Positions 1-64,000 of a DNA stretch of 64,000 nt are shown here, in pieces. The first letter of the stretch is position 1. The number at the start of each line of letters is the position of its first letter. The notes below the pieces were generated by a model. It was not told where the DNA came from and ran no database searches. It saw nothing but the letters and a program-made list of their open reading frames with translations. The stretch covers positions 47,501-111,500 of the forward strand of contig CAUYUJ010020756.1 in assembly GCA_963575745.1 (NCBI GenBank), given 5' to 3'. This DNA is from Prorocentrum cordatum (taxonomy: Eukaryota; Sar; Dinophyceae; Prorocentrales; Prorocentraceae). The translations under genes were made by a program, and so were the position numbers.

Positions 1-60
1 CGACTACTACTACTGCTACTATTGCTGCTGCTACTACTACTCTTACTTAGTACTTCTACC
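1..60. repeat. (CTA/CTG)n microsatellite
   Basis: Imperfect CTA/CTG triplets run from the window edge to about position 45, then decay. The tract may continue outside the window. Confidence 0.85.
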
Positions 61-474
61 GCTCAGTCGCGGACGGGAACTAAATAATGTTCGGAGTTCA
101 ATGCTAGAGATAACGCTCTGTCCAGGCGGGGCAACACCTCGGGGTGGACCACCCCCTGGGACGGCCGGCGAACATCAATCTCTCACTGGGGACTGCAATA
201 GGAATCGTGCAGGAGGGGCGGTGAGGAGGAAAGAGAAAAGGACGAGGGGGAGCAGGAGGAAGAAGAACGATAGACGACCCCATGACTTGCGGAAGGAAGG
301 AAAACGGACGAGTAATTACTGGCGGTGGAAGGGGGGGAACACAAATTATCTATTTGCTGCGGCTTGATGCGGTGCTAGACCCCTGAATTTCGACGAGAAC
401 CGACGACCATGCTCGAAGGCGTCGAACTTCGACTCCCGCGACGCTGCCCCTCACTTTCGATTTACAAGGGAAAG
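61..474. other. Non-coding stretch, nothing recognised
   Basis: No protein-like reading frame or repeat family that I recognise. The short open frames here have biased, arginine/glycine-rich translations typical of GC-rich non-coding DNA. Confidence 0.5.
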
Positions 475-615
475 ACTCGGCCATGCGAAACTCGGCCATG
501 CTGAACTCGGCCAGGCTGAACTCGTCCCAGGTCGAGCTCCACTTTGCCGAGTTCAGCCTGGCCGGGATATGCATGGCCGACTTTCGCCTGGTCGAATTTT
601 GCCTGGCTGAGCTTC
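475..615. repeat. Short minisatellite with internal hairpin
   Basis: The motif CTCGGCCATGCTGAACTCGG and close variants recur at roughly 17-18 bp spacing. Positions 508-524 are the reverse complement of 548-564, so the block can form a 17-bp stem with a 23-nt loop. No coding function is suggested. Confidence 0.7.
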
Positions 616-655
616 GTTGCCGCGCCTTTTGAGGTGGACAAACATACTGCACAAA

Positions 656-765
656 CATAAACTGTTGGAGGTCCGCGCAAAGCCCGACAAGGGCGGCGAT
701 GGAGGCGCCGCCAGTGGGGCCCAGCGTCGATCCAAGAAATCCGCGCGGAGCTCCAACAATTTATG
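656..765. mobile_element. Foldback MITE family A, copy 1
   Basis: A short foldback element. The left arm CATAAACTGTTGGAG (656-670) pairs with CTCCAACAATTTATG (751-765), each next to a CCGCGC block. The same arm pattern recurs at 11740, 26918, 48131 and 55861. It has no coding capacity. A non-autonomous TIR/foldback element is inferred from structure and copy number only. Confidence 0.7.
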
Positions 766-1197
766 CGAACGCAGCTGCTTCTTCTTCGTCTGTCTTTCCG
801 ATAAGTAATCCCCCCAAGAAAGACCCTCGACCTTTGGAAGGGGACCTGAGTCAGGAGGGCCAGGAACACCAGGGACGGAGGTCTTTTCTGCAGATGTATC
901 CTAAGAAACCGCCCGAATTTATGATCCCTCATGCGAAGGCGGGGACCTCACTGAGGCTACGTCTTCATCGTGTCCTCAGGGTTGGGAATTCTCTTGCTCT
1001 CGAAGACACACGGTACCCATACCGCAACTCACCAGACCTCTCCGGGATGCGTTTTGGCCAGAATTTCCAAGCGAATCCGGCGGTGGCGACGAGGGCCTCC
1101 CTGGAGGCCCAAAAGGCGAAAACGAGCCGAGGCCGAAGGCCAGCCAAAACGGCCCCGAACAAAGCGCTCTTCCATCATGAATTCGATCTAGCCTCCC
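766..1197. other. Non-coding stretch upstream of LINE-1
   Basis: No recognisable gene. It probably contains the 5' end of LINE-1, but I could not place the boundary and found no spliced-leader relic here. Nothing else stands out. Confidence 0.45.
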
Positions 1198-1311
1198 GTG
1201 GCTCAAAATGGGTCTAGAAGGGACCTGCAGAAAGCATGCTACCAATTACACTCCGACACTCCGACATTCTGTAACACTTTGACTCCATTCCTACACCTCA
1301 ACTCTACACCC

Positions 1312-2586
1312 ATGCCTTCTTCTGGTACCCCAGTCGAGCAGCTTTTCAACGTGGAGAAGCACAATATCGCTTCGCCGTTCTCGTCTAAATCGCCGGTTAC
1401 ACCTGCCGCAAAAGCTGCTCGTGTCACCAGCCCGCTGAATGAGATGGACGGGTTGGACGCTGAACTGCCTGAAGCAACAGGACCACCACAACCAGCAGGG
1501 GAAGCAGGACTTGCTAGCGACGATCCCCCACACGTTCGTCAGCAGCAGTTCGAACAGGACATTGTGGCCGCTACTGGCAGGGATGGACAAGATGAAGGCA
1601 AAGGAAAATATACAGATGGTCCTTTGACTTTGTCCGCGATTGGCACGCTTATAGCTGAACACATACGACCCATCCAACAAAATACTGCGGCTATTTAACT
1701 TCATGGAGACTCCCGTCGGGACCTGCAAGCAGCTACAGAACCACTCTACGCCTCAATTGAAGAAGTAACTACGAAAGTCGAGCACGAGATCGAGGATGCC
1801 CAAATACATGTTACCAATTTGGAGAGCAGCATGAACGAGCGCATCGACAAAATCACACAAGACTTGGATCATATAGCACGGCTTACTCCGCGATCGGCGT
1901 CTTGGACATCACACAATCCTGGAGATCAACACCACTACAATGGCAATCGCGCAGGTTCGGCAGCATCAGCCTCTTCACGTAACACGGCTGATCATGATCA
2001 CTACTACGGGAAGCGCGCGGTCACAGCGGTGATTGAGAATTTGAAAGGCCTTGAATCTGAAGATGCCACTGCCGCTTATATTCGAACCGAATTGGACAAC
2101 ATAGGCGGACCAATTTCTGCAAAGATAGATTCGAAAGGCGTGTTCGATGACATCTTGTTCGCCGAACTCCAAACGATGGTCGACACGGACACGGCGGTAG
2201 CGCAACTACGCAATGCTAAACTTCAACGGGGTGCGCATACATTATGGTGTACACAAGACCGGGAACCGGCCATGAGGGCCGCGCGCAATCCGTGCCTTGG
2301 GTTGAAATACGTATCAAAGCAAGACATGAATATCACATACAACATCAACCTTTCCGATAAAGCACCATATACGGTTGAAGTGGGTGGGCACTTAGCGCTT
2401 GCAGTAAGTACTTTTGGTGCTGCCAATGAACGTATCTGGGAAAAGGATTGGGCCTGATGGGCTGACCTACAACACAACCCCAAGCTTTTAGACTTGTTGA
2501 AGAAATGCGACGCTTCACTAGAGAGGGCGTCCATGGGGATGAAAGGTGGACCCAAAGTAACATCGAAAGGAAGCACTGGCAATTAG
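1312..2586 (+). pseudogene. LINE-1 ORF1 protein, two in-frame stops
   Basis: Frame +1 stays protein-like from an ATG at 1312 to TAG at 2584-2586, broken by TAA at 1696-1698 and TGA at 2455-2457; the latter sits between two tryptophan-alanine pairs and looks like a TGG-to-TGA change. The N-terminal third is Pro/Ala/Thr-rich. The middle (about 1750-1880) is a short coiled-coil-like stretch (NLESSMNERIDKITQDLDHI). The C-terminal half holds AVIENLKGLESEDATAAYI followed by LWCTQDREPAMRAARNP, a motif shared with the ORF1 of LINE-2. ORF1 proteins bind element RNA as a chaperone; that role is inferred from position and layout. An open GTG at 1198 extends the frame, but the ATG at 1312 is the better start. 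Confidence 0.7.
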
Positions 2587-3351
2587 AACATATGGCGGGC
2601 ACGCGAGCCTCTTAGCACGAGCCCCGCTGCCAAAACGCTTTCACTTCACAGTGCACGTCAGCACCACAAGCCTTTCAAAGCGAGAGAAACACGTGCTGGT
2701 TTAGACGTGGATCCGGATTCGGACAAAGATGCCGACCTACCACTTCTAAGGGCGTGAGTGGGCATGGGCAAAGCTACCGCCCCTCCTCCGCGGCCCCTGC
2801 CACAGCAAGAACACCACCGACCACTGCGTGGACATGTTGGGGGGCAAGATCTGGGCAACACCAGTTCCAAGCTTACCAACTTGTGGTCTACATCTTCTTC
2901 GAGCTCTTTTCCTCTTCCTCCCCGACGCCTTCGCCATGAAGATCTTCACAAAGATTGTACTACTGGTCCGGTCGGCAAAACAAGAGATACTGATATGCAT
3001 AGCTCTGCTGATGCGGGCATCTCGTCCACATCATGCCTGGGCAAAGATACCAGGCCGAACCACCAACTACTGATTGCTTCCTCATCGTATTCTTCTGTTT
3101 ATCTCTGTACTCCTCTCCCGGCTTCTTCTGCATGATTTTCTTATTTGTCTTCCAGGGGGCCTCCGACCTGTCAGGCGACACAACGACCTTCTCTTTCGAC
3201 AGGCGCCGTCAAGCCACCAGTGCATCGCGGAGAGTGCTGGCACGGTCACGGACATGCCCGCGCAGACGAAGATCTACATCACCAGACCTCCCCGTTGCCA
3301 CCCTCCTCCATTCCAAGATCCGCTCCAGCAAATTGTTGCAGCCCGCTATAG
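2587..3351 (+). other. LINE-1 spacer between ORF1 and ORF2
   Basis: About 765 bp separate the ORF1 stop from the first endonuclease codons. Translations are Ser/Pro/His-rich low-complexity in all frames. In the ORF2 frame a TAG at 3349-3351 lies immediately upstream of the endonuclease. It may be an eroded ORF1 C-terminus (which could have held zinc knuckles, none visible) or a true untranslated spacer. Confidence 0.5.
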
Positions 3352-4605
3352 AAACAATCGTTCGGCAGCTGGAACGTGGAAGGCTTGGGCCAAAATATGG
3401 CTAAGCTGGCAGAGCTGGAACATCACATGCGCCAACACACCATTGCCGTGCTATGCATGCAGGAGCCTGGGATCACTACACACACGGAGACTTACGACAA
3501 TGACTATCTGCTTATTTTGTCTGGCACGTCACAAGCACAACAAGATGGGCGACTTTACTCTGGAGTCGGCTTCTTGATTGCACCCTGGGCCATCAAGTCG
3601 GTCATCCATTACAAGCTCATTTCGCACAGGCTCGCCATCTTGAAGCTCAAGGTTCGGGGCGGAGGGCTAAACATTATTTCTGCTTACGCCCCTCATGGAG
3701 GTTACGATTATGAGGACCGGCGCGACTTTTTCGAGCAGCTAGCAGACGCCTGCCCGGCACCGAACAATCATGTCTGCAGTGTTGTTCTTGGTGAGCTCAA
3801 TGCTCGACTTTTTGATCGCGAGCCTGGCGACGAGGACATCATAGGGGACCACATGTTTCGAAGCACGTGGCCAAGAAGAACAACATATCTGAACAGGGAG
3901 CTTCTTTTGGAAACTTGCAGAGCAATTGGAAGCGCCATCGCAAGTACTTTCTTCGAGCACCCCCTGGAAGAGTTAGTAACGTACTGTGGGTCAGAAATCG
4001 ACAAAACCAGTCCTGTGGGGGAGGGTTTCGCTCAAATCGATCATTGCCTCACGGACGACAACACAATCAACAGGATAGCGGACATTTGGGCAAACCGGTC
4101 AAGCTCATTGGCCTCGCGGCATTTCTTACTACGTATGCTCATCGACCTGGAATTCGACAACACGCCCACACTCGGCCAAGGAAGAACTATTGCAAACAGA
4201 TGCTGGTCAATGACAAACATCTGGCTGAAGCGTACAGTCGCCGGTTCTGCGAAGCCACCCACCAACGCATTCACAGAGGCGCTGAACTTGGACTCGCACG
4301 CTAACTACATCAAACATACCATGGAACATGCAACTGAAATACTTCAACCAGCTGGGCGGGAACCGCGACGACCATGGATCTCGATACGTACGCTCGGTCT
4401 ACTGAATCAACGAGATCATGCTCAAAGGCAGGGCAATCTGGCAGAACAGAAGAAGCTGAACAAGTGCATCAAAGCGTCGGTGCAGAAAGGTAAGCGTGAT
4501 TGGTTGGATACCGAACTGGCCGGAGGCCACTGGAAAGCAGTGCGTGCGTTACACCAACAAAAATACCGAAACGACCAATTCAAATTCAATATGAATTTGG
4601 GCAAG
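3352..4605 (+). pseudogene. LINE-1 ORF2, endonuclease and linker part
   Basis: An exonuclease-endonuclease-phosphatase (APE-like) domain that nicks target DNA. The signature order is visible: SFGSWNVEGLG at the N-terminus, IAVLCMQEPGI (Mg-binding Glu), NIISAYAPHGG, VVLGELNARL (family consensus GDxN, here GELN), and IDHCLT near residue 218. The expected C-terminal SDH is not clear (ASRHF), so the active site is probably damaged. A basic linker with HAQRQGNLAEQKKLNKCIKA follows. The first TAG-free codon is 3352; no good ATG precedes the domain. The correct frame shifts near 4600, where the text moves from frame +1 (NDQFKFNMNLGK) to frame +3 (EFGQVVESTKRADTLADSFE). Confidence 0.8.
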
Positions 4606-6257
4606 TCGTGGAGAGCACCAAGCGGGCTGACACTCTCGCGGATTCATTCGAACAAGTGCAGTGGGAACTTACTTATGCAACCCTTTCACTCAAGGAACAC
4701 AACGACATGGGGGAGACACTGCCAATCTACTCCGGCACTTTCGGAATGCAGGAGCTTCAGGATGCACAGCGGGCTTTAGGTAGGGGGAAAACTGCAGGCG
4801 TAGACGATGTACCCCCAGAGCTTTGGCAAAAATTGGCACGATCTCCGGAAGCAGGCAAAGAATTGTTGAAATTCTTTCAGAGGTGCTGGGACGAAACATA
4901 TATCCCTCATGACTGCCATACATCAATCATCGCACTTTTACATAAGAAGGGCGACGCTAGTTTGCCAGATAACTACAGGACGATTTCTTTATTGACGATT
5001 GGGTATAAGCTCCTTGCTTGGATGCTGCAAAGCCGTAATGGAGGCGCCGAGAAAAGAATACGACCCAACCAGTTCGGATTTCGTCCTGGCAGAGGCACGG
5101 CCCAGGCCATTAGCATCGCTCGGCGGATGTTCGAAGCAGCGCAGACAGCGCAGGCACCTGGTTTGATTGCAATGTTGGACTGGTCCAAGGCGTTTGATCG
5201 GGTAAAACATGATGCATTTTTGGACGCTCTTCGAAGATTTGGCCTACCTGTGGACATGCTGGATATGGTGGCAGCGATTTGCAAATGTAGACATGTCAGA
5301 TTAAAAGACCCAGCTTTGAATTCAAGCCTGCGGAAACAACAAGCAGCAGGAATTGCCGAAGGCTGTCCTCTTTCGCCTTACCTGTTCATTTTCGTGCAAA
5401 GCGTGATGTGTTTCGACATCCACCAGCGCATGGACGGCCTCCACGTTGACATCCAGGAGCTGGAATACGTGGTATGCCGTGACCTTCTTTACGCAGATGG
5501 TACCATGCTCATAAGCAGCGACTCCGGGAAGTTACAGACTTTACTCGACATTGTAATCGACGAAGGCAAGAGGTACGGTCTGGAATTGAATTGGGGCAAG
5601 ACTGCATGCATGAGAGTGCACAATGATGGCGTGATTGTCTCCCCCACTGGTGCGCCACTGACAGCGGTGGAGCAAACAAAATATATTGGTGGCCTGTTGA
5701 ACGTCAATTGCATAGCAAAGCCGGAAGTGACCAGGAGGATCGGTGAAACCAAATCCGCCTCTCAGAAATTCATCAGCCGCGCCAGAAACATATGACTGTA
5801 CAACGCGATCGATTTGCCAAAACTTCTGTATACTTTGGGAACGCTTTTGCTGCTGCAGGCGGACGAAGACCGTTTAGGCAGCTTCCACACGCAACGTTTA
5901 AGACGAGTTCTAAGAATTCCAAGCGCATATGTTTCACGAGTGTCTAATAAAGAAGCTTTGGAACGAGCGGGGGAACACCCACTGAGCTCCACACTTCGCT
6001 GGCGCCAAGCGGCGCTGTACAAGAAAATTGCAGCGTTACCCGGAGACGAACCTCTCAGACTTTTAACTTGCCAGCCTGGCACCGATCTGCCCAGAAGATG
6101 GGCGCACCGGCGACGCAGGGGAAGGCCTAAACAGCAGCGGGCCCCTTGCGTGTATAGTCTTCTGCCTACACATGCGCTTTACGTGCGGCGTTTCTGTTAC
6201 CCCTTCTCCTCTCCGCCCCTTTTCCCTCCTCTCGGGTCGGGCGAAAGGGGGGGATAG
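4590..6257 (+). pseudogene. LINE-1 ORF2, reverse transcriptase part
   Basis: Continues ORF2 after a frameshift. RT blocks in order: GRGKTAGVDDVPPELW, IIALLHKKGDASLPDNYRTI, IRPNQFGFRPGRGTAQAI, AMLDWSKAFDRVKHDAFLDA (block A, catalytic Asp present), GIAEGCPLSPYLFIF (block B) and LLYADGTMLIS (block C). Block C has lost its second aspartate (YADG for YADD), which should abolish polymerisation. A TGA at 5793-5795 interrupts the frame between ARNI and LYNAIDLPKLLYT; it plausibly replaces TGG. The frame then runs to 6257 with the usual post-RT tail, including RRWAHRRRRGRPKQQ. Last residues after about 6150 may be read-through. Confidence 0.85.
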
Positions 6258-6430
6258 CAAAGGGGGGGTTTGAGAATCAGCTCGCGTAGCTGATTTTCCT
6301 GGCGCCTCCCGGCGCCGGAGACGGCTATGTATCGAGCAATGGGCCCCTCGGTGAGGCCGAAACCAGCTGCATGCAGCAGATTTCGTAACCCCCCCTTTCC
6401 CAATCCCCCCCTTTCGTTCGGCCCGATCCT
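6235..6430. repeat. G/C-tract foldback at the LINE-1 3' side
   Basis: The left arm GGGTCGGGCGAAAGGGGGGG, then GATAGCAAAGGGGGGGTTT, is matched in reverse complement by AACCCCCCCTTTCCCAAT and CCCCCCCTTTCGTTCGGCCC near 6387-6430. Arms are about 40 bp and the loop about 115 bp, with smaller palindromes inside (AGCTCGCGTAGCT, GGCGCCTCCCGGCGCC). It could be the LINE 3' UTR structure or a separate foldback element. Confidence 0.65.
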
Positions 6431-6859
6431 CGCCCGCTCCCCTCCTCCACCTCCCCCCGCGTGGCGCCGATACGTTTGCAGGTGAATTCGTATCGTTCTC
6501 ACTGCCCGCATTCCTCTGCCTGGTCCGAGCCCGGGGCTATTGCTGGTGTCTTTCCGGTCACGCGCACAACTTCTCGTTCTGTCCATGCGCCGTCTGTGCG
6601 CCAGGCTTGCCTGAAGGACTGACCTCCCCTCTCGTCCGACCCGGACGATCCTCTTCAATGATCCGAGGAGGCGGCCGCGGTCGGCTGGCTGCGTCTCGGT
6701 GGGCGCATGAGACGCCGGGCCCCTCCCTGGCGGCGTGCCGCGGCTGCACGAGGGCCGCTTCGCGAGCGGCCGGCGTCGCGCTGCGCTCCTCGAGCGGGGC
6801 GGCGCGCTCGCGGCCCGGCCAAGAGGGGGTCTGCCGCAGCGCTGCTGCGAGGGACGCGG

Positions 6860-6972
6860 CTGAGGGCAGCGTTCGGGGGAGGGAGGAGGAGGGAGGAGGA
6901 GGAAGGAGGGAGGAGGAGGGAGGGGAGGAGGAGGAGGAGCAGGGAGGAGGAGGAGGAGGGAGGAGGGAGGAC
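6860..6972 (+). repeat. (GGA)n imperfect microsatellite
   Basis: Purine-only GGAGGAGGGA repeats with few interruptions. Confidence 0.85.
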
Positions 6973-7019
6973 CTCCGGGGTCCAGCCCGGGGGGGTGGGA
7001 GCATCGACTTGAGCGACGA

Positions 7020-7340
7020 AGAGAGCTGGCATAGCGACCTTCTGCCCCCCAAGCCAGTCCCTCCGCGTGGGGGGCCAGCTTGGGGGGTTTGGGGGGGGGC
7101 CGCCCCCCTAAGCTGGTCTCCCCCATGGGGGGGGGGACCAGCTTGGGGGGCGACCTCATGCCCCCCGAGCGAGGGGACCGACGAAGAGAACGGGGGCTTA
7201 CGCTCGATGGCATAGCGACCTCATGCCGCGGCTTACGCGGGCGGCCAGCGCGGCACGCCACACTGAAAACCTTCCGCGGGCAGCTTACGCGCCAAGGGCG
7301 TTGCGTGCAACCTTTCGCGGGCAGCTTACGCGCCAATGTC
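7020..7340. repeat. Hairpin and short tandem repeats
   Basis: The phrase ATAGCGACC(T)TCATGCC recurs at about 7031, 7150 and 7212. Positions 7101-7152 form a near-perfect hairpin (CGCCCCCCTAAGCTGGTC pairing with GACCAGCTTGGGGGGCG). A roughly 39-bp unit containing CGCGGGCAGCTTACGCGCCA is repeated at 7269 and 7308. No gene is suggested. Confidence 0.65.
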
Positions 7341-7489
7341 GGTGGAGACGGCCACCTTTTTGTTGCGTCGCTCACCTGGGGTTGGCGACGCGGCCACATG
7401 CTCCCGCAGAGCGAAGCCGAACGCTCGTGGGCAGGGTGGGCCACCGGCTCCCGTCGGCAATCACAGGTGCGATTGGGGGGCCGCTGCCT

Positions 7490-7800
7490 CCTCGTCGTCC
7501 TCCTGCTCCTCCTCCCCCTCCTCCTCCTCCTCCTCCTCCTCCTCCTCCTCCTCCTCCTCCTCCCCACCTCACGCTCCTCCGCCCTCCTCCCTCTCTCCTC
7601 CTCCTCCTCCTCCTCCTCCTCCTCCTCCTCCTCCTCCTCCTCCTCCTCCTCCTCTCCTCCTCCTCTCTCTTCCTCCTCCTGCTCCTCCCTCCTCCTGTTC
7701 CTCCTGCTCCTGCTCCTCTCCTCCTCCTCCTCCTCCTCCTCCTCCTCCTCCTCCTCCTCCTCCTCCTCCTCCTCCTCCTCCTCCTCCTCCTCCTCCCCCC
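7490..7800 (+). repeat. Long (CTC)n polypyrimidine microsatellite
   Basis: About 300 bp of almost pure CTC triplets on the plus strand (GAG on the minus). It creates long open frames of poly-Ser/Leu/Pro or poly-Glu on both strands; these are not genes. Confidence 0.95.
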
Positions 7801-8101
7801 TGATCATTGTCTCTGAAACTGGGGGGGCAAATAACTGCTCCACTGGACGGAAGGCTGCTCCCATGGACCGCTCCCGGGAGCATCACGTCGAGAATCTCGA
7901 GGCGAACATATATCACCGTCGTGGGGCCCCGGGGCAATCTGGACCCGGGAAGCTGGGGCCGCGCATTGAAAACATCATCAACCTGAGGGGGCCGAACGGT
8001 CTTAGTCCATCCCTGGGTACGTGGGTGAAGTGTGAGTCCGCGGCTCGGATTTTGCATGGTTTTCCGTTGTGATTGACTGATTTCGAAAGAACAACTGTTA
8101 T
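7801..8101. other. Non-coding stretch, nothing recognised
   Basis: No repeat family or protein-like frame seen between the CTC tract and the composite repeat. Confidence 0.5.
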
Positions 8102-8430
8102 GGTTGATCCAACCTCTCCGGTGCCTAACATGTTTTTAATCAAAATTGCCCTACTGGGGCTCGAACCAGTATTTTTACAAGAGAGCGTATTCAGACTCAG
8201 ACTGGCCCCCTGGCCCCCCGAACTGCAACAACAACGGCTCCCGCCTGATACCCCCTCAGAATTTATTCAAAAACGCACCCTTGCACGTGATTGCACCAAT
8301 TAGCTAGGAATCGTTCATACGCCGCGCCCTCGAAACTCAGGAATCACGCTCTCGCTCTGGCTTTCCTCACGATTTACCTGGGAATCGCGCTCTCGCTCGA
8401 GATTTCTTCGCGATTCATGTGCAGCTGACG
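8102..8430 (+). mobile_element. Composite repeat C, copy 1: tRNA-like head plus 41-bp-type tail
   Basis: The head (8102-8244) runs from GTTGATCC to CAACAACGGCTCCCGCC and is shared with copies at 9181 and, inverted, 62684. On the minus strand 8157-8167 reads GGTTCGAGCCC, a perfect tRNA B-box, flanked by ACTGG/CCAGT like a T-arm, so the head may be tRNA-derived (SINE-like). The tail holds degenerate copies of a unit built on GCTC(T/C)CGC..GAGACTTCCTCGC. The tRNA origin is tentative; the shared head-tail structure is directly visible. Confidence 0.6.
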
Positions 8431-8581
8431 CTTCAACGATCCGCCCGCTCGACCCCCCTGTCTGGACCCGCCCGCCAGACTCGCCCGCAAATGGCCGCCC
8501 GCCCGGCCTGCCAGTCTGTTTCTGCCACTTGTTTCTCTGCTCCTACCCCCTCTCCTCCGAATCTCTCTCTAGTTCGCAGAT

Positions 8582-8731
8582 GGCATCTATACACCACCAC
8601 CGTGCCAAGGCAGGGCCATCCTGGGCCCCAGGATGGTGTATACGCCCTCCTGGCCGGGGCCAAGAGGGTCTATACACCATCCTGGGGCCCAGAATGGCCC
8701 TGGCCTGGCACGGTGGTGGTGTATAGATGCC
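8582..8731. mobile_element. Hairpin element family B, copy 1
   Basis: An almost perfect 150-bp foldback: GGCATCTATACACCACCACC at the left end is mirrored at the right end, with about 74-bp arms, only a few mismatches and a loop of a few bases. A diverged second copy lies at 30388-30541. It is too long and too symmetrical for a rho-type terminator. It could be a MITE or a hairpin RNA source; only the structure is certain. Confidence 0.75.
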
Positions 8732-9180
8732 TTCGTCGGATCTAGTGCTCCATCCTTTTCTTCTCCCCGTTGTCCCTGCTCTCCTCCCATCCCCCGTTCT
8801 AGGGGCCGCGCCAGGTGCACACAGCAAGCAGGGAAGATCTGCCGCCTCGCGGGGTGCATCTGCATAACCCAAGACGAAGACTGGCCATCGCTCGGACGTC
8901 CATTCCCTGTGTTTTTGTCGGTTTCGTGCGTGTTTTTTCGCCAAATGATCAAGGATGCTCCTCGATGGTCCTCGCTGAAGGAAAAATGCACACGTCCGAG
9001 CGGGGCCTAGAAGAGGGTGGGTATCGAGGCTGTGGGATATACATGTAGCGGCACGCGAGCAGGTAATAATCATCCATGATGGGAGCCGTCCGTGATGGGA
9101 GTAAGGCATCCGATTGCTCCCATCATCCCACCGCCAGGGCGCGTCGCCGGCTTTGGAACGCGAACACCTAAACATTATCA
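8732..9180. other. Non-coding stretch, nothing recognised
   Basis: Frames are open in places, but the translations are not protein-like and I recognise no repeat. Confidence 0.5.
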
Positions 9181-9505
9181 TTGTTGATCCCTTGTCTGGT
9201 GCCCGTTATGTTTTTCAATTCGAGTGCTCCTCTCGGGGCTCGCACCTGAATTTTACACAGGAAATGTTGCGCGTCAAATTGGGCCCCTGGGCCCGTTTTC
9301 AACGACAACGGCTCCCGCCGTAAACTTCCTCACAAGTTACTCCAAAATCCAGCTCTCGCGCGGGACTTCCTCGTAACGTATGCAGGAATCGCGCTCTCGC
9401 GTGGAACTTCCTCGCAATGATTCAGACGCTCTCGCTTTGGCGTTGAATCGGGCTGTCGCTCGAGACTTCCTCGCGATTTATGCACGATTTCCGCTTCAAC
9501 AGTTT
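9181..9505 (+). mobile_element. Composite repeat C, copy 2
   Basis: The head (9181-9319) starts TTGTTGATCC and ends GACAACGGCTCCCGCC, with CTCGGGGCTCGCACCTGA where copy 1 has its B-box (here decayed). The tail contains four to five degenerate units such as CGCTCTCGCGTGGAACTTCC. Same orientation as copy 1, about 1.08 kb downstream. Confidence 0.65.
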
Positions 9506-9834
9506 ACCTGCTCGACCTGGCCTCCTGGGCCCGCCTTCCTGGCCCGCCCGTTGGGGTCTACACGCCCGGCCTGCCCCTCTGAAGGATCCCCCTCGTCGGA
9601 GCTCGGAGAGATCCAAGCTACTGCGAGGGCTTCTTCCAGGGACCTCCCACCATCCGGGGGCTCCCCTTTCTCTTTTCCTCTCTCCCCTCCTTCCCCCTCC
9701 CCTCTCCGACCCGGCCCCCCTCCGTCCGTCCAGGGAGTTCCCCCGGTCGAGAATTCCCCGACCTGAACTCCTGCACATTCATGCCGGAGGAGCCCAGTCG
9801 GATTCCAGGTTGCGACCTGCTCGGATTCCAACAT
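9506..9834. other. Non-coding stretch, pyrimidine-rich
   Basis: A CT-rich block (about 9660-9730) and nothing else recognisable. Confidence 0.45.
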
Positions 9835-10195
9835 GGACACGGGGCTCCCATGGGGCTCCCGCCTGAGACTTCGTCGCAATTCACTTGCAGACGAGGCTCC
9901 CGCCTGAGATTTCCCCATGTTTGAGTACAGGATCCCGATGACCCGCTCGGATGAAAAACATGAGGTGCGGGACCCATAGGGAGGGAGTTCCCGCCTGAGA
10001 CTCCTTCGAAATTCACTCACAAACGAGGCTCCCGCCTGAGACTTCGGAGCCCCCAAATGAGGATAGTTACGGGATTCCGATGACCCGCTCGGATAAAAAA
10101 CGTGAGGTGCGGGACCCATAGGCAGGGGGCTCCCGCCTGAGACTTCCTCGCAATTGCGTCACAGACGAGGCTCCCGCCTGATACTTCCTCAAGTG
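9835..10195 (+). repeat. 41-bp tandem repeat array of the family C tail
   Basis: Units begin GGCTCCCGCCTGAGACTTCC and continue TCGCAATTCACT..CAGACGA; complete units measure 41 bp. A higher-order block of about 130-150 bp, containing GATGACCCGCTCGGAT and GTGCGGGACCCATAG, is repeated twice (about 9930 and 10070). It is the same unit, on the same strand, as the tails at 8240 and 9320, and inverted at 62160-62690. Confidence 0.8.
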
Positions 10196-10290
10196 TGGGT
10201 GTGAGTGATTGAGTGGGTGAGTGAATGAGTGAGTGACTAAAGATGATGATGCTGATGATGATGCTGATGATGATGATGCTGATGCTGATA
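10196..10290 (-). repeat. (GAGT)n and (GAT)n microsatellite, 3' flank of LINE fragment
   Basis: GAGTGAGTGGGTGAG-like repeats followed by GATGATGATGCTGATGATG. The latter directly abuts the end of the LINE fragment and, on its coding strand, reads as a (CAT)n tail. Confidence 0.8.
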
Positions 10291-11342
10291 TCAGGCTCCA
10301 TAGGGGGACCCGGGTCTCGGGGTCAATGCCTCTCTGATGGCTAGCTTGCGCTTGGCTATCGCTCGGGCCCTCGCTCGCATCAAAGCTTCCACCCTGATCG
10401 GATTGGTGGCCACAGGGGTCTGAGAGCGAACGGCATGACAAGTAGTGAGTAGGAGGTCATGCATCAGAGCGGCACCGTGCAGGGCTCTACTAGAAGACAG
10501 CTGAGGTCTCAGAAGCAGTCTATCTATAGCATTCCACTCGTTGAAATCTGGCGGCAGAGACGGGATGATAGCGGACAGCAGTGGCAGCAGCGCAGGACAC
10601 TGAAAATAATGTAGAATGTTGGTCGGAGTCGGAGGCTCCGCACCCCATTACGCAACACCTATGCCCAGATCGCAAACGGGCCGACGTGGGCCAGGCATTG
10701 CACACCGATTTTAAAAGGGAGGAGGCAATGAAGGGGGCTAGTTTGGTAGCGGCAAGGAAAATGGCTCGAAACAAAACATCTGCATGGCTCCTAGGGGCCT
10801 CACTCCAGAACCTGCGAACCCTCGGGTACAATTCGACAGAGATGGACGGACGACCCATTTGATTGGCAATCTCGAGCGTGACTTTTCTCTGCTCATCATT
10901 TGTGTATTGATCCACTTGTGGGCAAATCGGCGTAGCTTCGGTCCAGTTAGTAATCAGTGAAATGCACATCGAGGCATGGAGCCAAGATCGGTGTCGAACG
11001 ACCGCCAGGCGCTCGACATCTTCATAATCAAGAAAGTGTAGCCGAGCCTTCACTCTCTCGAACGCCGAACTCTGCAGGGCAACTCGAAACAGAAATGCTT
11101 TGTTGGGCTCCACAGGGAACCCGAGACCTAGGGAGTTCTGAAGGACGGAGGTGGAGATGGCGTGCCACGGACCCAGGGGCAACCTTTGGAGAGTACACTT
11201 TTCAGCACGAATTACCTCCGGCCTCGCTGGCAGCACCTGCATCAGGTACGTCAGCACCGAGAAGGCCAGCGAGTTGTAGGCATAGATATTCAGGCCTAAA
11301 CCGACCTTCAAGGTTTTTATGTGCCCGATCCTGGGGATGAAC
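10291..11342 (-). pseudogene. 5'-truncated LINE, C-terminal part of ORF2
   Basis: Only the post-RT region remains. A frame entering from the microsatellite near 11342 reads RIGHIKTLKVGLGLNIYAYN, LAFSVLTYLMQVLPARPEV and PLGPWHAI, then a zinc-finger-like CCVMGCGASDSDQHS..C cluster, as in the C-terminal tails of many LINEs. The frame stops at 10520, but a shift near 10550 restores a protein-like reading (PDFNEWNAIDRLLLRPQLSS, then VEALMRARARAIAKRKLAI) to a TGA at 10291-10293. There is no endonuclease or RT core, as expected for a 5'-truncated insertion. Confidence 0.7.
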
Positions 11343-11500
11343 TTGATGATGATGGTGATGATGCTGCTGCTGATGATGATGTTGATGATGACGTGTGTGA
11401 GTGAGTGGGTGGGTAGATCGGTGAGTGAGTGGGTGAGCGCGTGAGTGAGTGATGATGATGGTGACGAATGTGTGGGTGAGTGAGCGCGGGAAGGGAGAAG
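11343..11500 (-). repeat. (GAT)n and (GAGT)n microsatellite, 5' flank of LINE fragment
   Basis: GATGATGGTGATGATGCTGC, then GTGAGTGAGTGGGTGGG, then GATGATGATGG. The same two motifs flank the other side of the LINE fragment (10196-10290), consistent with insertion into one microsatellite. Confidence 0.8.
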
Positions 11501-11739
11501 AGAAGAGGGGGCGGGAGGTGACTGCGCGGAAGTGTGCGGAGAAAACAAAAACGACTCGAGAAGGTCTGTGGAACCAGACCCCCTCGTGGTGTGATCAAAA
11601 TGACGATGGAGGGCTTGGGATAATTTTCGTTCTCTGGGGGGCCCTTGCCATACTCTGGGGCCGTCAAGCGACGGGTCGGGCTAAGAACCCAGTATCAGAC
11701 CTCGGCCGGGGCTCGGGATGAACCCCTCTCTCCCTTGAG

Positions 11740-11850
11740 AGGGCGCGCGGAGCGCGCCAGGGAGCGGCGCAGCAAGCGCCACCAAGGGGCAGCCAACGCC
11801 AACCCAAGAGATCCGCGCGGGCCTCCGGACATTTACGTTGATGCTGTTTT
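11740..11850. mobile_element. Foldback MITE family A, copy 2 (right half only)
   Basis: Retains the central GCGCGCCAGGGA block and the right arm ATCCGCGCGGGCCTCCGGAC followed by ATTTACGTTGATG. No matching left arm is visible, so it is probably truncated. Confidence 0.5.
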
Positions 11851-14049
11851 GTCGGCGGCGAGCGAGGGGGAGAAGTGAGAAGGAGAAGGCCTTCTCAGAG
11901 GGCGGCGAGGCTTCTCAGAAGGCCTCCAGCCTTCTGACAGCTTTTCTGTCTTCGGGGGAGGCTGAGAAAACTTCTCAGACGGCCGGTGGACATCAGAGCC
12001 TTCTGAGACGGCCCTCCCCTTCTCATTCCCCCCGGGCACGCCGCCGATTTTGTTTATTCCACCATCGTCACGAGGTTCCGACAAAGGTCGCCCAGGTTGC
12101 GGGCCACCAGAGTGTCGCTCGAAGAAGCCCTCCCAAGACGGTCTCACAAGCTCCAGTGCGCCATGGGCACCCCACAAGCCAGACCGCTCCCACACGGCCT
12201 AAGGCTGGCACAAAGCGGCCCAGAAACTCCCCCAGGACGGCCCAACGACCTTGCAAGGAAGCCCCAACCCAGACCTCAGACGTCGTCACTTTGTCACATT
12301 GAGCACCCCCGAAAATCTGACCCCCTTCCTTGGGGCCGGCTTGTCATCCTGAATTGTTGTTTAACGGCCCACGGGCCGGTTGAGGGCCCCTAAAAGGCTG
12401 AAGGCTGTCAAAAACCTTCCGTCCTGATTGTTCACGACGCGGGGGGGTCGGGGGAGATGTCCCCAACGGCCCGAGACCACCGTCTCCCCAACGGCCCCAC
12501 CAGCCAGCCGCGTGCGCTTCCCCAAGCGCGGTTGCGGATACGCGCGGCTATGTAAGTGGATTAGAAAGCAACTCCTGGGAGGGCTTCGTAAACACGATTA
12601 AAAGCTTAAGCCCGCTTCAAGAACCATTGAACCAGATTAGCCTGGACCAAGCCCAATACTAAGCGGGATTGCAGGCCAAGCGCCGACGCCGAATTCAACC
12701 TCCCAGGAATTGCATCCTAAACTGGATGAGCCTCAGCGGCAGCGTTTGATACGATTCATGACCGCTCCATGTCAAACGGCGGGCTGCTGCGCGCCCAAGT
12801 GGGCGCATTTGCGGATCGGCGGAGTGCTGCCAAACTGCTCACGGAGGGGGACACGGAACAGTCCCTGCACTACTTAGGCGCAACGAAAGCTTCCTTGGAA
12901 ACATGGGAGACCTCCAGACAACCCAGACAGGATGCCCGGGCGGCCCCATGGCCCGAAGATGCTCCCACGACGGCCTCAGGCGGGCACGAAGATGACCGCA
13001 GCGTCGAAATGGCCTGGAGGCGAATCCAATATGGCCCAAGATGTGAGCGATGCCCTGGAGACCAGGCGCGGTGGCCCCAGAGCGACCGAGGTGGCCGGAG
13101 CACTCCCAGAGTGCACAAGCATGATCTGAAGATAACCTGGAGATGATTTCAAGATGACCTCAAGACAACCCGAACACGTCATACATTGGCGGGATTGGGT
13201 CCCTCCGCGGGATTTATCCGGACCCTATTCTTTATGGGTGGGATGTATGGTTGGCTGGTCTAAAACTATACAATTTCAAAGAGGGAATTACTTGCCACGG
13301 TTCCCGCCGAGACCACGCAAAAGGGCTATCTTGCTCGGCTTCTAGGGGGGGAGGGGGGTTCAACACATCCTTACCCTGAACCCTGTCGGGGCCGTTGCCA
13401 AGAGGGGCGCAGCGTAGGCGAGCACACAATGCCATCGGGCCCAACTCCGAAAATTCAAGGCACTTTCGGAGCGGCGATGTATGGGGCATTGAGTTTGCTC
13501 CGCACGATGAGGCTACAATTGTGCCTGAATCTTCCCTTTGAGTGAACATGAACACTCAGTAGATCAGTGATGGTGCCAGGCTCAAACTCTGCTCCCTAAG
13601 AGCCAGCGGTCACGCAGCCGCACAAACCAAATGGAACCTTCCTGATAACTGTCGTGTTCCACGAACAGCAGCCGCAACACGAGCCTAACGGTGGGGCATA
13701 TCGTGGACCCTGCCCTTTGTCCCTCCTGATTCCCCCTTCCCCTCCACAACGTAAGCGCCGACGTGCCCAGCAGCTCAACTGGTGATACACCAGTGAAAGC
13801 AATGACGAGCACCAGCATGTTCATGTCAATCGGTGCAGTGCCAACTAGCTCAGAGCAAGACAGCACAGTCGCCATGGAAAGACTCCGTAGAAACGACGAC
13901 AAAGTGCAAACTGAACCATTCATTGTACTTCAAGACAACAATGACGATGGCACGGACAATCATGACGACATATGATTGGCACGAAAGAACGGGTCCTGAG
14001 AGAAATGAGTCCTGGAGACCATCTTCGAGACCCTCATTTTCCCCCCTGG
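11851..14049. other. 2.2-kb non-coding region with short degenerate repeats
   Basis: 11875-12015 holds repeated CTTCTCAGA(A/C)GGCC words, some palindromic (GAGAAGGCCTTCTC). 12090-12300 and 12900-13160 contain degenerate CCCAAGACGGCC-type words also seen at 57-60 kb. From 13180 to 14040 I see no repeat or gene. Open frames on both strands give low-complexity or unconvincing translations. Confidence 0.5.
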
Positions 14050-14218
14050 CGATAACGGGCGTGACCGGGGGGGGGAGAGGAGGGGTGAGTGGGCGGGTCA
14101 TATCATGGTTCGCACCGGCGCTGTCTGGGAATGCCTAATCATGGCTAATTCCGAAGCGGCGCTGGCGCGAATCGTGACGTGACCAGGAGGGGGGGATGGA
14201 TGGTCACGGATGTTATTG
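14050..14218. mobile_element. TIR element family D, short copy
   Basis: The left end GATAACGGGCGTGACC, a G-rich block and GGTTCGCACC are mirrored on the right by GCGAATCGTGACGTGACC, another G-rich block and GGTCACGGATGTTATT. The ends resemble those of the 1.5-kb element at 27709 (GATGACGGGCGTCATGG). About 165 bp with no coding capacity, so a MITE-like derivative is inferred. Confidence 0.55.
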
Positions 14219-14269
14219 CGAATGATTAGAAGGAGCTCTTTTCATCCAGTCTTGTTTCTACAGCCGCGG

Positions 14270-14365
14270 GGCCCATCTAGGGCCATGTGGGCCCGAAAAC
14301 GGCGAGAAACAGTAGGAACTGCTTCCCAGGACCCCTTTCCTTCATATCGAACAGTAGGACCACAA
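14270..14365 (+). repeat. Dispersed repeat H, partial copy
   Basis: CGAAAACGGCGAGAAACAGT, then TTCCCAGGACCCCTTTCCTT and CATATCGAAC, match the segment at about 15455-15510 (CGAAACGGCGAGAAAG...CTTCACGGCGAA). Confidence 0.5.
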
Positions 14366-14513
14366 CGTATACCCAAGAATCGGCGACGCGCTGGACCGGA
14401 GGTCCCGCTTTCCCGGGGTCGAAAGTCGCCCCAAATTCATCGTTTGGTTGTCCCTGGGCCTGAACATATGACCCGGAGGACGACATCGGAGAAAGACGCC
14501 CGAATTGACAAAA

Positions 14514-14813
14514 TCAGATCGTCGGGCTCTCCCCGTCCTGGCTCAGCGAGGCCACGTAACACTTCTCGCAGAGGTCGTGACTGCAGCGGGCGCAGTGGAA
14601 ACGGCCTCGCCGCGGGCTGATGCCGCTGTCGCCGCCGCTCGAGGCACGTGCACCTCGGGCCAGGGGCACTTCTGGCAGCACCCGAATCCCAGGGCGCTCT
14701 GGAACGCTCTGCGAGCCATGCCCGCCGGCAGGCACGTTCGCCTGGAGGGAACCAAACACAAACATCCCCTGGGTGATCGGATTGCGACCGGCCTCAAAGC
14801 GCACCCAAGTCAC
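14514..14813 (-). CDS. Possible exon with a C-x2-C zinc-binding motif
   Basis: A minus-strand open frame of about 99 codons ends with FHCARCSHDLCEKCYVASL. The C-x2-C..C-x2-C spacing resembles DC1/ZZ-type zinc-binding modules, but only one such unit is present and the upstream 60 residues are not convincing. An adjacent frame carries another Cys pair (FGCCQKCPWPE), so a frameshift may split the domain. No splice sites or neighbouring exons could be assigned. It may be a stray exon, a pseudogene piece or chance. Confidence 0.25.
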   Translation of the reverse strand: MTWVRFEAGRNPITQGMFVFGSLQANVPAGGHGSQSVPERPGIRVLPEVPLARGARASSGGDSGISPRRGRFHCARCSHDLCEKCYVASLSQDGESPTI

Positions 14814-15189
14814 CGAACCTCAGACTTCGAGCCGCGCGAATCGCAGGGCGCGATTCTCTTCGCATTCCCACGAGGTCACCCTGGAACCGGGCAACTTCTC
14901 GGACTGTACCGCACCGCGCGATTATCCTCGTGCACCTGCAGTAACCTGGGCGCACCCTCCCTCTTCCTCCCCCTTTCTCTGAGCCTTCGGCTCGAGCGTG
15001 GAGGCTTAGTAATTAATTACGACCGTCGCCATGCTGCGCTGCGTGGCTTGATGGCATGCGTCCCGTGTCATCCACGCCGTCAGGATTGCTGCTTCCCTCA
15101 AGGCATCATCCCCTTCGTCTTCCGCCGCCGCCTAAGAGACCGTACGTTGCACGGCCTAGTTAACAGCCCGCACCCAAGCGGCGCTCTGA

Positions 15190-15520
15190 CGACCTGAGAT
15201 CGGCGACACATCTTCGATAGATCAGCGATAGGCACCCGATTGCGAAACCAGAGGTTCCTCGGCGGGGTGGGGGGCCTGGGACCCGATTGGCGATGAATGG
15301 GCGATTGGGGGTCGATGTTCCCCCCTGTCGTTGCCCCTGCGAATGGGTCATGAGGGGATCGGGTCCTAACCACGAGGCCTCCCCCCAAGACCCGCCCTTC
15401 ACCCCGAATCGTTTCCTGACTGCCCCCAGGCCTGGCGATGGCCCCGAGAGTCCGAAACGGCGAGAAAGCTCAGCCGTTTCCCTCAGGACTCATATCCTTC
15501 ACGGCGAACCCTTGCAGATC
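15190..15520 (+). repeat. Dispersed repeat H, copy 1
   Basis: Shares an ordered set of words with 26170-26345: CGACCTG(A/G)(G/A)ATCGGCGA, TCGATAGATC, CGATAGGC(A/C)CCCGAT, GCGAAAC and GACTGGGGGTCGATG-like sequence. The distal part (15455-15510) recurs at 14290. Same orientation in all copies. Not coding. Confidence 0.65.
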
Positions 15521-15852
15521 CACACATCCAACGACGTAATTGTTGCAATTTGCCGCCCCAGAGGTCCCGACCCTTTCCCCGGGGCGGCTTCTAGCACTGG
15601 ACGTATTTTTGCCACATCAAGCTGTGCCTTGGGGATTCTTCTTCGTTGTTGAAGAAGCCGCTGGGTGCCAGATCCGGTCGCGCCAGGGTTCCCCTGGGTT
15701 CCATGGCTGTGTTTCCTTACGAGGGGGCTCCTGGGTGCTGGCATTCCGCGGGGTTCCCCTGTTTCGTCTAGTTTTGTCCTTGCAATGTCTGAAGTCAGCC
15801 TTCCTCGCCTTCCCTGGGTACCCTGGCCATTTTTTCCCTACTGATCTTGAAA

Positions 15853-16132
15853 CGATGCCAAACAATGCCACAGCGCGGCCAAACATTGCCAAACGACTCC
15901 TGGCAATGCCAAGCATCGCAAAGCAACGCAAAACAGTGCTAACACATGCAAGGCGATGCCAAGCCATGCGAAGCAATGCCAAGCAGCACCGAAAAAAACG
16001 CATCAATGCAACATTATGCCAAGCAGTGCCAAGTAATTCCAAGCAATGCCCAAAGCGAGGCCAAGCAATGCAAACAAACGCCAAGCAACGCTGGGCAATG
16101 CACCGTCAAACAATATAATACAAAACCAACCA
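15853..16132 (+). repeat. Degenerate ~10-bp repeat, GCCAAGCAAT type
   Basis: About 280 bp in which (G)CCAA(G/A)CAAT(G)-like words recur every 10-11 bp with frequent single-base variation. Translations are Asn/Ala/Lys-rich and repetitive in all frames, so no gene is called. Confidence 0.8.
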
Positions 16133-17129
16133 ATGCCGCGCAGCGTGCCAGCTGTCACCAGGGCCCTGGTCTGGATTGGTGCGGATGGGACGAGCCAGGT
16201 GGCAGCGCGGCCAACCCCTTTTATGACATGCTGACGCTACCATTGTGGATGCCATGGCCATGGACACTCTAACAGCTCTACGTTCAGCGATCCCTGCGCG
16301 TGGGCCGGGGGACTCCGACGGGGAAATCCGATGCGGGAGACCAATGGGGGAGTCCTGGGAAGAGACCTGCCGAGGAGTCGTATGGGGGAGTCGTTCGTGG
16401 GAGGATTCCCTATGGGAGATCAGATCCTCTGGGGGAATCGAATTGGAAGGGGGGGTGCAGGGGGGGGGGCCTGCGGGATGCCGGAGGCCCCAACAATGTC
16501 CAGGCGAGTTGATTGTTTCATATCGTTCATTATACCCGAAACCTTAGATGCTCATGATAAGCATTGGAACGCATACCAACAGCCCTGCTTTAAACACTAG
16601 CACGACATGCGTTGTCCATTTAAAAGCTCGTCCGCCCGAAAACACTGTCACAACATCAAACAATACATTCTGTATGGCACAATCCAAAAAACGCATATAG
16701 GCCACCCGCGGGGCGCCCCCGAGATGTCTGGGCGATGTGCTGATTTGTGTTGTTCCTTTTTCTCTCTTTGTTTATTATTTGAGTTTGTTCCTCTCTTTCT
16801 TTCTCTCTCTCTCTCTCTGGGAAAAGAAGCCGCCGCCAGCTCGCACGTGTCCTCTGTTCTCTGTCCTCAACACCCTGGGATCACAATGCTTTTTTAAAGC
16901 AGGGGCACCAAGTTTTCAAATTTCCCGGAGGTTCCCGCGCGTTCCCCGGCTGTCTCCCATGGCTTGTTCAAAAGGCATTCGAATGTGCGCACGGTGACAT
17001 AGGCACGCAGGCACCGAAAATGGCGCAACATCTGCAAGGGAGATGTTCGGCGAGCGCCAGCCCCGACGGCGCGCTGAAACCTCAAAGCGATTTCGCTACG
17101 ATGCGCAGCGAACATAACTGGTCTAAGAC
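16133..17129. other. Non-coding region with small repeats
   Basis: 16310-16450 contains variants of TGGGGGAGTC at irregular 20-30-bp spacing. 16795-16818 is a short (CT)n tract. The rest is unremarkable. It lies downstream of the minus-strand gene ending at 17130, so it may include that gene's 3' UTR. Confidence 0.5.
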
Positions 17130-17995
17130 TTATGCTGACTTCGACAGGTGCTTGAGTAACCTAAGAGCGTCCAGAAACGAAGCATGTCTGTCATTTCCAA
17201 ACGGGATATTCTTCTCCTTGGCGACGTTGGCCCTGTCGGGCCACGCGCGCCACCCGCCCTTGCTCGCGCCGGCCAATACCTTCCCTGAGAGGAAGGCCGC
17301 AGACTCGCCAGGGGCTGGGGCTGTCGGCAAACACCCAAGATCCGACTTGCCGCGCTTGGCCGCGGTCAGGGGCGTAGCTGCAGCGGGCCTCTTGCGAGCT
17401 GGAGTTCCAGGGTGCTTCGGCGCAGCCTTTGCCTTTGCCTTGACCTTCCCCTCGGGGTGGGCCTTGTCGCCGTTTGCGGCGGCCCCCTCACCTGAAGCCG
17501 CGGCGGCAGCGGCGTCGGCCATCTTCGCGCGGGCCTTCTGCGCGAGCTCCACGCGCTCCCGCCCCGCGCGCATGATCCTGTCCAGCTCGCTGAGCCCGAG
17601 GGTCGAGTCGCACGGCAAACCGAAGTCCTTCGGCTTGGCCACTCCGACGCCGAAGCCGCCGAGAGCTGCGGCAGTTGCGCTTGCCGAGCTCGCCAGCGGC
17701 GCTGCGCCAGCCGCGAGCTGCGGCGGGTGGCAAGGCGCTTGCTGCTGGAAAGTCGAAGCTGCCTCAGACTCAAGCGCGCCCGCTGCGGCGAGAGCATGCT
17801 CCGTAGGCGCAGGCAGCGCCGTGGGCGTAGGCACCGCAAGCGCAGGCAGCCCCGCGCCGACGAGGAACTGCGGGGCGCTGCCATGCCTGGCTGCGTGGCC
17901 GCCCGGTCCATTGCCGCGCCCGTGGGCCTTCGTGGCGGCCAACTACGCAGCCAACGTCGGCTCGCCCGCCCTCCGCCTAACCGGAAGTGGCGCAA
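17130..17995 (-). CDS. Gene X, last exon: Ala/Lys-rich protein with a bipartite NLS-like motif
   Basis: An open minus-strand frame of 270 codons or more ends at TAA (17130-17132). The first half is Ala/Pro-rich. It then reads LGLSELDRIMRAGRERVELA and continues with Lys/Ala-rich sequence (GKVKAKAKAAPKHPGTPA). KRPAAATPLTAAKRGK (17346-17397) resembles a nucleoplasmin-type bipartite nuclear localisation signal. The C-terminus (GGWRAWPDRANVAKEKNI...LRLLKHLSKSA) is less biased and looks like a real fold. A nuclear protein is possible; function unknown. No ATG is needed if this is an internal or terminal exon. The opposite strand is also open because of GC bias but reads poorly. Confidence 0.5.
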
Positions 17996-18988
17996 GACGA
18001 GATTTTAGACGTAGACTTGCCGAACTGGCCGCCTGTCAGCATCTGGGGGCCCATCATCATCGCCTGCTGCGGGTCGATGCAACGCGCAACTTCAGTGAAG
18101 AGAAACGCTGCCACATCCTGCATGTTGAGGCTCGATGGCTGCCCGCCTCCAGCGCGCGCAGCCTGCGCCCCCCTGAACGGGCCGCGGCCGCCAGCGTCCA
18201 TGAGCGACGGCAAGCGTGCTGGGCGGGGGCTCGAGCTCCTCGCGCGCTTGTTGACGTCCCTGCACGAAGTCAGCTTGCGTATCTGGGTAAACCTGTCGGA
18301 TGGCATTGTCACGGGCTGGTCGCCTGCATCTGGGTAGAGCGCCCGCGTCGCGATAGGCGGCAGGTCGGCAAGAATTTCTGGCCAAACCCTGATCACTGGC
18401 AGGTCCGCGCGCTGCCTGCGGTGCTTCCTCAACTCCTTCATGATCGACTGCGCGCTCTCGTGCGCGGTCACGTTCGTGATCGAGTCAGTCCAGACGGCGG
18501 TCGCCAGCGCGGCCGCGCAATCTGGCGCGGCAAGGGCAGATGGCTTGAATAAGCCGCCCATGACCAGTCGCCTCACCACGATTGCCCGAAAGGGCGAGTC
18601 CGCGAACGGAACCTCCGCGCTGGCGATGGCGACCCAGTCCGTCGGAGTCAGGTCAGTCATGCTGCTGCCCGCCTTGATGAACTTCTGGCACTCGGTGGGG
18701 CCGAGAACGGGTTCCGCCCTGAATTGGGCGCAGCCTGCCTTTGAGCGCTGCGCATCTGGTCGCCGTCTGGCCCTGGTCGAACTCGGCCCCGCACAGCTCA
18801 GTCATCAGCTCGGACACCTGGGCGGAGGAGATCGGCTGGTTGATCGCGCGCACCATCTGCGCCAGCGAGCCCGCGAGGCTGTTCTTGATCCTGCCGAATT
18901 CAGCGCCACCCCCCATCATCGCGCGCTTCTCTCGGATGACGCTGGAGCCGCCCCTGATCTCAGAGAGCGCCGTCACAGCTGACGCCAT
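17983..18988 (-). CDS. Gene X, internal coding part (two frames)
   Basis: Two overlapping protein-like frames. The upstream part reads MMGGGAEFGRIKNSLAGSLA and MVRAINQPISSAQVSELMTE. The reading then moves to another frame (RAEPVLGPTECQKFIKAGSS, then MTDLTPTDWVAIASAEVPFA) and continues with CAAALATAVWTDSITNVTAH and MKELRKHRRQRADLPVIRVW to a region beside the last exon. The composition is normal and hydrophobic residues are regularly spaced, unlike the antisense frame. The switch near 18720 is a frameshift or an unspotted short intron. I do not recognise the family. Confidence 0.45.
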
Positions 18989-19924
18989 GCCTTCAGCAAG
19001 CGATGGCGTGCGCGAGCGCCCGCGCCGTCAAGACTAAGAAAACAAAAAAACATTTAGCCAACACCTGCTGCGGAGAGAAGTGCGCATAAAGGTGGCATGC
19101 GCTTCTCAAGGCTGCACAACTCCACAGACAACCGCTCGGAACAACCTCCGTGGGTGGATGTGGTCCCGCGCGTCGACGCCCGTCCGGTCGGCGAGGATGT
19201 CTAAGTTGAGAAACCGCGGTCGACCAAGACGGACTTCGCTTTTTAATCTCAGAATCGAGGGTCGACCACCGTCGGTCGACCACCGTCTCAAATATGAGAA
19301 TTTCTTGTCGATCGCCGTCGACCACCCTTCCTCATCTTAGAAAGGGTGGTCGATCGCAATCAGCCGCCCTTCCTACTGCTGAAAATCTGGCTCGTCTCAG
19401 GCCTAACTAGCGACGGCGTTATGCCGACGCCATCACTGGTGCGCAGTTGCAGGCATGCCTCCGAACACGAGCCCCATGCGCCCTCCAGCGCAGCCCCCCC
19501 CCCCCCCCCCTTGGGCACCTGCGAAATGGATGCTCGCTCAGAGCCCGAGGGGGGCGGAGGGCGAAGAAGGGGGCGCCTCGGATGACGAGATGGAAGGGAA
19601 TGGAGGGTGCCCGGGCTACGGGGGAGGGCAGGGGGGACTTGCTCCCCCAAGAAGGGATCGGAGCCTTCGAACCATGTTTTGGGATTGCTGCCTAGGCCCT
19701 TGGGCCAGAGCTCAGACGCTTGTCCTGCCGGGGGGGGGGAAGGGGGTTGGCGATGGCGATTGCGCGCGATAATGATGAAGACGCGGTGACCTTGACGCGT
19801 GATGGACGCGGGGCGAATGGAATGATCATGGCGACGTGTGATGACTGTTTTTTGTTGTCCCACCTCTTCGCGAGCCCAACAACGCGCGGCACCTTGACGC
19901 GTCGAGTCTCTCAGCGCTCATGCT
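18989..19924 (-). other. Intron-like gap in gene X with repeat cluster
   Basis: No coding signal. 19215-19360 holds repeated GTCGACCACC words and a hairpin (CGTCGACCACCCTT at 19316 against AAGGGTGGTCGATCG at 19342). Homopolymer C and G runs occur at 19493 and 19728. Probably an intron or an intergenic gap between two genes. Confidence 0.4.
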
Positions 19925-20600
19925 GAAAAAACTCGAAAAACGGATTCAATCGCACGGCGCCCTACTGCGCTATCGCATGGCGCGCACCTCTGGTGGACCC
20001 AGATTGGGGCAGATGGGCCTCCGCCCCCGCGCGCGGGGGCGCTGCTTCCGTCGGCGCTGCAGCGGCGCTTGGACGAGTCGCGGTCATCGCCTCCAGCGCG
20101 GGCGCGCTTCGGCGGCTTCCTGAGAGCCCGGCATTTCATGCAAACCCAGAGGGCACATTCTGGAACAGAGGCCAAAACTAATATCTACGCGAACGCCCTT
20201 GCACTCGTGCGCTGGCAAGGTCACGGGAACAGTCGCGACGAGCTGGACTTCGGTCCAGGCCTTGAAGGCCTCGCTGTCAAGTTTGCCCCTGTACTTGCAC
20301 TTCTCACCGCCGGCGCGATTGAGATCTTGCCCAGTTCGGTTTGGCTGGCATGCTTTTGGATGCCCTGCAAGACTTGGGTAGCGCTGATGCGCTTGGTGTT
20401 GCAGGCGCGCAGGATAACGGGCCACTCCTGCATCTGCTGGCCCCCTTTCGCGAACTTGACGCATTCCTTGCCGCCTATCTTTGCAAGCCCAGCGCCTCTT
20501 CCAGGCGTCGTGCTCTTCGCAAGCCTGCGATATGTTCATTGTCTTCGAAGTCTCGATCAGGGGCAGCTTCGGCTCGAGAGCGCCAGCCATCCCACCGACA
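19925..20600 (-). CDS. Gene X, internal coding part (frame breaks)
   Basis: Minus-strand reading: MAGALEPKLPLIETSKTMNI, SQACEEHDAWKRR; then, after a shift, EWPVILRACNTKRISATQVL, QGIQKHASQTELGKISIAP; then another shift to KCKYRGKLDSEAFKAWTEVQ, LVATVPVTLPAHECKGVRVD; then ALWVCMKCRALRKPPKRARA. Each block is protein-like while the alternative frames are not. A candidate 3' splice site TCTTCTCCTCGCCAG lies just upstream at about 20640. The Met at about 20590 could instead be a true start, which would make this a separate gene from the 21.2-24.2 kb part. Family unknown. Confidence 0.4.
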
Positions 20601-21239
20601 AGAAGAAAGTACAGGCGGGGGGCCGCGCCACCTGGCGAGGAGAAGACCTAGCTCAATCAGACCAATCGCTGAGCAAATGGCAACGTATCACTGAGCTGTC
20701 TTGTTTGGACACGTGGTGTGGCGGTTTACAGGAGTAGCGTGCCCTCGCAACGCTAGCGCTTCCCCCCCGCCCCCCCCCCGCTTCGTTCCGTTTGAGTGTT
20801 AGCTTGCGTTGTGACCAAGCAGTGCTCGCACTATGGTTCGCAATTCCTTGGGGGATTTGCGTTTGCCTTCGCTGTCTCCGAGCGGCGCTAGCACTCGCGA
20901 TATATGTGGCTTTCTGCTTCACCCTGACATCTTTGGGTCTCTGAGGCCCCCCGCCGCGGCGCCCCCCGAGCAAAGGGGCGCGTCTGGGGAAAAGGCGGGG
21001 GGGGGGGGATGATGAGGAGGAGGAAAGTGCCTCGTCTTTGCGCGAGAGCCGCGATCGCTGCAGCCTGCGGCGCGCCGTCCGAGCGGCCAGGCAAGTCGCG
21101 CCACCCGCGAGATGGGGGCCAGAGACTGGGCCCGACTGGCGGCGCAGGCGGAACGAAGGGGCGGGTGGCGAGAGGAGGGGAGGGCGAGGGCGATGGGGGA
21201 TGGGGGGCGGGGGGGGGGGGGACGCGTAGAGGAGGCTTT
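20601..21239 (-). other. C-rich intron-like gap in gene X
   Basis: On the minus strand this contains several homopolymer C runs (around 21000 and 21210) and pyrimidine tracts, with candidate acceptors such as CCTTTTCCCCAG. Coding signal is weak. Best read as intron sequence. Confidence 0.35.
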
Positions 21240-22170
21240 CCTCTGATCAATTCTCGGGGCGCTTCGAAAAGGGCTCGGCGACAGCCGCGGCAGCAAGGCC
21301 CTCGGCGCCCCCAAGAAGACCCCTGCCTCCAGAGCGACCTTGTTCACCAAGATCGGGGCGGCCAAATGGATGTCCTCGTCTCGGCGGGCGCGCCGGCCTG
21401 GCTCTGGCCCTGGGCCGCCCCGTGCAGGTTCGCCGTGGATGGGGCTTCCTCCATTTCCATGCCGATCTGCTTCGCGTCGGCGATCTGGGGGCGCGCCAGA
21501 AGGGGCCGCGAAGTTCTCGGTGGCATCGCCCGCGTAGACCGCGTGGGGATGCGATGCCCCGCGCCATCTTCGCGTCGGTGAAGGGGGCGCCCAGGCCGAC
21601 GTGCTGGTTTGGCACGGGCGTGCCCTGCAGCCCGCGGTTGCCCGTCATGCTCGCTGGCGCAAGCATCAATTCGCCTTTCTTGTAGCTCTTCGTGGTCAGC
21701 GCGGCGCGCGGGTTCGAGAACGCCCGCGTGCCTTCGTGCACTTCGACGGCGTAGGACTTCTCGGAGAGGCGGCTGATGCGCGCGTGAATTGCGCTCTTGG
21801 CCCGCTGGAGCGACCAACTGTCGGACCTCTCTGGAAGGCCAGGCTTGAAGAACATCTCGCTCTGCGGCTGCGTGGACGTCGCGCTCGAGTTCTTCTCGGG
21901 GAGCTCGAGGTTCTGCCGCGGCTCGCTCGGTGTCAGGGTGGCCGACTCGTCGTCGATGGCCTCGGCGTGCCAGAGCGGGCAGCAATTGTGCTCCTCCTTC
22001 CCTGGTTTCACGACTGCGTCGAACACGTGGCCAGCCTGGGCCAAGTGGAACAACTTGCTCTGCAAATTCCTCATTGACGGGGCGACGGGCGCCGGCCCTC
22101 CGCAGCCGCTCGCAGGGCTGCTGGGCTGCCCTGGCAGAGGCGCCGCAACCTCTCGGGGTGGCTGGCCCAA
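21240..22170 (-). CDS. Gene X, internal coding part
   Basis: A long protein-like frame: MRNLQSKLFHLAQAGHVFDA, VVKPGKEEHNCCPLWHAEAI, MFFKPGLPERSDSWSLQRAK, SAIHARISRLSEKSYAVEVH, EGTRAFSNPRAALTTKSYKK, GELMLAPASMTGNRGLQGTP. Near 21520 the reading moves to a second frame (IADAKQIGMEMEEAPSTANL) and near 21370 to a third (EDIHLAAPILVNKVALEAGV). The shifts fall near homopolymers, so assembly indels are possible. Two Cys and a His (CCPLWH) are present but no known domain. A candidate 3' splice site TTTTGAG lies just upstream. Confidence 0.45.
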
Positions 22171-22659
22171 GTTCGGACCTCAAAACATGAATGGGATCGG
22201 AGGGGGAGGACAGGTGTGTGTGTGTGTTGTGGGGGGGGGGGGAGCAGGGGGGTTCTCGCTTGCCACCCATCATATGATCTTCTGCACTGGGAAACCCGTA
22301 GTTTGTCTTTGCTCTGTTTGGGCGGGGTCGGGATCCTAGAGTTTTTGTTTGTTGTTTCTTCTCTGATCGGGATTGGGGGGCCCTGCCTGCCCGCTGCTCT
22401 CCGGGGGCTTGAACTCGATCGCCCCCTGGGGGGCTCGGGGGCGGGGGGGGGGGGCGAGGCGAAGGCGCGGGGGGAGGCGAGGAGAAGGAGTTGTGGGCGG
22501 GGGCGGGGGGGGGGGGGGGGGGGGATGAGGAGTCAGAAAAAATGAAAGATGCAGAGCGAGGGCGGGGCTCCGATGAGGAAGGGGGGCGGCGAGGAGGAGG
22601 ATGTGGCGGGGGGGTCGCCCATCCTCCCGTCGACCCCCATCCCCCCCCCGCGTCGCCCC
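22171..22659 (-). other. C-rich intron-like gap in gene X
   Basis: The minus strand is dominated by poly-C and pyrimidine runs (22440-22530) and a short (CA)n near 22225. No coding signal. Confidence 0.4.
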
Positions 22660-23726
22660 GCCTCGTCCTCAATCCTTGCCCCCCCAAGGTCCTTCGATGC
22701 TTTCCCTTTCTCGAGCAGGAAGTTCGCGCGCCGAATGTCGTTCCCCGCGATGAGCTCCAACTTGGCGTCGCGCGGGATCTCCATGCTGTCGTCGCCGTCG
22801 ACGATCTCCCGCGCCTCCTGCGTGACGAGCTCGGCCCCCTGCGCGAGCATCAAGTTCTGGGGGGGCGTGAGCTCCCCCAAGTCGCTGTCCATAACTTACG
22901 TCCCCCGCCGACCTTTCCGTTCAGGGGGCGCGCTGGCATTCGGCTCGCCACGGCCGCTATCCGGACCCTGTTCATCGGCGTCGCCGCGTTCCACTTGAGG
23001 CCGGCAGTTCTCGAAGAACGAGCCGCCGACCATCCCCCGCGACGCTGGCGCGCCCGAAGGGGGCCCTGAACATGATGGCTCTCATGTCGCGCAGCTCCTC
23101 GAGCTGCTCCTCCGAAACCACCCGGGCGGCCTTCGCGATGCTCTTCGAGTAAACGCCCCAGCGAAGTTCTTGCTGGATTGCTTCTGCCCTGGCCCCCTCC
23201 CGCGCGGCCCCCATCGCTCTTGCCTTTGCCGATCGGAACTTCGGCGTGGCGGTGCGTCCGCGTGAGGCCTTCCATCTCCGCCACCTCCAGCGTGGCCTCG
23301 TGCTTCAAGGCGGCCTGCCCGACGGCGACGATCCTGGGGCGCCCGTCCACCAAGTCGGCGCTCGGCATGTGCGCGTCCAGCCCCCATGTTGATCGCAGTT
23401 CTAATACCTGGGTGCGTCGACGTCAAGTGGGCCAGATCGAAATAATCAGACGGCGCGACCTGCTGGTCGTCGAACGGCAATCTGCCGAGGATGCCTCTCA
23501 AGAGGCAGACGCCGTGCGACCCTCCAAAGGCCGCCCCGATGATCAGCGCCCCGCTGCGGGCGCCGCACTTCCAGCGCAGACGTCCGCCAGCGAGCTTTGC
23601 GGGGGCGCGGCGCGAGCTACTGGCGCGCAGCTCCGCGGCCCAATTGTCGGCGCTGGTCCCTCTGGAACTGTAGCCGCTCTTGCAGCGGCGAGCGCGGTTG
23701 GCGAAGGTTTCCGAAACCTCGCAATG
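22660..23726 (-). CDS. Gene X, internal coding part (several frame breaks)
   Basis: Successive protein-like blocks in different frames: LRGILGRLPFDDQQVAPSDY, FDLAHLTSTHPGIRTAINMG; then MPSADLVDGRPRIVAVGQAA, LKHEATLEVAEMEGLTRTHR; then EAIQQELRWGVYSKSIAKAA, RVVSEEQLEELRDMRAIMFR; then LKWNAATPMNRVRIAAVASR; then MDSDLGELTPPQNLMLAQGA, ELVTQEAREIVDGDDSMEIP, KLELIAGNDIRRANFLLEKG. At least four frame changes occur, two beside runs of five or more G. The 5' edge follows TTTTTTTTTTCTCAG, a good 3' splice site (about 23726-23740). I recognise no family. Confidence 0.45.
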
Positions 23727-23984
23727 CTGAGAAAAAAAAAATCACCTTCGCCCTCCAGTGGATGGGAAGGGGGTCGCGGGGTCGCGGTGGAGGAGAGGGG
23801 GGGGGGGGGGGCGAGGAAGGGGGAAGGGGGGGGGGGCGCCGCGCCGTCGGAAGGGGCGCGGGGCGTGAAAAAGGGGGAGGGGGAGCGATGGAGATGATGA
23901 GGGGGCAATGAGGAGGAAGGGGGGAAGGAGGGGCAGGGGGGCGCGGAGGTTCGGCACCCCGTGGCGCCGACATGCCGACGCCCC
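23727..23984 (-). other. Probable intron of gene X
   Basis: On the minus strand this is pyrimidine-rich with long C runs and ends in TTTTTTTTTTCTCAG directly before coding sequence. The 5' splice site is not certain (a GTGCCG near 23960 is one candidate). Confidence 0.45.
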
Positions 23985-24200
23985 GTCGATTAGAAGGATC
24001 CGCGACCAGCGCGTCTGGCTTGTGGATAGCCGTCCACTTCGAGGAGTGGGGCGCGATCGGGTCCAGGATCTTGACCCAGCCCTTCACGACCTGGCTGTCG
24101 CTGTCGCGCTGCTGGATGGCCTTCTCGATCTGCTCGTCGACCTTCTGCGTGCCCTCTCGGAGCGGGGCGACGGCGAAAAGGAGGAAAGGGCGCTGGGGTG
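23985..24200 (-). CDS. Gene X, most upstream coding part seen
   Basis: The frame reads VDEQIEKAIQQRDSDSQVVK, GWVKILDPIAPHSSKWTAIH and KPDALVADPSN before low-complexity Pro-rich sequence. It is short but charged and protein-like. The start of the gene was not found; no spliced-leader-type sequence or TATA-like element is evident upstream. Confidence 0.4.
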
Positions 24201-26169
24201 ATTGCTGGAATTTCGGGGGATTCCGAACGCCGACGAGAGAAGCCCATAGAAACGGATGCGGACGAGGGGAAGATACCAAAGTAAACGGAGGAGGAGGAGA
24301 GGGAGGAGGAGGATCAAGAAAAACAAGACGCGGATAAGTGGAGCCGTGCACCTGGGGATCTCAACGCAACGAAACAGACAGGGCGGCAGGGGCGAGAACT
24401 CCAAGGGACTTCCAGAATTACCCCAAAGAGACCCTCAACTGGGCAAGCTTCCAAAATATGTTCGAGAGAACTCCAAATAAACCCCAAATTGCCGCAAGTC
24501 GTCTTGGGGCACTCTGGGGCCTTCTTGGCCCCATTCTTGGGGCTATCTTGGAGTCTTGTTTCCCCCCCTCCCCCTTCGGCGCCCCATCGTGCAGCGAAGT
24601 CGCGGCCATGGCCGCCGACTGCCTCGACGGCGCCCGCGGTGGCCGCGCGGGCCCCGCCGCCCCCCGTGTGGCCCAGGTCGGGCCAGAATGGCCCCGCCCC
24701 CCGCGGGGCCCGTGATGGTGGGGGAGGGGCGGCACTATGCGTTTAGCAAGGGCGTTGCGCACACTTCGCGAACGCTTAGCAAATCGAATGCGTGGCCACC
24801 TAAAGGTTGAGCTGAATGCACGTGCGATCGTTTGTTATAACACCTAACGCTTGCAATGGCGAGGCCCTAAGCAGATACAAGGCAATGGGACTTGCCACCA
24901 AATTTACATCCCTGCAGGACAACCGCACCTAAGCATTCCAACCTTTACCACACATAGAGGCACTTCGCGAGAGATGCGGCCCATTTGCTGGTATGGTATT
25001 TCGCAATTGAATGACGGTCGCTTGAACGTTATGATACGATTGCCTACGACTTGCAAAACCTTCAACCTCTGGCAACCCGGCCTCCCCTCCAAGCTCTCCT
25101 GCGTGCTCCGATGGTCGCCCATACGGTTCCTTCGCGAGGTTGCCCCATGTGACAAACATGCGGTTGGCGTCCGGGCACAGCGGCCGGCCTTCTTCCCTGA
25201 CGATATAAGATGCAATCGTACAGCGCAAAGCATTCCCGTGCCTCCAAGGCGCATCGTCAACAATTTATTGGACATGCGAAATAGATCTCGGATTTTAATG
25301 TTAAGCTGCGTAAGCAATGTTTGATACATTCAAGCGTCTATTTCCAACCTTACAAAACTGATGGGAACTACTTGTCAACACGCCCCTTCTCCATTCACCG
25401 TCTTCCACAACACCACCACGTTCAGAGATAAACACAGAATCGGGACGGAGACAAATTTACACATTCTATCGAGTTGCGTTTCGATCGAGGCGCCAACGCT
25501 TGGAAATTGGGACGACTTGCCCACACCCATTGTACGCTTTTCCACTGTACCGGATCCTTGTGTACACGACATGTTCATATAACACACGAGTGTTCGAACA
25601 ACAAACAGAGTTATCATAACGTAGAGTTTCGTCTTACAACAAGGATGCCTGAACCAGAAATGCCCCAAGAGCATGCCGCACAACTCGCAGAAGACAGATT
25701 GTCTTCGCCACTGTTTGGGCCCATCTTTTCATACAAGTTCCTCGTGCCAAACCTCATCGTCGAGGGTCTGGGGCATCACTGTTGGGGTCCCAAGATCTTG
25801 CGGTGACAGACCGCGCGGTGACCTCGGCATCCTGCGAGGCCTCACCGCACCAAGGGCCTAACTTGGGGCTTCCGCGCTGCACGAAACGCGAGTAACTTCG
25901 CGCTCTCACGCCGCCCCCCAGGGGACGAGAGGAGGAGGACTCAAAGCCGAAGCACGAAGCGCGAATTACTTCGCGCCCTGGAGGGCGACCTCACCGCACG
26001 AACTGAGTCAACGCACGGTCGTGGGACCTCGGAAGGGGTCCCAAAATCGCCCGACGCCTCCTCGGAGAACACGGCGCGCATCCCAGAGCCGTGCGGTGAC
26101 CCCGAATCCCCACGGATCCACAACACGGAGGAGCAACGACAGGTGGGGAACAGGCATGGAGGCGATGCA
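24201..26169. other. 2-kb region without a recognised gene
   Basis: 24360-24560 has CCCCAAGA-type words. 24840-25800 is clearly richer in A/T than its surroundings. A minus-strand frame at 24929-25228 (REEGRPLCPDANRMFVTWGN, VIQLRNTIPANGPHLSRSAS) is the most protein-like piece, but it has no homologue I recognise and the plus strand is equally open. The sequence TATCATAACGT occurs on opposite strands at about 25040 and 25613. Confidence 0.4.
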
Positions 26170-26345
26170 TCGACCTGGAATCGGCGATACATTGACACTG
26201 TCGATAGATCGACGATAGGCCCCCGATAGCGAAACAACACCTTCCTGGGCGGGTTTGGGCTGTCGGGCCCCATATCGGCAATCCATGGGCGACTGGGGGT
26301 CGATGCACCCTGCCTGTGCCATCCCCCCCGATCTTTGCACCTGAC
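26170..26345 (+). repeat. Dispersed repeat H, copy 2
   Basis: Parallel to 15190-15390 over about 150 bp; see the words listed there. A TTTCCTTCACAGCGAGCC word at about 26390 also corresponds to the distal part of copy 1. Confidence 0.65.
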
Positions 26346-26917
26346 ACACGGTGTGGTCACCATAGCGTCTTGGGGCCCCCGACACTCGTTTCCTTCACAG
26401 CGAGCCTCACATCTCATCCTGTTGGCTCTGGCGAATCAACGCTAACCGACGCTAGTCGACGCTGAATCGAAGCTACGTTGGCGCTTCCCGCCAGCGAACA
26501 CAAATTCAATCTTATGTCGGAATTTCGAGGACATGCTGGCCCGCCCGCGCTGGGTACGGGGAGAATAGGCACGCTGCCCAACAGCAAATGTTGTCCAACA
26601 CCGGCAGCGGCTGCGTTCGGGCAGGCGAGCTTGTGTCTCAAATGGGCGACGCTCGCGGCGACACAGACAGCAAAACTGGGTCAACATGGACAAGAGCGGC
26701 TGTCGATCTACGTGGCAATTCCCAATCGGGGATGCGGCCACATCTGAAGCTAGAGCACCATCCCAAAACAACCGCGCGGCTACATTGAAAATACCCATCC
26801 TTTCCGTCCCTGCTCTTTCCCTAATCTTTCCGTACCAATTCCGGTCGTACGAACATACAGGGAACTCATGGGTTACTACCGAAGGCACCCGCTTCCTGTA
26901 ATTCGGAAAAAGGAAAA
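26346..26917. other. Non-coding stretch, nothing recognised
   Basis: Short repeats of CG(A/C)CGCTAG/ACGCTGA at 26440-26470, otherwise featureless. Open frames on the minus strand are not protein-like. Confidence 0.45.
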
Positions 26918-27088
26918 GCGCCATAAACATGAACGTTTGGAGTTCCACGCGGATATCTTAAATTTCTACTGGCCCCCCCTCCCTGGCGCGCTCCGCGCGC
27001 CAGGGGCAGCGCCAGAGGCGCCGCCCGGGGGGGCCCAGCGCAGACGCAAGAAATCCGCGCGGAGCGCCAAAAGAGATGTATGTGGCGT
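26918..27088. mobile_element. Foldback MITE family A, copy 3
   Basis: The left arm GCGCCATAAACATGAACGTT, then TGGAGTTCCACGCGGA, pairs with TCCGCGCGGAGCGCCAAAAG, then AGATGTATGTGGCG. The core contains the palindrome CCTGGCGCGCTCCGCGCGCC, also present in the copy at 48131. About 170 bp. Confidence 0.7.
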
Positions 27089-27708
27089 TTTTTCGTCGAC
27101 GGCGAGCTCTGCAAAGACCGCTCGCGGCACGCGCGGCGGGCGGGCAGAACTCCCCACCCGTTGGCCTAGCCCGGGCGTGTCTTGGCTGCCGTTGGTGCAC
27201 ATTGGCGCCTGCGGCCAGCGGGCCCGGCGGGCCCCACGGATGTGACGTCGTTGACGCTAAGGACAGCAATGACGCCGACCACGACGACGACTACGACGAC
27301 GCCCGCGGCGACGATGATGCCGCTGAAGAACGACCACGACGTCGACGAGGACGGGTCGGGCGGGACATTCAAGCGAGCGGGTCGGACGGGCGATCAGGAC
27401 GGGTGGACGGGGCAAACTTCTATCAGACGTAAGACTCAAGCTCGGGGGACTCGGATTGGCCTGGCGGGGCCGTCAGGAAAATGGCAAGACCAAATCTGAA
27501 ATTTGCCAATTCGGGTGCAAAAATACCACGGAAATTAGACCGTCTGAATTCGGAACGGGCCCGTCAAAGAGCGTCGGCCAACCGGAGTTTTACGCCTCCC
27601 CGACCTCAGCAGGCGGCGGGCAATTCTCCATCCGCCGTGTGAGGAACCCCTCGGTTCGAGCCTCGCTCGAGAGAAACACTCGTATGAGAGCGTTTCTTTA
27701 CGCTCGGC
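27089..27708. other. Non-coding stretch with ACG-rich part
   Basis: 27250-27330 is an imperfect (GAC/ACG)n tract. No convincing gene. Confidence 0.5.
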
Positions 27709-27799
27709 GATGACGGGCGTCATGGGGGGGGGGCGGGGGGGGTTATGACGTAACGCCCCCAGCCCCGCCGTGTGGCTCCGGCACCACAGCCGCGCCCGC

Positions 27800-27862
27800 G
27801 CGCACGACGCGACGAGCGACGAGCGACGAGCGACGAGCGACGACGACGACGACGACGCGAGC
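27800..27862 (+). repeat. (ACG)n / (GACGAGC)n microsatellite
   Basis: Short ACG triplets and GCGACGA repeats, left side of the family D element. Confidence 0.85.
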
Positions 27863-27904
27863 AAAATGTAGGTGGCGAAATGCCCCACTGCAACGCGCGC
27901 GAAC

Positions 27905-28125
27905 ACCACAACACCTGCGTACACCGCAAGAACCGTGTGCAACGCAGCGCCTGTGTACACCACAGTGCTTGCGTACACTACAGCGCCGGTGTACATGTGT
28001 ACACCGCAGCAACCATGTGCAACAGAGCGCCTGTGTACACCACAGTGCTTGCGTGCACCGCAGCGCCTGTGCACGCCACAGCGCCTGTCTACACCAGTAC
28101 ACCAGTGCCTGCGTGCAGGACAGTG
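27905..28125 (+). repeat. 18-bp minisatellite, left arm
   Basis: About twelve units of GT(A/G)CACC(A/G)CAG(C/T)GC(C/T)TG(C/T). It is inverted relative to the array at 28545. Because the unit is a multiple of 3 it keeps all frames open, which explains the Thr/Ala/Val-rich open frames here. Confidence 0.85.
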
Positions 28126-28140
28126 CTGATAATCGAATGC

Positions 28141-28250
28141 GACGTTCTTCCCTCTTCCCTCCACCTCCACCTCCACCTCCTCCTCCTCTTCCTCTTCCTC
28201 CTCCTCCTCCTCCTCCTCCTCCTCCTCCTCCTCCTCCCGTTCCTCCTCCT
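28141..28250 (+). repeat. (CTC)n microsatellite
   Basis: CCTCCACCT then CTC triplets, within the loop of the family D element. Confidence 0.9.
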
Positions 28251-28544
28251 CACCGCCTGTCGTGCAGGGCGGCGCTACAGCGCACGTGCGCAATTCAGCG
28301 CGCAGTGCACCGCATAATGGTCTATTGAATCGGTCCACTTGATTCTCGCACGGCCAATTTCGCTGGAGCCTCCTGGACGCAGATGGGAGAAGTTAGGGTG
28401 ATGCGGGCGGACTCGGGGGAACTCGCAGATTCCAGCGGCGCTCCTTTGTCCATAATGGTTATTTTGTATTTTTTTGTGGAATCCACAAGCGCTCCATTTT
28501 GTCATACGGATTCCATCTAACATTCGATATGCAAGTGTGGCGCT

Positions 28545-28825
28545 GTGTTGCGCACGGTTGCTGTGGTGCACACATGCACCGTGGTGTACACAGGCACTGC
28601 AATGCACGCAGGCATCATGGTGTACACTGGTGCTGTGTTGCACACGGCTGATGTGGTGTACGCAGGCGCTGCGGTGTACACGGCAGCTGTTGTGCCCGCA
28701 AGCACGGTGGCACAAACTGACGCTGTGTTGCACGCGGCTGCCGTGGTGTACGTAGGCGGTGTGGTGTACACAGGCGCTGTGGTGCACGCAGGCACTGTAG
28801 TGTACACAAGAGTTGTGGTGCAGAT
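28545..28825 (-). repeat. 18-bp minisatellite, right arm (inverted)
   Basis: About sixteen units such as GTGTACACAGGCGCTGTG, the reverse complement of the left array unit. Confidence 0.85.
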
Positions 28826-29014
28826 CGCCACCTACATGCTGGTGCTACCCGTCTTCCGTCATTCCTAAGCATTCCCAAACGCCGCCGGCGCGAAACATCA
28901 TGTCATCGACCCCCTCCACACCCCCTCAGATGATTGCCGCGATCGGCCCGGAACAATAACAGGCTCCAGCCGCGTCCGTGCGCACGACGACGATGAGCCA
29001 CGAGCCACGAGTGA

Positions 29015-29015
<1 letters not shown>

Positions 29016-29078
<63 letters not shown>
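29016..29078 (+). repeat. (ACG)n microsatellite
   Basis: About twenty perfect ACG triplets just inside the right end of the family D element. Confidence 0.95.
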
Positions 29079-29219
29079 TGCGGACCAGACTCCTATGCGG
29101 ATTCTTACGCGGACACCTACGCGGATCCCAGCGTGCACGGCGGCAGAACCTGGAGCGCATTGGTGGGGGAGCGTTACGTCATAGGGGGCGGGGGAGCGGG
29201 GGCCATGACGCCCGTCATG

Positions 29220-30387
29220 CCCCAAGCAATAAAGAAATGGTCTCTATCCTCCCGCTCATGATGCCTCCTGCCTGCCGCACGCTAAACCTTGCCACGACGC
29301 CAATCGATCCCGCAACGGTTGTCTACAAGTCTGCCCTCTGGCATATCCTCCGGGGGTTCAACGGGAACCCGCCCAGCGCCCCAGACTTCCCCGACTCGTC
29401 GCTGCCGAGGCCCTCCCGCTCCACCACTTTCTCCCGGCAGGCTGGCGCGCCAAACGAAAACGCTCCAACCGCAAACAGCCCACGAAACCTTGTTCCTACG
29501 ATATCGCTGTCTTCTCCCTCCATCTCTCTCTCTCTCTCTCTCTCCCCCGCTCTCCCACTCTTCACCTCCTGACCCTCTCCCCAACGAACTGCAACAACTT
29601 TCCATGCGGTTAGTTACTCCTCGCCACCCTCTAAACACACTGAAACAAGTCACGGCAAGACCTCGGATAACCGCTGTATGCAATGTCCTTCTTGCTTCAA
29701 CTGGGCTTACCGTATGGCCGTTCTCACGATCTCTTAGAATTGAGAAGAGGCAACATCGTCGGCGCCATGTCGCAGTGCCACACTGTGTAGGCCGCAACCG
29801 CGATGGGTCGAACGGAGCCTGGCTTCTTACAATGACTGCTATCGCACCCATGTGCTTCTGCTGACGGACAACACCCAAGGAACACGCTAGCACGGTGATG
29901 CAACAACATGGTTGCCGTGAAGTTGCTATACCTCTCACTACACTTGTCCGTGAGCAAGACACAAGTGAGAAGCAACTCGCGCAAGGTCTTGATGCCAACA
30001 ACTGCTATGTGTGGGCAGCAGCACTGCGCAGAGGATCCAGAAGCGTCAGCGCAGACATGTGTGTGAGGGGCGAACTACTGAGATAAGGCGCGGAAGTGGG
30101 GAGGAGGCGAGCACGTCTGCTCGACAACAACGGCAGAGCATGCAGATGGCGGCACCGCATAGCCGCTCGGGAGAGGCCCGCTCAAAGGCCACCCATCGGT
30201 CGGAAAAAAGTGGGCAGTGGCATCAGGCCAGAAAGCGTTGAAGTAGGTTGGATTCCCGCCGGCCCCTGAAGACGAGGAACAAAAGAAACTACTCGATCCT
30301 TGAAGTACGGGGGCGCCTAAAGCATATTGGAATCTGGGAATCCAATCGAACCAACTCCCAACGCTCAACGGCTGGTGGGTACGCGGA
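29220..30387. other. 1.2-kb non-coding region
   Basis: Contains a short (CT)n at 29525-29548. A minus-strand frame of about 240 codons (29282-30001) exists but is Arg/Cys-rich, includes the (GA)n translation, and resembles nothing. No other feature seen. Confidence 0.5.
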
Positions 30388-30541
30388 CATCAGCTGCATG
30401 CCAGCACCATGCCTGGTCAGAGCCATCCTGGGCCATCTGGCACTGTGTCTGCGCTCTCCCGGCCGAGGCCAGGAGGTTGCAGGAACAACCCCAGGAGACA
30501 ATGATGTCCCTGGCCAGGCATGGCGGTGGTGTACAGGTGCC
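30388..30541. mobile_element. Hairpin element family B, copy 2 (diverged)
   Basis: GCACCATGCCTGGTCAGAGC on the left is mirrored by CTGGCCAGGCATGGCGGTGG on the right. The outer CACCACC/GGTGGTG and central CCTGG/GGCC words correspond to the copy at 8582. Arms are less perfect, so this is an older copy. Confidence 0.6.
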
Positions 30542-30639
30542 CTCTGCAGGAGCCCATCGTGCTGGGCGATCGTGCGGGGCACTCGTCTCGTGTGTTCGTT
30601 ACAACTGGCAAGAACGTGGGGTGAAGGAGCAAAAAAAGG

Positions 30640-30750
30640 GATGAGGAGGAAGAGGAGGGAGATGAGGATGGGGGAGGAAAAGGAAGAGGAGGTGGAGGAG
30701 GAGGAGGAGGAGGAGGAAAAGGAGGAGGAGGAAGAGGAGGAGGACGATGG
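30640..30750 (+). repeat. (GGA)n microsatellite
   Basis: Purine-only GAGGAGGA repeats. Confidence 0.9.
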
Positions 30751-31440
30751 GGTAGAACGCGCGCAGCTTCGCATGCTCAGCGGCGGGGCCGGGCCGAAAC
30801 TCGGAGGATCGGGCGTTCGCCAACGGAGGGTAGCAAGCGCGGGGTAAAGTAGAAACGCGCGCGCTTCTCGTGCACATCAGGGGCCCGCGGTGGCACCGCA
30901 GAGGCCACGCGGGACCCCCTCTGGGGCCACTCTCCTGCAGCCCTGCATCCCCCGCGCGTCTATATCGGGGCGCCAAGATCGGCATTCGCACGCATTTCGG
31001 ACGCCCGCGCGGAGTTCTTTGGACCGGCGCTGGACAGCGCTACTTGTTCCTGTCCGCGTTGTGCGTGCAATTCTTTGTTCCCCGATGTACGGCCTCTTCT
31101 TTGCCAGGTCGTCCACCTTGTGGGAGGCACTGGCGGGTTGGGCAGGCTTTACGAGATGCTTGAACTTCCCCTGCCCATGAAACAATGTGAGGGAAAAATT
31201 GGCCGAAGGGCCGATCCCGTCCCGATTACATGTTCAAAACAAACTTTAAAAATAATCTGGGGGGCAGCTTCAAAAATAATTATTCGCGGCGCTGTCGTGC
31301 GCATATAGAATACAAAAAGAAGGCGGGGAAAACCAGACCGCAGGGGGCGTCCTCGCGACCGCCCTGGCACTCCGCGCCCAGGGGCAGATTCCTGCGTTGG
31401 GTTCGCGCGAGGCGGCAGGTCTTTAGAGACCCCCCGCGTC
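30751..31440. other. Non-coding stretch
   Basis: 30960-31060 carries a CCGCGCGGAGTTCTTTGGAC word that may be a remnant of foldback family A, but no second arm could be aligned. Otherwise nothing recognised. Confidence 0.4.
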
Positions 31441-31640
31441 AACGACGGTCGGCGCCGACACTCGGCGCGTCAAAGACGATCGTCGCCGACGCTTGGCGCC
31501 AACGCTCGGCACCGACACTCTGCGCCGACGCTCGGCAGGCACACTCGGCGCGCGCACCCACCACGAGTGCATTCTCAGCACCATCGCCTCGCCAGACAGA
31601 GTGCACTCACTCACCAGAGTGCACTCTGGTGAATGCACTC
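31441..31640 (+). repeat. Short-period repeats (CGCCGACACTCGG; GAGTGCACTC)
   Basis: 31441-31545 repeats GCGCCGACRCTCGGC-like words. 31575-31640 repeats the palindromic AGAGTGCACTCT word. Confidence 0.75.
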
Positions 31641-31699
31641 TGGGCATACAAAAGGGGGCTGCCCCGAGCGAAGTGACCCGCGCATGACGACTGTCCCAT

Positions 31700-32555
31700 C
31701 GCGAACAATACAAGAACCGCCACGCGCGCGCCGGCACATTGTAGGCTGCACCGATCAACGAAAAAGTAACGACCGCAATCCAACTTGGAAACCCAATCGG
31801 AAATCGCTAGAAAAGGTTCGCTTCTGTTCGCAGGCCAGCACGGGGACATTCCTAGTGCGGGCAAAACACAAACCGCCACGCGAACGCGCGCGCGGGCGAA
31901 TTGTAGACTGCACCAGTGGACGAAAACGTAACGACCGCATGCTAAGTGGGAAATCCCACTAGCAGGGCTAATGGTTCACTGTTAGTTCCCAGACCAGCAT
32001 GGCGACTTTCCTATGGCGGGCAACGCAGAAGCCGCCGCGCGCGCCCGCGCGCGTCGGCGCACTGTCGGCTGCACTAATCTACGAAAACGTAAAGACCACT
32101 TAAGTTTGGAACTCCATTCGGTGGCGACGTTCGTATTGCTGACAATGCAGAAACCCCCACGCGCACGTGTCGGCGCATTGTAGGCTGCCCCAATAGACGA
32201 AAGCGTAAAGACCGCATGCGAAGTTGGAAATTCAATCGGCAAGCGCTAAGGGTTCACGGCGGAGCCAAGGCCCGGAAGGCGATTTTCTCATTGCGGACAA
32301 AACAGAAACCGCCACGCGAACGCGCGCGTCGGCGTATTGCATGCTGCACCAGTGGGCGAAAACACAACGGACAGACCGCATGTTAAGTGGGAAATCCAAT
32401 CGGCAACGGCTGCGGGTCCACGCCGCGCGGGCGCGCGCGCGCGCGTCGGCGCGCTGTGGGCCGCGCCGATCGACGAAAACGTAAAGGCCGTATGTTACGT
32501 TGAACACTAGTCGGCAAACGCTGCGGGTTCACATGAGTTCGCAGGCCAGCATGGC
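31700..32555 (+). repeat. Satellite S1: ~160-bp unit with ~117-bp variants
   Basis: The landmark CGAAA(A)(A/C)GTAA(A/C)G(A/G)CC occurs at 31759, 31921, 32082, 32198, 32357 (variant) and 32474, giving spacings 162, 161, 116, 159 and 117 bp. Units also share CATGGCGACTTTCC, TTGTAGGCTGC and alternating CG runs. The short units lack a block of about 43 bp. The array runs directly into satellite S2. Confidence 0.85.
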
Positions 32556-35020
32556 GACTTTCCGATTGAGGGCCGCCGCGCGCGCGGCGGCCCACGCGCA
32601 TCTTGCGAGGCAAAAAAATAGCGTGCGCGAGGCGCGAAAGCCGCCGCGCGTGCCGCGGCCCACGCGCACCTTGCATGGACAAACACAACGCGCGAGTGTC
32701 CCAAGGGCCGCCGCGCGCGCGGCGGCCCACGCGCACGCGCGTATTGCGCAGGGGAACGAGAAAAAACAATGCGCGAGGCGCCAAGGGCAGCCGCGCGCGC
32801 GATGACCCGCGCGACTATTGCATGACAAACGCAATGCGCGAGAAAAGCCGCCGCGCGCATCTTACAATGATAAACGCAAAATGTGCGAGGGGCCCGGGCC
32901 ACCGCGCGAGCGATGGCCCACGCGCGTCTTGCATGGACAAACGCAGCGCGCGAGTGTCCCAAGGGCCGCCGCGCGCGAGGCGGCCCACGCGCATCCTGCA
33001 CGAACGCGCTCAATGCGCGAGGGGCCAGGGTCGCCGACCGAGCGATGGCCCACGCGCACCTTGTATGAACAAAACACAATGCACGAGTGTGCCATGGGCC
33101 GCCGCGCGCGCGGCGGCCCACGCGCATCTGATCCCGAAACGCACAGTGCGCGAGGGGCCAGGGCCGCCGCGCGCGCGGCGGCCCGCGCGCATCTCGCATT
33201 GAACATCACTGCGCGAGGGGCCAAGGCCGCCGCGCGCGCGGCTGCCCGCGCGCATCGTGCACGGCAAACGCAAGTCGCGCGAGGGCCAGGGCCGCCGCCC
33301 GTGCTGCGGCCCGCGCGCATCTTGCACGGCAAGACGCAATGCGTGAAAGCCAATGGGCTGCCGCGCGCGCGGCGGCCCGCGCACATCTTGAATGGAAGCA
33401 CACAGTGCGCAAATGGCAATGGGCCGCCGCGCAAAAGCTGCGGCCCACGCGCACCTTGCATGCACAAACGCAATGCGCGAGGGGCATCGGGCCGCCGTGC
33501 GCGCGTCGGCCCACGCGCATCTTGCATGGAAACGCACGCGCACACGCAATGCGCGAGGGGCCATCGGCCGCCGCGCGCGAGGCGGCCCCCGCGCATCATA
33601 TATAACAACAACGAACACCATGCAAGAGGGGCCAGGTCCGCCGCGCGCGCGGCGGCCCACGCGCGTCCTGCATGCGCAAATACCACGATGCGCAAATGGC
33701 AATGGGCCACCGCGCAAAAGCGGCGGCAAACGCGCATCTTATATGGAGCGAGCACAACGCGCGAGGTGCCATGGTCCGCCGCGCGCGAGCGGCGGCGAGC
33801 GGCGGCCCACGCGCATCTTGACTTGAACAAGCACAACGCGCGCGGGGCCGTGGGCCGCGGCGCGCGCGGCGGCCAACCCGCACCTTGCATGGGAAAACCC
33901 AATGCGTGAGGGGCACTGGGCTGCCGCGCGCACGCGGCGGCCCGCGCTCGTCTTGCATGGGAAAAACGCAATGCGCGAGGGGCCAGGGCCGCCGCGGGCG
34001 CGGCGAACCACGCGCATCTTATATGCAAAAAAAAACACGATGCGCGATGGCGCATCCTGCATGGAAACACAATGCGCGAGAGTCTATGGGCCGCCGCGCG
34101 CGCGGCGCCCCGCGCGCACCCTGCGTGGAAAACACAATGCGCGAGCGGCCAGGGCCGCCGCGCACGCGGCGGCACGCGCACATCATGTGAACGCAAAAAA
34201 AAACAGAATGCGCGCGCGAGGCGGCCTACATGCATTCTGTACGGAGCGACGCAACACAATGCGCGAGGGGCAGCGGGCGGCCGCGCGCGGCGGCCCCCGC
34301 GCATCCTGCGTGGAAAAACACAATGCACGAGCGTACCATGGGCCGCCGATCGCGCGGCGGCCCACACAGACACACACGCGCACACACACGCACACACACA
34401 CACCACACACACCACACAACACACACACGCACACACGCACGCGCACATCACGCACACGCGCACACACAACACACACGCACAGACGCACACACGCACACAC
34501 GCACACACGCACACACGCACACACGCACACACGCACACACGCACACACGCACACACGCACACGCACACACACGCACACACGCACACACGCACACACGCAC
34601 ACACGCACACACGCACACACGCACACACGCACACACGCACACACGCACACACGCACACACGCACACACGCACTGCGCGAGGGGTCATGGGCCGCCGCGCG
34701 GGCGACGGCCCACGTGCATCTCGCGTGGGAAAACACAGTGCGCGAGGGCGCCGGGCCGCCGCGCGCGCGGCGCGCACGCGCGCATCCTGCATGGGCAACA
34801 AAGAAACCGCGCGAAGGGCCAGGGCCGCCGCGCGCGCGGCGGCCCACGCGCACCTTGCACAGGAAAAGCCATGCGCGAGGGGCCGTGGGCCGCCGCGCGA
34901 GCGGCCCGCATCTTGCAAGGAACGAACGCAATGCGCGAGGTGCCAGGACCGCAGCGCGCGCGGCGGCCCTGGCACACTGCGCGGGAAAGCGTAACACTGC
35001 GTGAGGGCAAAGGCCGCTGC
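32556..35020 (+). repeat. Satellite S2: ~67-bp GC hairpin unit, about 35 copies
   Basis: Each unit holds the near-perfect palindrome GGCCGCCGCGCGCGCGGCGG(CC), followed by CACGCGCATCTTGCATGG, a short A-rich stretch and AATGCGCGAGGGGCC. CGCGCAT and ATGCGCG within the unit are also complementary, so every unit can fold into two stems. Measured spacings are 65-68 bp. The array has few stops in any frame (up to 711 codons open on the minus strand), which reflects composition rather than coding. Confidence 0.9.
34366..34675 (+). repeat. (ACACACGC)n microsatellite inside satellite S2
   Basis: About 300 bp of an 8-bp repeat, nearly perfect from 34480 on, interrupting the S2 array. Alternating purine-pyrimidine sequence with Z-DNA potential. 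Confidence 0.95.
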
Positions 35021-36738
35021 GCGCGCGGCCGCCATGGCCGATGCTGCGTGTGAGGTGCCCGCGCGCACACTGGTCCAGTCAGGGCGAGAACGATTTATTC
35101 GCCGACCGGAACAATCTGTACATCTGCGCGCCAGAATTTCGAATGCATAACCCAATGCGTGCGCGTGCGGTTATGTTTACACTGCATGCGCATGCGCGCT
35201 CTCCGTCGGATATTTTTCGAGGGGGACAAGTGCAACAATAGACAAACGCCGGCGCATTTATGGCGCTCGGGATCCGGGGGGGCGGAGGGGGGCCATCATT
35301 TTTCAGCAGGTTTTGGACATTGCCCGCCAGCGAAGGCGGCAACGAAACTGATGATGAAAATGTGATTCCCCTCATATGTCCGTCAGCGCGCAGCCAATCC
35401 CTGCGCGCCGAAAAATGGGCAGCGGCACTGCGAAAAATCGGAGAGGTGGGGGGGTCATCCAAAAGAGCCCGCGACCAGTCGCGCATGCTGCCTTGTCACC
35501 CCTTTTGCCGACGCAGCACGGACGCGCACGGCGCTGTCATTGTTCACTTCGGGCTTCCCTGGCCAATCCAAGTCCGGGCAAGGTTTGCAAGATTCTGCAA
35601 TGTCATGCAAGATCCTGCGCCCTAGCCCGGGTCGGCGCGCCCCTGGCCCTGCGAAATCTCGCAAGTTCCACCGCTCTGGCTGGCACCCATTTGCAAGGGC
35701 CCCGGCCTCGAGGCCCCTGACCCACTTCGGGGGCGTCCAGGAGGGGGCGGGGGGGCGCAAATCATGGCTTGCGGCGCGCGCGCGGCCCAGCCCGAGGGGG
35801 GGGGCGGGGGCGCGTTGAAATAACTAGGAAGAGACGCTATGAGATCTGGGGAGATATCATGGCCCACGCCATGATCCCCCCCCCCCCCCTAGTCCTCGCC
35901 TCCCCCTCTTCGCCGCCCCTTGATTCAAAACTCCCACCCCCCTCTCTCCCGCTGCCGTCCGCCCGGTGCTCGCGGCGCGCCGCGAGAGGCCCGCCCCCCT
36001 TCGGGCAAGCGCCGCGCGGCTCGCCCAGTGCCCGAGCGCCAAGGCTGCCAGCGCCGGCGGGGGGGTGGGCGAGGGGGGGGAGGGAGGGGGGAGGAGGTTG
36101 GATGGGGGAGGGGGGGGGGAGGAGGACGACGACGACGACGCGGGGGAGGAGACAGACAGGCAGGCATGCCCATGGGATCCTTCGTCAGCTTAGCCGCGAA
36201 ACACACGGCAAAACATACAAGCTCGGGTTCTGAGGGGCGAATCTGTTCGCCGTTTTGACTGCGCGCGAGCCGTGCGCGCGCCGCGGCGTAGCCGCGCCGA
36301 ACAGGGGGGGGGGGGGCGCCAACGCGGTGGAGCCACAAGGGCCAGGACCCACCTTGCTAGCCTCTCCACCCCTCAATCAGGCGCCGCTGCCTCGCGCGCC
36401 GTTCCGAGAAGAGGCGCCCCCCCCCGACTGAGGCATTCGGCCTCGATGGGGGGCCTCCGATGGGGGCCGGGAACTACCTTTCCCGCGAGAACCCCGACCG
36501 CGCCCACGGGGCGCCTGTCTGGAGAGAGCAATCGTCGGAACAAACGTCGGACGGGGGGGTCTAAGCGGGATATGGCCATCAGCTTGTAAATCCCTGAAAC
36601 GTCCGCTCACAGACCAATCGAACCCCGTCGACGAAACCAAATTAGACCGAGCCGCAGGCGCCTCCGTTTCACTCACCCAGTTACGTGCCTGAAGTGTGGT
36701 CTGCCCAAGTTTTCGATGCTCCGCCTCACTTTCGCCAG
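35021..36738. other. 1.7-kb non-coding region
   Basis: 35857-35876 is a small hairpin (ATCATGGC..GCCATGAT). 36125-36142 is (ACG)n. G and C homopolymers are frequent. The 36380-36735 part may be 3' flank of LINE-3. No gene recognised. Confidence 0.45.
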
Positions 36739-37775
36739 TCAGACCGTTGTCAGCTCGGCTGCTCGGAATCTTCCTGACGCGTCGTTGATCACCGTCGATA
36801 GCTGCCGATGCTGGGGGCCTGAAGGAGCCGCCCCCACCTTGTTCACCGCCTTCGCGTCCAGCATCGCCTCCTCTAGGAGCACCGCCAGCTTGGGGCCGTG
36901 CGCGTGAGTCACCTCGATCGCATAGATGACAAGACCCCCGTCCGAGCCCGTCGTCACCTGCTGTGGCTGGTCGCCCTTGCCCTTGTGGGCCTTTCGCCGA
37001 AAGTGCGGCGCCAACGCAGCGATCTGCTGCAGGGAGAGGGCCATGACAGCGACTTTCCACATGCTGGCGACGCCGTCCGTCACCTCTTTCTTGCTGAGAT
37101 TCCCGTCCGTGCCCCGCCACTTCATGGGCGCCGCGAACACTGCCGCGCGCGAGGGCCCCCCTGCTCTCGATGTCGACCTGCCCTACTGCCTTTACCATCT
37201 CGCGCAACACATTGTACTCCTTGCCCGCGGCCTCTTGCAGCTCGGACAGGCCGCTTGTTGTTCGCCTCGAACTTTTTGGGCGCGACAGCGGCCAGGTCCT
37301 GGATCTCTCGGGAATCCGCCAACGCGAGGCGCCCCACGATCATCTCCACTTCCGTCTGTGGCGCAGGCCGCGCTGGTGCGCCCCGCAGGGCCATGCCGCT
37401 GCTGCCTCCGACGGTCCGCCCGAGGGCGGGGACGATGAGGCAATGCCTCCCGAGGAGGATGCTGAACCATGTGGCTACAGAGATGATCCAAATCAACTGC
37501 TCGACCCCGCGCAGTCGACATTGCAGGGCATCAGGAGGTGCAAGAGCATGGAACTTCCGAGCCCCATCAAAAATACTATAGGCCCGAACCAAAGACCGAG
37601 CTAGATGACGGCCCGCCACCACTCTAGAACCGAGAACCGTAAGGCAAACCACGAACGCGTTCGTAAGATATAACACGTGTCCCGCATTTCGGACGTGATG
37701 TTTAGCTCGAAGGTGGTTGAGGATATCACGTTCAGTACGGAATACAGCCTCACATGTTTTACCATCTTCTTCCAC
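36739..37775 (-). pseudogene. LINE-3 ORF2 C-terminal tail with finger-like motifs
   Basis: Reads EAVFRTERDILNHLRAKHHV, a C2H2-type remnant (H-x3-H side clear), then LYLTNAFVVCLTVLGSRVVA, GRHLARSLVRAYSIFD. Such tails follow the RT in several LINE clades, where they help bind nucleic acid. Downstream pieces in other frames are TEVEMIVGRLALADSREIQD, then MKWRGTDGNLSKKEVTDGVA, SMWKVAVMALSLQQIAALAP and GGLVIYAIEVTHAHGPKLAV. At least two frame changes are required. Assignment of the last block (36739-37140) to the LINE rests on position and on resemblance in residue pattern. Confidence 0.55.
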
Positions 37776-37835
37776 CCATTCACACTTCCATGCCCGCGGG
37801 GCCCCTGGAGCAGTCGGAACAGGAGCCTCAGGGGA

Positions 37836-38538
37836 CTAGTAGTCTGGAGGAGGCATTTGGGGACGAAGCTGGGCAGATCGGATCACGGAGCAATCAATGC
37901 TGATAAAGTTAGGCGCCAACTCGGGGCCCGCGAACCTGCGGGGGCACTCCGAGAGCTCTTCCATGACGAGGGCCTCCCCCCCAAGAATCTTCCAAGCCTC
38001 TTGCAAGTCCCCCTGAAGACGCCGAGCCCATGGGGGCGCATGCTTCGTCAAGCGGTCAAGGAGCACCGTCTTGTTTCCGTCGAGCTCCAGCGCAAGCAAA
38101 CGGCGAAATCGTGCACGCAAGCTGCTGATGGCTGTCAGGAAAGCACGCCGCCTGCTGGTGCCAGCTCAAGCGCTGCACGACCAATTCTTTCGCGAGTGGC
38201 ACCAGTCTCCAGCACCGGAGCACCTGATCATTCGACCACGCAGTCGCGTGCTCGCCCTCGTGAGGCGCGCCCCGACCTTGCAGCGGCACTCGGCAAAGAC
38301 GAGCCAGATGAGCGTTCATGTCCTTGTACTCTTGAGGAGTAACCATCATTGCCTCCAGACCACTCACTAAAGCATTCTGAACGAGCCCGATCAGGATTGT
38401 CCTAGTCCACCTCCAAGAACACTTCAGAGCCCAGAACCCTCCCATCGAGTAGAACCCAGCCGGCACCGCTTCTTTACGACGAGCCACTTCAGGCCCTGTA
38501 ATCCTAGACAACCATGAGGCCCCGAATACCGAGTGCAT
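37836..38538 (-). pseudogene. LINE-3 ORF2, post-RT region
   Basis: Minus-strand reading TRTILIGLVQNALVSGLEAM, MVTPQEYKDMNAHLARLCRV, CWRLVPLAKELVVQRLSWHQ and QAACFPDSHQQ matches the pattern of the thumb/post-RT segment of dinoflagellate LINE proteins as I know them (a helix after SGLEA, then WRLxPxxxELxVRRLxWxQ). A frame change lies near 38115, where the text becomes MRARFRRLLALELDGNKTVL. The identification is from pattern memory, not alignment. Confidence 0.6.
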
Positions 38539-38639
38539 TCATGAAGTTCTCCTCCGAGGGTGGAGGCGGCGTGGCGGCGAAACAAGCGTTTGACCTTTTA
38601 GGCCCCCTTCTCCCGAGGCGTGGAACAGCGCCGCTCGTT

Positions 38640-39260
38640 TGCTTCGATTTGCTCCAACCCCCACCTCGTCCAGCTCCCCCTCCAGAATCTCATGTGAGCC
38701 ATGCGTCCATCTCAAGAACTCCGAAATCCTCTGGAACCGACACTCAACTATAAAATGCCAGATGTGGTCTGCGCACTGCGGAGGCTGAGGTTTGCTTTCG
38801 TTTCCATCCGCTCAGCCGTGAGCGCCCGAGGCGTGCAATGAGCTTCCCGAGACTTCCAAGAACAGATAGGCCTGCTGAAGGTACCCCTGAACAGCGAGAC
38901 CACGAAGGGGCCCCCCATTGTGCCCCCCTCTCCTGGTTGAAGCCACAGCGGGGGCCCCTCCGCGGCGCGCAAACAAATCCGTGATTCCCTATATGCATAT
39001 TCGCTGTCTCGTCTAGCTGCGAGTGGCGGCCTGACGCGAAGGCGCTGCTCATGTCCTTGAGACTCGCCGAGAAGGTGCGGCCCGAATGACGAAGACGCCA
39101 GGCCATCACCTGAGCTGTCACGATCGCCCATTCACGTCGGCGGTGTTTGATAAATCCATAGTCCGCGATGTCGCTGGCACAATCAGGATCTGCGCATAGA
39201 ATCACTTGCCCATGGGGTCGAGGACGTGAACTACCCGCTTCCCTTTCTCTCCTAGAGCAC
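38640..39260 (-). pseudogene. LINE-3 reverse transcriptase core, broken
   Basis: Pieces in order: VVHVLDPMGK, DYGFIKHRRREWAIVTAQVM, AWRLRHSGRTFSASLKDMSS, AFASGRHSQ (block A, with the Asp of KDMSSAF), then in another frame GGTMGGPFVVSLFRGTF (block B) and in the third frame QCADHIWHFIVE, possibly the decayed block C (ADD read as ADH). At least two frameshifts. It cannot encode an active enzyme. Confidence 0.6.
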
Positions 39261-39507
39261 CACTCTTGCGTAGTCTGACTGCAGAGCTGTGGTGTCAGTG
39301 GCTGGGGGTACGCGTCGCCCTTCTGATCGTCCGAAAGCCCCCCAGCCTCGCCTCCGCGAAGGTCGCCATGCCAGGATTTCCTGCGTCAGCTCCGACTCCC
39401 AATCGTCCTCGCACGTATCGTTTATCAGGCTGGAAGCAGGACTGCCAAATATCGACTAGTGGTGCACGCTCAGGTACCGCGCGGCGTCGGCTCGCCTTCT
39501 GCACCAT

Positions 39508-39740
39508 GCCTCCGCTTCTTCCTACTGCTTGCCACGCCTCTAGCCGCTCTGCCCATGAAGGTTGGGCCACCCAGACGGCCCTGCCGCCCCTCTTCTTTGG
39601 GCCGAATCTGCGCCGTCCCGCCTCGCGGGAGAGACGCATCGCCAGCGCGAGCTTCCTGGACCTCCAGGCCGTCTCGATCTCCTCCTCCATGTATCTCCGC
39701 TTGGCTGCCCGTTCCTTTTGCCGCTGCCGGTGAAGGCCAC
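39508..39740 (+). repeat. Direct duplication, copy 1 (~232 bp)
   Basis: Starts GCCTCCGCTTCTTCCTACTG; about 94% identical by eye to 39858-40090, same orientation, 350 bp apart. It lies in the LINE-3 linker. Confidence 0.9.
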
Positions 39741-39857
39741 CGCCCACGAGGCCCTCTTGACGTCCGCCCGAGCGCGCTCATCCATCTCCACCGTCAGATT
39801 GGGCAGCCCCTCCGTCGTCTGGGTGAGCTCTGGTGGGTCCACTTCCGTCGCCGACAT

Positions 39858-40090
39858 GCCTCCGCTTCTCCCTACTGCCTGCCACGCCTCTAGACACTCT
39901 GCCCGTGAAGGTTGGGCCACGCTGATGGCCCTGCCGCCCCTCTTCTTCGGGCCGAATCTGCGCCGTCCCGCCTCGCGGGAGAGACGCATCGCCAGCGCGA
40001 GCTTCCTGGGCCTCCAGGCCGTCTCGATCTCCTCCTCCATGTATCTCCGCTTGGCTGCCCGTTCCTGACGCCGCCGCCGGTGAAGGCGAC
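39858..40090 (+). repeat. Direct duplication, copy 2 (~232 bp)
   Basis: Starts GCCTCCGCTTCTCCCTACTG; the partner of 39508-39740. Confidence 0.9.
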
Positions 40091-40130
40091 GGGTGACCTC
40101 CTTTAGTTCGGGCTCAACCTGGCCGGGAGA

Positions 40131-41150
40131 GGGTCACGCCGTAGTTGATTCTCCCGAGACAGTGCCATTCTGCGCCGAAAGAGAACCCATTGCTGCCCGT
40201 TGCCCGGCTCGCCTTCGAATTGATTCACGTCGAAGTGCCGCGTCTCCCTGCTACTGAGGCTGCCTGCCAGGTCGGAAGAGCTGCTGTCCCGCCTTAACGC
40301 AAGCACCCGATTCACATAGTCGAAGAACACATCGGGATTCCCCCTGCGAAACATATCTGCCCACTGTGAGTCCTCCGCCTGCAATCGTTCTTCGGCCGCC
40401 AGCAAGCAGTCCCGCTTCAAGCCCCCCCCCCCCCTTGCATTGCATCCGCAATCTTGCCCCTGTCCCACTCCGCGCGAGGGGCCCGCTGGATCTGCCCAAC
40501 ATATCCTGGAATACCAATCTGCAACACGATTGGGATGTGATCCTGCGGGGGCGGGCCCCTGAACGCCTGAAGTTGCGCTCCCAGCCCTCGTGGAGCGTGG
40601 CGGCATTCGGCCTCGTCCGCCGTGTGCGTCGGGAAAAGCATAAAGTAAATCATGGAACTGCCTCCCTTCGATCTGAAGTGTGTTGGACAGAACCCAGGTC
40701 TAGCATTCGCCGCCATCTAGAAGTGTTTTGATGCTTGAGACCTCGCCGTCTCGCCCCCCCCCCCCCCCCCCGAATCTCCGAGCCTCTCCCGCGGCCGCCG
40801 TCTCTGCAACCCGACTCAAGCATATGCCGTCGTTCGCGCTCGCGCACACCGCGGGGCGCCGGCGGGCGGGCAGGCTGCCAATGACATCGCCCAGCCACTT
40901 GCCGCGGATACACGTCGTCTCCAGGTAGAAAGGCACCTCCTCTGCCCGCCTCAGCTGGGGCGGGAAGTACAAGACCACCAAACAGATGTCCTGACAGTTG
41001 CGCTTCGCTCGTGCCGCCAATGATCTCCCCCCCGCCCCGTCTGACTCGCCCGCGCTCTCGCGATGTCGCTGAGGCGATGCGCCCGATGCAATATGACAAC
41101 ACAACCTGTACTGCTGCTAGTGTAGCGCCCAGGACTGTATTCACTCCCTA
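40131..41150 (-). pseudogene. LINE-3 endonuclease domain, broken
   Basis: Minus-strand pieces: QDICLVVLYFPPQLRRAEEV, KWLGDVIGSLPARRRPAVCA, SANDGICLSRVAE (consensus DxNDG, Asp replaced), then in another frame PTHFRSKGGSSMIYFML (consensus GSSxIDY; the Asp codon is missing) and PPPQDHIPIVLQIGI (SDHxP degraded to QDHIP). The order and spacing fit an APE-like endonuclease. The N-terminal Glu motif could not be found in 41150-41790, where translations are poor. Poly-C and poly-G runs coincide with several frame changes. Confidence 0.55.
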
Positions 41151-42180
41151 TGACCAGTTCTTCTGCTTTCCGGTCACGCGCTTGAATGCCCCCCCAGGAC
41201 AATGGAGACGAACGACCTGCGCGCCGACGCAATTTCCTCTACGCGGTCGCCGCGGGCGCTCTGAGGATCCCAGCCGAGTAACCTCGCACCTCCCAGCCGC
41301 GGCTCGCGACGCGCCGATGGGGCGGATGCGAGGGGGCCCCCAGCTGCAGCTGCTCCGACAAAGTCTGGCCTGCCGCCGGCAAAAACCGCTCGAGCAACCG
41401 CGGCAGCTCGAGGGGGGGGGGGGGGGGGAGGATGAGGAAGAAACGATTTCCTGCGCCCCCCGCAGGGGGCGGCAGTAGTCCGCCGCAGGCGTTTTCGATA
41501 GATGTGGCGCGGTGTTGCGTCTCTGCCCTGGGTCTCGAAATGATCTCCAAACTGTTCTTGTATGATCGTCGGCGTGCGTTCTTGCGCCGCTCGGCCCATT
41601 TGCGGTTTTTCCCAGGGCGCCCCAAGGGTGGCGGAAGCGGCCGCAAGGCCTCTCCAATCCAATACTTGCACGGATGGCGAACGAATGGTTTTCAACGTGG
41701 GGCTCGCGCCTTGGTGCCGCGCACGCCCGCGCGAACGAGGATGTAGGGCGTCTCCTTTTCAAAGAAGAGCTTTCGCCCAAATGTTTCCTCAACGTTCAAT
41801 GCCTCTGGCGCAGGGTTATGCAAGAGCTGCCGAACTTGAGGGCGGTTCTTTTCAAAACGGTGCTGTCGCTGGGCATTTCCTTTGAAATTTCTAAGCCGAA
41901 ACTTTCGGATTCCCTATAGCTCGTAAGATGAAAGACGTCTTCCTTCAAAACGAAACTCCCACTTGAAATTGTGGGCCCAATGGGGCGGTCGTCTTCCGAT
42001 AGGGTCGCTTCGCGCAGTTTGACGTCGTTCGCGCACGGGCCAATGATTCTTGGCAAGGGCTCGCGAGGGGAGGGCGTGTTGCAGCGTCGTCGAGGCACTT
42101 GGGTTTACGCAGGTCCCTCTCCTCATCCTCCTCCTCTTCCTCCTCCTCCTGGGCTCAAATGGCTCGTCGCCCGTGATAGG

Positions 42181-42234
42181 TGTGTGTATATGTGTGTATA
42201 TATATATATCAGTTCAGTTCAGTTCAGTTCAGCA
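42181..42234 (-). repeat. (CA)(TA)(TGAAC)n tail at the LINE-2 3' end
   Basis: On the minus strand this reads (TGAAC)4-5, then (TA)n, then (CA)n. It probably marks the 3' terminus of LINE-2; tails made of short repeats are common for LINEs. Confidence 0.6.
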
Positions 42235-42378
42235 TGCGCGCCGGCCCCGGCGGAGCGGCCCCCCGAGGGGCAGGCGGGACATAAGTGCACAACGCGCGTG
42301 GAAGACTGCGCGCGCGGACAGAAGATGCACGCGGCAACTGATCAGACTAAACCAGGAGAAGGAGGAGGACGAGGAGGA

Positions 42379-42384
<6 letters not shown>

Positions 42385-42449
<65 letters not shown>
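42385..42449 (+). repeat. (GA)n microsatellite
   Basis: About 64 bp of GA dinucleotides in the 3' UTR of LINE-2 (CT on its sense strand). Confidence 0.95.
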
Positions 42450-42452
<3 letters not shown>

Positions 42453-42466
42453 AGAGGCTGCACGAC

Positions 42467-45328
42467 CTACTGCTCCTGATCACCAAGAAAATCTTGCCGA
42501 CGTAGATGAGGCCGTCCGACTCGTCGTTTGGGTTGGCATCGGAACCGCGGTTTCCACTTGAGCAGTCTGCAGCTCCACTTGTCCAGGTTCCCTTGGGGCG
42601 CCCTCTCTGCGAACGTTGCCTTTCTTGTCATTTGCGCCGCCGCCCAATTGACGTGCCCCCATTCGGCGCGCTCCGAATCCACTCTCTTGGTTGCTCTGTG
42701 AATAGAATCTACCCACGTTTCGTCTGCAGCACGTGAAAACCGAAAGATCTTTCTGGTCATCTTTCGCCGCGTTGTCCGTAGCTTATCTTTGAACCCCTGT
42801 CCAAATCCAACATTCGCATGCGTGCAGAGCCGTCGGGGCCACGACAACGCCAACGAGTTTGAGCCGGGACTTCAACGGAAATTATCGAGAGCATAAACTT
42901 TCTTTGAATTTGGAAAACACCGCCGAGCTGAATTAAGTCTGTTCGCAAACTCTACTTCGTGGAAGTTGCCCATGCAGAGCTGTCTCCCAAGATGCCTCTC
43001 TGCTCCCGTGACGGGCGCTACGCCCACATCATCATCGCCGCCAACGCGTACGCATGCAGGTATACGTCCAGAAGTGTTCGTGAGTACCTTCGTCTTGCTC
43101 ATATGAACCTGTAAGCCACATGTTGATGCTTCTGCCTTGAGGTCGGACAACATCTCTGCGACGTCTGAATTGCTTAGGGCTTACAAGCAGCACGTCGTCC
43201 GCAAAACGTAAATTTGTGAGCGGATCACAGGGCGAATTAACGACCATGCCATAGTAGTGAGCTAGCCGTCTCTTGTCAAGCCCATTCCAGCGACGCTTCA
43301 ATTTCCGAAAGCACACCTCCATCGCAGCGATGAGCAGTAGTGCGCTTAGCGGATCTCTCTGCTTTGCGCCTCGTTCCACGTTGAATCTTCTAGACTCCTC
43401 TCCGGCCAAAACAACGGCCGTCTGGTCGCGGTGTAGCTTCTGCAGTAAAACAACATATGAATCGTCCACACCAAGCTCGCATAAGACATCCCACAAAGCA
43501 GCATGGTCGACCGTGTCGAACGCCTTCTCGAAATCAACTAAGCCAAACAAAATATCTACGTTCCATTCAGAGCACCCCTCGATCATTAAAGTGGCAGCAA
43601 GCAAATGGTCTGTAGTCGAAACCCCTTCCTGTCGGCAGCCTGATCGGCAGATTGCCCTGCAATGATGAATGGTTGGAGCCTGTTACACAACATCTTCGCG
43701 AAAACCTTATACATGATCGGCAAGATTGCGACTGGCCGGTAATACTTCGGAAGGTTCGGATCACCCTCTTTGAACAGGATTACGAGGCGCGTTGTTCGCC
43801 ACCTGTCTGGCGGTTCGGCCTCTGGCTGAATGGTCTCGTTGAAGGGATCCAACATGGGGCAACCAAACTTACGGCCAGTGTGTTTGAGCATCTCTGCAAC
43901 CACGCCGGAATCGTCTGAGTATTTGCAGGATTTCATGCTGGACAAAGCATCTTCCAGCTCTGAATTCGTAAAATCTGGGATTGCAGAGCCCCTGCCTGGG
44001 CGCCGAATATCCGGATTCCGAGCAGAATGCAATCTCTCATAAAAGCACACAAATACTTTTGCAATGCCAGTTCCTGAATTGTGTTCCACGCCATTTTCGT
44101 CAACTATGCTGGCAATGTGTTCCTTCTTCTGCGCGCGCCCTATCTGTGGTAGCCGAGATACCCCGCAAAAGTCACCGAGCATCTTGTCGATAGTGGCCGT
44201 CTTCTCGGATTCAACCTTTTCCCGGACGAGTTGTTTGATCTTCTTGCTCAGGACGAGTCGCTTATTATTCTTCTCGGCGCTGGTCAGATCTTGTCGCCCA
44301 CGGAACACTTGGCGTTCAGGAATTAACGCATCGAGTTCTGCATGTTCTGCCGTATGAGTCTTGCTGCGGTCGTTTTTCCTCCTCGGCAACGCCTGCTTCG
44401 CGGCGTCAAACATGGAACTTTCCAGAAAAGTTGCGTTTTGGTCTACGCCAGACACATGAGCAGGAAACGCATCGGACGAAACATCGAGTATTGAACCATG
44501 TTTCTTCTTGTTCACCGTCTTGTCCCAGTTGGGTGCATGGGCCTTCTTCTCCCGGGGAAGACCATGGTAAACAACCATGCGGAGTAAGGGCACCCTGTGA
44601 TCTGAACCCGTGTCCATCCAGTCAACAGCGCCACACCATCGTACATCCCTACGAGATCGCACGTGCACTAAAATGTAATCAAATTGTTTGGCGACCCCTC
44701 CGTTCAAGTACGTCCACAACTGTTCCTCGCTGTCTCCCCAACATGTGTTGGCAAGTGCGAGCTTGTTGTCTTCGCGCCACTGGAACAGTACATCGCCCCG
44801 GTCGTTGCGACAACGTATATTGTCTGCGCCCATGGTGTCGTCATCGTCGTCCACGGTCCGGGGGCCCACTTCCGCGTTGAAGTCTCCGGCCAGCAACACT
44901 CGGCACCGACTCATGTTCGCGTTGCGCAACGGTTCGTCCAATATGGCGTATACAACGTCAACATAGTAGTCGTCCATCGCACCGTGTGGCATGCAGACAG
45001 CAAAAACACGATAACGAATACCGAATACGAAAAACTCGAGGACAGCGGCACGGTCATTGACAGTGAAAAAACTGTTGTGCGACCATCTACTGTGTAGAAG
45101 AAAGCCCACCCCATTCTGGCATTTGCTGCCGCCGCTGCCACACCACGTGTGGCCACCATCAGTCGTAAATACTTTTCGCTTCTCTTCCCTCCAAGTTTCT
45201 GCGAAAACGAGAACATCCCATCGCGGGGAGCCAAGTTCAAATAATATCGCCGCAAGCCTCTCCTTGAAGTTCATGAATGAGTGAATGCTGTAGCTGATCA
45301 CCACAAATTCGACGCCGTTCTTATGCAT
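42467..45328 (-). pseudogene. LINE-2 ORF2: endonuclease-reverse transcriptase, frameshifted
   Basis: Starts at ATG 45328. Endonuclease: VISYSIHSFMNFKERL, LVFAETW (residue ~44), VLLAGDFNAEVGP (~145) and TGSDHRVPLLR (~232), so Glu, Asp-Asn and the terminal Asp-His are present. A basic linker contains KKIKQLVREKVESEKTATID. RT: WRTTRLVILFKEGDPNLPKY, then a frameshift near 43605, then LLAATLMIEGCSEW, LFGLVDFEKAFDTVDHAALW (block A), ERGAKQRDPLSALLL (block B; usual QGDPLS has R for G) and NLRFADDVLLVS (block C intact). Further frame changes occur near 43155, 42880 and 42840 before the basic end KRRVGRPHLRRQDF. There are no nonsense codons within blocks, so decay is recent or partly assembly error. 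Confidence 0.85.
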
Positions 45329-45506
45329 GGAGCCCGGGGCGGTCAGAAACGGGACGTCTCCTGAGATACCTGAATACTTTCCTCTCCCTCCTCCCGTACT
45401 GCGTGCAAGGAGCCCTTGTTCTTGAAACTGTGAGGAAGCCCTTGTAGATGCCTTTTATGTGCCTGGTTGTGCTGGTACGTTCCCGGAATACGCCCCGGGC
45501 TTTTCT

Positions 45507-46509
45507 CTACTCATTGTTCCTCCGCGTACCCTTCCACTCCACAACCCCCTCCTCCACCTTCTCCTTCACGTCCTCAGCGCTGTCTTTCAGGACCATCTTT
45601 GCGTTGTCATTTACCCACGCCACTGTCTTGGAATTAACTTTAACAATTCCTTTCTTCCATACAATGCGGACGTCCTCCGGTTCGTAACCGATATCCTCGA
45701 TCAGCCAATGTTTGGTGAGACCCAACATTTTGTCCCGCACTCTCTGCTTGTACGTACGTTCATTGGTGAACCACAAAGTCCGGCTATCAGATACCTGCTT
45801 GCTCGCGTTGCGAATCTTTTTGTAGAAACCGATCTTGGAGGTTTCCGTCTGGGAACTCGATCACTCCCACGCGGGCCGAGTTGCTGAACGTAAACACCTT
45901 GCTTAAATTGTGCCGACGGGCTCCGTCCGAAAGAAAACCTTCGATGACTTGCGCTATCTCGTCCTCCTCCGTCTCCTCCGTGAACCCCCCGACGATGACC
46001 TGAAGTTCCCTGTTTTCTCCCACCTCGCTCTCTTCCTCCCCTTGCTCCACCTCCTTCCCGTGGTGCTTCCCGAAGCTCACGCCCTCCTCCCGCATCTTGC
46101 CCAAAGCTTCCTGGACATCCGCTGCCACGAGAGGCTCGACCGTGCCCTGTAGCTCTTGCTTAGTTACGAACTCCGCCCCGACTTCCGCTTTGATATTCTC
46201 CACTTCCACCTGCACCTCCTCCACCCGTTCCTCAACCTCCTTTGCAACTTTCATCGCCACCTCCGCTTCTTCCTTCGCCTCTTTCATTTGTTGCTTGATG
46301 TCGTTCAGATCACTCGTGATGCCTTGAATCTGACCGGACAATCGAAGCTCGAAAGCCTGGAACCACGGTGGGGTTGAAGTGTCGACGATCGCCACCTCCG
46401 TCGAACCCGTCGCTGAATCGTCTTTCAATGCATATTCTTTCTGTGCCTTCTTTTTATCTTGAGTTGAGCCTGTGGGCCCCCCTTGACGTTTGACCTTGGC
46501 ATCCTGCAT
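45507..46509 (-). pseudogene. LINE-2 ORF1 protein: coiled coil, RRM-like domain, C-terminal domain
   Basis: ATG at 46509. Residues ~1-50 are basic/polar. Residues ~55-140 form a heptad-rich coiled coil (LNDIKQQMKEAKEEAEVAMK, VEERVEEVQVEVENIKAEVG), expected to trimerise. Residues ~168-225 are RRM-like (LQVIVGGFTEETEEDEIAQV, ARVGVIEFPDGN). A single frameshift near 45830 then leads to GFYKKIRNASKQVSDSRTLW and FTNERTYKQRVRDKMLGLTK, a C-terminal domain ending EWKGTRRNNE. The layout copies the L1-type ORF1p RNA chaperone (coil-RRM-CTD). Without the frameshift it would be about 334 residues. Confidence 0.75.
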
Positions 46510-46563
46510 GCCTGCCCAGAGCGGAGCAGAAAGCCTGGATATTGTGCAATGTAGCTGGTGTCC

Positions 46564-46584
46564 AGTGAGCCTGGATGGATACGG
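46564..46584 (-). other. Decayed second spliced-leader relic
   Basis: Directly 3' (2 nt) of the clear relic, the minus strand reads TCCGTATCCATCCAGGCTCA. It agrees with DinoSL at about 16 of 21 positions and keeps both ends (TCCGTA and GGCTCA). Tandem relics of this kind are expected when an SL-bearing retrocopy is transcribed and trans-spliced again. Confidence 0.6.
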
Positions 46585-46586
46585 AA

Positions 46587-46608
46587 GCTTGAACCAAAAT
46601 GGCTACGG
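46587..46608 (-). other. Dinoflagellate spliced-leader (DinoSL) relic at the LINE-2 5' end
   Basis: The minus strand reads TCCGTAGCCATTTTGG followed by TTCAAG. Against the 22-nt DinoSL (DCCGTAGCCATTTTGG then CTCAAG) it matches at 21 of 22 positions; the only change is C to T in GGCTCAAG. It lies 78 nt upstream of the ORF1 ATG of LINE-2, in the sense orientation. DinoSL is normally added to mRNAs by trans-splicing, so its presence in genomic DNA marks a retrocopied mRNA. There is no GT donor or SL-RNA-like hairpin downstream, so this is not an SL RNA gene. Confidence 0.85.
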
Positions 46609-47349
46609 AGCCTATATATCTGTATATGATTCGCATGGATTCCTTCGCTGTGTCGACCCATCGCCGCTGGGGAGATTCGCTCCCCAGCGGTCCCGGCGCC
46701 AGGAGGCATGGCCGCCGACGTGCCCCAGGCGTCTTCGAGCGCGCGGGCGGGGAGCGGCTGGCGACGCTGGGAGCCTGGCGCGAAGGGGCGGAAAGGGGGG
46801 TGATGGAGGTGGGCGCAGGTGCCCAGCCTGCATCCCAAATTTCGGGCAGCGGGCCGGTGTTATGCGCGACCGGCCGCGTTCGGGCTGGATGTGCGCAGCT
46901 TGTTTGCAGGGGCGGCTGCAGAGCGGTGCGGAGCTCCGGCAATACGGGATGGCCGGAGCTCAAGCAATACGGAACTCCGGCCATCCCCAGCGGCGTGGCC
47001 TGGGCCTCACTGGCCGACCTACCCCCCGAGATGGGGATATAGGCCGTTCCCTTCGGGTTTCGAGGGGTGTATCCCTAACTGGGGTGGTAATTTGGTGGGG
47101 TCTCGAAGGGGATGGGGATGGGGATGGGGATGGGGATTGGTTGAACGATACTGAGGAGAGGCGATGCTGCAAGCGTCGACGCTGCGGGAGATCAGACAGC
47201 AGCATCCGTGGCCCTGGAGGGGGCAGGAAGACTCGCTGGGAACGGGCCGCCGGCGCCGCAGCAGCACTGCGGGCCGCACCCCGCTGGGGACGACGACGCG
47301 CTGCCTGGCCAAGATTGGTGGGCGGGACTCCAGTGGGGCGACCTCCTAA
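46609..47349. other. Non-coding stretch with (GGGGAT)n
   Basis: 47108-47140 is a perfect GGGGAT tandem (five units). 46920-46985 contains inverted GGATGGCCGGAG/CTCCGGCCATCC words with repeated CAATACGG. No gene recognised. Confidence 0.5.
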
Positions 47350-48130
47350 CCAGTGGGGCCACTACGTAGGTGCAGATCGCCGACAGACCACGCAGGGCGG
47401 TCTTGCAGGTGCGTCGCGCGTCTCTGGAAAACCTTTGGCGCGCCCAGGAGCGAGGGGAGGCAAGGGAGAAGTGTGGAACTGGACCTGCTCCTCCTTGTCA
47501 ACAGCAGCGAGGCCGCGACGTGTGCAGAGCTGCCGGAGGAACGCCTCGCCTTGTTCTTGGGGACCCAGTGGGGGCGCGCCGTGGACGTCTGCTCGGCATT
47601 GGCGAGAGATCCCGGTGTCGGCCGGCAAGAGCGGCGACGAGCAAAGGGCGGCGCGGGCCCACGCCCCCCCCCCAGAAGCTGGAGAAACACGACGAGCACT
47701 GCGAGCCAGGGCTGCCAGCAGACTGGCGCCCCGCACCCCGAAACTTTGGCGAAGGTCGACGCGTGCCTCCCCGCGGCGGCGCAGCCCGCGCCTGCGCCGG
47801 ATAGCCTCAGGTCGAGCATGTCCTCCCACAGGCGGATCCAGGAGGACAAATAGTACACAGTCGAAACCTATCCCAACATACTCAAAAACAGGCAAGACAT
47901 CGTCCCAAATGTTCCTCCTGTAGGAAAACATGCCCCACTTAAGCATAGCCCCCCGCAACCTCCGCCCGAGATCTTCGAGAGCGTCCCGGGGCAGACGCTG
48001 CGCCCACTGCGGCCGTCCCGCCCCGCCGCGCGGCGCCCAGGGCTGCTAGAGGCTGCCAGCGTGGAACAGCTGGGAGACGCGAGGTTGCGCGCCGAAGCCC
48101 TGGGAGGGCTTGCTCAAGTTGTCTGTTTAG

Positions 48131-48327
48131 GGGAACGAAGAATGGCATAAACATAACAGTTCGGAGGTCCGCGCGCGTTTCTCGGATCCGCGCTGGACCC
48201 GTCTGGCGGCGCCTCCGGCGACGCCCCTGGCGCGCTCCGCGCGCCAGGGAGGGGGGGAGTCCAGCGCCGGGCCGAGAAATCCGCGCGGAATTCCGAGCTG
48301 TTATGTTTATGCCATGCTTCGTTTCCC
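48131..48327. mobile_element. Foldback MITE family A, best-preserved copy
   Basis: A 197-bp nearly perfect foldback: GGGAACGAAGAATGGCATAA, then ACATAACAGTTCGGAGGTCC, is mirrored by GGAATTCCGAGCTGTTATGT and TTATGCCATGCTTCGTTTCC. The centre holds CCTGGCGCGCTCCGCGCGCC. Inserted within the upstream part of LINE-4. No clear target-site duplication. Confidence 0.8.
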
Positions 48328-48345
48328 GAGTTTTTCCACAACCAA

Positions 48346-49420
48346 CAGCTCCTCCCACGCTGTGACAGTGCCAGCGAAGCCGATTCCCCCGGCTACTCCC
48401 ACGCGCCCAGGCCAGCAGAGTTGCCGCCGAACTTGTCTGCAGCATCCCTCCTCCGAACACTGAGAAAGAGGCTCCCTGGCATGGCTTGCTCGGGCTGACG
48501 CGTGGATCGCCCTCGGGATGCTCCCAGGGGAGACCCTGGCAGCTCTCCGCGCCGAGGTGCTCTCCGCGCCGAGGTGGTGGCGGCGCCAGGAGAAGGGAGG
48601 CGGCGGCGTGCGGCCGCTCATCGCTGGGCGCACTGTGCGCCGCCCGGGCCTGCGAGCGCTGGCGCGGGTCGGGAAGGACGGGCTTCGGGCCGCGGCCGGG
48701 GACGGGCCGCACGGGATCCGAAAGGCCCGGCGCCGCCGAACTCGTGCTGGGGAAGCTGGAGGCACAAGCGGAAACCAGACACAGAGCAGTCTTCCTGAAG
48801 CTGGGCCTGGAAAGCGCGGTCCCCCACCGGCATAGATCGGGCGCCCGCCATAGAAGCCATGGCACAACAAGGCGAGGCGGCCGCAGCGACCCTCCTGGCT
48901 TTGTGCGGGCAGCCAGCGAGACACATCTGGCGCGACGCGGGTGAGGGGCGCTTCCACTCACTCGAAATCGGCAGGGAATTCGACCAGGGGGACCCCTTGT
49001 CGCCCGCTGCTTGCTCCGTGGCGCAGCGGAAAGCCTTGGACAGGTTGCGCGCGGAGCTCCGCCTCTTAGACCCCCAGGCGACGCTCTACAACTACAGTAG
49101 GGTCCCGACCACAAGAAACCTTCCACAAGAAACCCAACCCCGAGACCCCACGACGTCCATGGCTCTTTGGCGTGGGAACGTCACGCCTTCCATGGCAAAG
49201 CCATCGAAACCCAAGACACCCATGGCACCCTGGAGGCAAGCAGGGTGCTTCTTGGCACGGGCCCCCACTGCACCTGGACGACCCCTGCCCGGTGGTGGAC
49301 GCCGCGCTGGCTGCGCCCGCCTCGCCAGCCCTGCAGCAGGCACACCAGCTCCTCGGGCCGCGGAGGGCAGCGAAGACGGCCGACCGACCTGCGTCTGGGC
49401 GCGCCGGGCGCACGGCGGAC
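48346..49420 (+). pseudogene. LINE-4 reverse transcriptase, interrupted
   Basis: Plus-strand pieces in three frames: PWWRRQEKGGGGVRPLIAG (RPIAVG-like block), RTVRRPGLRALARVGK, GAAELVLGKLEAQAETRHRA, VFLKLGLESAVPH (block A; consensus LDLESAF, the catalytic Asp reads Gly), AMAQQGEAAAATLLALCGQP, HSLEIGREFDQGDPLSPAAC (block B intact), LRLLDPQATLYNY and, after the 176-bp insertion, LDDPCPVVDAALAAP (block C YLDD plus following strand). Removing the insertion by eye rejoins TAC with CTGGACGAC, giving Y-LDD. Several frame changes remain. Confidence 0.6.
49095..49270. mobile_element. 176-bp TIR element inside the RT YxDD motif
   Basis: Left end CAGTAGGGTCCCGACCACAA (continuing GAAACC); the reverse complement of the right end is CAGTGGGGGCCCGTGCCAAG (continuing AAGCACC). 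The TIRs are alike over about 30 bp. The insertion sits between the codons for the Tyr and the Leu-Asp-Asp of RT block C. No clear target duplication; the length is not a multiple of 3. An intron-like (introner) nature is possible, but the splice sites are unconvincing. Confidence 0.6.
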
Positions 49421-51020
49421 CTGCGAGCAAAGGGCACTCCGAGTCTCTCAACTAGCGTCGGGTGGGCCTCACCCCCGCCGACGGCCCCACATCGACCCCC
49501 GTCGCGGGCAGCCACCGCGCGCCCCGTCGCGGCGCGACGACGAGGCGAGGTTGACGCCCGTCGGGTGGGGTACCCCCCCACGCTTGATGAGAAACCCAAA
49601 GTGCTCAGCACGCCGGTCCTCGGCAAGCACCCGCGGCCGCTGGGAGACGGCGACAGCAGCGCGCCCGCTGCCTTGGGGGAGCCAGCGAGCAGCTTCGCCG
49701 AAGCAGGGAGGAAGCTGCGGGCAGTTATGGGGGGAGCTGAAGAAGCCGCAGAAGGCTGGCCTCAAAAGGCAGGCGGCGGCAGGTCCCCTCCGCACTTACG
49801 CTGGCCCATCAATCCAAAGAGCCGACACTGCTTGCGGACACCGCGACGTAGCAGCACGACGACCTGCTCACAGGCTGCTGGCGGACGTCCTGGAGCGGGA
49901 CCCGGACGACGCAGCCAGGTTCGGAGGCCTGGGCGCGAAGCTGGCCAGCATACGCCGCCACGCGGCCTTCCTGGCCTCCTGGACGGCGGCGGCGCGGGAG
50001 GGCACGGAGGACCAGTGCTGCGGGACGCTAGCAGGTGGTTGCAACGGCTGCCGCGGGCGGCTCGGCGGCTCGGCAGCGGCGAGACTGCAAGCCCAAGGGC
50101 TGGAGCTCGCCGCGGACCGGGACCTGGCAGCCTGGCTGCAGACGCCCCTGAAGCAAGGCCTGGCCACGGAGAAGGCGCAAAGGATACGGCGCGCATCCTT
50201 GTTGCGACGCTTGTATCTTCCCCGACCGGCCGAGCTGCGGGACGCAGCAGGGAGCGGCAGCGGGGCTTTCCTCGTGCACCCAGACGAAGACGCTCTCTGC
50301 ACGCCGCTGGAGGACGCCCTTTGGCAGACTGGCGCGCGGCGACGTCTGCAGCTCTTGCGCGCGGAGCTCTGCCGGAGGTAGCTGGCGACGGCGTGGGCCG
50401 CCTGCTGCTTGCGCGGAGCTGGCTGAGCTGGCCGCCCCAGGGCGCTGGCCAAGCAGGGCTACCAACTCGGCGGGAGCGTGGTTGCGCGCCACGGGAGACT
50501 CCAACTGGAGAATCGGCGGCGCCGTCCGACGCTGGCGCGGCGAAGGGCCCCTCTTCGAGCACAGGTGTCGACCTGGGACCGCCATCGCCCGGACGGCCGC
50601 CTCGAACGGGCAATCCTGGACTTGGAGTGCCAAGGCGACGACGACCGGCGCTGGTTCGACGCTTCCGCGCGCCACCTCGCGGCCGGGACCCAAGCACAGC
50701 TGAGGGTGGGTGGCCAGCTGCCGCGGAGAGCAAGACAAGCACTCCCACTCCCGCTACCCTGGCGCCAGGCTAACGCCCTTCGTCCTCGAGGCGGGAGGGC
50801 GGCTCGGCGCCGAGGGACGCCCCTGGCTGCTCGGGCAGGCGCGCCTGCTGCCCGAAGACCATCAGCCGCGGGAGAGGGCGCGGACAGGTCTCTGAGCAGC
50901 GGCTTGCGGGCCGCCGCAGCGCGACTGCTCCGCGAAGCGGCTGGCCTGCGCTACGCGAACCTGGGCGGCTGGCGGCCCGCGGTCGCCGCAGCGGGCACGA
51001 CGCCGCAGCGCGCCAGCTGA
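49421..51020 (+). pseudogene. LINE-4 C-terminal region, frameshifted
   Basis: Protein-like pieces: RLLADVLERDPDDAARFGGL, GAKLASIRRHAAFLASWTAA, LAAWLQTPLKQGLATEKAQR, IRRASLLRRLYLPRPAELRD in one frame to 50381; then KQGYQLGGSVVARHGRLQ, ERAILDLECQGDDDRRWF and, in a third frame, KHSHSRYPGARLTPFVLEAG, GRLGAEGRP. The last block matches the pattern KRRRYP..LxPFxLExGGRxG seen near the C-terminus of algal and dinoflagellate LINE proteins, as I recall it. No complete zinc finger or PD-(D/E)xK site could be read. Confidence 0.5.
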
Positions 51021-52595
51021 TGGACGCCCCAGACGACGGCGGACGGAAGGCGCCACCTTGCCGCTTTGGGGCCGCCGCTTGCCAGGCTCGGAGCCGCTGC
51101 CTGGCGGGAAGGGCGCCGGCGCTCGGCGCTGGAGCTGCCAGCGGGGCTGGGCGGCGGCACGCGGCGGGCGCTGGCGCCAGGGACAGCCACTGACTCTTCG
51201 TACCCCTTCCCATTCCCCTTCCCCTCTCCCCCTGTACCTCCACCTCCTCCTCCTCCCTGTCTTGTCTTCTTCCTTCTCCTCCTCCACCTCCACCTCCTCC
51301 TTCTCCTCCACCTCCTCCTCCTCCTCCTTCCCCACCTCTTCCTCCTCCTCCTCCTCCTCCTCCTCCTCCCCCTCCTCCTCCTCCTCCTCCTCTTGCTCGC
51401 CGTCGCCCTGGCGCTCGCTCTTGGTGGCGCAACCCATCCCTTTGTGAGCGACCGCCGTTCGGGCCCAGACCGAGCAACGGTTGCTCCGGGTGGGGGGGGA
51501 ACCAGCTCACAGCCAAGCTTCGCTCCGACGGACTGGCGCGCCCCTCCTGGTAGGGCCGCTGCTGGGGTGCACCTGGTCGGTGGGACCCTCGGGCTCCTCG
51601 TCGCCGCCCCCGCCCGTCGGGGAGAGCTGCTTTTTTCTTCGGCGCCGAGGCGCCGAGGCGGATTCCATCTATGCATCTTCGACCCTTCGACATTTCGACC
51701 TTCGACGCTCCTCGTCCTCCTCCTCCTCCTCCTCCTCCTCCTCCTCCTCCTCCTCTTTCTCCTCCTCCTCATCTTCGTTCTTCGTCCTCCTTCTCGTCCT
51801 GTGGCCGCCGAAAAACGCCGAGGGCCGCCGGAGGCCGCGGGTGGCCGCGGGTGGCCGCGGGCGGCCGGCAGCGGCCCCCGGAGGTCGCGCCGCTTTGGGC
51901 CCGGCCGGGGCGCTGCCGAGGGGCACCAGCCTGGTCGGGTGCGCCGAAGGTCGGGGGTTGTTCGAGGTGCCCCTGGCCCAAGGTGCCCCCAGCTTCTCGT
52001 TCCATTTTGGAGCCCCTGGGGCCCGCCCCGGCCTCGTGAGGGGTGCTCTGGAAGCCGCGGGGGCCTCCTTGGAGCTCCTGGCGGCTTCTTGGGCCAGGGG
52101 CACTTCTAGCAACACCCAAAAAGAGGGGGGCACGGAGGATGGAGGCTGGCGCATCGTGGCCCAAAGCAACTGCGCGGAGGAGGGGGGTGGCCGTGAAACG
52201 TCTGAAACAACAGCAGCTCGGGAGGAGGAGGAGGAGGAGGAGGAGGAGGAGGAGGAGGAGGAGGAGGAAGGGAAGTCCGGTGGGAGAAAGTCTGGACGGA
52301 GACCGAACACAGGAGAGGCCAAGTCTGGAGCCCAGACGGATCCCCATCACTCCGTACGGGCTTACTCCGCACGGACCCAGCATCTTCTGAAAAGTGGGCG
52401 TGTGACAGGAGAGAGAGAGAGAGAGAAACAAAAAAGAGAGTGAGACAGAGAGAGAGAGAGAGAGAGCGCGAGTTTCACGGGCGCTTGCCTTGGGAAGATT
52501 CGGCGGCGCGTTGAGGAATCGGGGGGTGCCCCCCCCCCAACACTCGGCGCCGACGATCAAAACCAGAGGGGCGCGCTCCCCTCCCCTCTAACCCC
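51021..52595. repeat. Microsatellite-rich region: (CTC)n, (CTC)n, (GGA)n, (GA)n
   Basis: CTC-rich tracts at about 51235-51405 and 51715-51775, (GGA)n at 52215-52272, and GA runs at 52410-52470. The 51800-51870 part repeats GGTGGCCGCGGG. Long frames of poly-Glu, poly-Gly or poly-Ser here are artefacts. No gene recognised. Confidence 0.8.
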
Positions 52596-52800
52596 ACCCT
52601 TCCCCGGCGCCGGCGCTGGCGGCCGCCAGCAGCGCCGACGGGGGAGACGCAGCGACGATGACCAGAGAGAGCCTGGGGGGAGGGGAAGGGAAGGGGGGTT
52701 CCAACCCCCCCCCCCGGGCGCTGGCGCCGGCGCCGGCGCTGGCGGCGGCCAGCAGCGCCGACAGCGGGGACGCAGCGACGATGACCAGAGAGGGCCCAGA
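52596..52800 (+). repeat. ~122-bp tandem duplication
   Basis: GCGCCGGCGCTGGCGGC, CAGCAGCGCCGAC and GACGCAGCGACGATGACCAG occur twice, with landmarks at 52646 and 52769. Confidence 0.85.
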
Positions 52801-52844
52801 GGCCGCAGAGGGAACACACACAAATTGCCATATCGAGCCCTCGC

Positions 52845-52985
52845 CCCCCAAAAGCCACCGAGAGGCCCGTAGAAAGGTCCACGAGGCTTCACACATGCTC
52901 CTCAGACGCCCCCGAGACCCTTCTGACGAGACCTCAAACGGCATCCATTCAAACTCTGACCCACAGCCAAAACACGGTGGCGGGA
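52845..52985 (+). repeat. Dispersed repeat F, copy 1 (left flank of the CCA array)
   Basis: Ordered words CCGAGAGGCCC, CCCCCGAGACCC, GACGAGACCTCAAACGGCAT(CC), CTCTGAC and ACGGTGGCGGG recur at 54350-54490 and, in part, at 58690-58795. Confidence 0.75.
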
Positions 52986-52997
52986 AGAGCCGAAGGC

Positions 52998-54352
52998 CAC
53001 ACCACCACCACAAACCACCACAAACCACCACACCACCACCACCACCAAAGCCACCACCACCACCACCACAACCACCCCAACCCACCACCACCACCACAAC
53101 CACCACTATCACCAAAAACCACTACACCACCACCACCACCACCAAAAACGCCACCACCACCAGCACCACCACAATCCAGCACCACCCACCACCACCACCA
53201 CAAACCACCACACCATCACCACAACCATCACAACCACCGCCACCACCACCACCACCATCACCACAACCCACCACCACCACAAACCACCACACCGCCACTA
53301 CAACCACCACCACCACCACAGCCCATCACCACCACCACCTCAGAGAGGCCCCAACACCACCCACAACCACAACCCACACCACCACCACCACTACCATCAC
53401 CACCACAAACCACCACGCCATCACCACCACCATCACCACCACAACCACCGCCACCACCACCAGCATCACCACAACCACCACCACCACCACAAACCACGAC
53501 ACCACCACCACCACAACCACAACCACCACCACCCACCCCACCACCACCACCACCACCACACCTCTACCAGCAGCACTGCCACCACCACCAACACCACAGC
53601 CCACAACCATCACCCACCACCGCCACAAACCACCACGCAACCACCATCACCACAAACCACCACTACCACCACCACCATCACCTGAACCCAGCACCACCAC
53701 CACCAAACCACCACACAACCACTACCACCTCAGCTACCACCACCACCACACTAACTCACCACCACCACCACAACCCACCACCACTACCACCACCACCACA
53801 ATTTACAACAGCACCGCCACCAGCGCCACCACCACCACCACTACCAGCAGCACAACCCATCATCACCACCACCACCACCTTCATAACCCACCACCACCAC
53901 AAACAACCACACCACCACCACCACCACCACCACCAGAACCAGCCCTTCCTCCACAACCACCACAAGCACCACAACCCACCACCACTACAAACCACCACCA
54001 CATCACCACCAAACCACCACCACCACAACCACCACCACCACCACAACCACCACAACCACTACCACCACTACCACCACCACAACCACTACGACAAACCACC
54101 ACACCACCACCGTCACCACCACCACCACCTTAACCCACCACCACCACCACAACTACCACCACCACCAAAAACCACCGCACCACCACCACCACCGCCACCA
54201 CCACCACCACCACCGCAACAACCACCACCACCACCACCAACCACCATACACCACACCACCACCGCCACTTCCACCACCACCACCACCACTTCCGCCACAC
54301 CCACCACCACCACCACAGCCCACCACCACCACCACCACCACCACCACCACCT
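52998..54352 (+). repeat. 1.35-kb (CCA/CAC)n microsatellite
   Basis: Almost exclusively CCA, ACC and CAA triplets, with interspersed AAACCACCAC words. One strand is nearly free of G. It leaves His/Pro/Thr and Gly/Val/Trp frames open for up to 589 codons; these are not genes. Confidence 0.95.
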
Positions 54353-54490
54353 CCGAGAGGGCCCAACAGATGCCCAAGAGGCGCCCAGGAGGTTTCACAA
54401 ATGCCCTTCAAAGGCCCCCGAGGGCCCTCCGACGAGACCCCAAGAGGCATCCATTGGGACTCTGACAGGAAAAGCAAGGCACGGTGGCGG
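54350..54490 (+). repeat. Dispersed repeat F, copy 2 (right flank of the CCA array)
   Basis: CCGAGAGGGCCC, CCCCCGAGGGCCC, GACGAGACCCCAAGAGGCAT(CC), CTCTGAC and ACGGTGGCGG. Direct orientation relative to copy 1. Confidence 0.75.
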
Positions 54491-54741
54491 AGCATTGTCG
54501 TCGTCGTTGCCGTCATCGTCGTCCCCATCGTCCTCGTCGACGCACCCCGCCGCCGCCGCCCGCCGCCGCGGGCTTCGGCGGCGGGCCAGAAGAGGAAATC
54601 GCCGTCCCCGCCGCCGCCGCCAGCCGCCGACGACGCCGGCGCTGGCCCGAGGAGGAGGGGGAGCAGGGAGCGGGGGGGGGCTCGAACACCCCACCCCGTT
54701 ACGGACAGGACAGGGCAGATCATCCGCATACAGTCGACCAG
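54491..54741. other. Non-coding stretch, (CGTCGT) and (GCCGCC) rich
   Basis: Short GTC/GTCATC and CCGCCG runs, nothing else recognised. Confidence 0.5.
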
Positions 54742-54892
54742 GATAGTAAGGATGCGCGGTAAGGATGCAAAGGCCTTGAAACGCCATGTTGACGTTTTGC
54801 GTGCGGAGCGCAGCAGAATACCGAACGATGCCGAACACCGAAGGGACAAGGATGCAAGGGTAGCCTTGGAAAGTTGCCCCATCCTTACTATC
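54742..54892. mobile_element. Small TIR element family I, copy 1
   Basis: A 151-bp unit with ends GATAGTAAGGATG and CATCCTTACTATC (perfect 13-bp TIRs). It shares internal words (AAGGATGCAA, GGCCTTG, CCTTGGAAA) with 55350-55499. Confidence 0.65.
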
Positions 54893-55349
54893 ATGGTTGG
54901 CTTTAAGGGGGTTCAACGTCAAAACACCTACGCTGGTGCCTTGCGGGGACGGGGGGGTGAGGGGGGTTCGAGCCCCCCACCTCCAATCCAGGGGGGGGGC
55001 TGTATGGTTCCAACCCCTCCCCCCCTCCAAGCGACTGCAGAACGCGCTCTTTCTGACCTGAGAGAGCTTATGGCCCTTGCCGTGACATCCCCCAATCCAA
55101 ACACCCTCCCTTTTCAGAACGTCCCGATGGATTCCGGGTCGTGGCTCTCCATCCTGAGGGTTCCTTGGACGGCCGCGGGGCCCCGGGAGGGCCCCGCCCC
55201 ACAAGAAGGCGAACAACACCTCGGGGCCTGGTTCCCCCAAGACTTGTCCCCAGACTTTTTACGTCGGCGGCTAGGCAGAGTCACTGCGCTGGCGAGGAAC
55301 CCGTCTCCAGACAGGCGACATACTGATTTTCTCAACACGGTCAATCCGT
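54893..55349. other. Non-coding stretch between two family I elements
   Basis: 54958-54985 is a GGGGGGTTCGAGCCCCCC hairpin that looks like a tRNA T-arm, but no tRNA body surrounds it. The rest shows no gene. Confidence 0.45.
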
Positions 55350-55499
55350 ACGACAAGGACGCACGATGAGGATGCAAGGGCCTTGGGAGGCCCTGCCGAC
55401 ACCTTGCGAGCGGGCCGCGGCCAGCGAAAGCGGCCAAAGATGGGCCAAATGGGAGGGATGCGAAGATGACCTTGGAAAATGGCTCATCCTCACTATCCG
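55350..55499. mobile_element. Small TIR element family I, copy 2
   Basis: Same internal order as copy 1 (GATGCAAGGGCCTTG, CCTTGGAAA). Right end CATCCTCACTATC; the left end has decayed to GACAAGGACGC. About 600 bp downstream of copy 1, same orientation. Confidence 0.55.
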
Positions 55500-55860
55500 G
55501 GTCCTCAGGAATCCCGACCCATGTCCCGGGGCCGGATTTCCATGCGGGGTCGTTTGTGTGGGGCCCGGCGAGAGCCCCCCGATGTCGACCCCCTCCCTGA
55601 AACACTCCTGCCCTCATTACTCTGCAACGACTCACGGCGGATTTGACGGCGACGTTTTCTCGGTCTGGGCTTGCTCGGCGACTCGTCCGCGCCCCCGACG
55701 CCTGTGGCCGCCGGGGCAGCAGCCGCCCGCGCTGGCGGCGCCGCGGCGGGCGTCGCGGACAGCCTCCTGCGGGCAGGGCTGCGCTGTGCGGTCGTCCACG
55801 ACGGCGGCGACCCAAGGCGACGGCGACGATCGACGGGCGGCGCCGACGACGGCGGCATGA
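55500..55860. other. Non-coding stretch, nothing recognised
   Basis: GC-rich with GCCGCC and GGCGGC words. Both strands are open, but neither translation is convincing. Confidence 0.45.
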
Positions 55861-56055
55861 GGGGAACAGGCCATGGCATGAGCATACAACCTCGGAGGTT
55901 CGCGCAGACTCCTCGCATCGGCCTTGGACCCTTTTCCCTGGCGTGCCGGGCGCGCCCGGGGAGGCGCTGGAGGCGCCGCCAGAGTGCTCCGGCGCCGATC
56001 CGAGGAAGCCGCGCGGACGTCCCAGTTGATATGCTTCTGTCGTTGCCTGTTCCCC
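55861..56055. mobile_element. Foldback MITE family A, copy at 55.9 kb
   Basis: A 195-bp foldback. The left end GGGGAACAGGCCATGGCATG, then AGCATACAACCTCGGAGGTT, is mirrored by CCCAGTTGATATGCTTCTGT and CGTTGCCTGTTCCCC. The size is almost the same as the 48131 copy (197 bp), but the arm sequence is diverged. Confidence 0.75.
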
Positions 56056-57239
56056 GAGATGAGCACGAGGCCGCCCCATTCGGCGGCCAGCGACGTCTCG
56101 GACGCGGCGCGCCTGGAAATTCTAGATCGAACCGACGACGCCCAGCCCGCTCGGCTTCCGCAGGCAGGGCGTCACTCGCGCACGGGCACGCCCGTGGCTG
56201 GTCGTGGCTGCAACTGCACGGCAGGTTCGGGCCGTGCCGACTTCCGCGCATTGGCTTCTGACACCGCGGGCATCGTTCACTCTCGAACGATCGGCCGGGT
56301 CCGACTCGTCAGATCGCTCCACATCCACCGCTTCTGGGCCGCCAGCGGCGTTTTAGGTTGGGCGCCCGTGGCGTGGCCGCCGCCGGCCGACACGACGCGC
56401 GCCTACTACGCCGTGCTCCCCAAATCCACGACGCCCGACAATCCTCCGAGGACGCGCGGCCCGAGGCCGGAACTTCTTGCCCGCGGGCCACCCGCGGACG
56501 CGCCGGCGCGCCTGCGGGCACTCAGCAGCGCGCGCACGGAGGGACGCCAGGAGGCGGGGACACTGGCACGGGAGCTCGGCCTCGCTCGGTGCCTGCCCTA
56601 ACAGTGGCTGGGCCCCAGAACCGCCAAAAGTGGCGCGGCGGAGACCCACTCATCGTCGCATCGTGTCCTCTCTTTTCGCCGCCATCATATTGCCTCGTCT
56701 TCCTCACCCTCGCTCTGACGCGTCGTTCTAGCATCCTCCCTTTCGTCATCGTCGCCGCCGTCCTCCCCCCTCTCCGGCCGCTCTTTCCGTCCGCAACCTC
56801 CGTCCTCCTCCTCCCCCCACCGATGGAGAGACTCGCCCTGCGGGCGCACCCTCCGCCCCCCTCGTGCACGTCGGAGTCCCCTGCCTCCTTTTGCCTCTCC
56901 TGCCCTCCCCTCCCTCTGTCTTCACATCGTCTCGGCCTTCGCCCGTCTGCTTTCCCCGCTCTTCCGGGGCTCTGTCCCTCTCTGGGTCACGTCTGACGTG
57001 CCGTCGCTCTCCCCTCCAGGTCACATCCTTTTTGGCGGTGCCCAACATGTGTCCAGTGGGGCGGTGCGACGCGTAGGCGCCCCAGCCATGACCCGTTCGC
57101 ACGAGCCCATCGATCTCGGCAGTTGATTCGCACAGTGTATCGGACACAAGTGCCACCCCTTTCTACTACGAGGGCAGGGAGCCGGGTTGACTCGCCGCAG
57201 GCGTCTTCGATACCCCCAAGCGGCCCCAGAATCCAAGAG
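56056..57239. other. 1.2-kb non-coding region
   Basis: CT-rich from 56690 to 56960. Long open frames reflect GC content. A plus-strand frame over 56358-56996 turns into low-complexity Leu/Pro sequence and is not accepted as a gene. Confidence 0.5.
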
Positions 57240-58020
57240 GCCCCATCAGAGGCCCCCAACATGCTCCCAGGAGAACCCCGGGATGGCCCCTAATGCACCC
57301 TCTTCCTCTTCGGGCTCCTCGTTTGCATCCCTCTCCTCCTCCTCCTCCGCTCTTCCTCGCCCAAACGACCCCCCCAAGGATTTCCACAACTGCTGGGGAA
57401 ACGCACCGTCCAATAACTTGGCCAAGCTTTGGCCCAATGTTTGGCCACATCGGGCACGGAGTGGGCGTGCCCTCAGGTCCTTTGCCTTTTCACCAGAGCC
57501 TCGGTCATCACTCCTGAGGAGTCTCTTAGGGGCCCGGAGCCCAAATGGCCGAATCTCTCGGGGACTGTCGCTCTTGTTGCGGCGGGGCGCGTGATTCTTT
57601 CGGGCCCCAGAGGGCTCCAAGATGGACCCTGAGAGCCCCAAGACGCCCCCAAGACGGTCCAAGAGGGCACCGAGTCACCGAACGATCGTTCCAGGACGCC
57701 CAAGATGGCCCCAAGATGGCCTAAGACGCCTCCAAGACGCCTCAAGAGGCCACCAGGGTGTTTTCCAAGAAGGCCCCCAAAGGCCAAAATCGTCGATGAT
57801 CCTCAGGTTGTTGATCGATCGCGACTCTGGCATTCTCGCCTTTTCAGCTCCCCGACGCTCCCAGACAGCCCTAGAGGCTCCCAGGACCGCCCCAGAACGG
57901 CCCAAAAGGCATCCCAGGAGGGCCCCAAGAAAGCCTAATAGGCGTCCAAAACGGACCAAGAGGGCCCCAAGACGGCCCCCGAAAGGGGCCCCAAAGAGGG
58001 AGCGCGAACCTCACATTATT
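57240..58020 (+). repeat. Degenerate CCAAGAGGCCCC-type repeat field
   Basis: CCCAAGA(C/T/G)GGCC and CCAAGAGGC words recur every 12-15 bp, densest at 57600-57760 and 57880-57990. They are too diverged for a clean unit, and resemble parts of repeat F. Confidence 0.7.
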
Positions 58021-58559
58021 CGTCGTGTCCCTTCCTGCGCGTGCAGTGGGCCACAAACCTGCGCGCAGCTGGCTGGGTCCGCCCTGGGAGGCCACCGGGG
58101 CGCCCCAACCAGCGGAGCGCGAGGGCGCGGGTGGGCGGGGCAGGCTGCCGCGGCGCTTCTGCGAGGAGGCTCGGCGGCACGCGGCGAGCGTCGCGAGGGG
58201 CGATGCACGCGCGCATCCCCGGACTCTGCGGGGCCCGTTGGCGCCCACGCAGCGCGCGCAGGGTCCACCAGGCCCCCTGGTGCATGCGACGACGCACCGA
58301 CCAAGGACAGACAGACACGGGCGGACGGACGGACAAGGCAAACTCCGCACTCAGAACGGGCCAGGCGCGAGCAAAGAACTTCCCCTCCAAATCTTCAGTC
58401 TCCGCAGGAGGCTACCGGCCAGGAGCATGACTGCCGAAGGCCACGAGGCAAGGAGGCCAACAGGCTAAGAGTGGACAAAGAGTCCTACTCCTCAAATTTC
58501 ACCGCCCGCCAAACCATTCGTGCCTGGTGATTTCGGGCGCGACGAAAGTCCAAGTCCCC
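58021..58559. other. Non-coding stretch, nothing recognised
   Basis: GC-rich, with short ACAGACAGACACGGGCGG-like repeats near 58305. No gene. Confidence 0.45.
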
Positions 58560-58740
58560 CGCCCCACGAGGCCCCCCCAGGAAGCCCCAAGAGGCGCCCA
58601 GGAGTCCCCAAGAGGCCCTCAAGAGACCCCCAAGAGTCCCAGAAGACGCCCCAAGAGGCCCCCAAACGGCCCCCAAGAGGCGTCCAGAAACTGCCTCCAA
58701 GAGGCCCCCGAGAAGCCTCCCACGAGATCCCAACGAACAT
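58560..58740 (+). repeat. CCAAGAGGC-type repeat block
   Basis: About a dozen CCCAAGAGGC/CCCCAAGAG words at 12-15-bp spacing. Confidence 0.8.
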
Positions 58741-58795
58741 CCAATGGGCTTCATCCCCACGACCCAGGCGCAGTGGCGGGATGGGCCGAAGGCCA
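58690..58795 (+). repeat. Dispersed repeat F, copy 3
   Basis: CCAAGAGGCCCCCGAGAAGC, ACGAGATCCCAA, ACATCCAATGGG, GCAGTGGCGGGA and GGGCCGAAGG follow the order of the copies flanking the CCA array. Confidence 0.6.
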
Positions 58796-59199
58796 GTAAA
58801 TATTGCGCCACCTAGCTTGGAGAACCTAGCTTGCACCACACATCCCTCCTGTTGCATAGCTTGCAACACGTGAAATACACCACATACCTCACACCACATG
58901 TTTTGCCCAACATCTCTTGTTCCACATAGCGTGCACCTCATATTCTACTCATCCAGACGACAATAACTCAATGTGAGGGATCGGCGCTGGCAACCATTTC
59001 CGATACTCCCCTCATGTGGGTACAAGATGTTCGTATGCTGGCAATTTCGGTTCTCCTCCACCGTGACACTTGGCAAGTTGAGGCGTGATATAACGACACG
59101 AGCTGTCAAGTAGTGTTGCAATACTGTTCGAACGCCGCCCTCCCCAAGTAACAGCATACCGTTGCATGCATTGCCAATCCCGACGCTACGGACACTGGT
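58796..59199. other. Non-coding stretch, A/T-richer
   Basis: Repeated CTAGCTTG, GCAACACG and CACCACA words near 58810-58890. A minus-strand frame enters from 59628 but ends in non-protein-like text. Nothing recognised. Confidence 0.4.
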
Positions 59200-59810
59200 A
59201 ACCAAAAACAATGGATCCGCGCTCCCGAAACCACGCTTCCTCGCAAACAAACATGGATCCGCACACCAAACCACGATCCGCACTCCAAAGGCTGCGGCAA
59301 CCCGTAACAAAAACGATGGATCCGCGCACCCGAACTTCCGAGACGGCCGAAGCAGATCACCGAGACCGCGAAGATGGCCTGCTATGCCCCGAAGGCGGCC
59401 TGATACAGCAGTGCGACAACCCAGAATTGCCTCAAGACGGCCCAGGAGGCCGTCTTGAAAACGGGCCAGAGGGAGACGCGATGACCATAAGCAGGCCCCG
59501 ACGAAATCCAAATTATCGATTGCGCCAGGTTTTTTGTTGAAAAATGTGAGGGTCTTCGCATGTCCTGGCTTCCTGCAACTCAAGACGGCCATATATACCT
59601 CCAAGATGTCCCATAACGGCCAACACATCGCTCACTGATCCGCCAGTGCTGCCTCAAGGCGGCCCGAGATATCACCAAGAAACCATGGACCCGCGCTCCC
59701 GAAACCACGATCTCGCGCAAGCAACGACTATGGAGCCACGCCCCTATGGCCACGCTCCCAGGGAAACACATGGGTTGCGCTCCCGAACTACAAAGACGGC
59801 CGAGTCAAGC
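59200..59810 (+). repeat. Dispersed ~40-bp repeat, ATGGATCCGCGCTCCCGAAA type
   Basis: ATGGATCCGC(G/A)C(T/A)CCCGAA(A/C) units with CCACGATC or CCTCGC and AAACAAC occur four times at 59209-59335 and in diverged form at 59685-59800. The intervening part (59340-59680) has CAAGACGGCC words. Confidence 0.65.
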
Positions 59811-60335
59811 AACCACGGCTGCCAAGAGTGCCTAACATGCTTCCAAGAGGGCAAGAGGGTTGCCCCAAGGCGTCCCAAGATGGCCTCAAGACGCCGAGGA
59901 CGGGCCAGGAGGGCGACAAGAGAACCCCCAGAGGGGGCGCGAAGAGGCCAACCTCCTTGATTTCCTGAGTTTTGAACAGGGCTCGAGCTTAACAATGCTT
60001 TTCGTTTTCGTTTTGTTGTCGTTTCCCTTCGTTCTGTTTTCGATCTGCCTTTGCCGCGAAACGAAGTCCGAAGGAACACGGTCCACGAGCCCTGGGTGTT
60101 TTCAAGATTTGGGCGCCTGTGTGGCCCAGCACTTCCCAGAGAGAGCCCCAAGCTATAGCCAAAGAGGGCCCCCGGAGGAGCCCAAGACGGCCCCAAAGAG
60201 ACCCCTGTGACGGCCAAGAGGGCCGCAAATACAACACAGGAGAACCCCAAGAGGGCCAAAGAGGGCCCCAATGTGGCCTAGAAGTGGCAAAGGGACCCCC
60301 CAGTTTGCCCCACAAGGGGCCCAAGAGAGGACGGA
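59811..60335 (+). repeat. CCAAGAGGGCC-type repeat field
   Basis: The same word family as 57240-58020, in two blocks (59860-59960 and 60120-60335), separated by a T-rich stretch (59990-60060). Confidence 0.7.
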
Positions 60336-60522
60336 AGAGAAGGAGGATGACGACAAAGGTGATTCGTGGTGGACGTCGTCCTGTATGTTTATTACGGCTA
60401 TGTTGGGACCGCCTCGGGGGACGTGTTAGGCACTTCCGAGGACTGTTCTGGTCCAGCGTCGGCTCCTCTGGGTAGTTTTCGGGGTCTCTTGGGTCAGTAC
60501 TTTTTGCGCAGGACTAGAATTA

Positions 60523-60557
60523 ACCATATATATATATATATATATATATATATTACC
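60523..60557. repeat. (TA)n microsatellite
   Basis: About fifteen TA dinucleotides. Confidence 0.95.
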
Positions 60558-60949
60558 ACAGAAAGAGCGCGCCCTGTGCCTACACAAGGTAGGGACGACT
60601 CGTACGGTCACCCGAACATTGCCAGTGCAACTGACGACACGGAAGAAGGAGGTCTTGCTGCTCGCTGTCCCTTCCGACAGAAACACAGGCCTATTCTAAT
60701 CCGCTTGGGGAATCATGGCATCTTTGTGGTCGTCTTCACCCAGCAAACCTCCGACCGCAACACCTGTTCGCCCTAAATGCTTCACGTACACATTCAGATA
60801 CGAGAGTCCACTGTCCGTGCGTCCATGAATGGCTTTCAGCTCAACCGCACCAAAGGCAATCCACGATGGACTCTCGACTGCACTTTGCGATGCGACCTCT
60901 GCCCAAGACCCTGTGACGTTCACTCGTTGGAAATACATTTCCCCGCTCT

Positions 60950-60980
<31 letters not shown>

Positions 60981-60984
60981 CCCC

Positions 60985-61375
60985 TTTCTCTCTGCCTCCA
61001 ATCAACCGACCCCCTCTTCGCTCCTTCTCTCCTGGCGTGTTCCCTCTTCCTTCGAGCCTCCCCCTCCCTTCCCCCCACGCTCCCTCGTTCTCCCCCTCCT
61101 CTTCTTGCAGGGTCCACACCAATTCCAATGGCGGGCGCATGTGCAATCACGAAAAAAGGTCCGCCCGTTCAGGTTTGCCCGCCTGTCTAAGCCCACCGCC
61201 CCCCGCAAAGAGAAATAATCCCCCCAAAGGGGGTGTGATCGAAGACAAAAAGGCGGGTATCGAGGGTGTGGGAACTCGTTTTGAATGACACACGGCGAAG
61301 TAATAGCGACCCGTCTTAAACTGAGTGTTGGTGATGATGTTGTTGTTATCGTTGGCTTCGTTGGTTTGTTGTTGT

Positions 61376-61452
<77 letters not shown>

Positions 61453-61886
61453 TTGTTTTTGTTGTTGTTTTTGTTGTTGCGGTTGAATAGAAGCGGGCGC
61501 CGGGCCCTGGCGCCCCCCCCCCCCCAAACAACACCAACAAACATTCTAAGATTGTTCGCTCTTACTTGCCCGTGTGTCATCCAAAACGAATTCCGCAAAC
61601 CCTCGATACCCACCCTGTTCGTCTTCGATCACACGCCCTTTGGGGGATTCTTTCTGTTTGCGGGGGGCGGCGGGCTTAAACAGGCGGGCGAACCTGAACG
61701 CGCGGACAATCCTTCGTGGGCGTACATGTGCCCGCCATTGGAATTGGTGTGGACCCTGCAAAAACAGAGGGTGGGGGAGAACGAGGGAAAGTGGGAGGAA
61801 GGGAGGGGGAGGGGCGAAGGAAGAGGGAAACGCCAGGAGAGAAGGAGCGAACAGGGGGGCGGTTGACTAGAGGCAGAGAGAGAGAG
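60985..61886. mobile_element. 0.9-kb inverted repeat with ~320-bp arms
   Basis: Arm 60985-61302 is the inverted match of 61563-61886. Landmarks are CTGCCTCCAATCAACC / GGTTGACTAGAGGCAG, GGTCCACACCAATTCCAATG / CATTGGAATTGGTGTGGACC, TTTGCCCGCCTGT / ACAGGCGGGCGAA and GACACACGGCGAAGTAA / TTACTTGCCCGTGTGTC. The 260-bp loop contains (TTG)n and a GGCGCCGGGCCCTGGCGCC palindrome. No coding capacity. It may be a foldback transposon or a local inverted duplication. Confidence 0.85.
61358..61478 (+). repeat. (TTG)n microsatellite in the loop of the inverted repeat
   Basis: About 40 TTG/CTG triplets, nearly pure. Confidence 0.95.
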
Positions 61887-62159
61887 AGGGAGAGAGAGAG
61901 AGAGAGCAATACGTATGAGAGAGGTAGGTGGAGAGAGAGAGAGAGGGGAGAGAGGGAGAGAGAGAGAAAGAGAGAGAGAGAGAAAGAAAGAAAGCAAGAG
62001 GGAGGGAGGAGGCAGCAGAGGGTAGGGAGAAGGGAGGAGGGAGAGGAGGGAGAGGAGGGAGAGGGGATAGGGCAGAGAGACATGAGGATGAGGGAAGAGA
62101 GGAGGGAGAGAGCAGGACGAAGAAGAGAGAGGAGGAGGAAGAGGGAGGAAGAGCAGGAA
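61875..62159 (+). repeat. (GA)n-rich purine tract
   Basis: GAGAGAG and GGAGGA repeats over about 285 bp, almost without pyrimidines. It is mirrored by the (TC)n at 60950-60985, just outside the inverted repeat. Confidence 0.9.
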
Positions 62160-62824
62160 GGTAAGAGCGTGAACGTTCGAAGAAGTCCTAGGCGAAAGCG
62201 CCGCTCCTGAAGAAAGTCTCGGGCGGGAGCCCACGACGGGCGGGCGATCCCCTGACGGGCGGGTCGGGCGGGTGGGACATTCAAGCGGGACGCCTGCGTA
62301 TGGCGAGAGCGCGATTCCTAAGTAAATTGTGGCGGCGTCCTTGGCGCAGCGTGATTCCTGAGCGTCGAAAGTGTGATTCCTGAATACATTGTATGGAAAT
62401 CGCAGGCGAGAGCGCAATTCCTTGATATAATGTGAAAGGGTTATCTGATGGGAGCGGGGGTCTTGATTGAATTGCGAGGAAATCTTGACTCTATTGTCAG
62501 GGTGTCTCAAGCGGGAGCGCCGTTCCTGAGTATATTGAGGAGAAGTCTCAGATGGAAGCGGGGGTCCTGACTAACGTGCGAGGAAGTCACAGGCGGGAGC
62601 ACCGATCCTAAGTACATTGTAAAGAAATCTCAGACGGGAGCGGGGGTCCTGAGTATATTTGGAGGAAGTCTAAAGCGGGAGCCGCTGTTGTTGTTGTAAT
62701 CCAGGGGGCCAGGTACACAGTTTGAGCACAAATACTTCCCCTGTCAAAAAAACAGAGTGCGAGCTTCGAGGGGCACACTTTGATGGTGCAAAAACAGCAT
62801 GCACCGTTGAAGGGGGATCAACAA
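62160..62824 (-). mobile_element. Composite repeat C, copy 3 (inverted): head plus long 41-bp tail
   Basis: On the minus strand the head (62824-62684) begins TTGTTGATCC and ends ACAACAACAGCGGCTCCCGC, as in the copies at 8102 and 9181. The tail (62684-62160) carries about a dozen units, the best of exactly 41 bp; on the plus strand one is GGGAGCGGGGGTCCTGAGTA followed by TATTTGGAGGAAGTCTAAAGC. Units decay away from the head. Confidence 0.75.
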
Positions 62825-63192
62825 TAATCATTCTTCAGAAGTGAGAAGTCAACGCAACAAGCAGAATTCTCACCACAAATTCCCTGTTCAGCGACGCACC
62901 CAGGGACAATGAATGACCGTTCGGCCCCCTCACTCTGATAATTTGTCAAAATTATGCGCCTGCGGCAGTTTCCTTCAGAGCCTCGCAGACTGCCGACGTC
63001 CCCGCCGCCCCTTCACTCTTGTCGCATCTGCGGGGTGCTACGTACTATTCTGCTCCACCCGTTCTTGGCACGCCCATCGCTCCGTGCGCAAGACGGCGCA
63101 CGCCTGCAGGCGGCCTGGATGTATACCTGCGGGGTGGAACTGTCACACCATCGGCGTCCGTTGTCCAGCCAGACAACGTGGTCCGTCGGTAC
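62825..63192. other. Non-coding stretch, nothing recognised
   Basis: No repeat or gene identified. Confidence 0.5.
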
Positions 63193-63264
63193 GGGGCCAC
63201 ACGTGAACCCTACCCCTACCCCCCACGATTTCTGAGGGGGAGGGTGGGGTTCACATGTGGCCCC
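63193..63264. repeat. Hairpin, ~30-bp arms
   Basis: GGGGCCACACGTGAACCCTA pairs with TGGGGTTCACATGTGGCCCC, and the inner CCCCTACCCCC pairs with GGGGGAGGG. The loop is about 12 nt. Confidence 0.8.
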
Positions 63265-64000
63265 CTAGTCGGGGGAGGAGGTGGAAGGCAAGGAGGAAGC
63301 AGAGCGGAACGGGACGGAGGCGGAGGGCGGGCAGGATCGCACGCAGTGGTGGGTGGCGAGGATGTGCCACCACTGTAACGCCCGCGCCCAGTGCAAGTGA
63401 AAAAGCGCCTCGCTGACGAGCTGCGCATTGTGTTGGGTACTACCTCTGGATCCGTCTAGCCAGCGCACTTGTGCTCAGCACTTTGGAGCTCCAAGTGGTC
63501 GCAAACCTTGACGGGGGAGCGCGACGAGGAAAAGGTAAGATGGGGGTGAACAGTTGCTGCGGGATTCGTGTTACGCAGGCGGCGACGGGGAAGCTATCTG
63601 CTGGGAAATCGTCGGGCGTTGGCAGAACTGGGTTTAGTGGGACCTGGTTTAGTGATGTGTACTGGGGGACGCCCCCCGCCACGTTCCATTCATGGCAACT
63701 GCCGTCACACGAATAAAACCCAGCTGCGGCAGACCTGGTTTTGGGATTCTGGCCAATGTAGTGGCCCCAAGGCCTTACCACTGACCAGGTCCCCTTACCT
63801 GGGGTCCCGGCTAGATCCGAAATCGGCCCGCGCGGGAACGGTGACGCAGGGCGCCTCTGCCGGCCTTCGCTCCCGTCCATCGTTTGCTTCGAATCATTCC
63901 TTCCTCCCCCCACCCATTGGCATGCGCGCGAAAGCCCGGCATCTCTGACGTGTGCAGTGCTGGATCGCACGCAGTTTGGGTGACAGAGACACGCCGCTTC
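63265..64000. other. Non-coding stretch to the window end
   Basis: Short open frames only. CACTGTAACGCCCGCGCC and GGGACCTGGTTTAGTG-type words are unique here. Nothing recognised. Confidence 0.5.

Follow-up and report, generated by a model that had tools for sequence, protein, structure and literature searches.

Two tandem matches to the dinoflagellate spliced leader (DinoSL; SL below) lie at the 5' end of a LINE in the window, by which we mean the whole 64-kb stretch of Prorocentrum cordatum DNA that was analysed. An earlier reading made from the letters alone (the sequence-only reading) regarded them as traces of repeated trans-splicing. The locus raises the question of whether SL addition is a regular part of the life cycle of an element that encodes its own reverse transcriptase, or whether the SL arrived by another route. 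We favor, with a probability of roughly five in six, the view that LINE RNA is processed like host mRNA, that is, by read-through transcription, DinoSL trans-splicing, and copying to the cap, and that this leaves stacked relics.

The spliced-leader pair and the LINE in the window

The outer, younger SL occupies 46588..46609 on the minus strand and reads TCCGTAGCCATTTTGGTTCAAG (46609-46588), which agrees with DinoSL (TCCGTAGCCATTTTGGCTCAAG) at 21 of 22 positions. With a 21-nt SL pattern and up to 3 mismatches, it was the single match in the 64-kb window, and 100 shuffles gave none. As in DinoSL relicts, the 22-nt leader stands at the 5' end and is joined directly after CTCAAG. The sequence-only reading had recognized this minus-strand match correctly, with its 21/22 agreement, and had placed its outer end at 46608; the SL is indeed there, but it ends at 46609 with a 5' T and is one base longer.

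Inside the outer SL, a 2-nt spacer, CT (46586..46587, minus strand), is followed by the inner, older relic at 46564..46585 of the same strand (TCCGTATCCATCCAGGCTCACT, 46585-46564). The relic matches DinoSL at 16 of 22 positions and was the sole position with at least 16 matches besides the outer SL on both strands of the 64 kb. The remaining 5' UTR (46510..46563, minus strand) places 54 nt between the end of the relic and the ORF1 ATG (46509). The age grading of the pair (21/22 outside versus 16/22 inside) has the same direction as in other stacks. The window pair does not show the arrangement in which the newer SL directly abuts an older relic truncated at TAG|CC; it has a full-length inner relic and the CT spacer. 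TAG|CC junctions are present in other copies (L009, L013, L025, L065, and L086). In L014 and L017, full-length second SL relics (TCCGGAGCC... and TCCGTAGCGG..., respectively) abut the first SL without a spacer; these pairs resemble the window pair except for its CT. The CT would fit a scrap of an earlier flank, presumably left behind an AG acceptor.

A DNA search with the window 5' end gave two matches, the window itself and L030 (contig C1185), its nearest relative. Their alignment (74%) covers the remaining 5' UTR, extends as far as the inner relic, and does not continue outside it. L030 starts with GCTCAAG-TAAA-CCATTTGGGCTCAAG-TAAA-CCATTTGGGCTCACTGG, and its CCATTTGGGCTCACTGG lies at the place homologous to the window inner relic, the core of which is thus common to the two diverged copies. 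We therefore consider the inner relic to be real and older than the split between the window and L030, with outer parts that differ. The second, weaker match that had been proposed 2 nt inside the first is thereby confirmed.

The element that follows has the features of a LINE, namely an endonuclease and a reverse transcriptase (RT) on one strand, a repeat-type 3' tail with a target-site duplication, and variable 5' truncation. On the minus strand, the first part of ORF1 (45790..46509, 240 aa), with weak Pfam matches below the cut-off only, continues in another frame as a second part (45510..45860, 117 aa) that is conserved in relatives. The N-terminal open segment of ORF2 (43589..45454) contains the endonuclease (PF03372, E = 2e-11); then come the RT segment in a shifted frame (43035..43682; RVT_1, E = 1.3e-8) and a further ORF2 segment (42470..42871) with no Pfam match. 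The reading frames of this copy (also numbered L031) are broken at several points, and a PDB search gave no match. The 3' tail, (CTGAA)n at 42211..42232 on the minus strand, is found also in L033, L034, and L037. A candidate target-site duplication, GATATATA, lies on the left at 46613..46620, followed by GGC and then the SL, and on the right at 42203..42210, directly after the tail; it is weak and its site is TA-rich. A clear 12-nt duplication, CCTTTGCTATCC, accompanies the (CTGAA)n tail of L034, whereas none was found for L033 and none credible for L051. Four copies (L034, L054, L069, and L087) start further in than their relatives. The 3' part of the window LINE contains a 34-copy AG/CT dinucleotide run (42382-42449), and a CT run near the 3' end was seen also in L050 and L054. 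Elsewhere in the window, positions 4626-5732 of the plus strand contain part of another LINE reverse transcriptase (tblastn 1e-25 with L047).

Spliced leaders at LINE starts in the genome

The searched assembly comprises 4.13 Gb in 21,875 contigs and contains 33,832 SL matches with up to 2 mismatches, compared with 9 for the reversed pattern. The ORF2 search gave at least 73 matches (71 of 6,225 candidates scored), and the ORF1 search gave at least 150 (150 of 1,406 candidates scored). SL cores matching at 12 or more of 15 positions were found within the first 1.5 kb of 11 of 30 ORF2 loci oriented to the element strand (L031, which is the window, L038, L041, L044, L046, L050, L051, L052, L055, L056, and L060, the last being the same copy as L030), a count that is a lower bound because the upstream stretch need not reach the element start; no antisense core score in the 30 loci was above 11. 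The pattern GGCTCAAG-TAACCATTYTGG, with up to 1 mismatch, gave 28 matches in the genome and none in the control. Stacks in which SL units recur every 18 nt (GGCTCAAG-TAACCATYYTGG) were observed on contigs C471, C18478, C14178, and C18767, where they adjoin ORF1 or ORF2 matches.

For a position-anchored test, 27 five-prime regions (251 or 301 bases) were chosen by ORF1 position down the ranked list of ORF1 matches (27 of 150 places); copies already included elsewhere, matches with the N-terminus unmatched, and some others were left out. An exact stretch of at least 8 nt from the SL 3' end was present upstream of ORF1 in 16 of the 27 regions in the sense direction and in 0 of 27 in antisense. 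A looser test gave 17/27 versus 1/27, and shuffles gave a mean of 0.41 and a maximum of 3. Other copies thus carry an SL at the same place as the window. The exact 8-nt suffix was missing in 11 of the 27 (L064, L069, L073, L074, L076, L079, L080, L082, L084, L085, and L087), which weighs against the favored reading. L076 passes the looser test, L069 and L087 look 5'-truncated beside their relatives, and decayed SL-like sequence is present in L073, L076, and L082; none was recognized in the other misses.

The resemblance could in principle be due to chance, or the LINE could have landed beside an SL gene or relic. This explanation draws on the abundance of SLs in the genome, and otherwise on the view of a single copy only; the window SL had no matches in shuffled sequence, and many copies with unrelated flanks are headed by an SL. 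We therefore reject it as extremely improbable.

The reverse relationship, that is, what intact SLs head, was studied at 20 plus-strand sites taken from 100 exact SL sites listed, with the context unseen at the time of choice and about 6 kb downstream included for each. LINE coding sequence on the same strand (tblastn, 1e-6) was found downstream of 12 of the 20 (L009, L010, L011, L013, L014, L015, L019, L022, L024, L025, L026, and L028), compared with one opposite-strand case (L020; sense versus antisense, p = 0.0004). As background, 2 of 20 window tiles (ten 6-kb tiles on two strands) had a LINE match, one of them being the window element. The count of 12 was obtained after four SL-locus proteins (L009, L010, L011, and L015; self-hits excluded) were added. 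The window's own ORFs had given no tblastn match at 1e-3 in 28 SL loci, and proteins of the LINE loci from the 5'-end and ORF2 searches matched only three loci at 1e-4; we attribute the early negative result to the distance between LINE families. Pfam RT or endonuclease domains were detected in 8 of the 12 LINE-headed loci (27 chosen open segments), above the curated cut-off in L009, L011, L022, and L025 and below it in L010, L014, L015, and L028; the calls for L013, L019, L024, and L026 come from tblastn alone. No LINE was detected at 8 of the 20 sites, a further point against the favored reading. In L001-L008, for which only 1.5 kb downstream was included, a LINE match occurred in L008, upstream of its SL. 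The SL-headed LINE at L011:319-5545, about 5.2 kb, has a single open frame of 1,444 aa with endonuclease and RT; it is flanked by TA arrays on both sides, and its protein had no match at 1e-10 in a large protein set.

Runs rich in TCC (15 sites) or GGA (5 sites) were observed within 40 nt upstream of the SL at 20 of the 28 sampled intact sites (L001-L028); the corresponding counts were 26 among 1599 40-mers of the window and 37 among 2500 40-mers from the downstream parts of the loci. Such runs could be preferred targets, or they could offer splicing a pyrimidine tract already in place; elements that insert into (TCC)n pyrimidine runs may even find there the acceptor site for the next round. 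Counted by eye, the base before CCGTAG is T in 26 of 27 sites (L001-L003 and L005-L028) and A in one; this suggests that all 22 nt of the SL are retained, although within TCC runs this T may derive from the run itself.

Since SLs head LINEs of many families in this genome, SL addition appears to be a routine step of the cycle. Whether host trans-splicing is obligatory for most LINE families here, replacing a promoter or ribozyme of their own, with most intact SL copies being LINE starts, seems to us evenly balanced. If it is obligatory, the LINE machinery would be tuned to SL-capped RNA and would be a natural source of dinoflagellate SL-tagged retrogenes, and earlier rounds would be recorded in part by the SL stacks.

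Differing arrays, stacked relics, and the proposed cycle

We compared 32 pairs of copies, each pair from one family (11 groups in all), and at E 1e-3 found no similarity upstream of the arrays; the short ORF1-anchored regions cover between a few tens of bases and about 150 in that direction. In each pair, the longest alignment begins on its left side at the array, within it, or deeper in the element, and the remaining shared pieces at this threshold (4 pairs) consist of SL units only. Conserved sequence upstream of the SL, which would have spoken against a start at this point, was thus not observed in any of these pairs.

The arrays themselves differ between copies that are 97-99.8% identical. 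L063, L066, L067, L068, and L069 have a common 5' UTR, with local alignments of 97-99% (93% for L066/L067, where the alignment includes the arrays); L066 starts with SL-CGCCGTTGGCTCAAG-GCTCAAG, L067 with SL-GCTCAAG-TTGGCTCAAG, L063 with TTGGCTCAAG, and L068 with TGGCTCAAG-ATGTTGGCTCAAG, where the shared part begins further in, and L069 starts without an SL. L033, L034, L038, and L075 likewise have different starts, with no SL in L034; the close copies L061 and L062 have different SL stacks; and the flanks are unrelated in all three of these groups. L050 and L056, with 99.8% identity starting at AGCCATTTTGGCTCAAG, differ by an extra outer SL-like unit in L056 only. Judged from the sequences, such differences would fit repeated SL addition.

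They bear on the view that the SL was captured once and then inherited as part of the 5' UTR DNA, for example as a promoter, as in the TTT(G) idea for retrogenes, and is not re-added in each cycle. Related families (the window, L030, L033/L038/L075, L041, and L044/L065) resemble one another in their degenerate inner relic, as a single capture would have it, and SL relicts have been proposed as promoters (in the accessible part of PMC6050394, section 7). However, near-identical copies have different outer arrays, and canonical outer SLs stand beside decayed inner ones. Moreover, relics retained inside new copies imply that transcription started upstream of them, which argues against the relic as the sole promoter proposed there. 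We consider a single capture unlikely.

The SL could also have been added during reverse transcription, by a jump of the LINE RT from its template to SL RNA or to an SL-bearing mRNA, with no trans-splicing. LINE RTs are known to switch templates, and slippage of the RT could account for the duplicated units that share GCTC. Template jumps would be expected to join at various positions, whereas most junctions in the arrays examined lie directly after CTCAAG, and this route appears very unlikely.

In 53 LINE 5' regions, 88 SL-like units were found in sense and 5 in antisense; this set is no frequency test because part of it was chosen by, or after seeing, the SL (27 regions by ORF1, 12 SL-anchored, and 14 chosen after SL presence or absence was seen, including the window and L034, which has no SL). 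Of the 26 regions that contain at least two units, 12 have a better-preserved unit outermost than innermost, 2 show the reverse, and 12 are tied (sign test, p = 0.013); the window was left out, as its inner relic is too decayed. The 2 stacks that grade the wrong way count against the favored reading, as do shared family-specific inner units and GCTCAAG repeats, which fresh SL addition does not predict. Runs of the GCTCAAG heptamer were observed at LINE starts, with three after the first SL in L038 and five in total in L070.

In L051, L052/L040, L055, and L060, inner units contain recurring letters specific to the family and have the appearance of local duplications, and thus the relics are no strict counter of rounds. 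It is possible, on a tentative estimate somewhat short of even, that many inner units outside the window pair arose by local duplication at GCTC/GGCT words through RT or replication slippage, in which case the stacks would contain more units than there were cycles; the caveat concerns how rounds are counted and leaves SL addition itself untouched. The units TGCTATCTCGCTCAAG, CAACCTCGGCTCAAG, CAATCTGGGCTCAAG, and TAAACCATTTGGGCTCAAG, which repeat the letters that open the unique 5' UTR, and the heptamer runs of L038 and L070 speak for such duplication. The classic SL|CCATTTTGGCTCAAG stacks (L009, L013, L025, L065, and L086), in contrast, are expected from a second SL, and near-identical copies with different arrays also speak against it. 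The sequence-only reading had taken the tandem pair to suggest a second trans-splicing; differing arrays in close copies strengthen this idea, but stacks do not always give a clean count of rounds.

In the cycle that we propose, a LINE copy would be transcribed from outside within a longer pre-mRNA. The host would splice the DinoSL exon onto an AG located at the element start or shortly before it, as the junctions directly after CTCAAG suggest, and the RNA would thereby gain a defined, capped 5' end. The LINE RT would copy this RNA from the 3' tail to the cap, or stop early; copying to the cap would give a new copy that starts with an SL. The cDNA would be inserted with a target-site duplication, of which the 12-nt case in L034 is the one clear example seen. 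In the next cycle, a new SL would be placed upstream of the decaying one or replace it, so that 5' UTRs would gather stacked, age-graded relics, with short spacers that may be scraps of former flanks. The suggestion that SL addition belongs to the life cycle of the element gains support from the 16 of 27 ORF1-anchored copies and from the 32 pairs without shared upstream sequence.

Comparison with known systems

No report of DinoSL at LINE starts was found in the accessible parts of PMC12014239, PMC6050394, PMC11453091, PMC3229502, PMC8045281, PMC7245778, PMC3942190, PMC7789003, PMC3315495, PMC8190864, and PMC10235124, nor did any paper listed by the literature searches point to one, as judged by titles and opening lines of abstracts. 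We provisionally regard SL-headed dinoflagellate LINEs as new to the literature, within a coverage that lacks most subscription papers and bioRxiv preprints.

As far as the accessible text of PMC3229502, PMC12014239, PMC7245778, and PMC6050394 goes, DinoSL relicts are known from dinoflagellate retrogenes of the type described by Slamovits and Keeling. The LINEs resemble these in having an SL or truncated SL at the retroposed 5' end, tandem relics with the younger outside, and several TAG|CC junctions. They differ in that the carriers are RT-encoding elements themselves, from several families, and in that stacks reach three to five units with variable spacers and junctions. In the accessible part of PMC6050394 (section 7), the RT behind SL-tagged retrogenes is stated to be unknown, with LTR elements favored; SL-headed LINEs put forward the LINE machinery as a natural suspect. 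Endogenous dinoRNAV elements are similar in that SLs lie near retroposed RNA sequences (within 500 bp of 6 of 26 RdRp ORFs) and LINEs are the suspected machinery; unlike the LINEs here, they are non-autonomous cargo, and the accessible text does not mention SLs at LINE starts (PMC10235124).

A retrotransposon mRNA can receive a spliced leader also in Caenorhabditis elegans, where the LTR retrotransposon Cer1 has SL1 on its 2.4 kb spliced mRNA and not on its 8 kb RNA; in contrast to the LINEs here, Cer1 is not described, in the accessible part of the report, as having a genomic copy that begins with an SL (PMC3315495). The trypanosomatid elements L1Tc and ingi are LINEs in a host with SL trans-splicing and polycistronic transcription, and, in the accessible text of PMC8190864, they have the Pr77 promoter, a ribozyme that frees their RNA from cotranscripts, and unspliced transcripts. 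In the Prorocentrum LINEs, in contrast, the host SL seems to set the 5' end. This suggests a route by which a LINE could obtain a defined, capped 5' end with no promoter of its own, unlike the trypanosomatid LINEs, and by which its insertions would gain a readable, if partial, record of earlier rounds.
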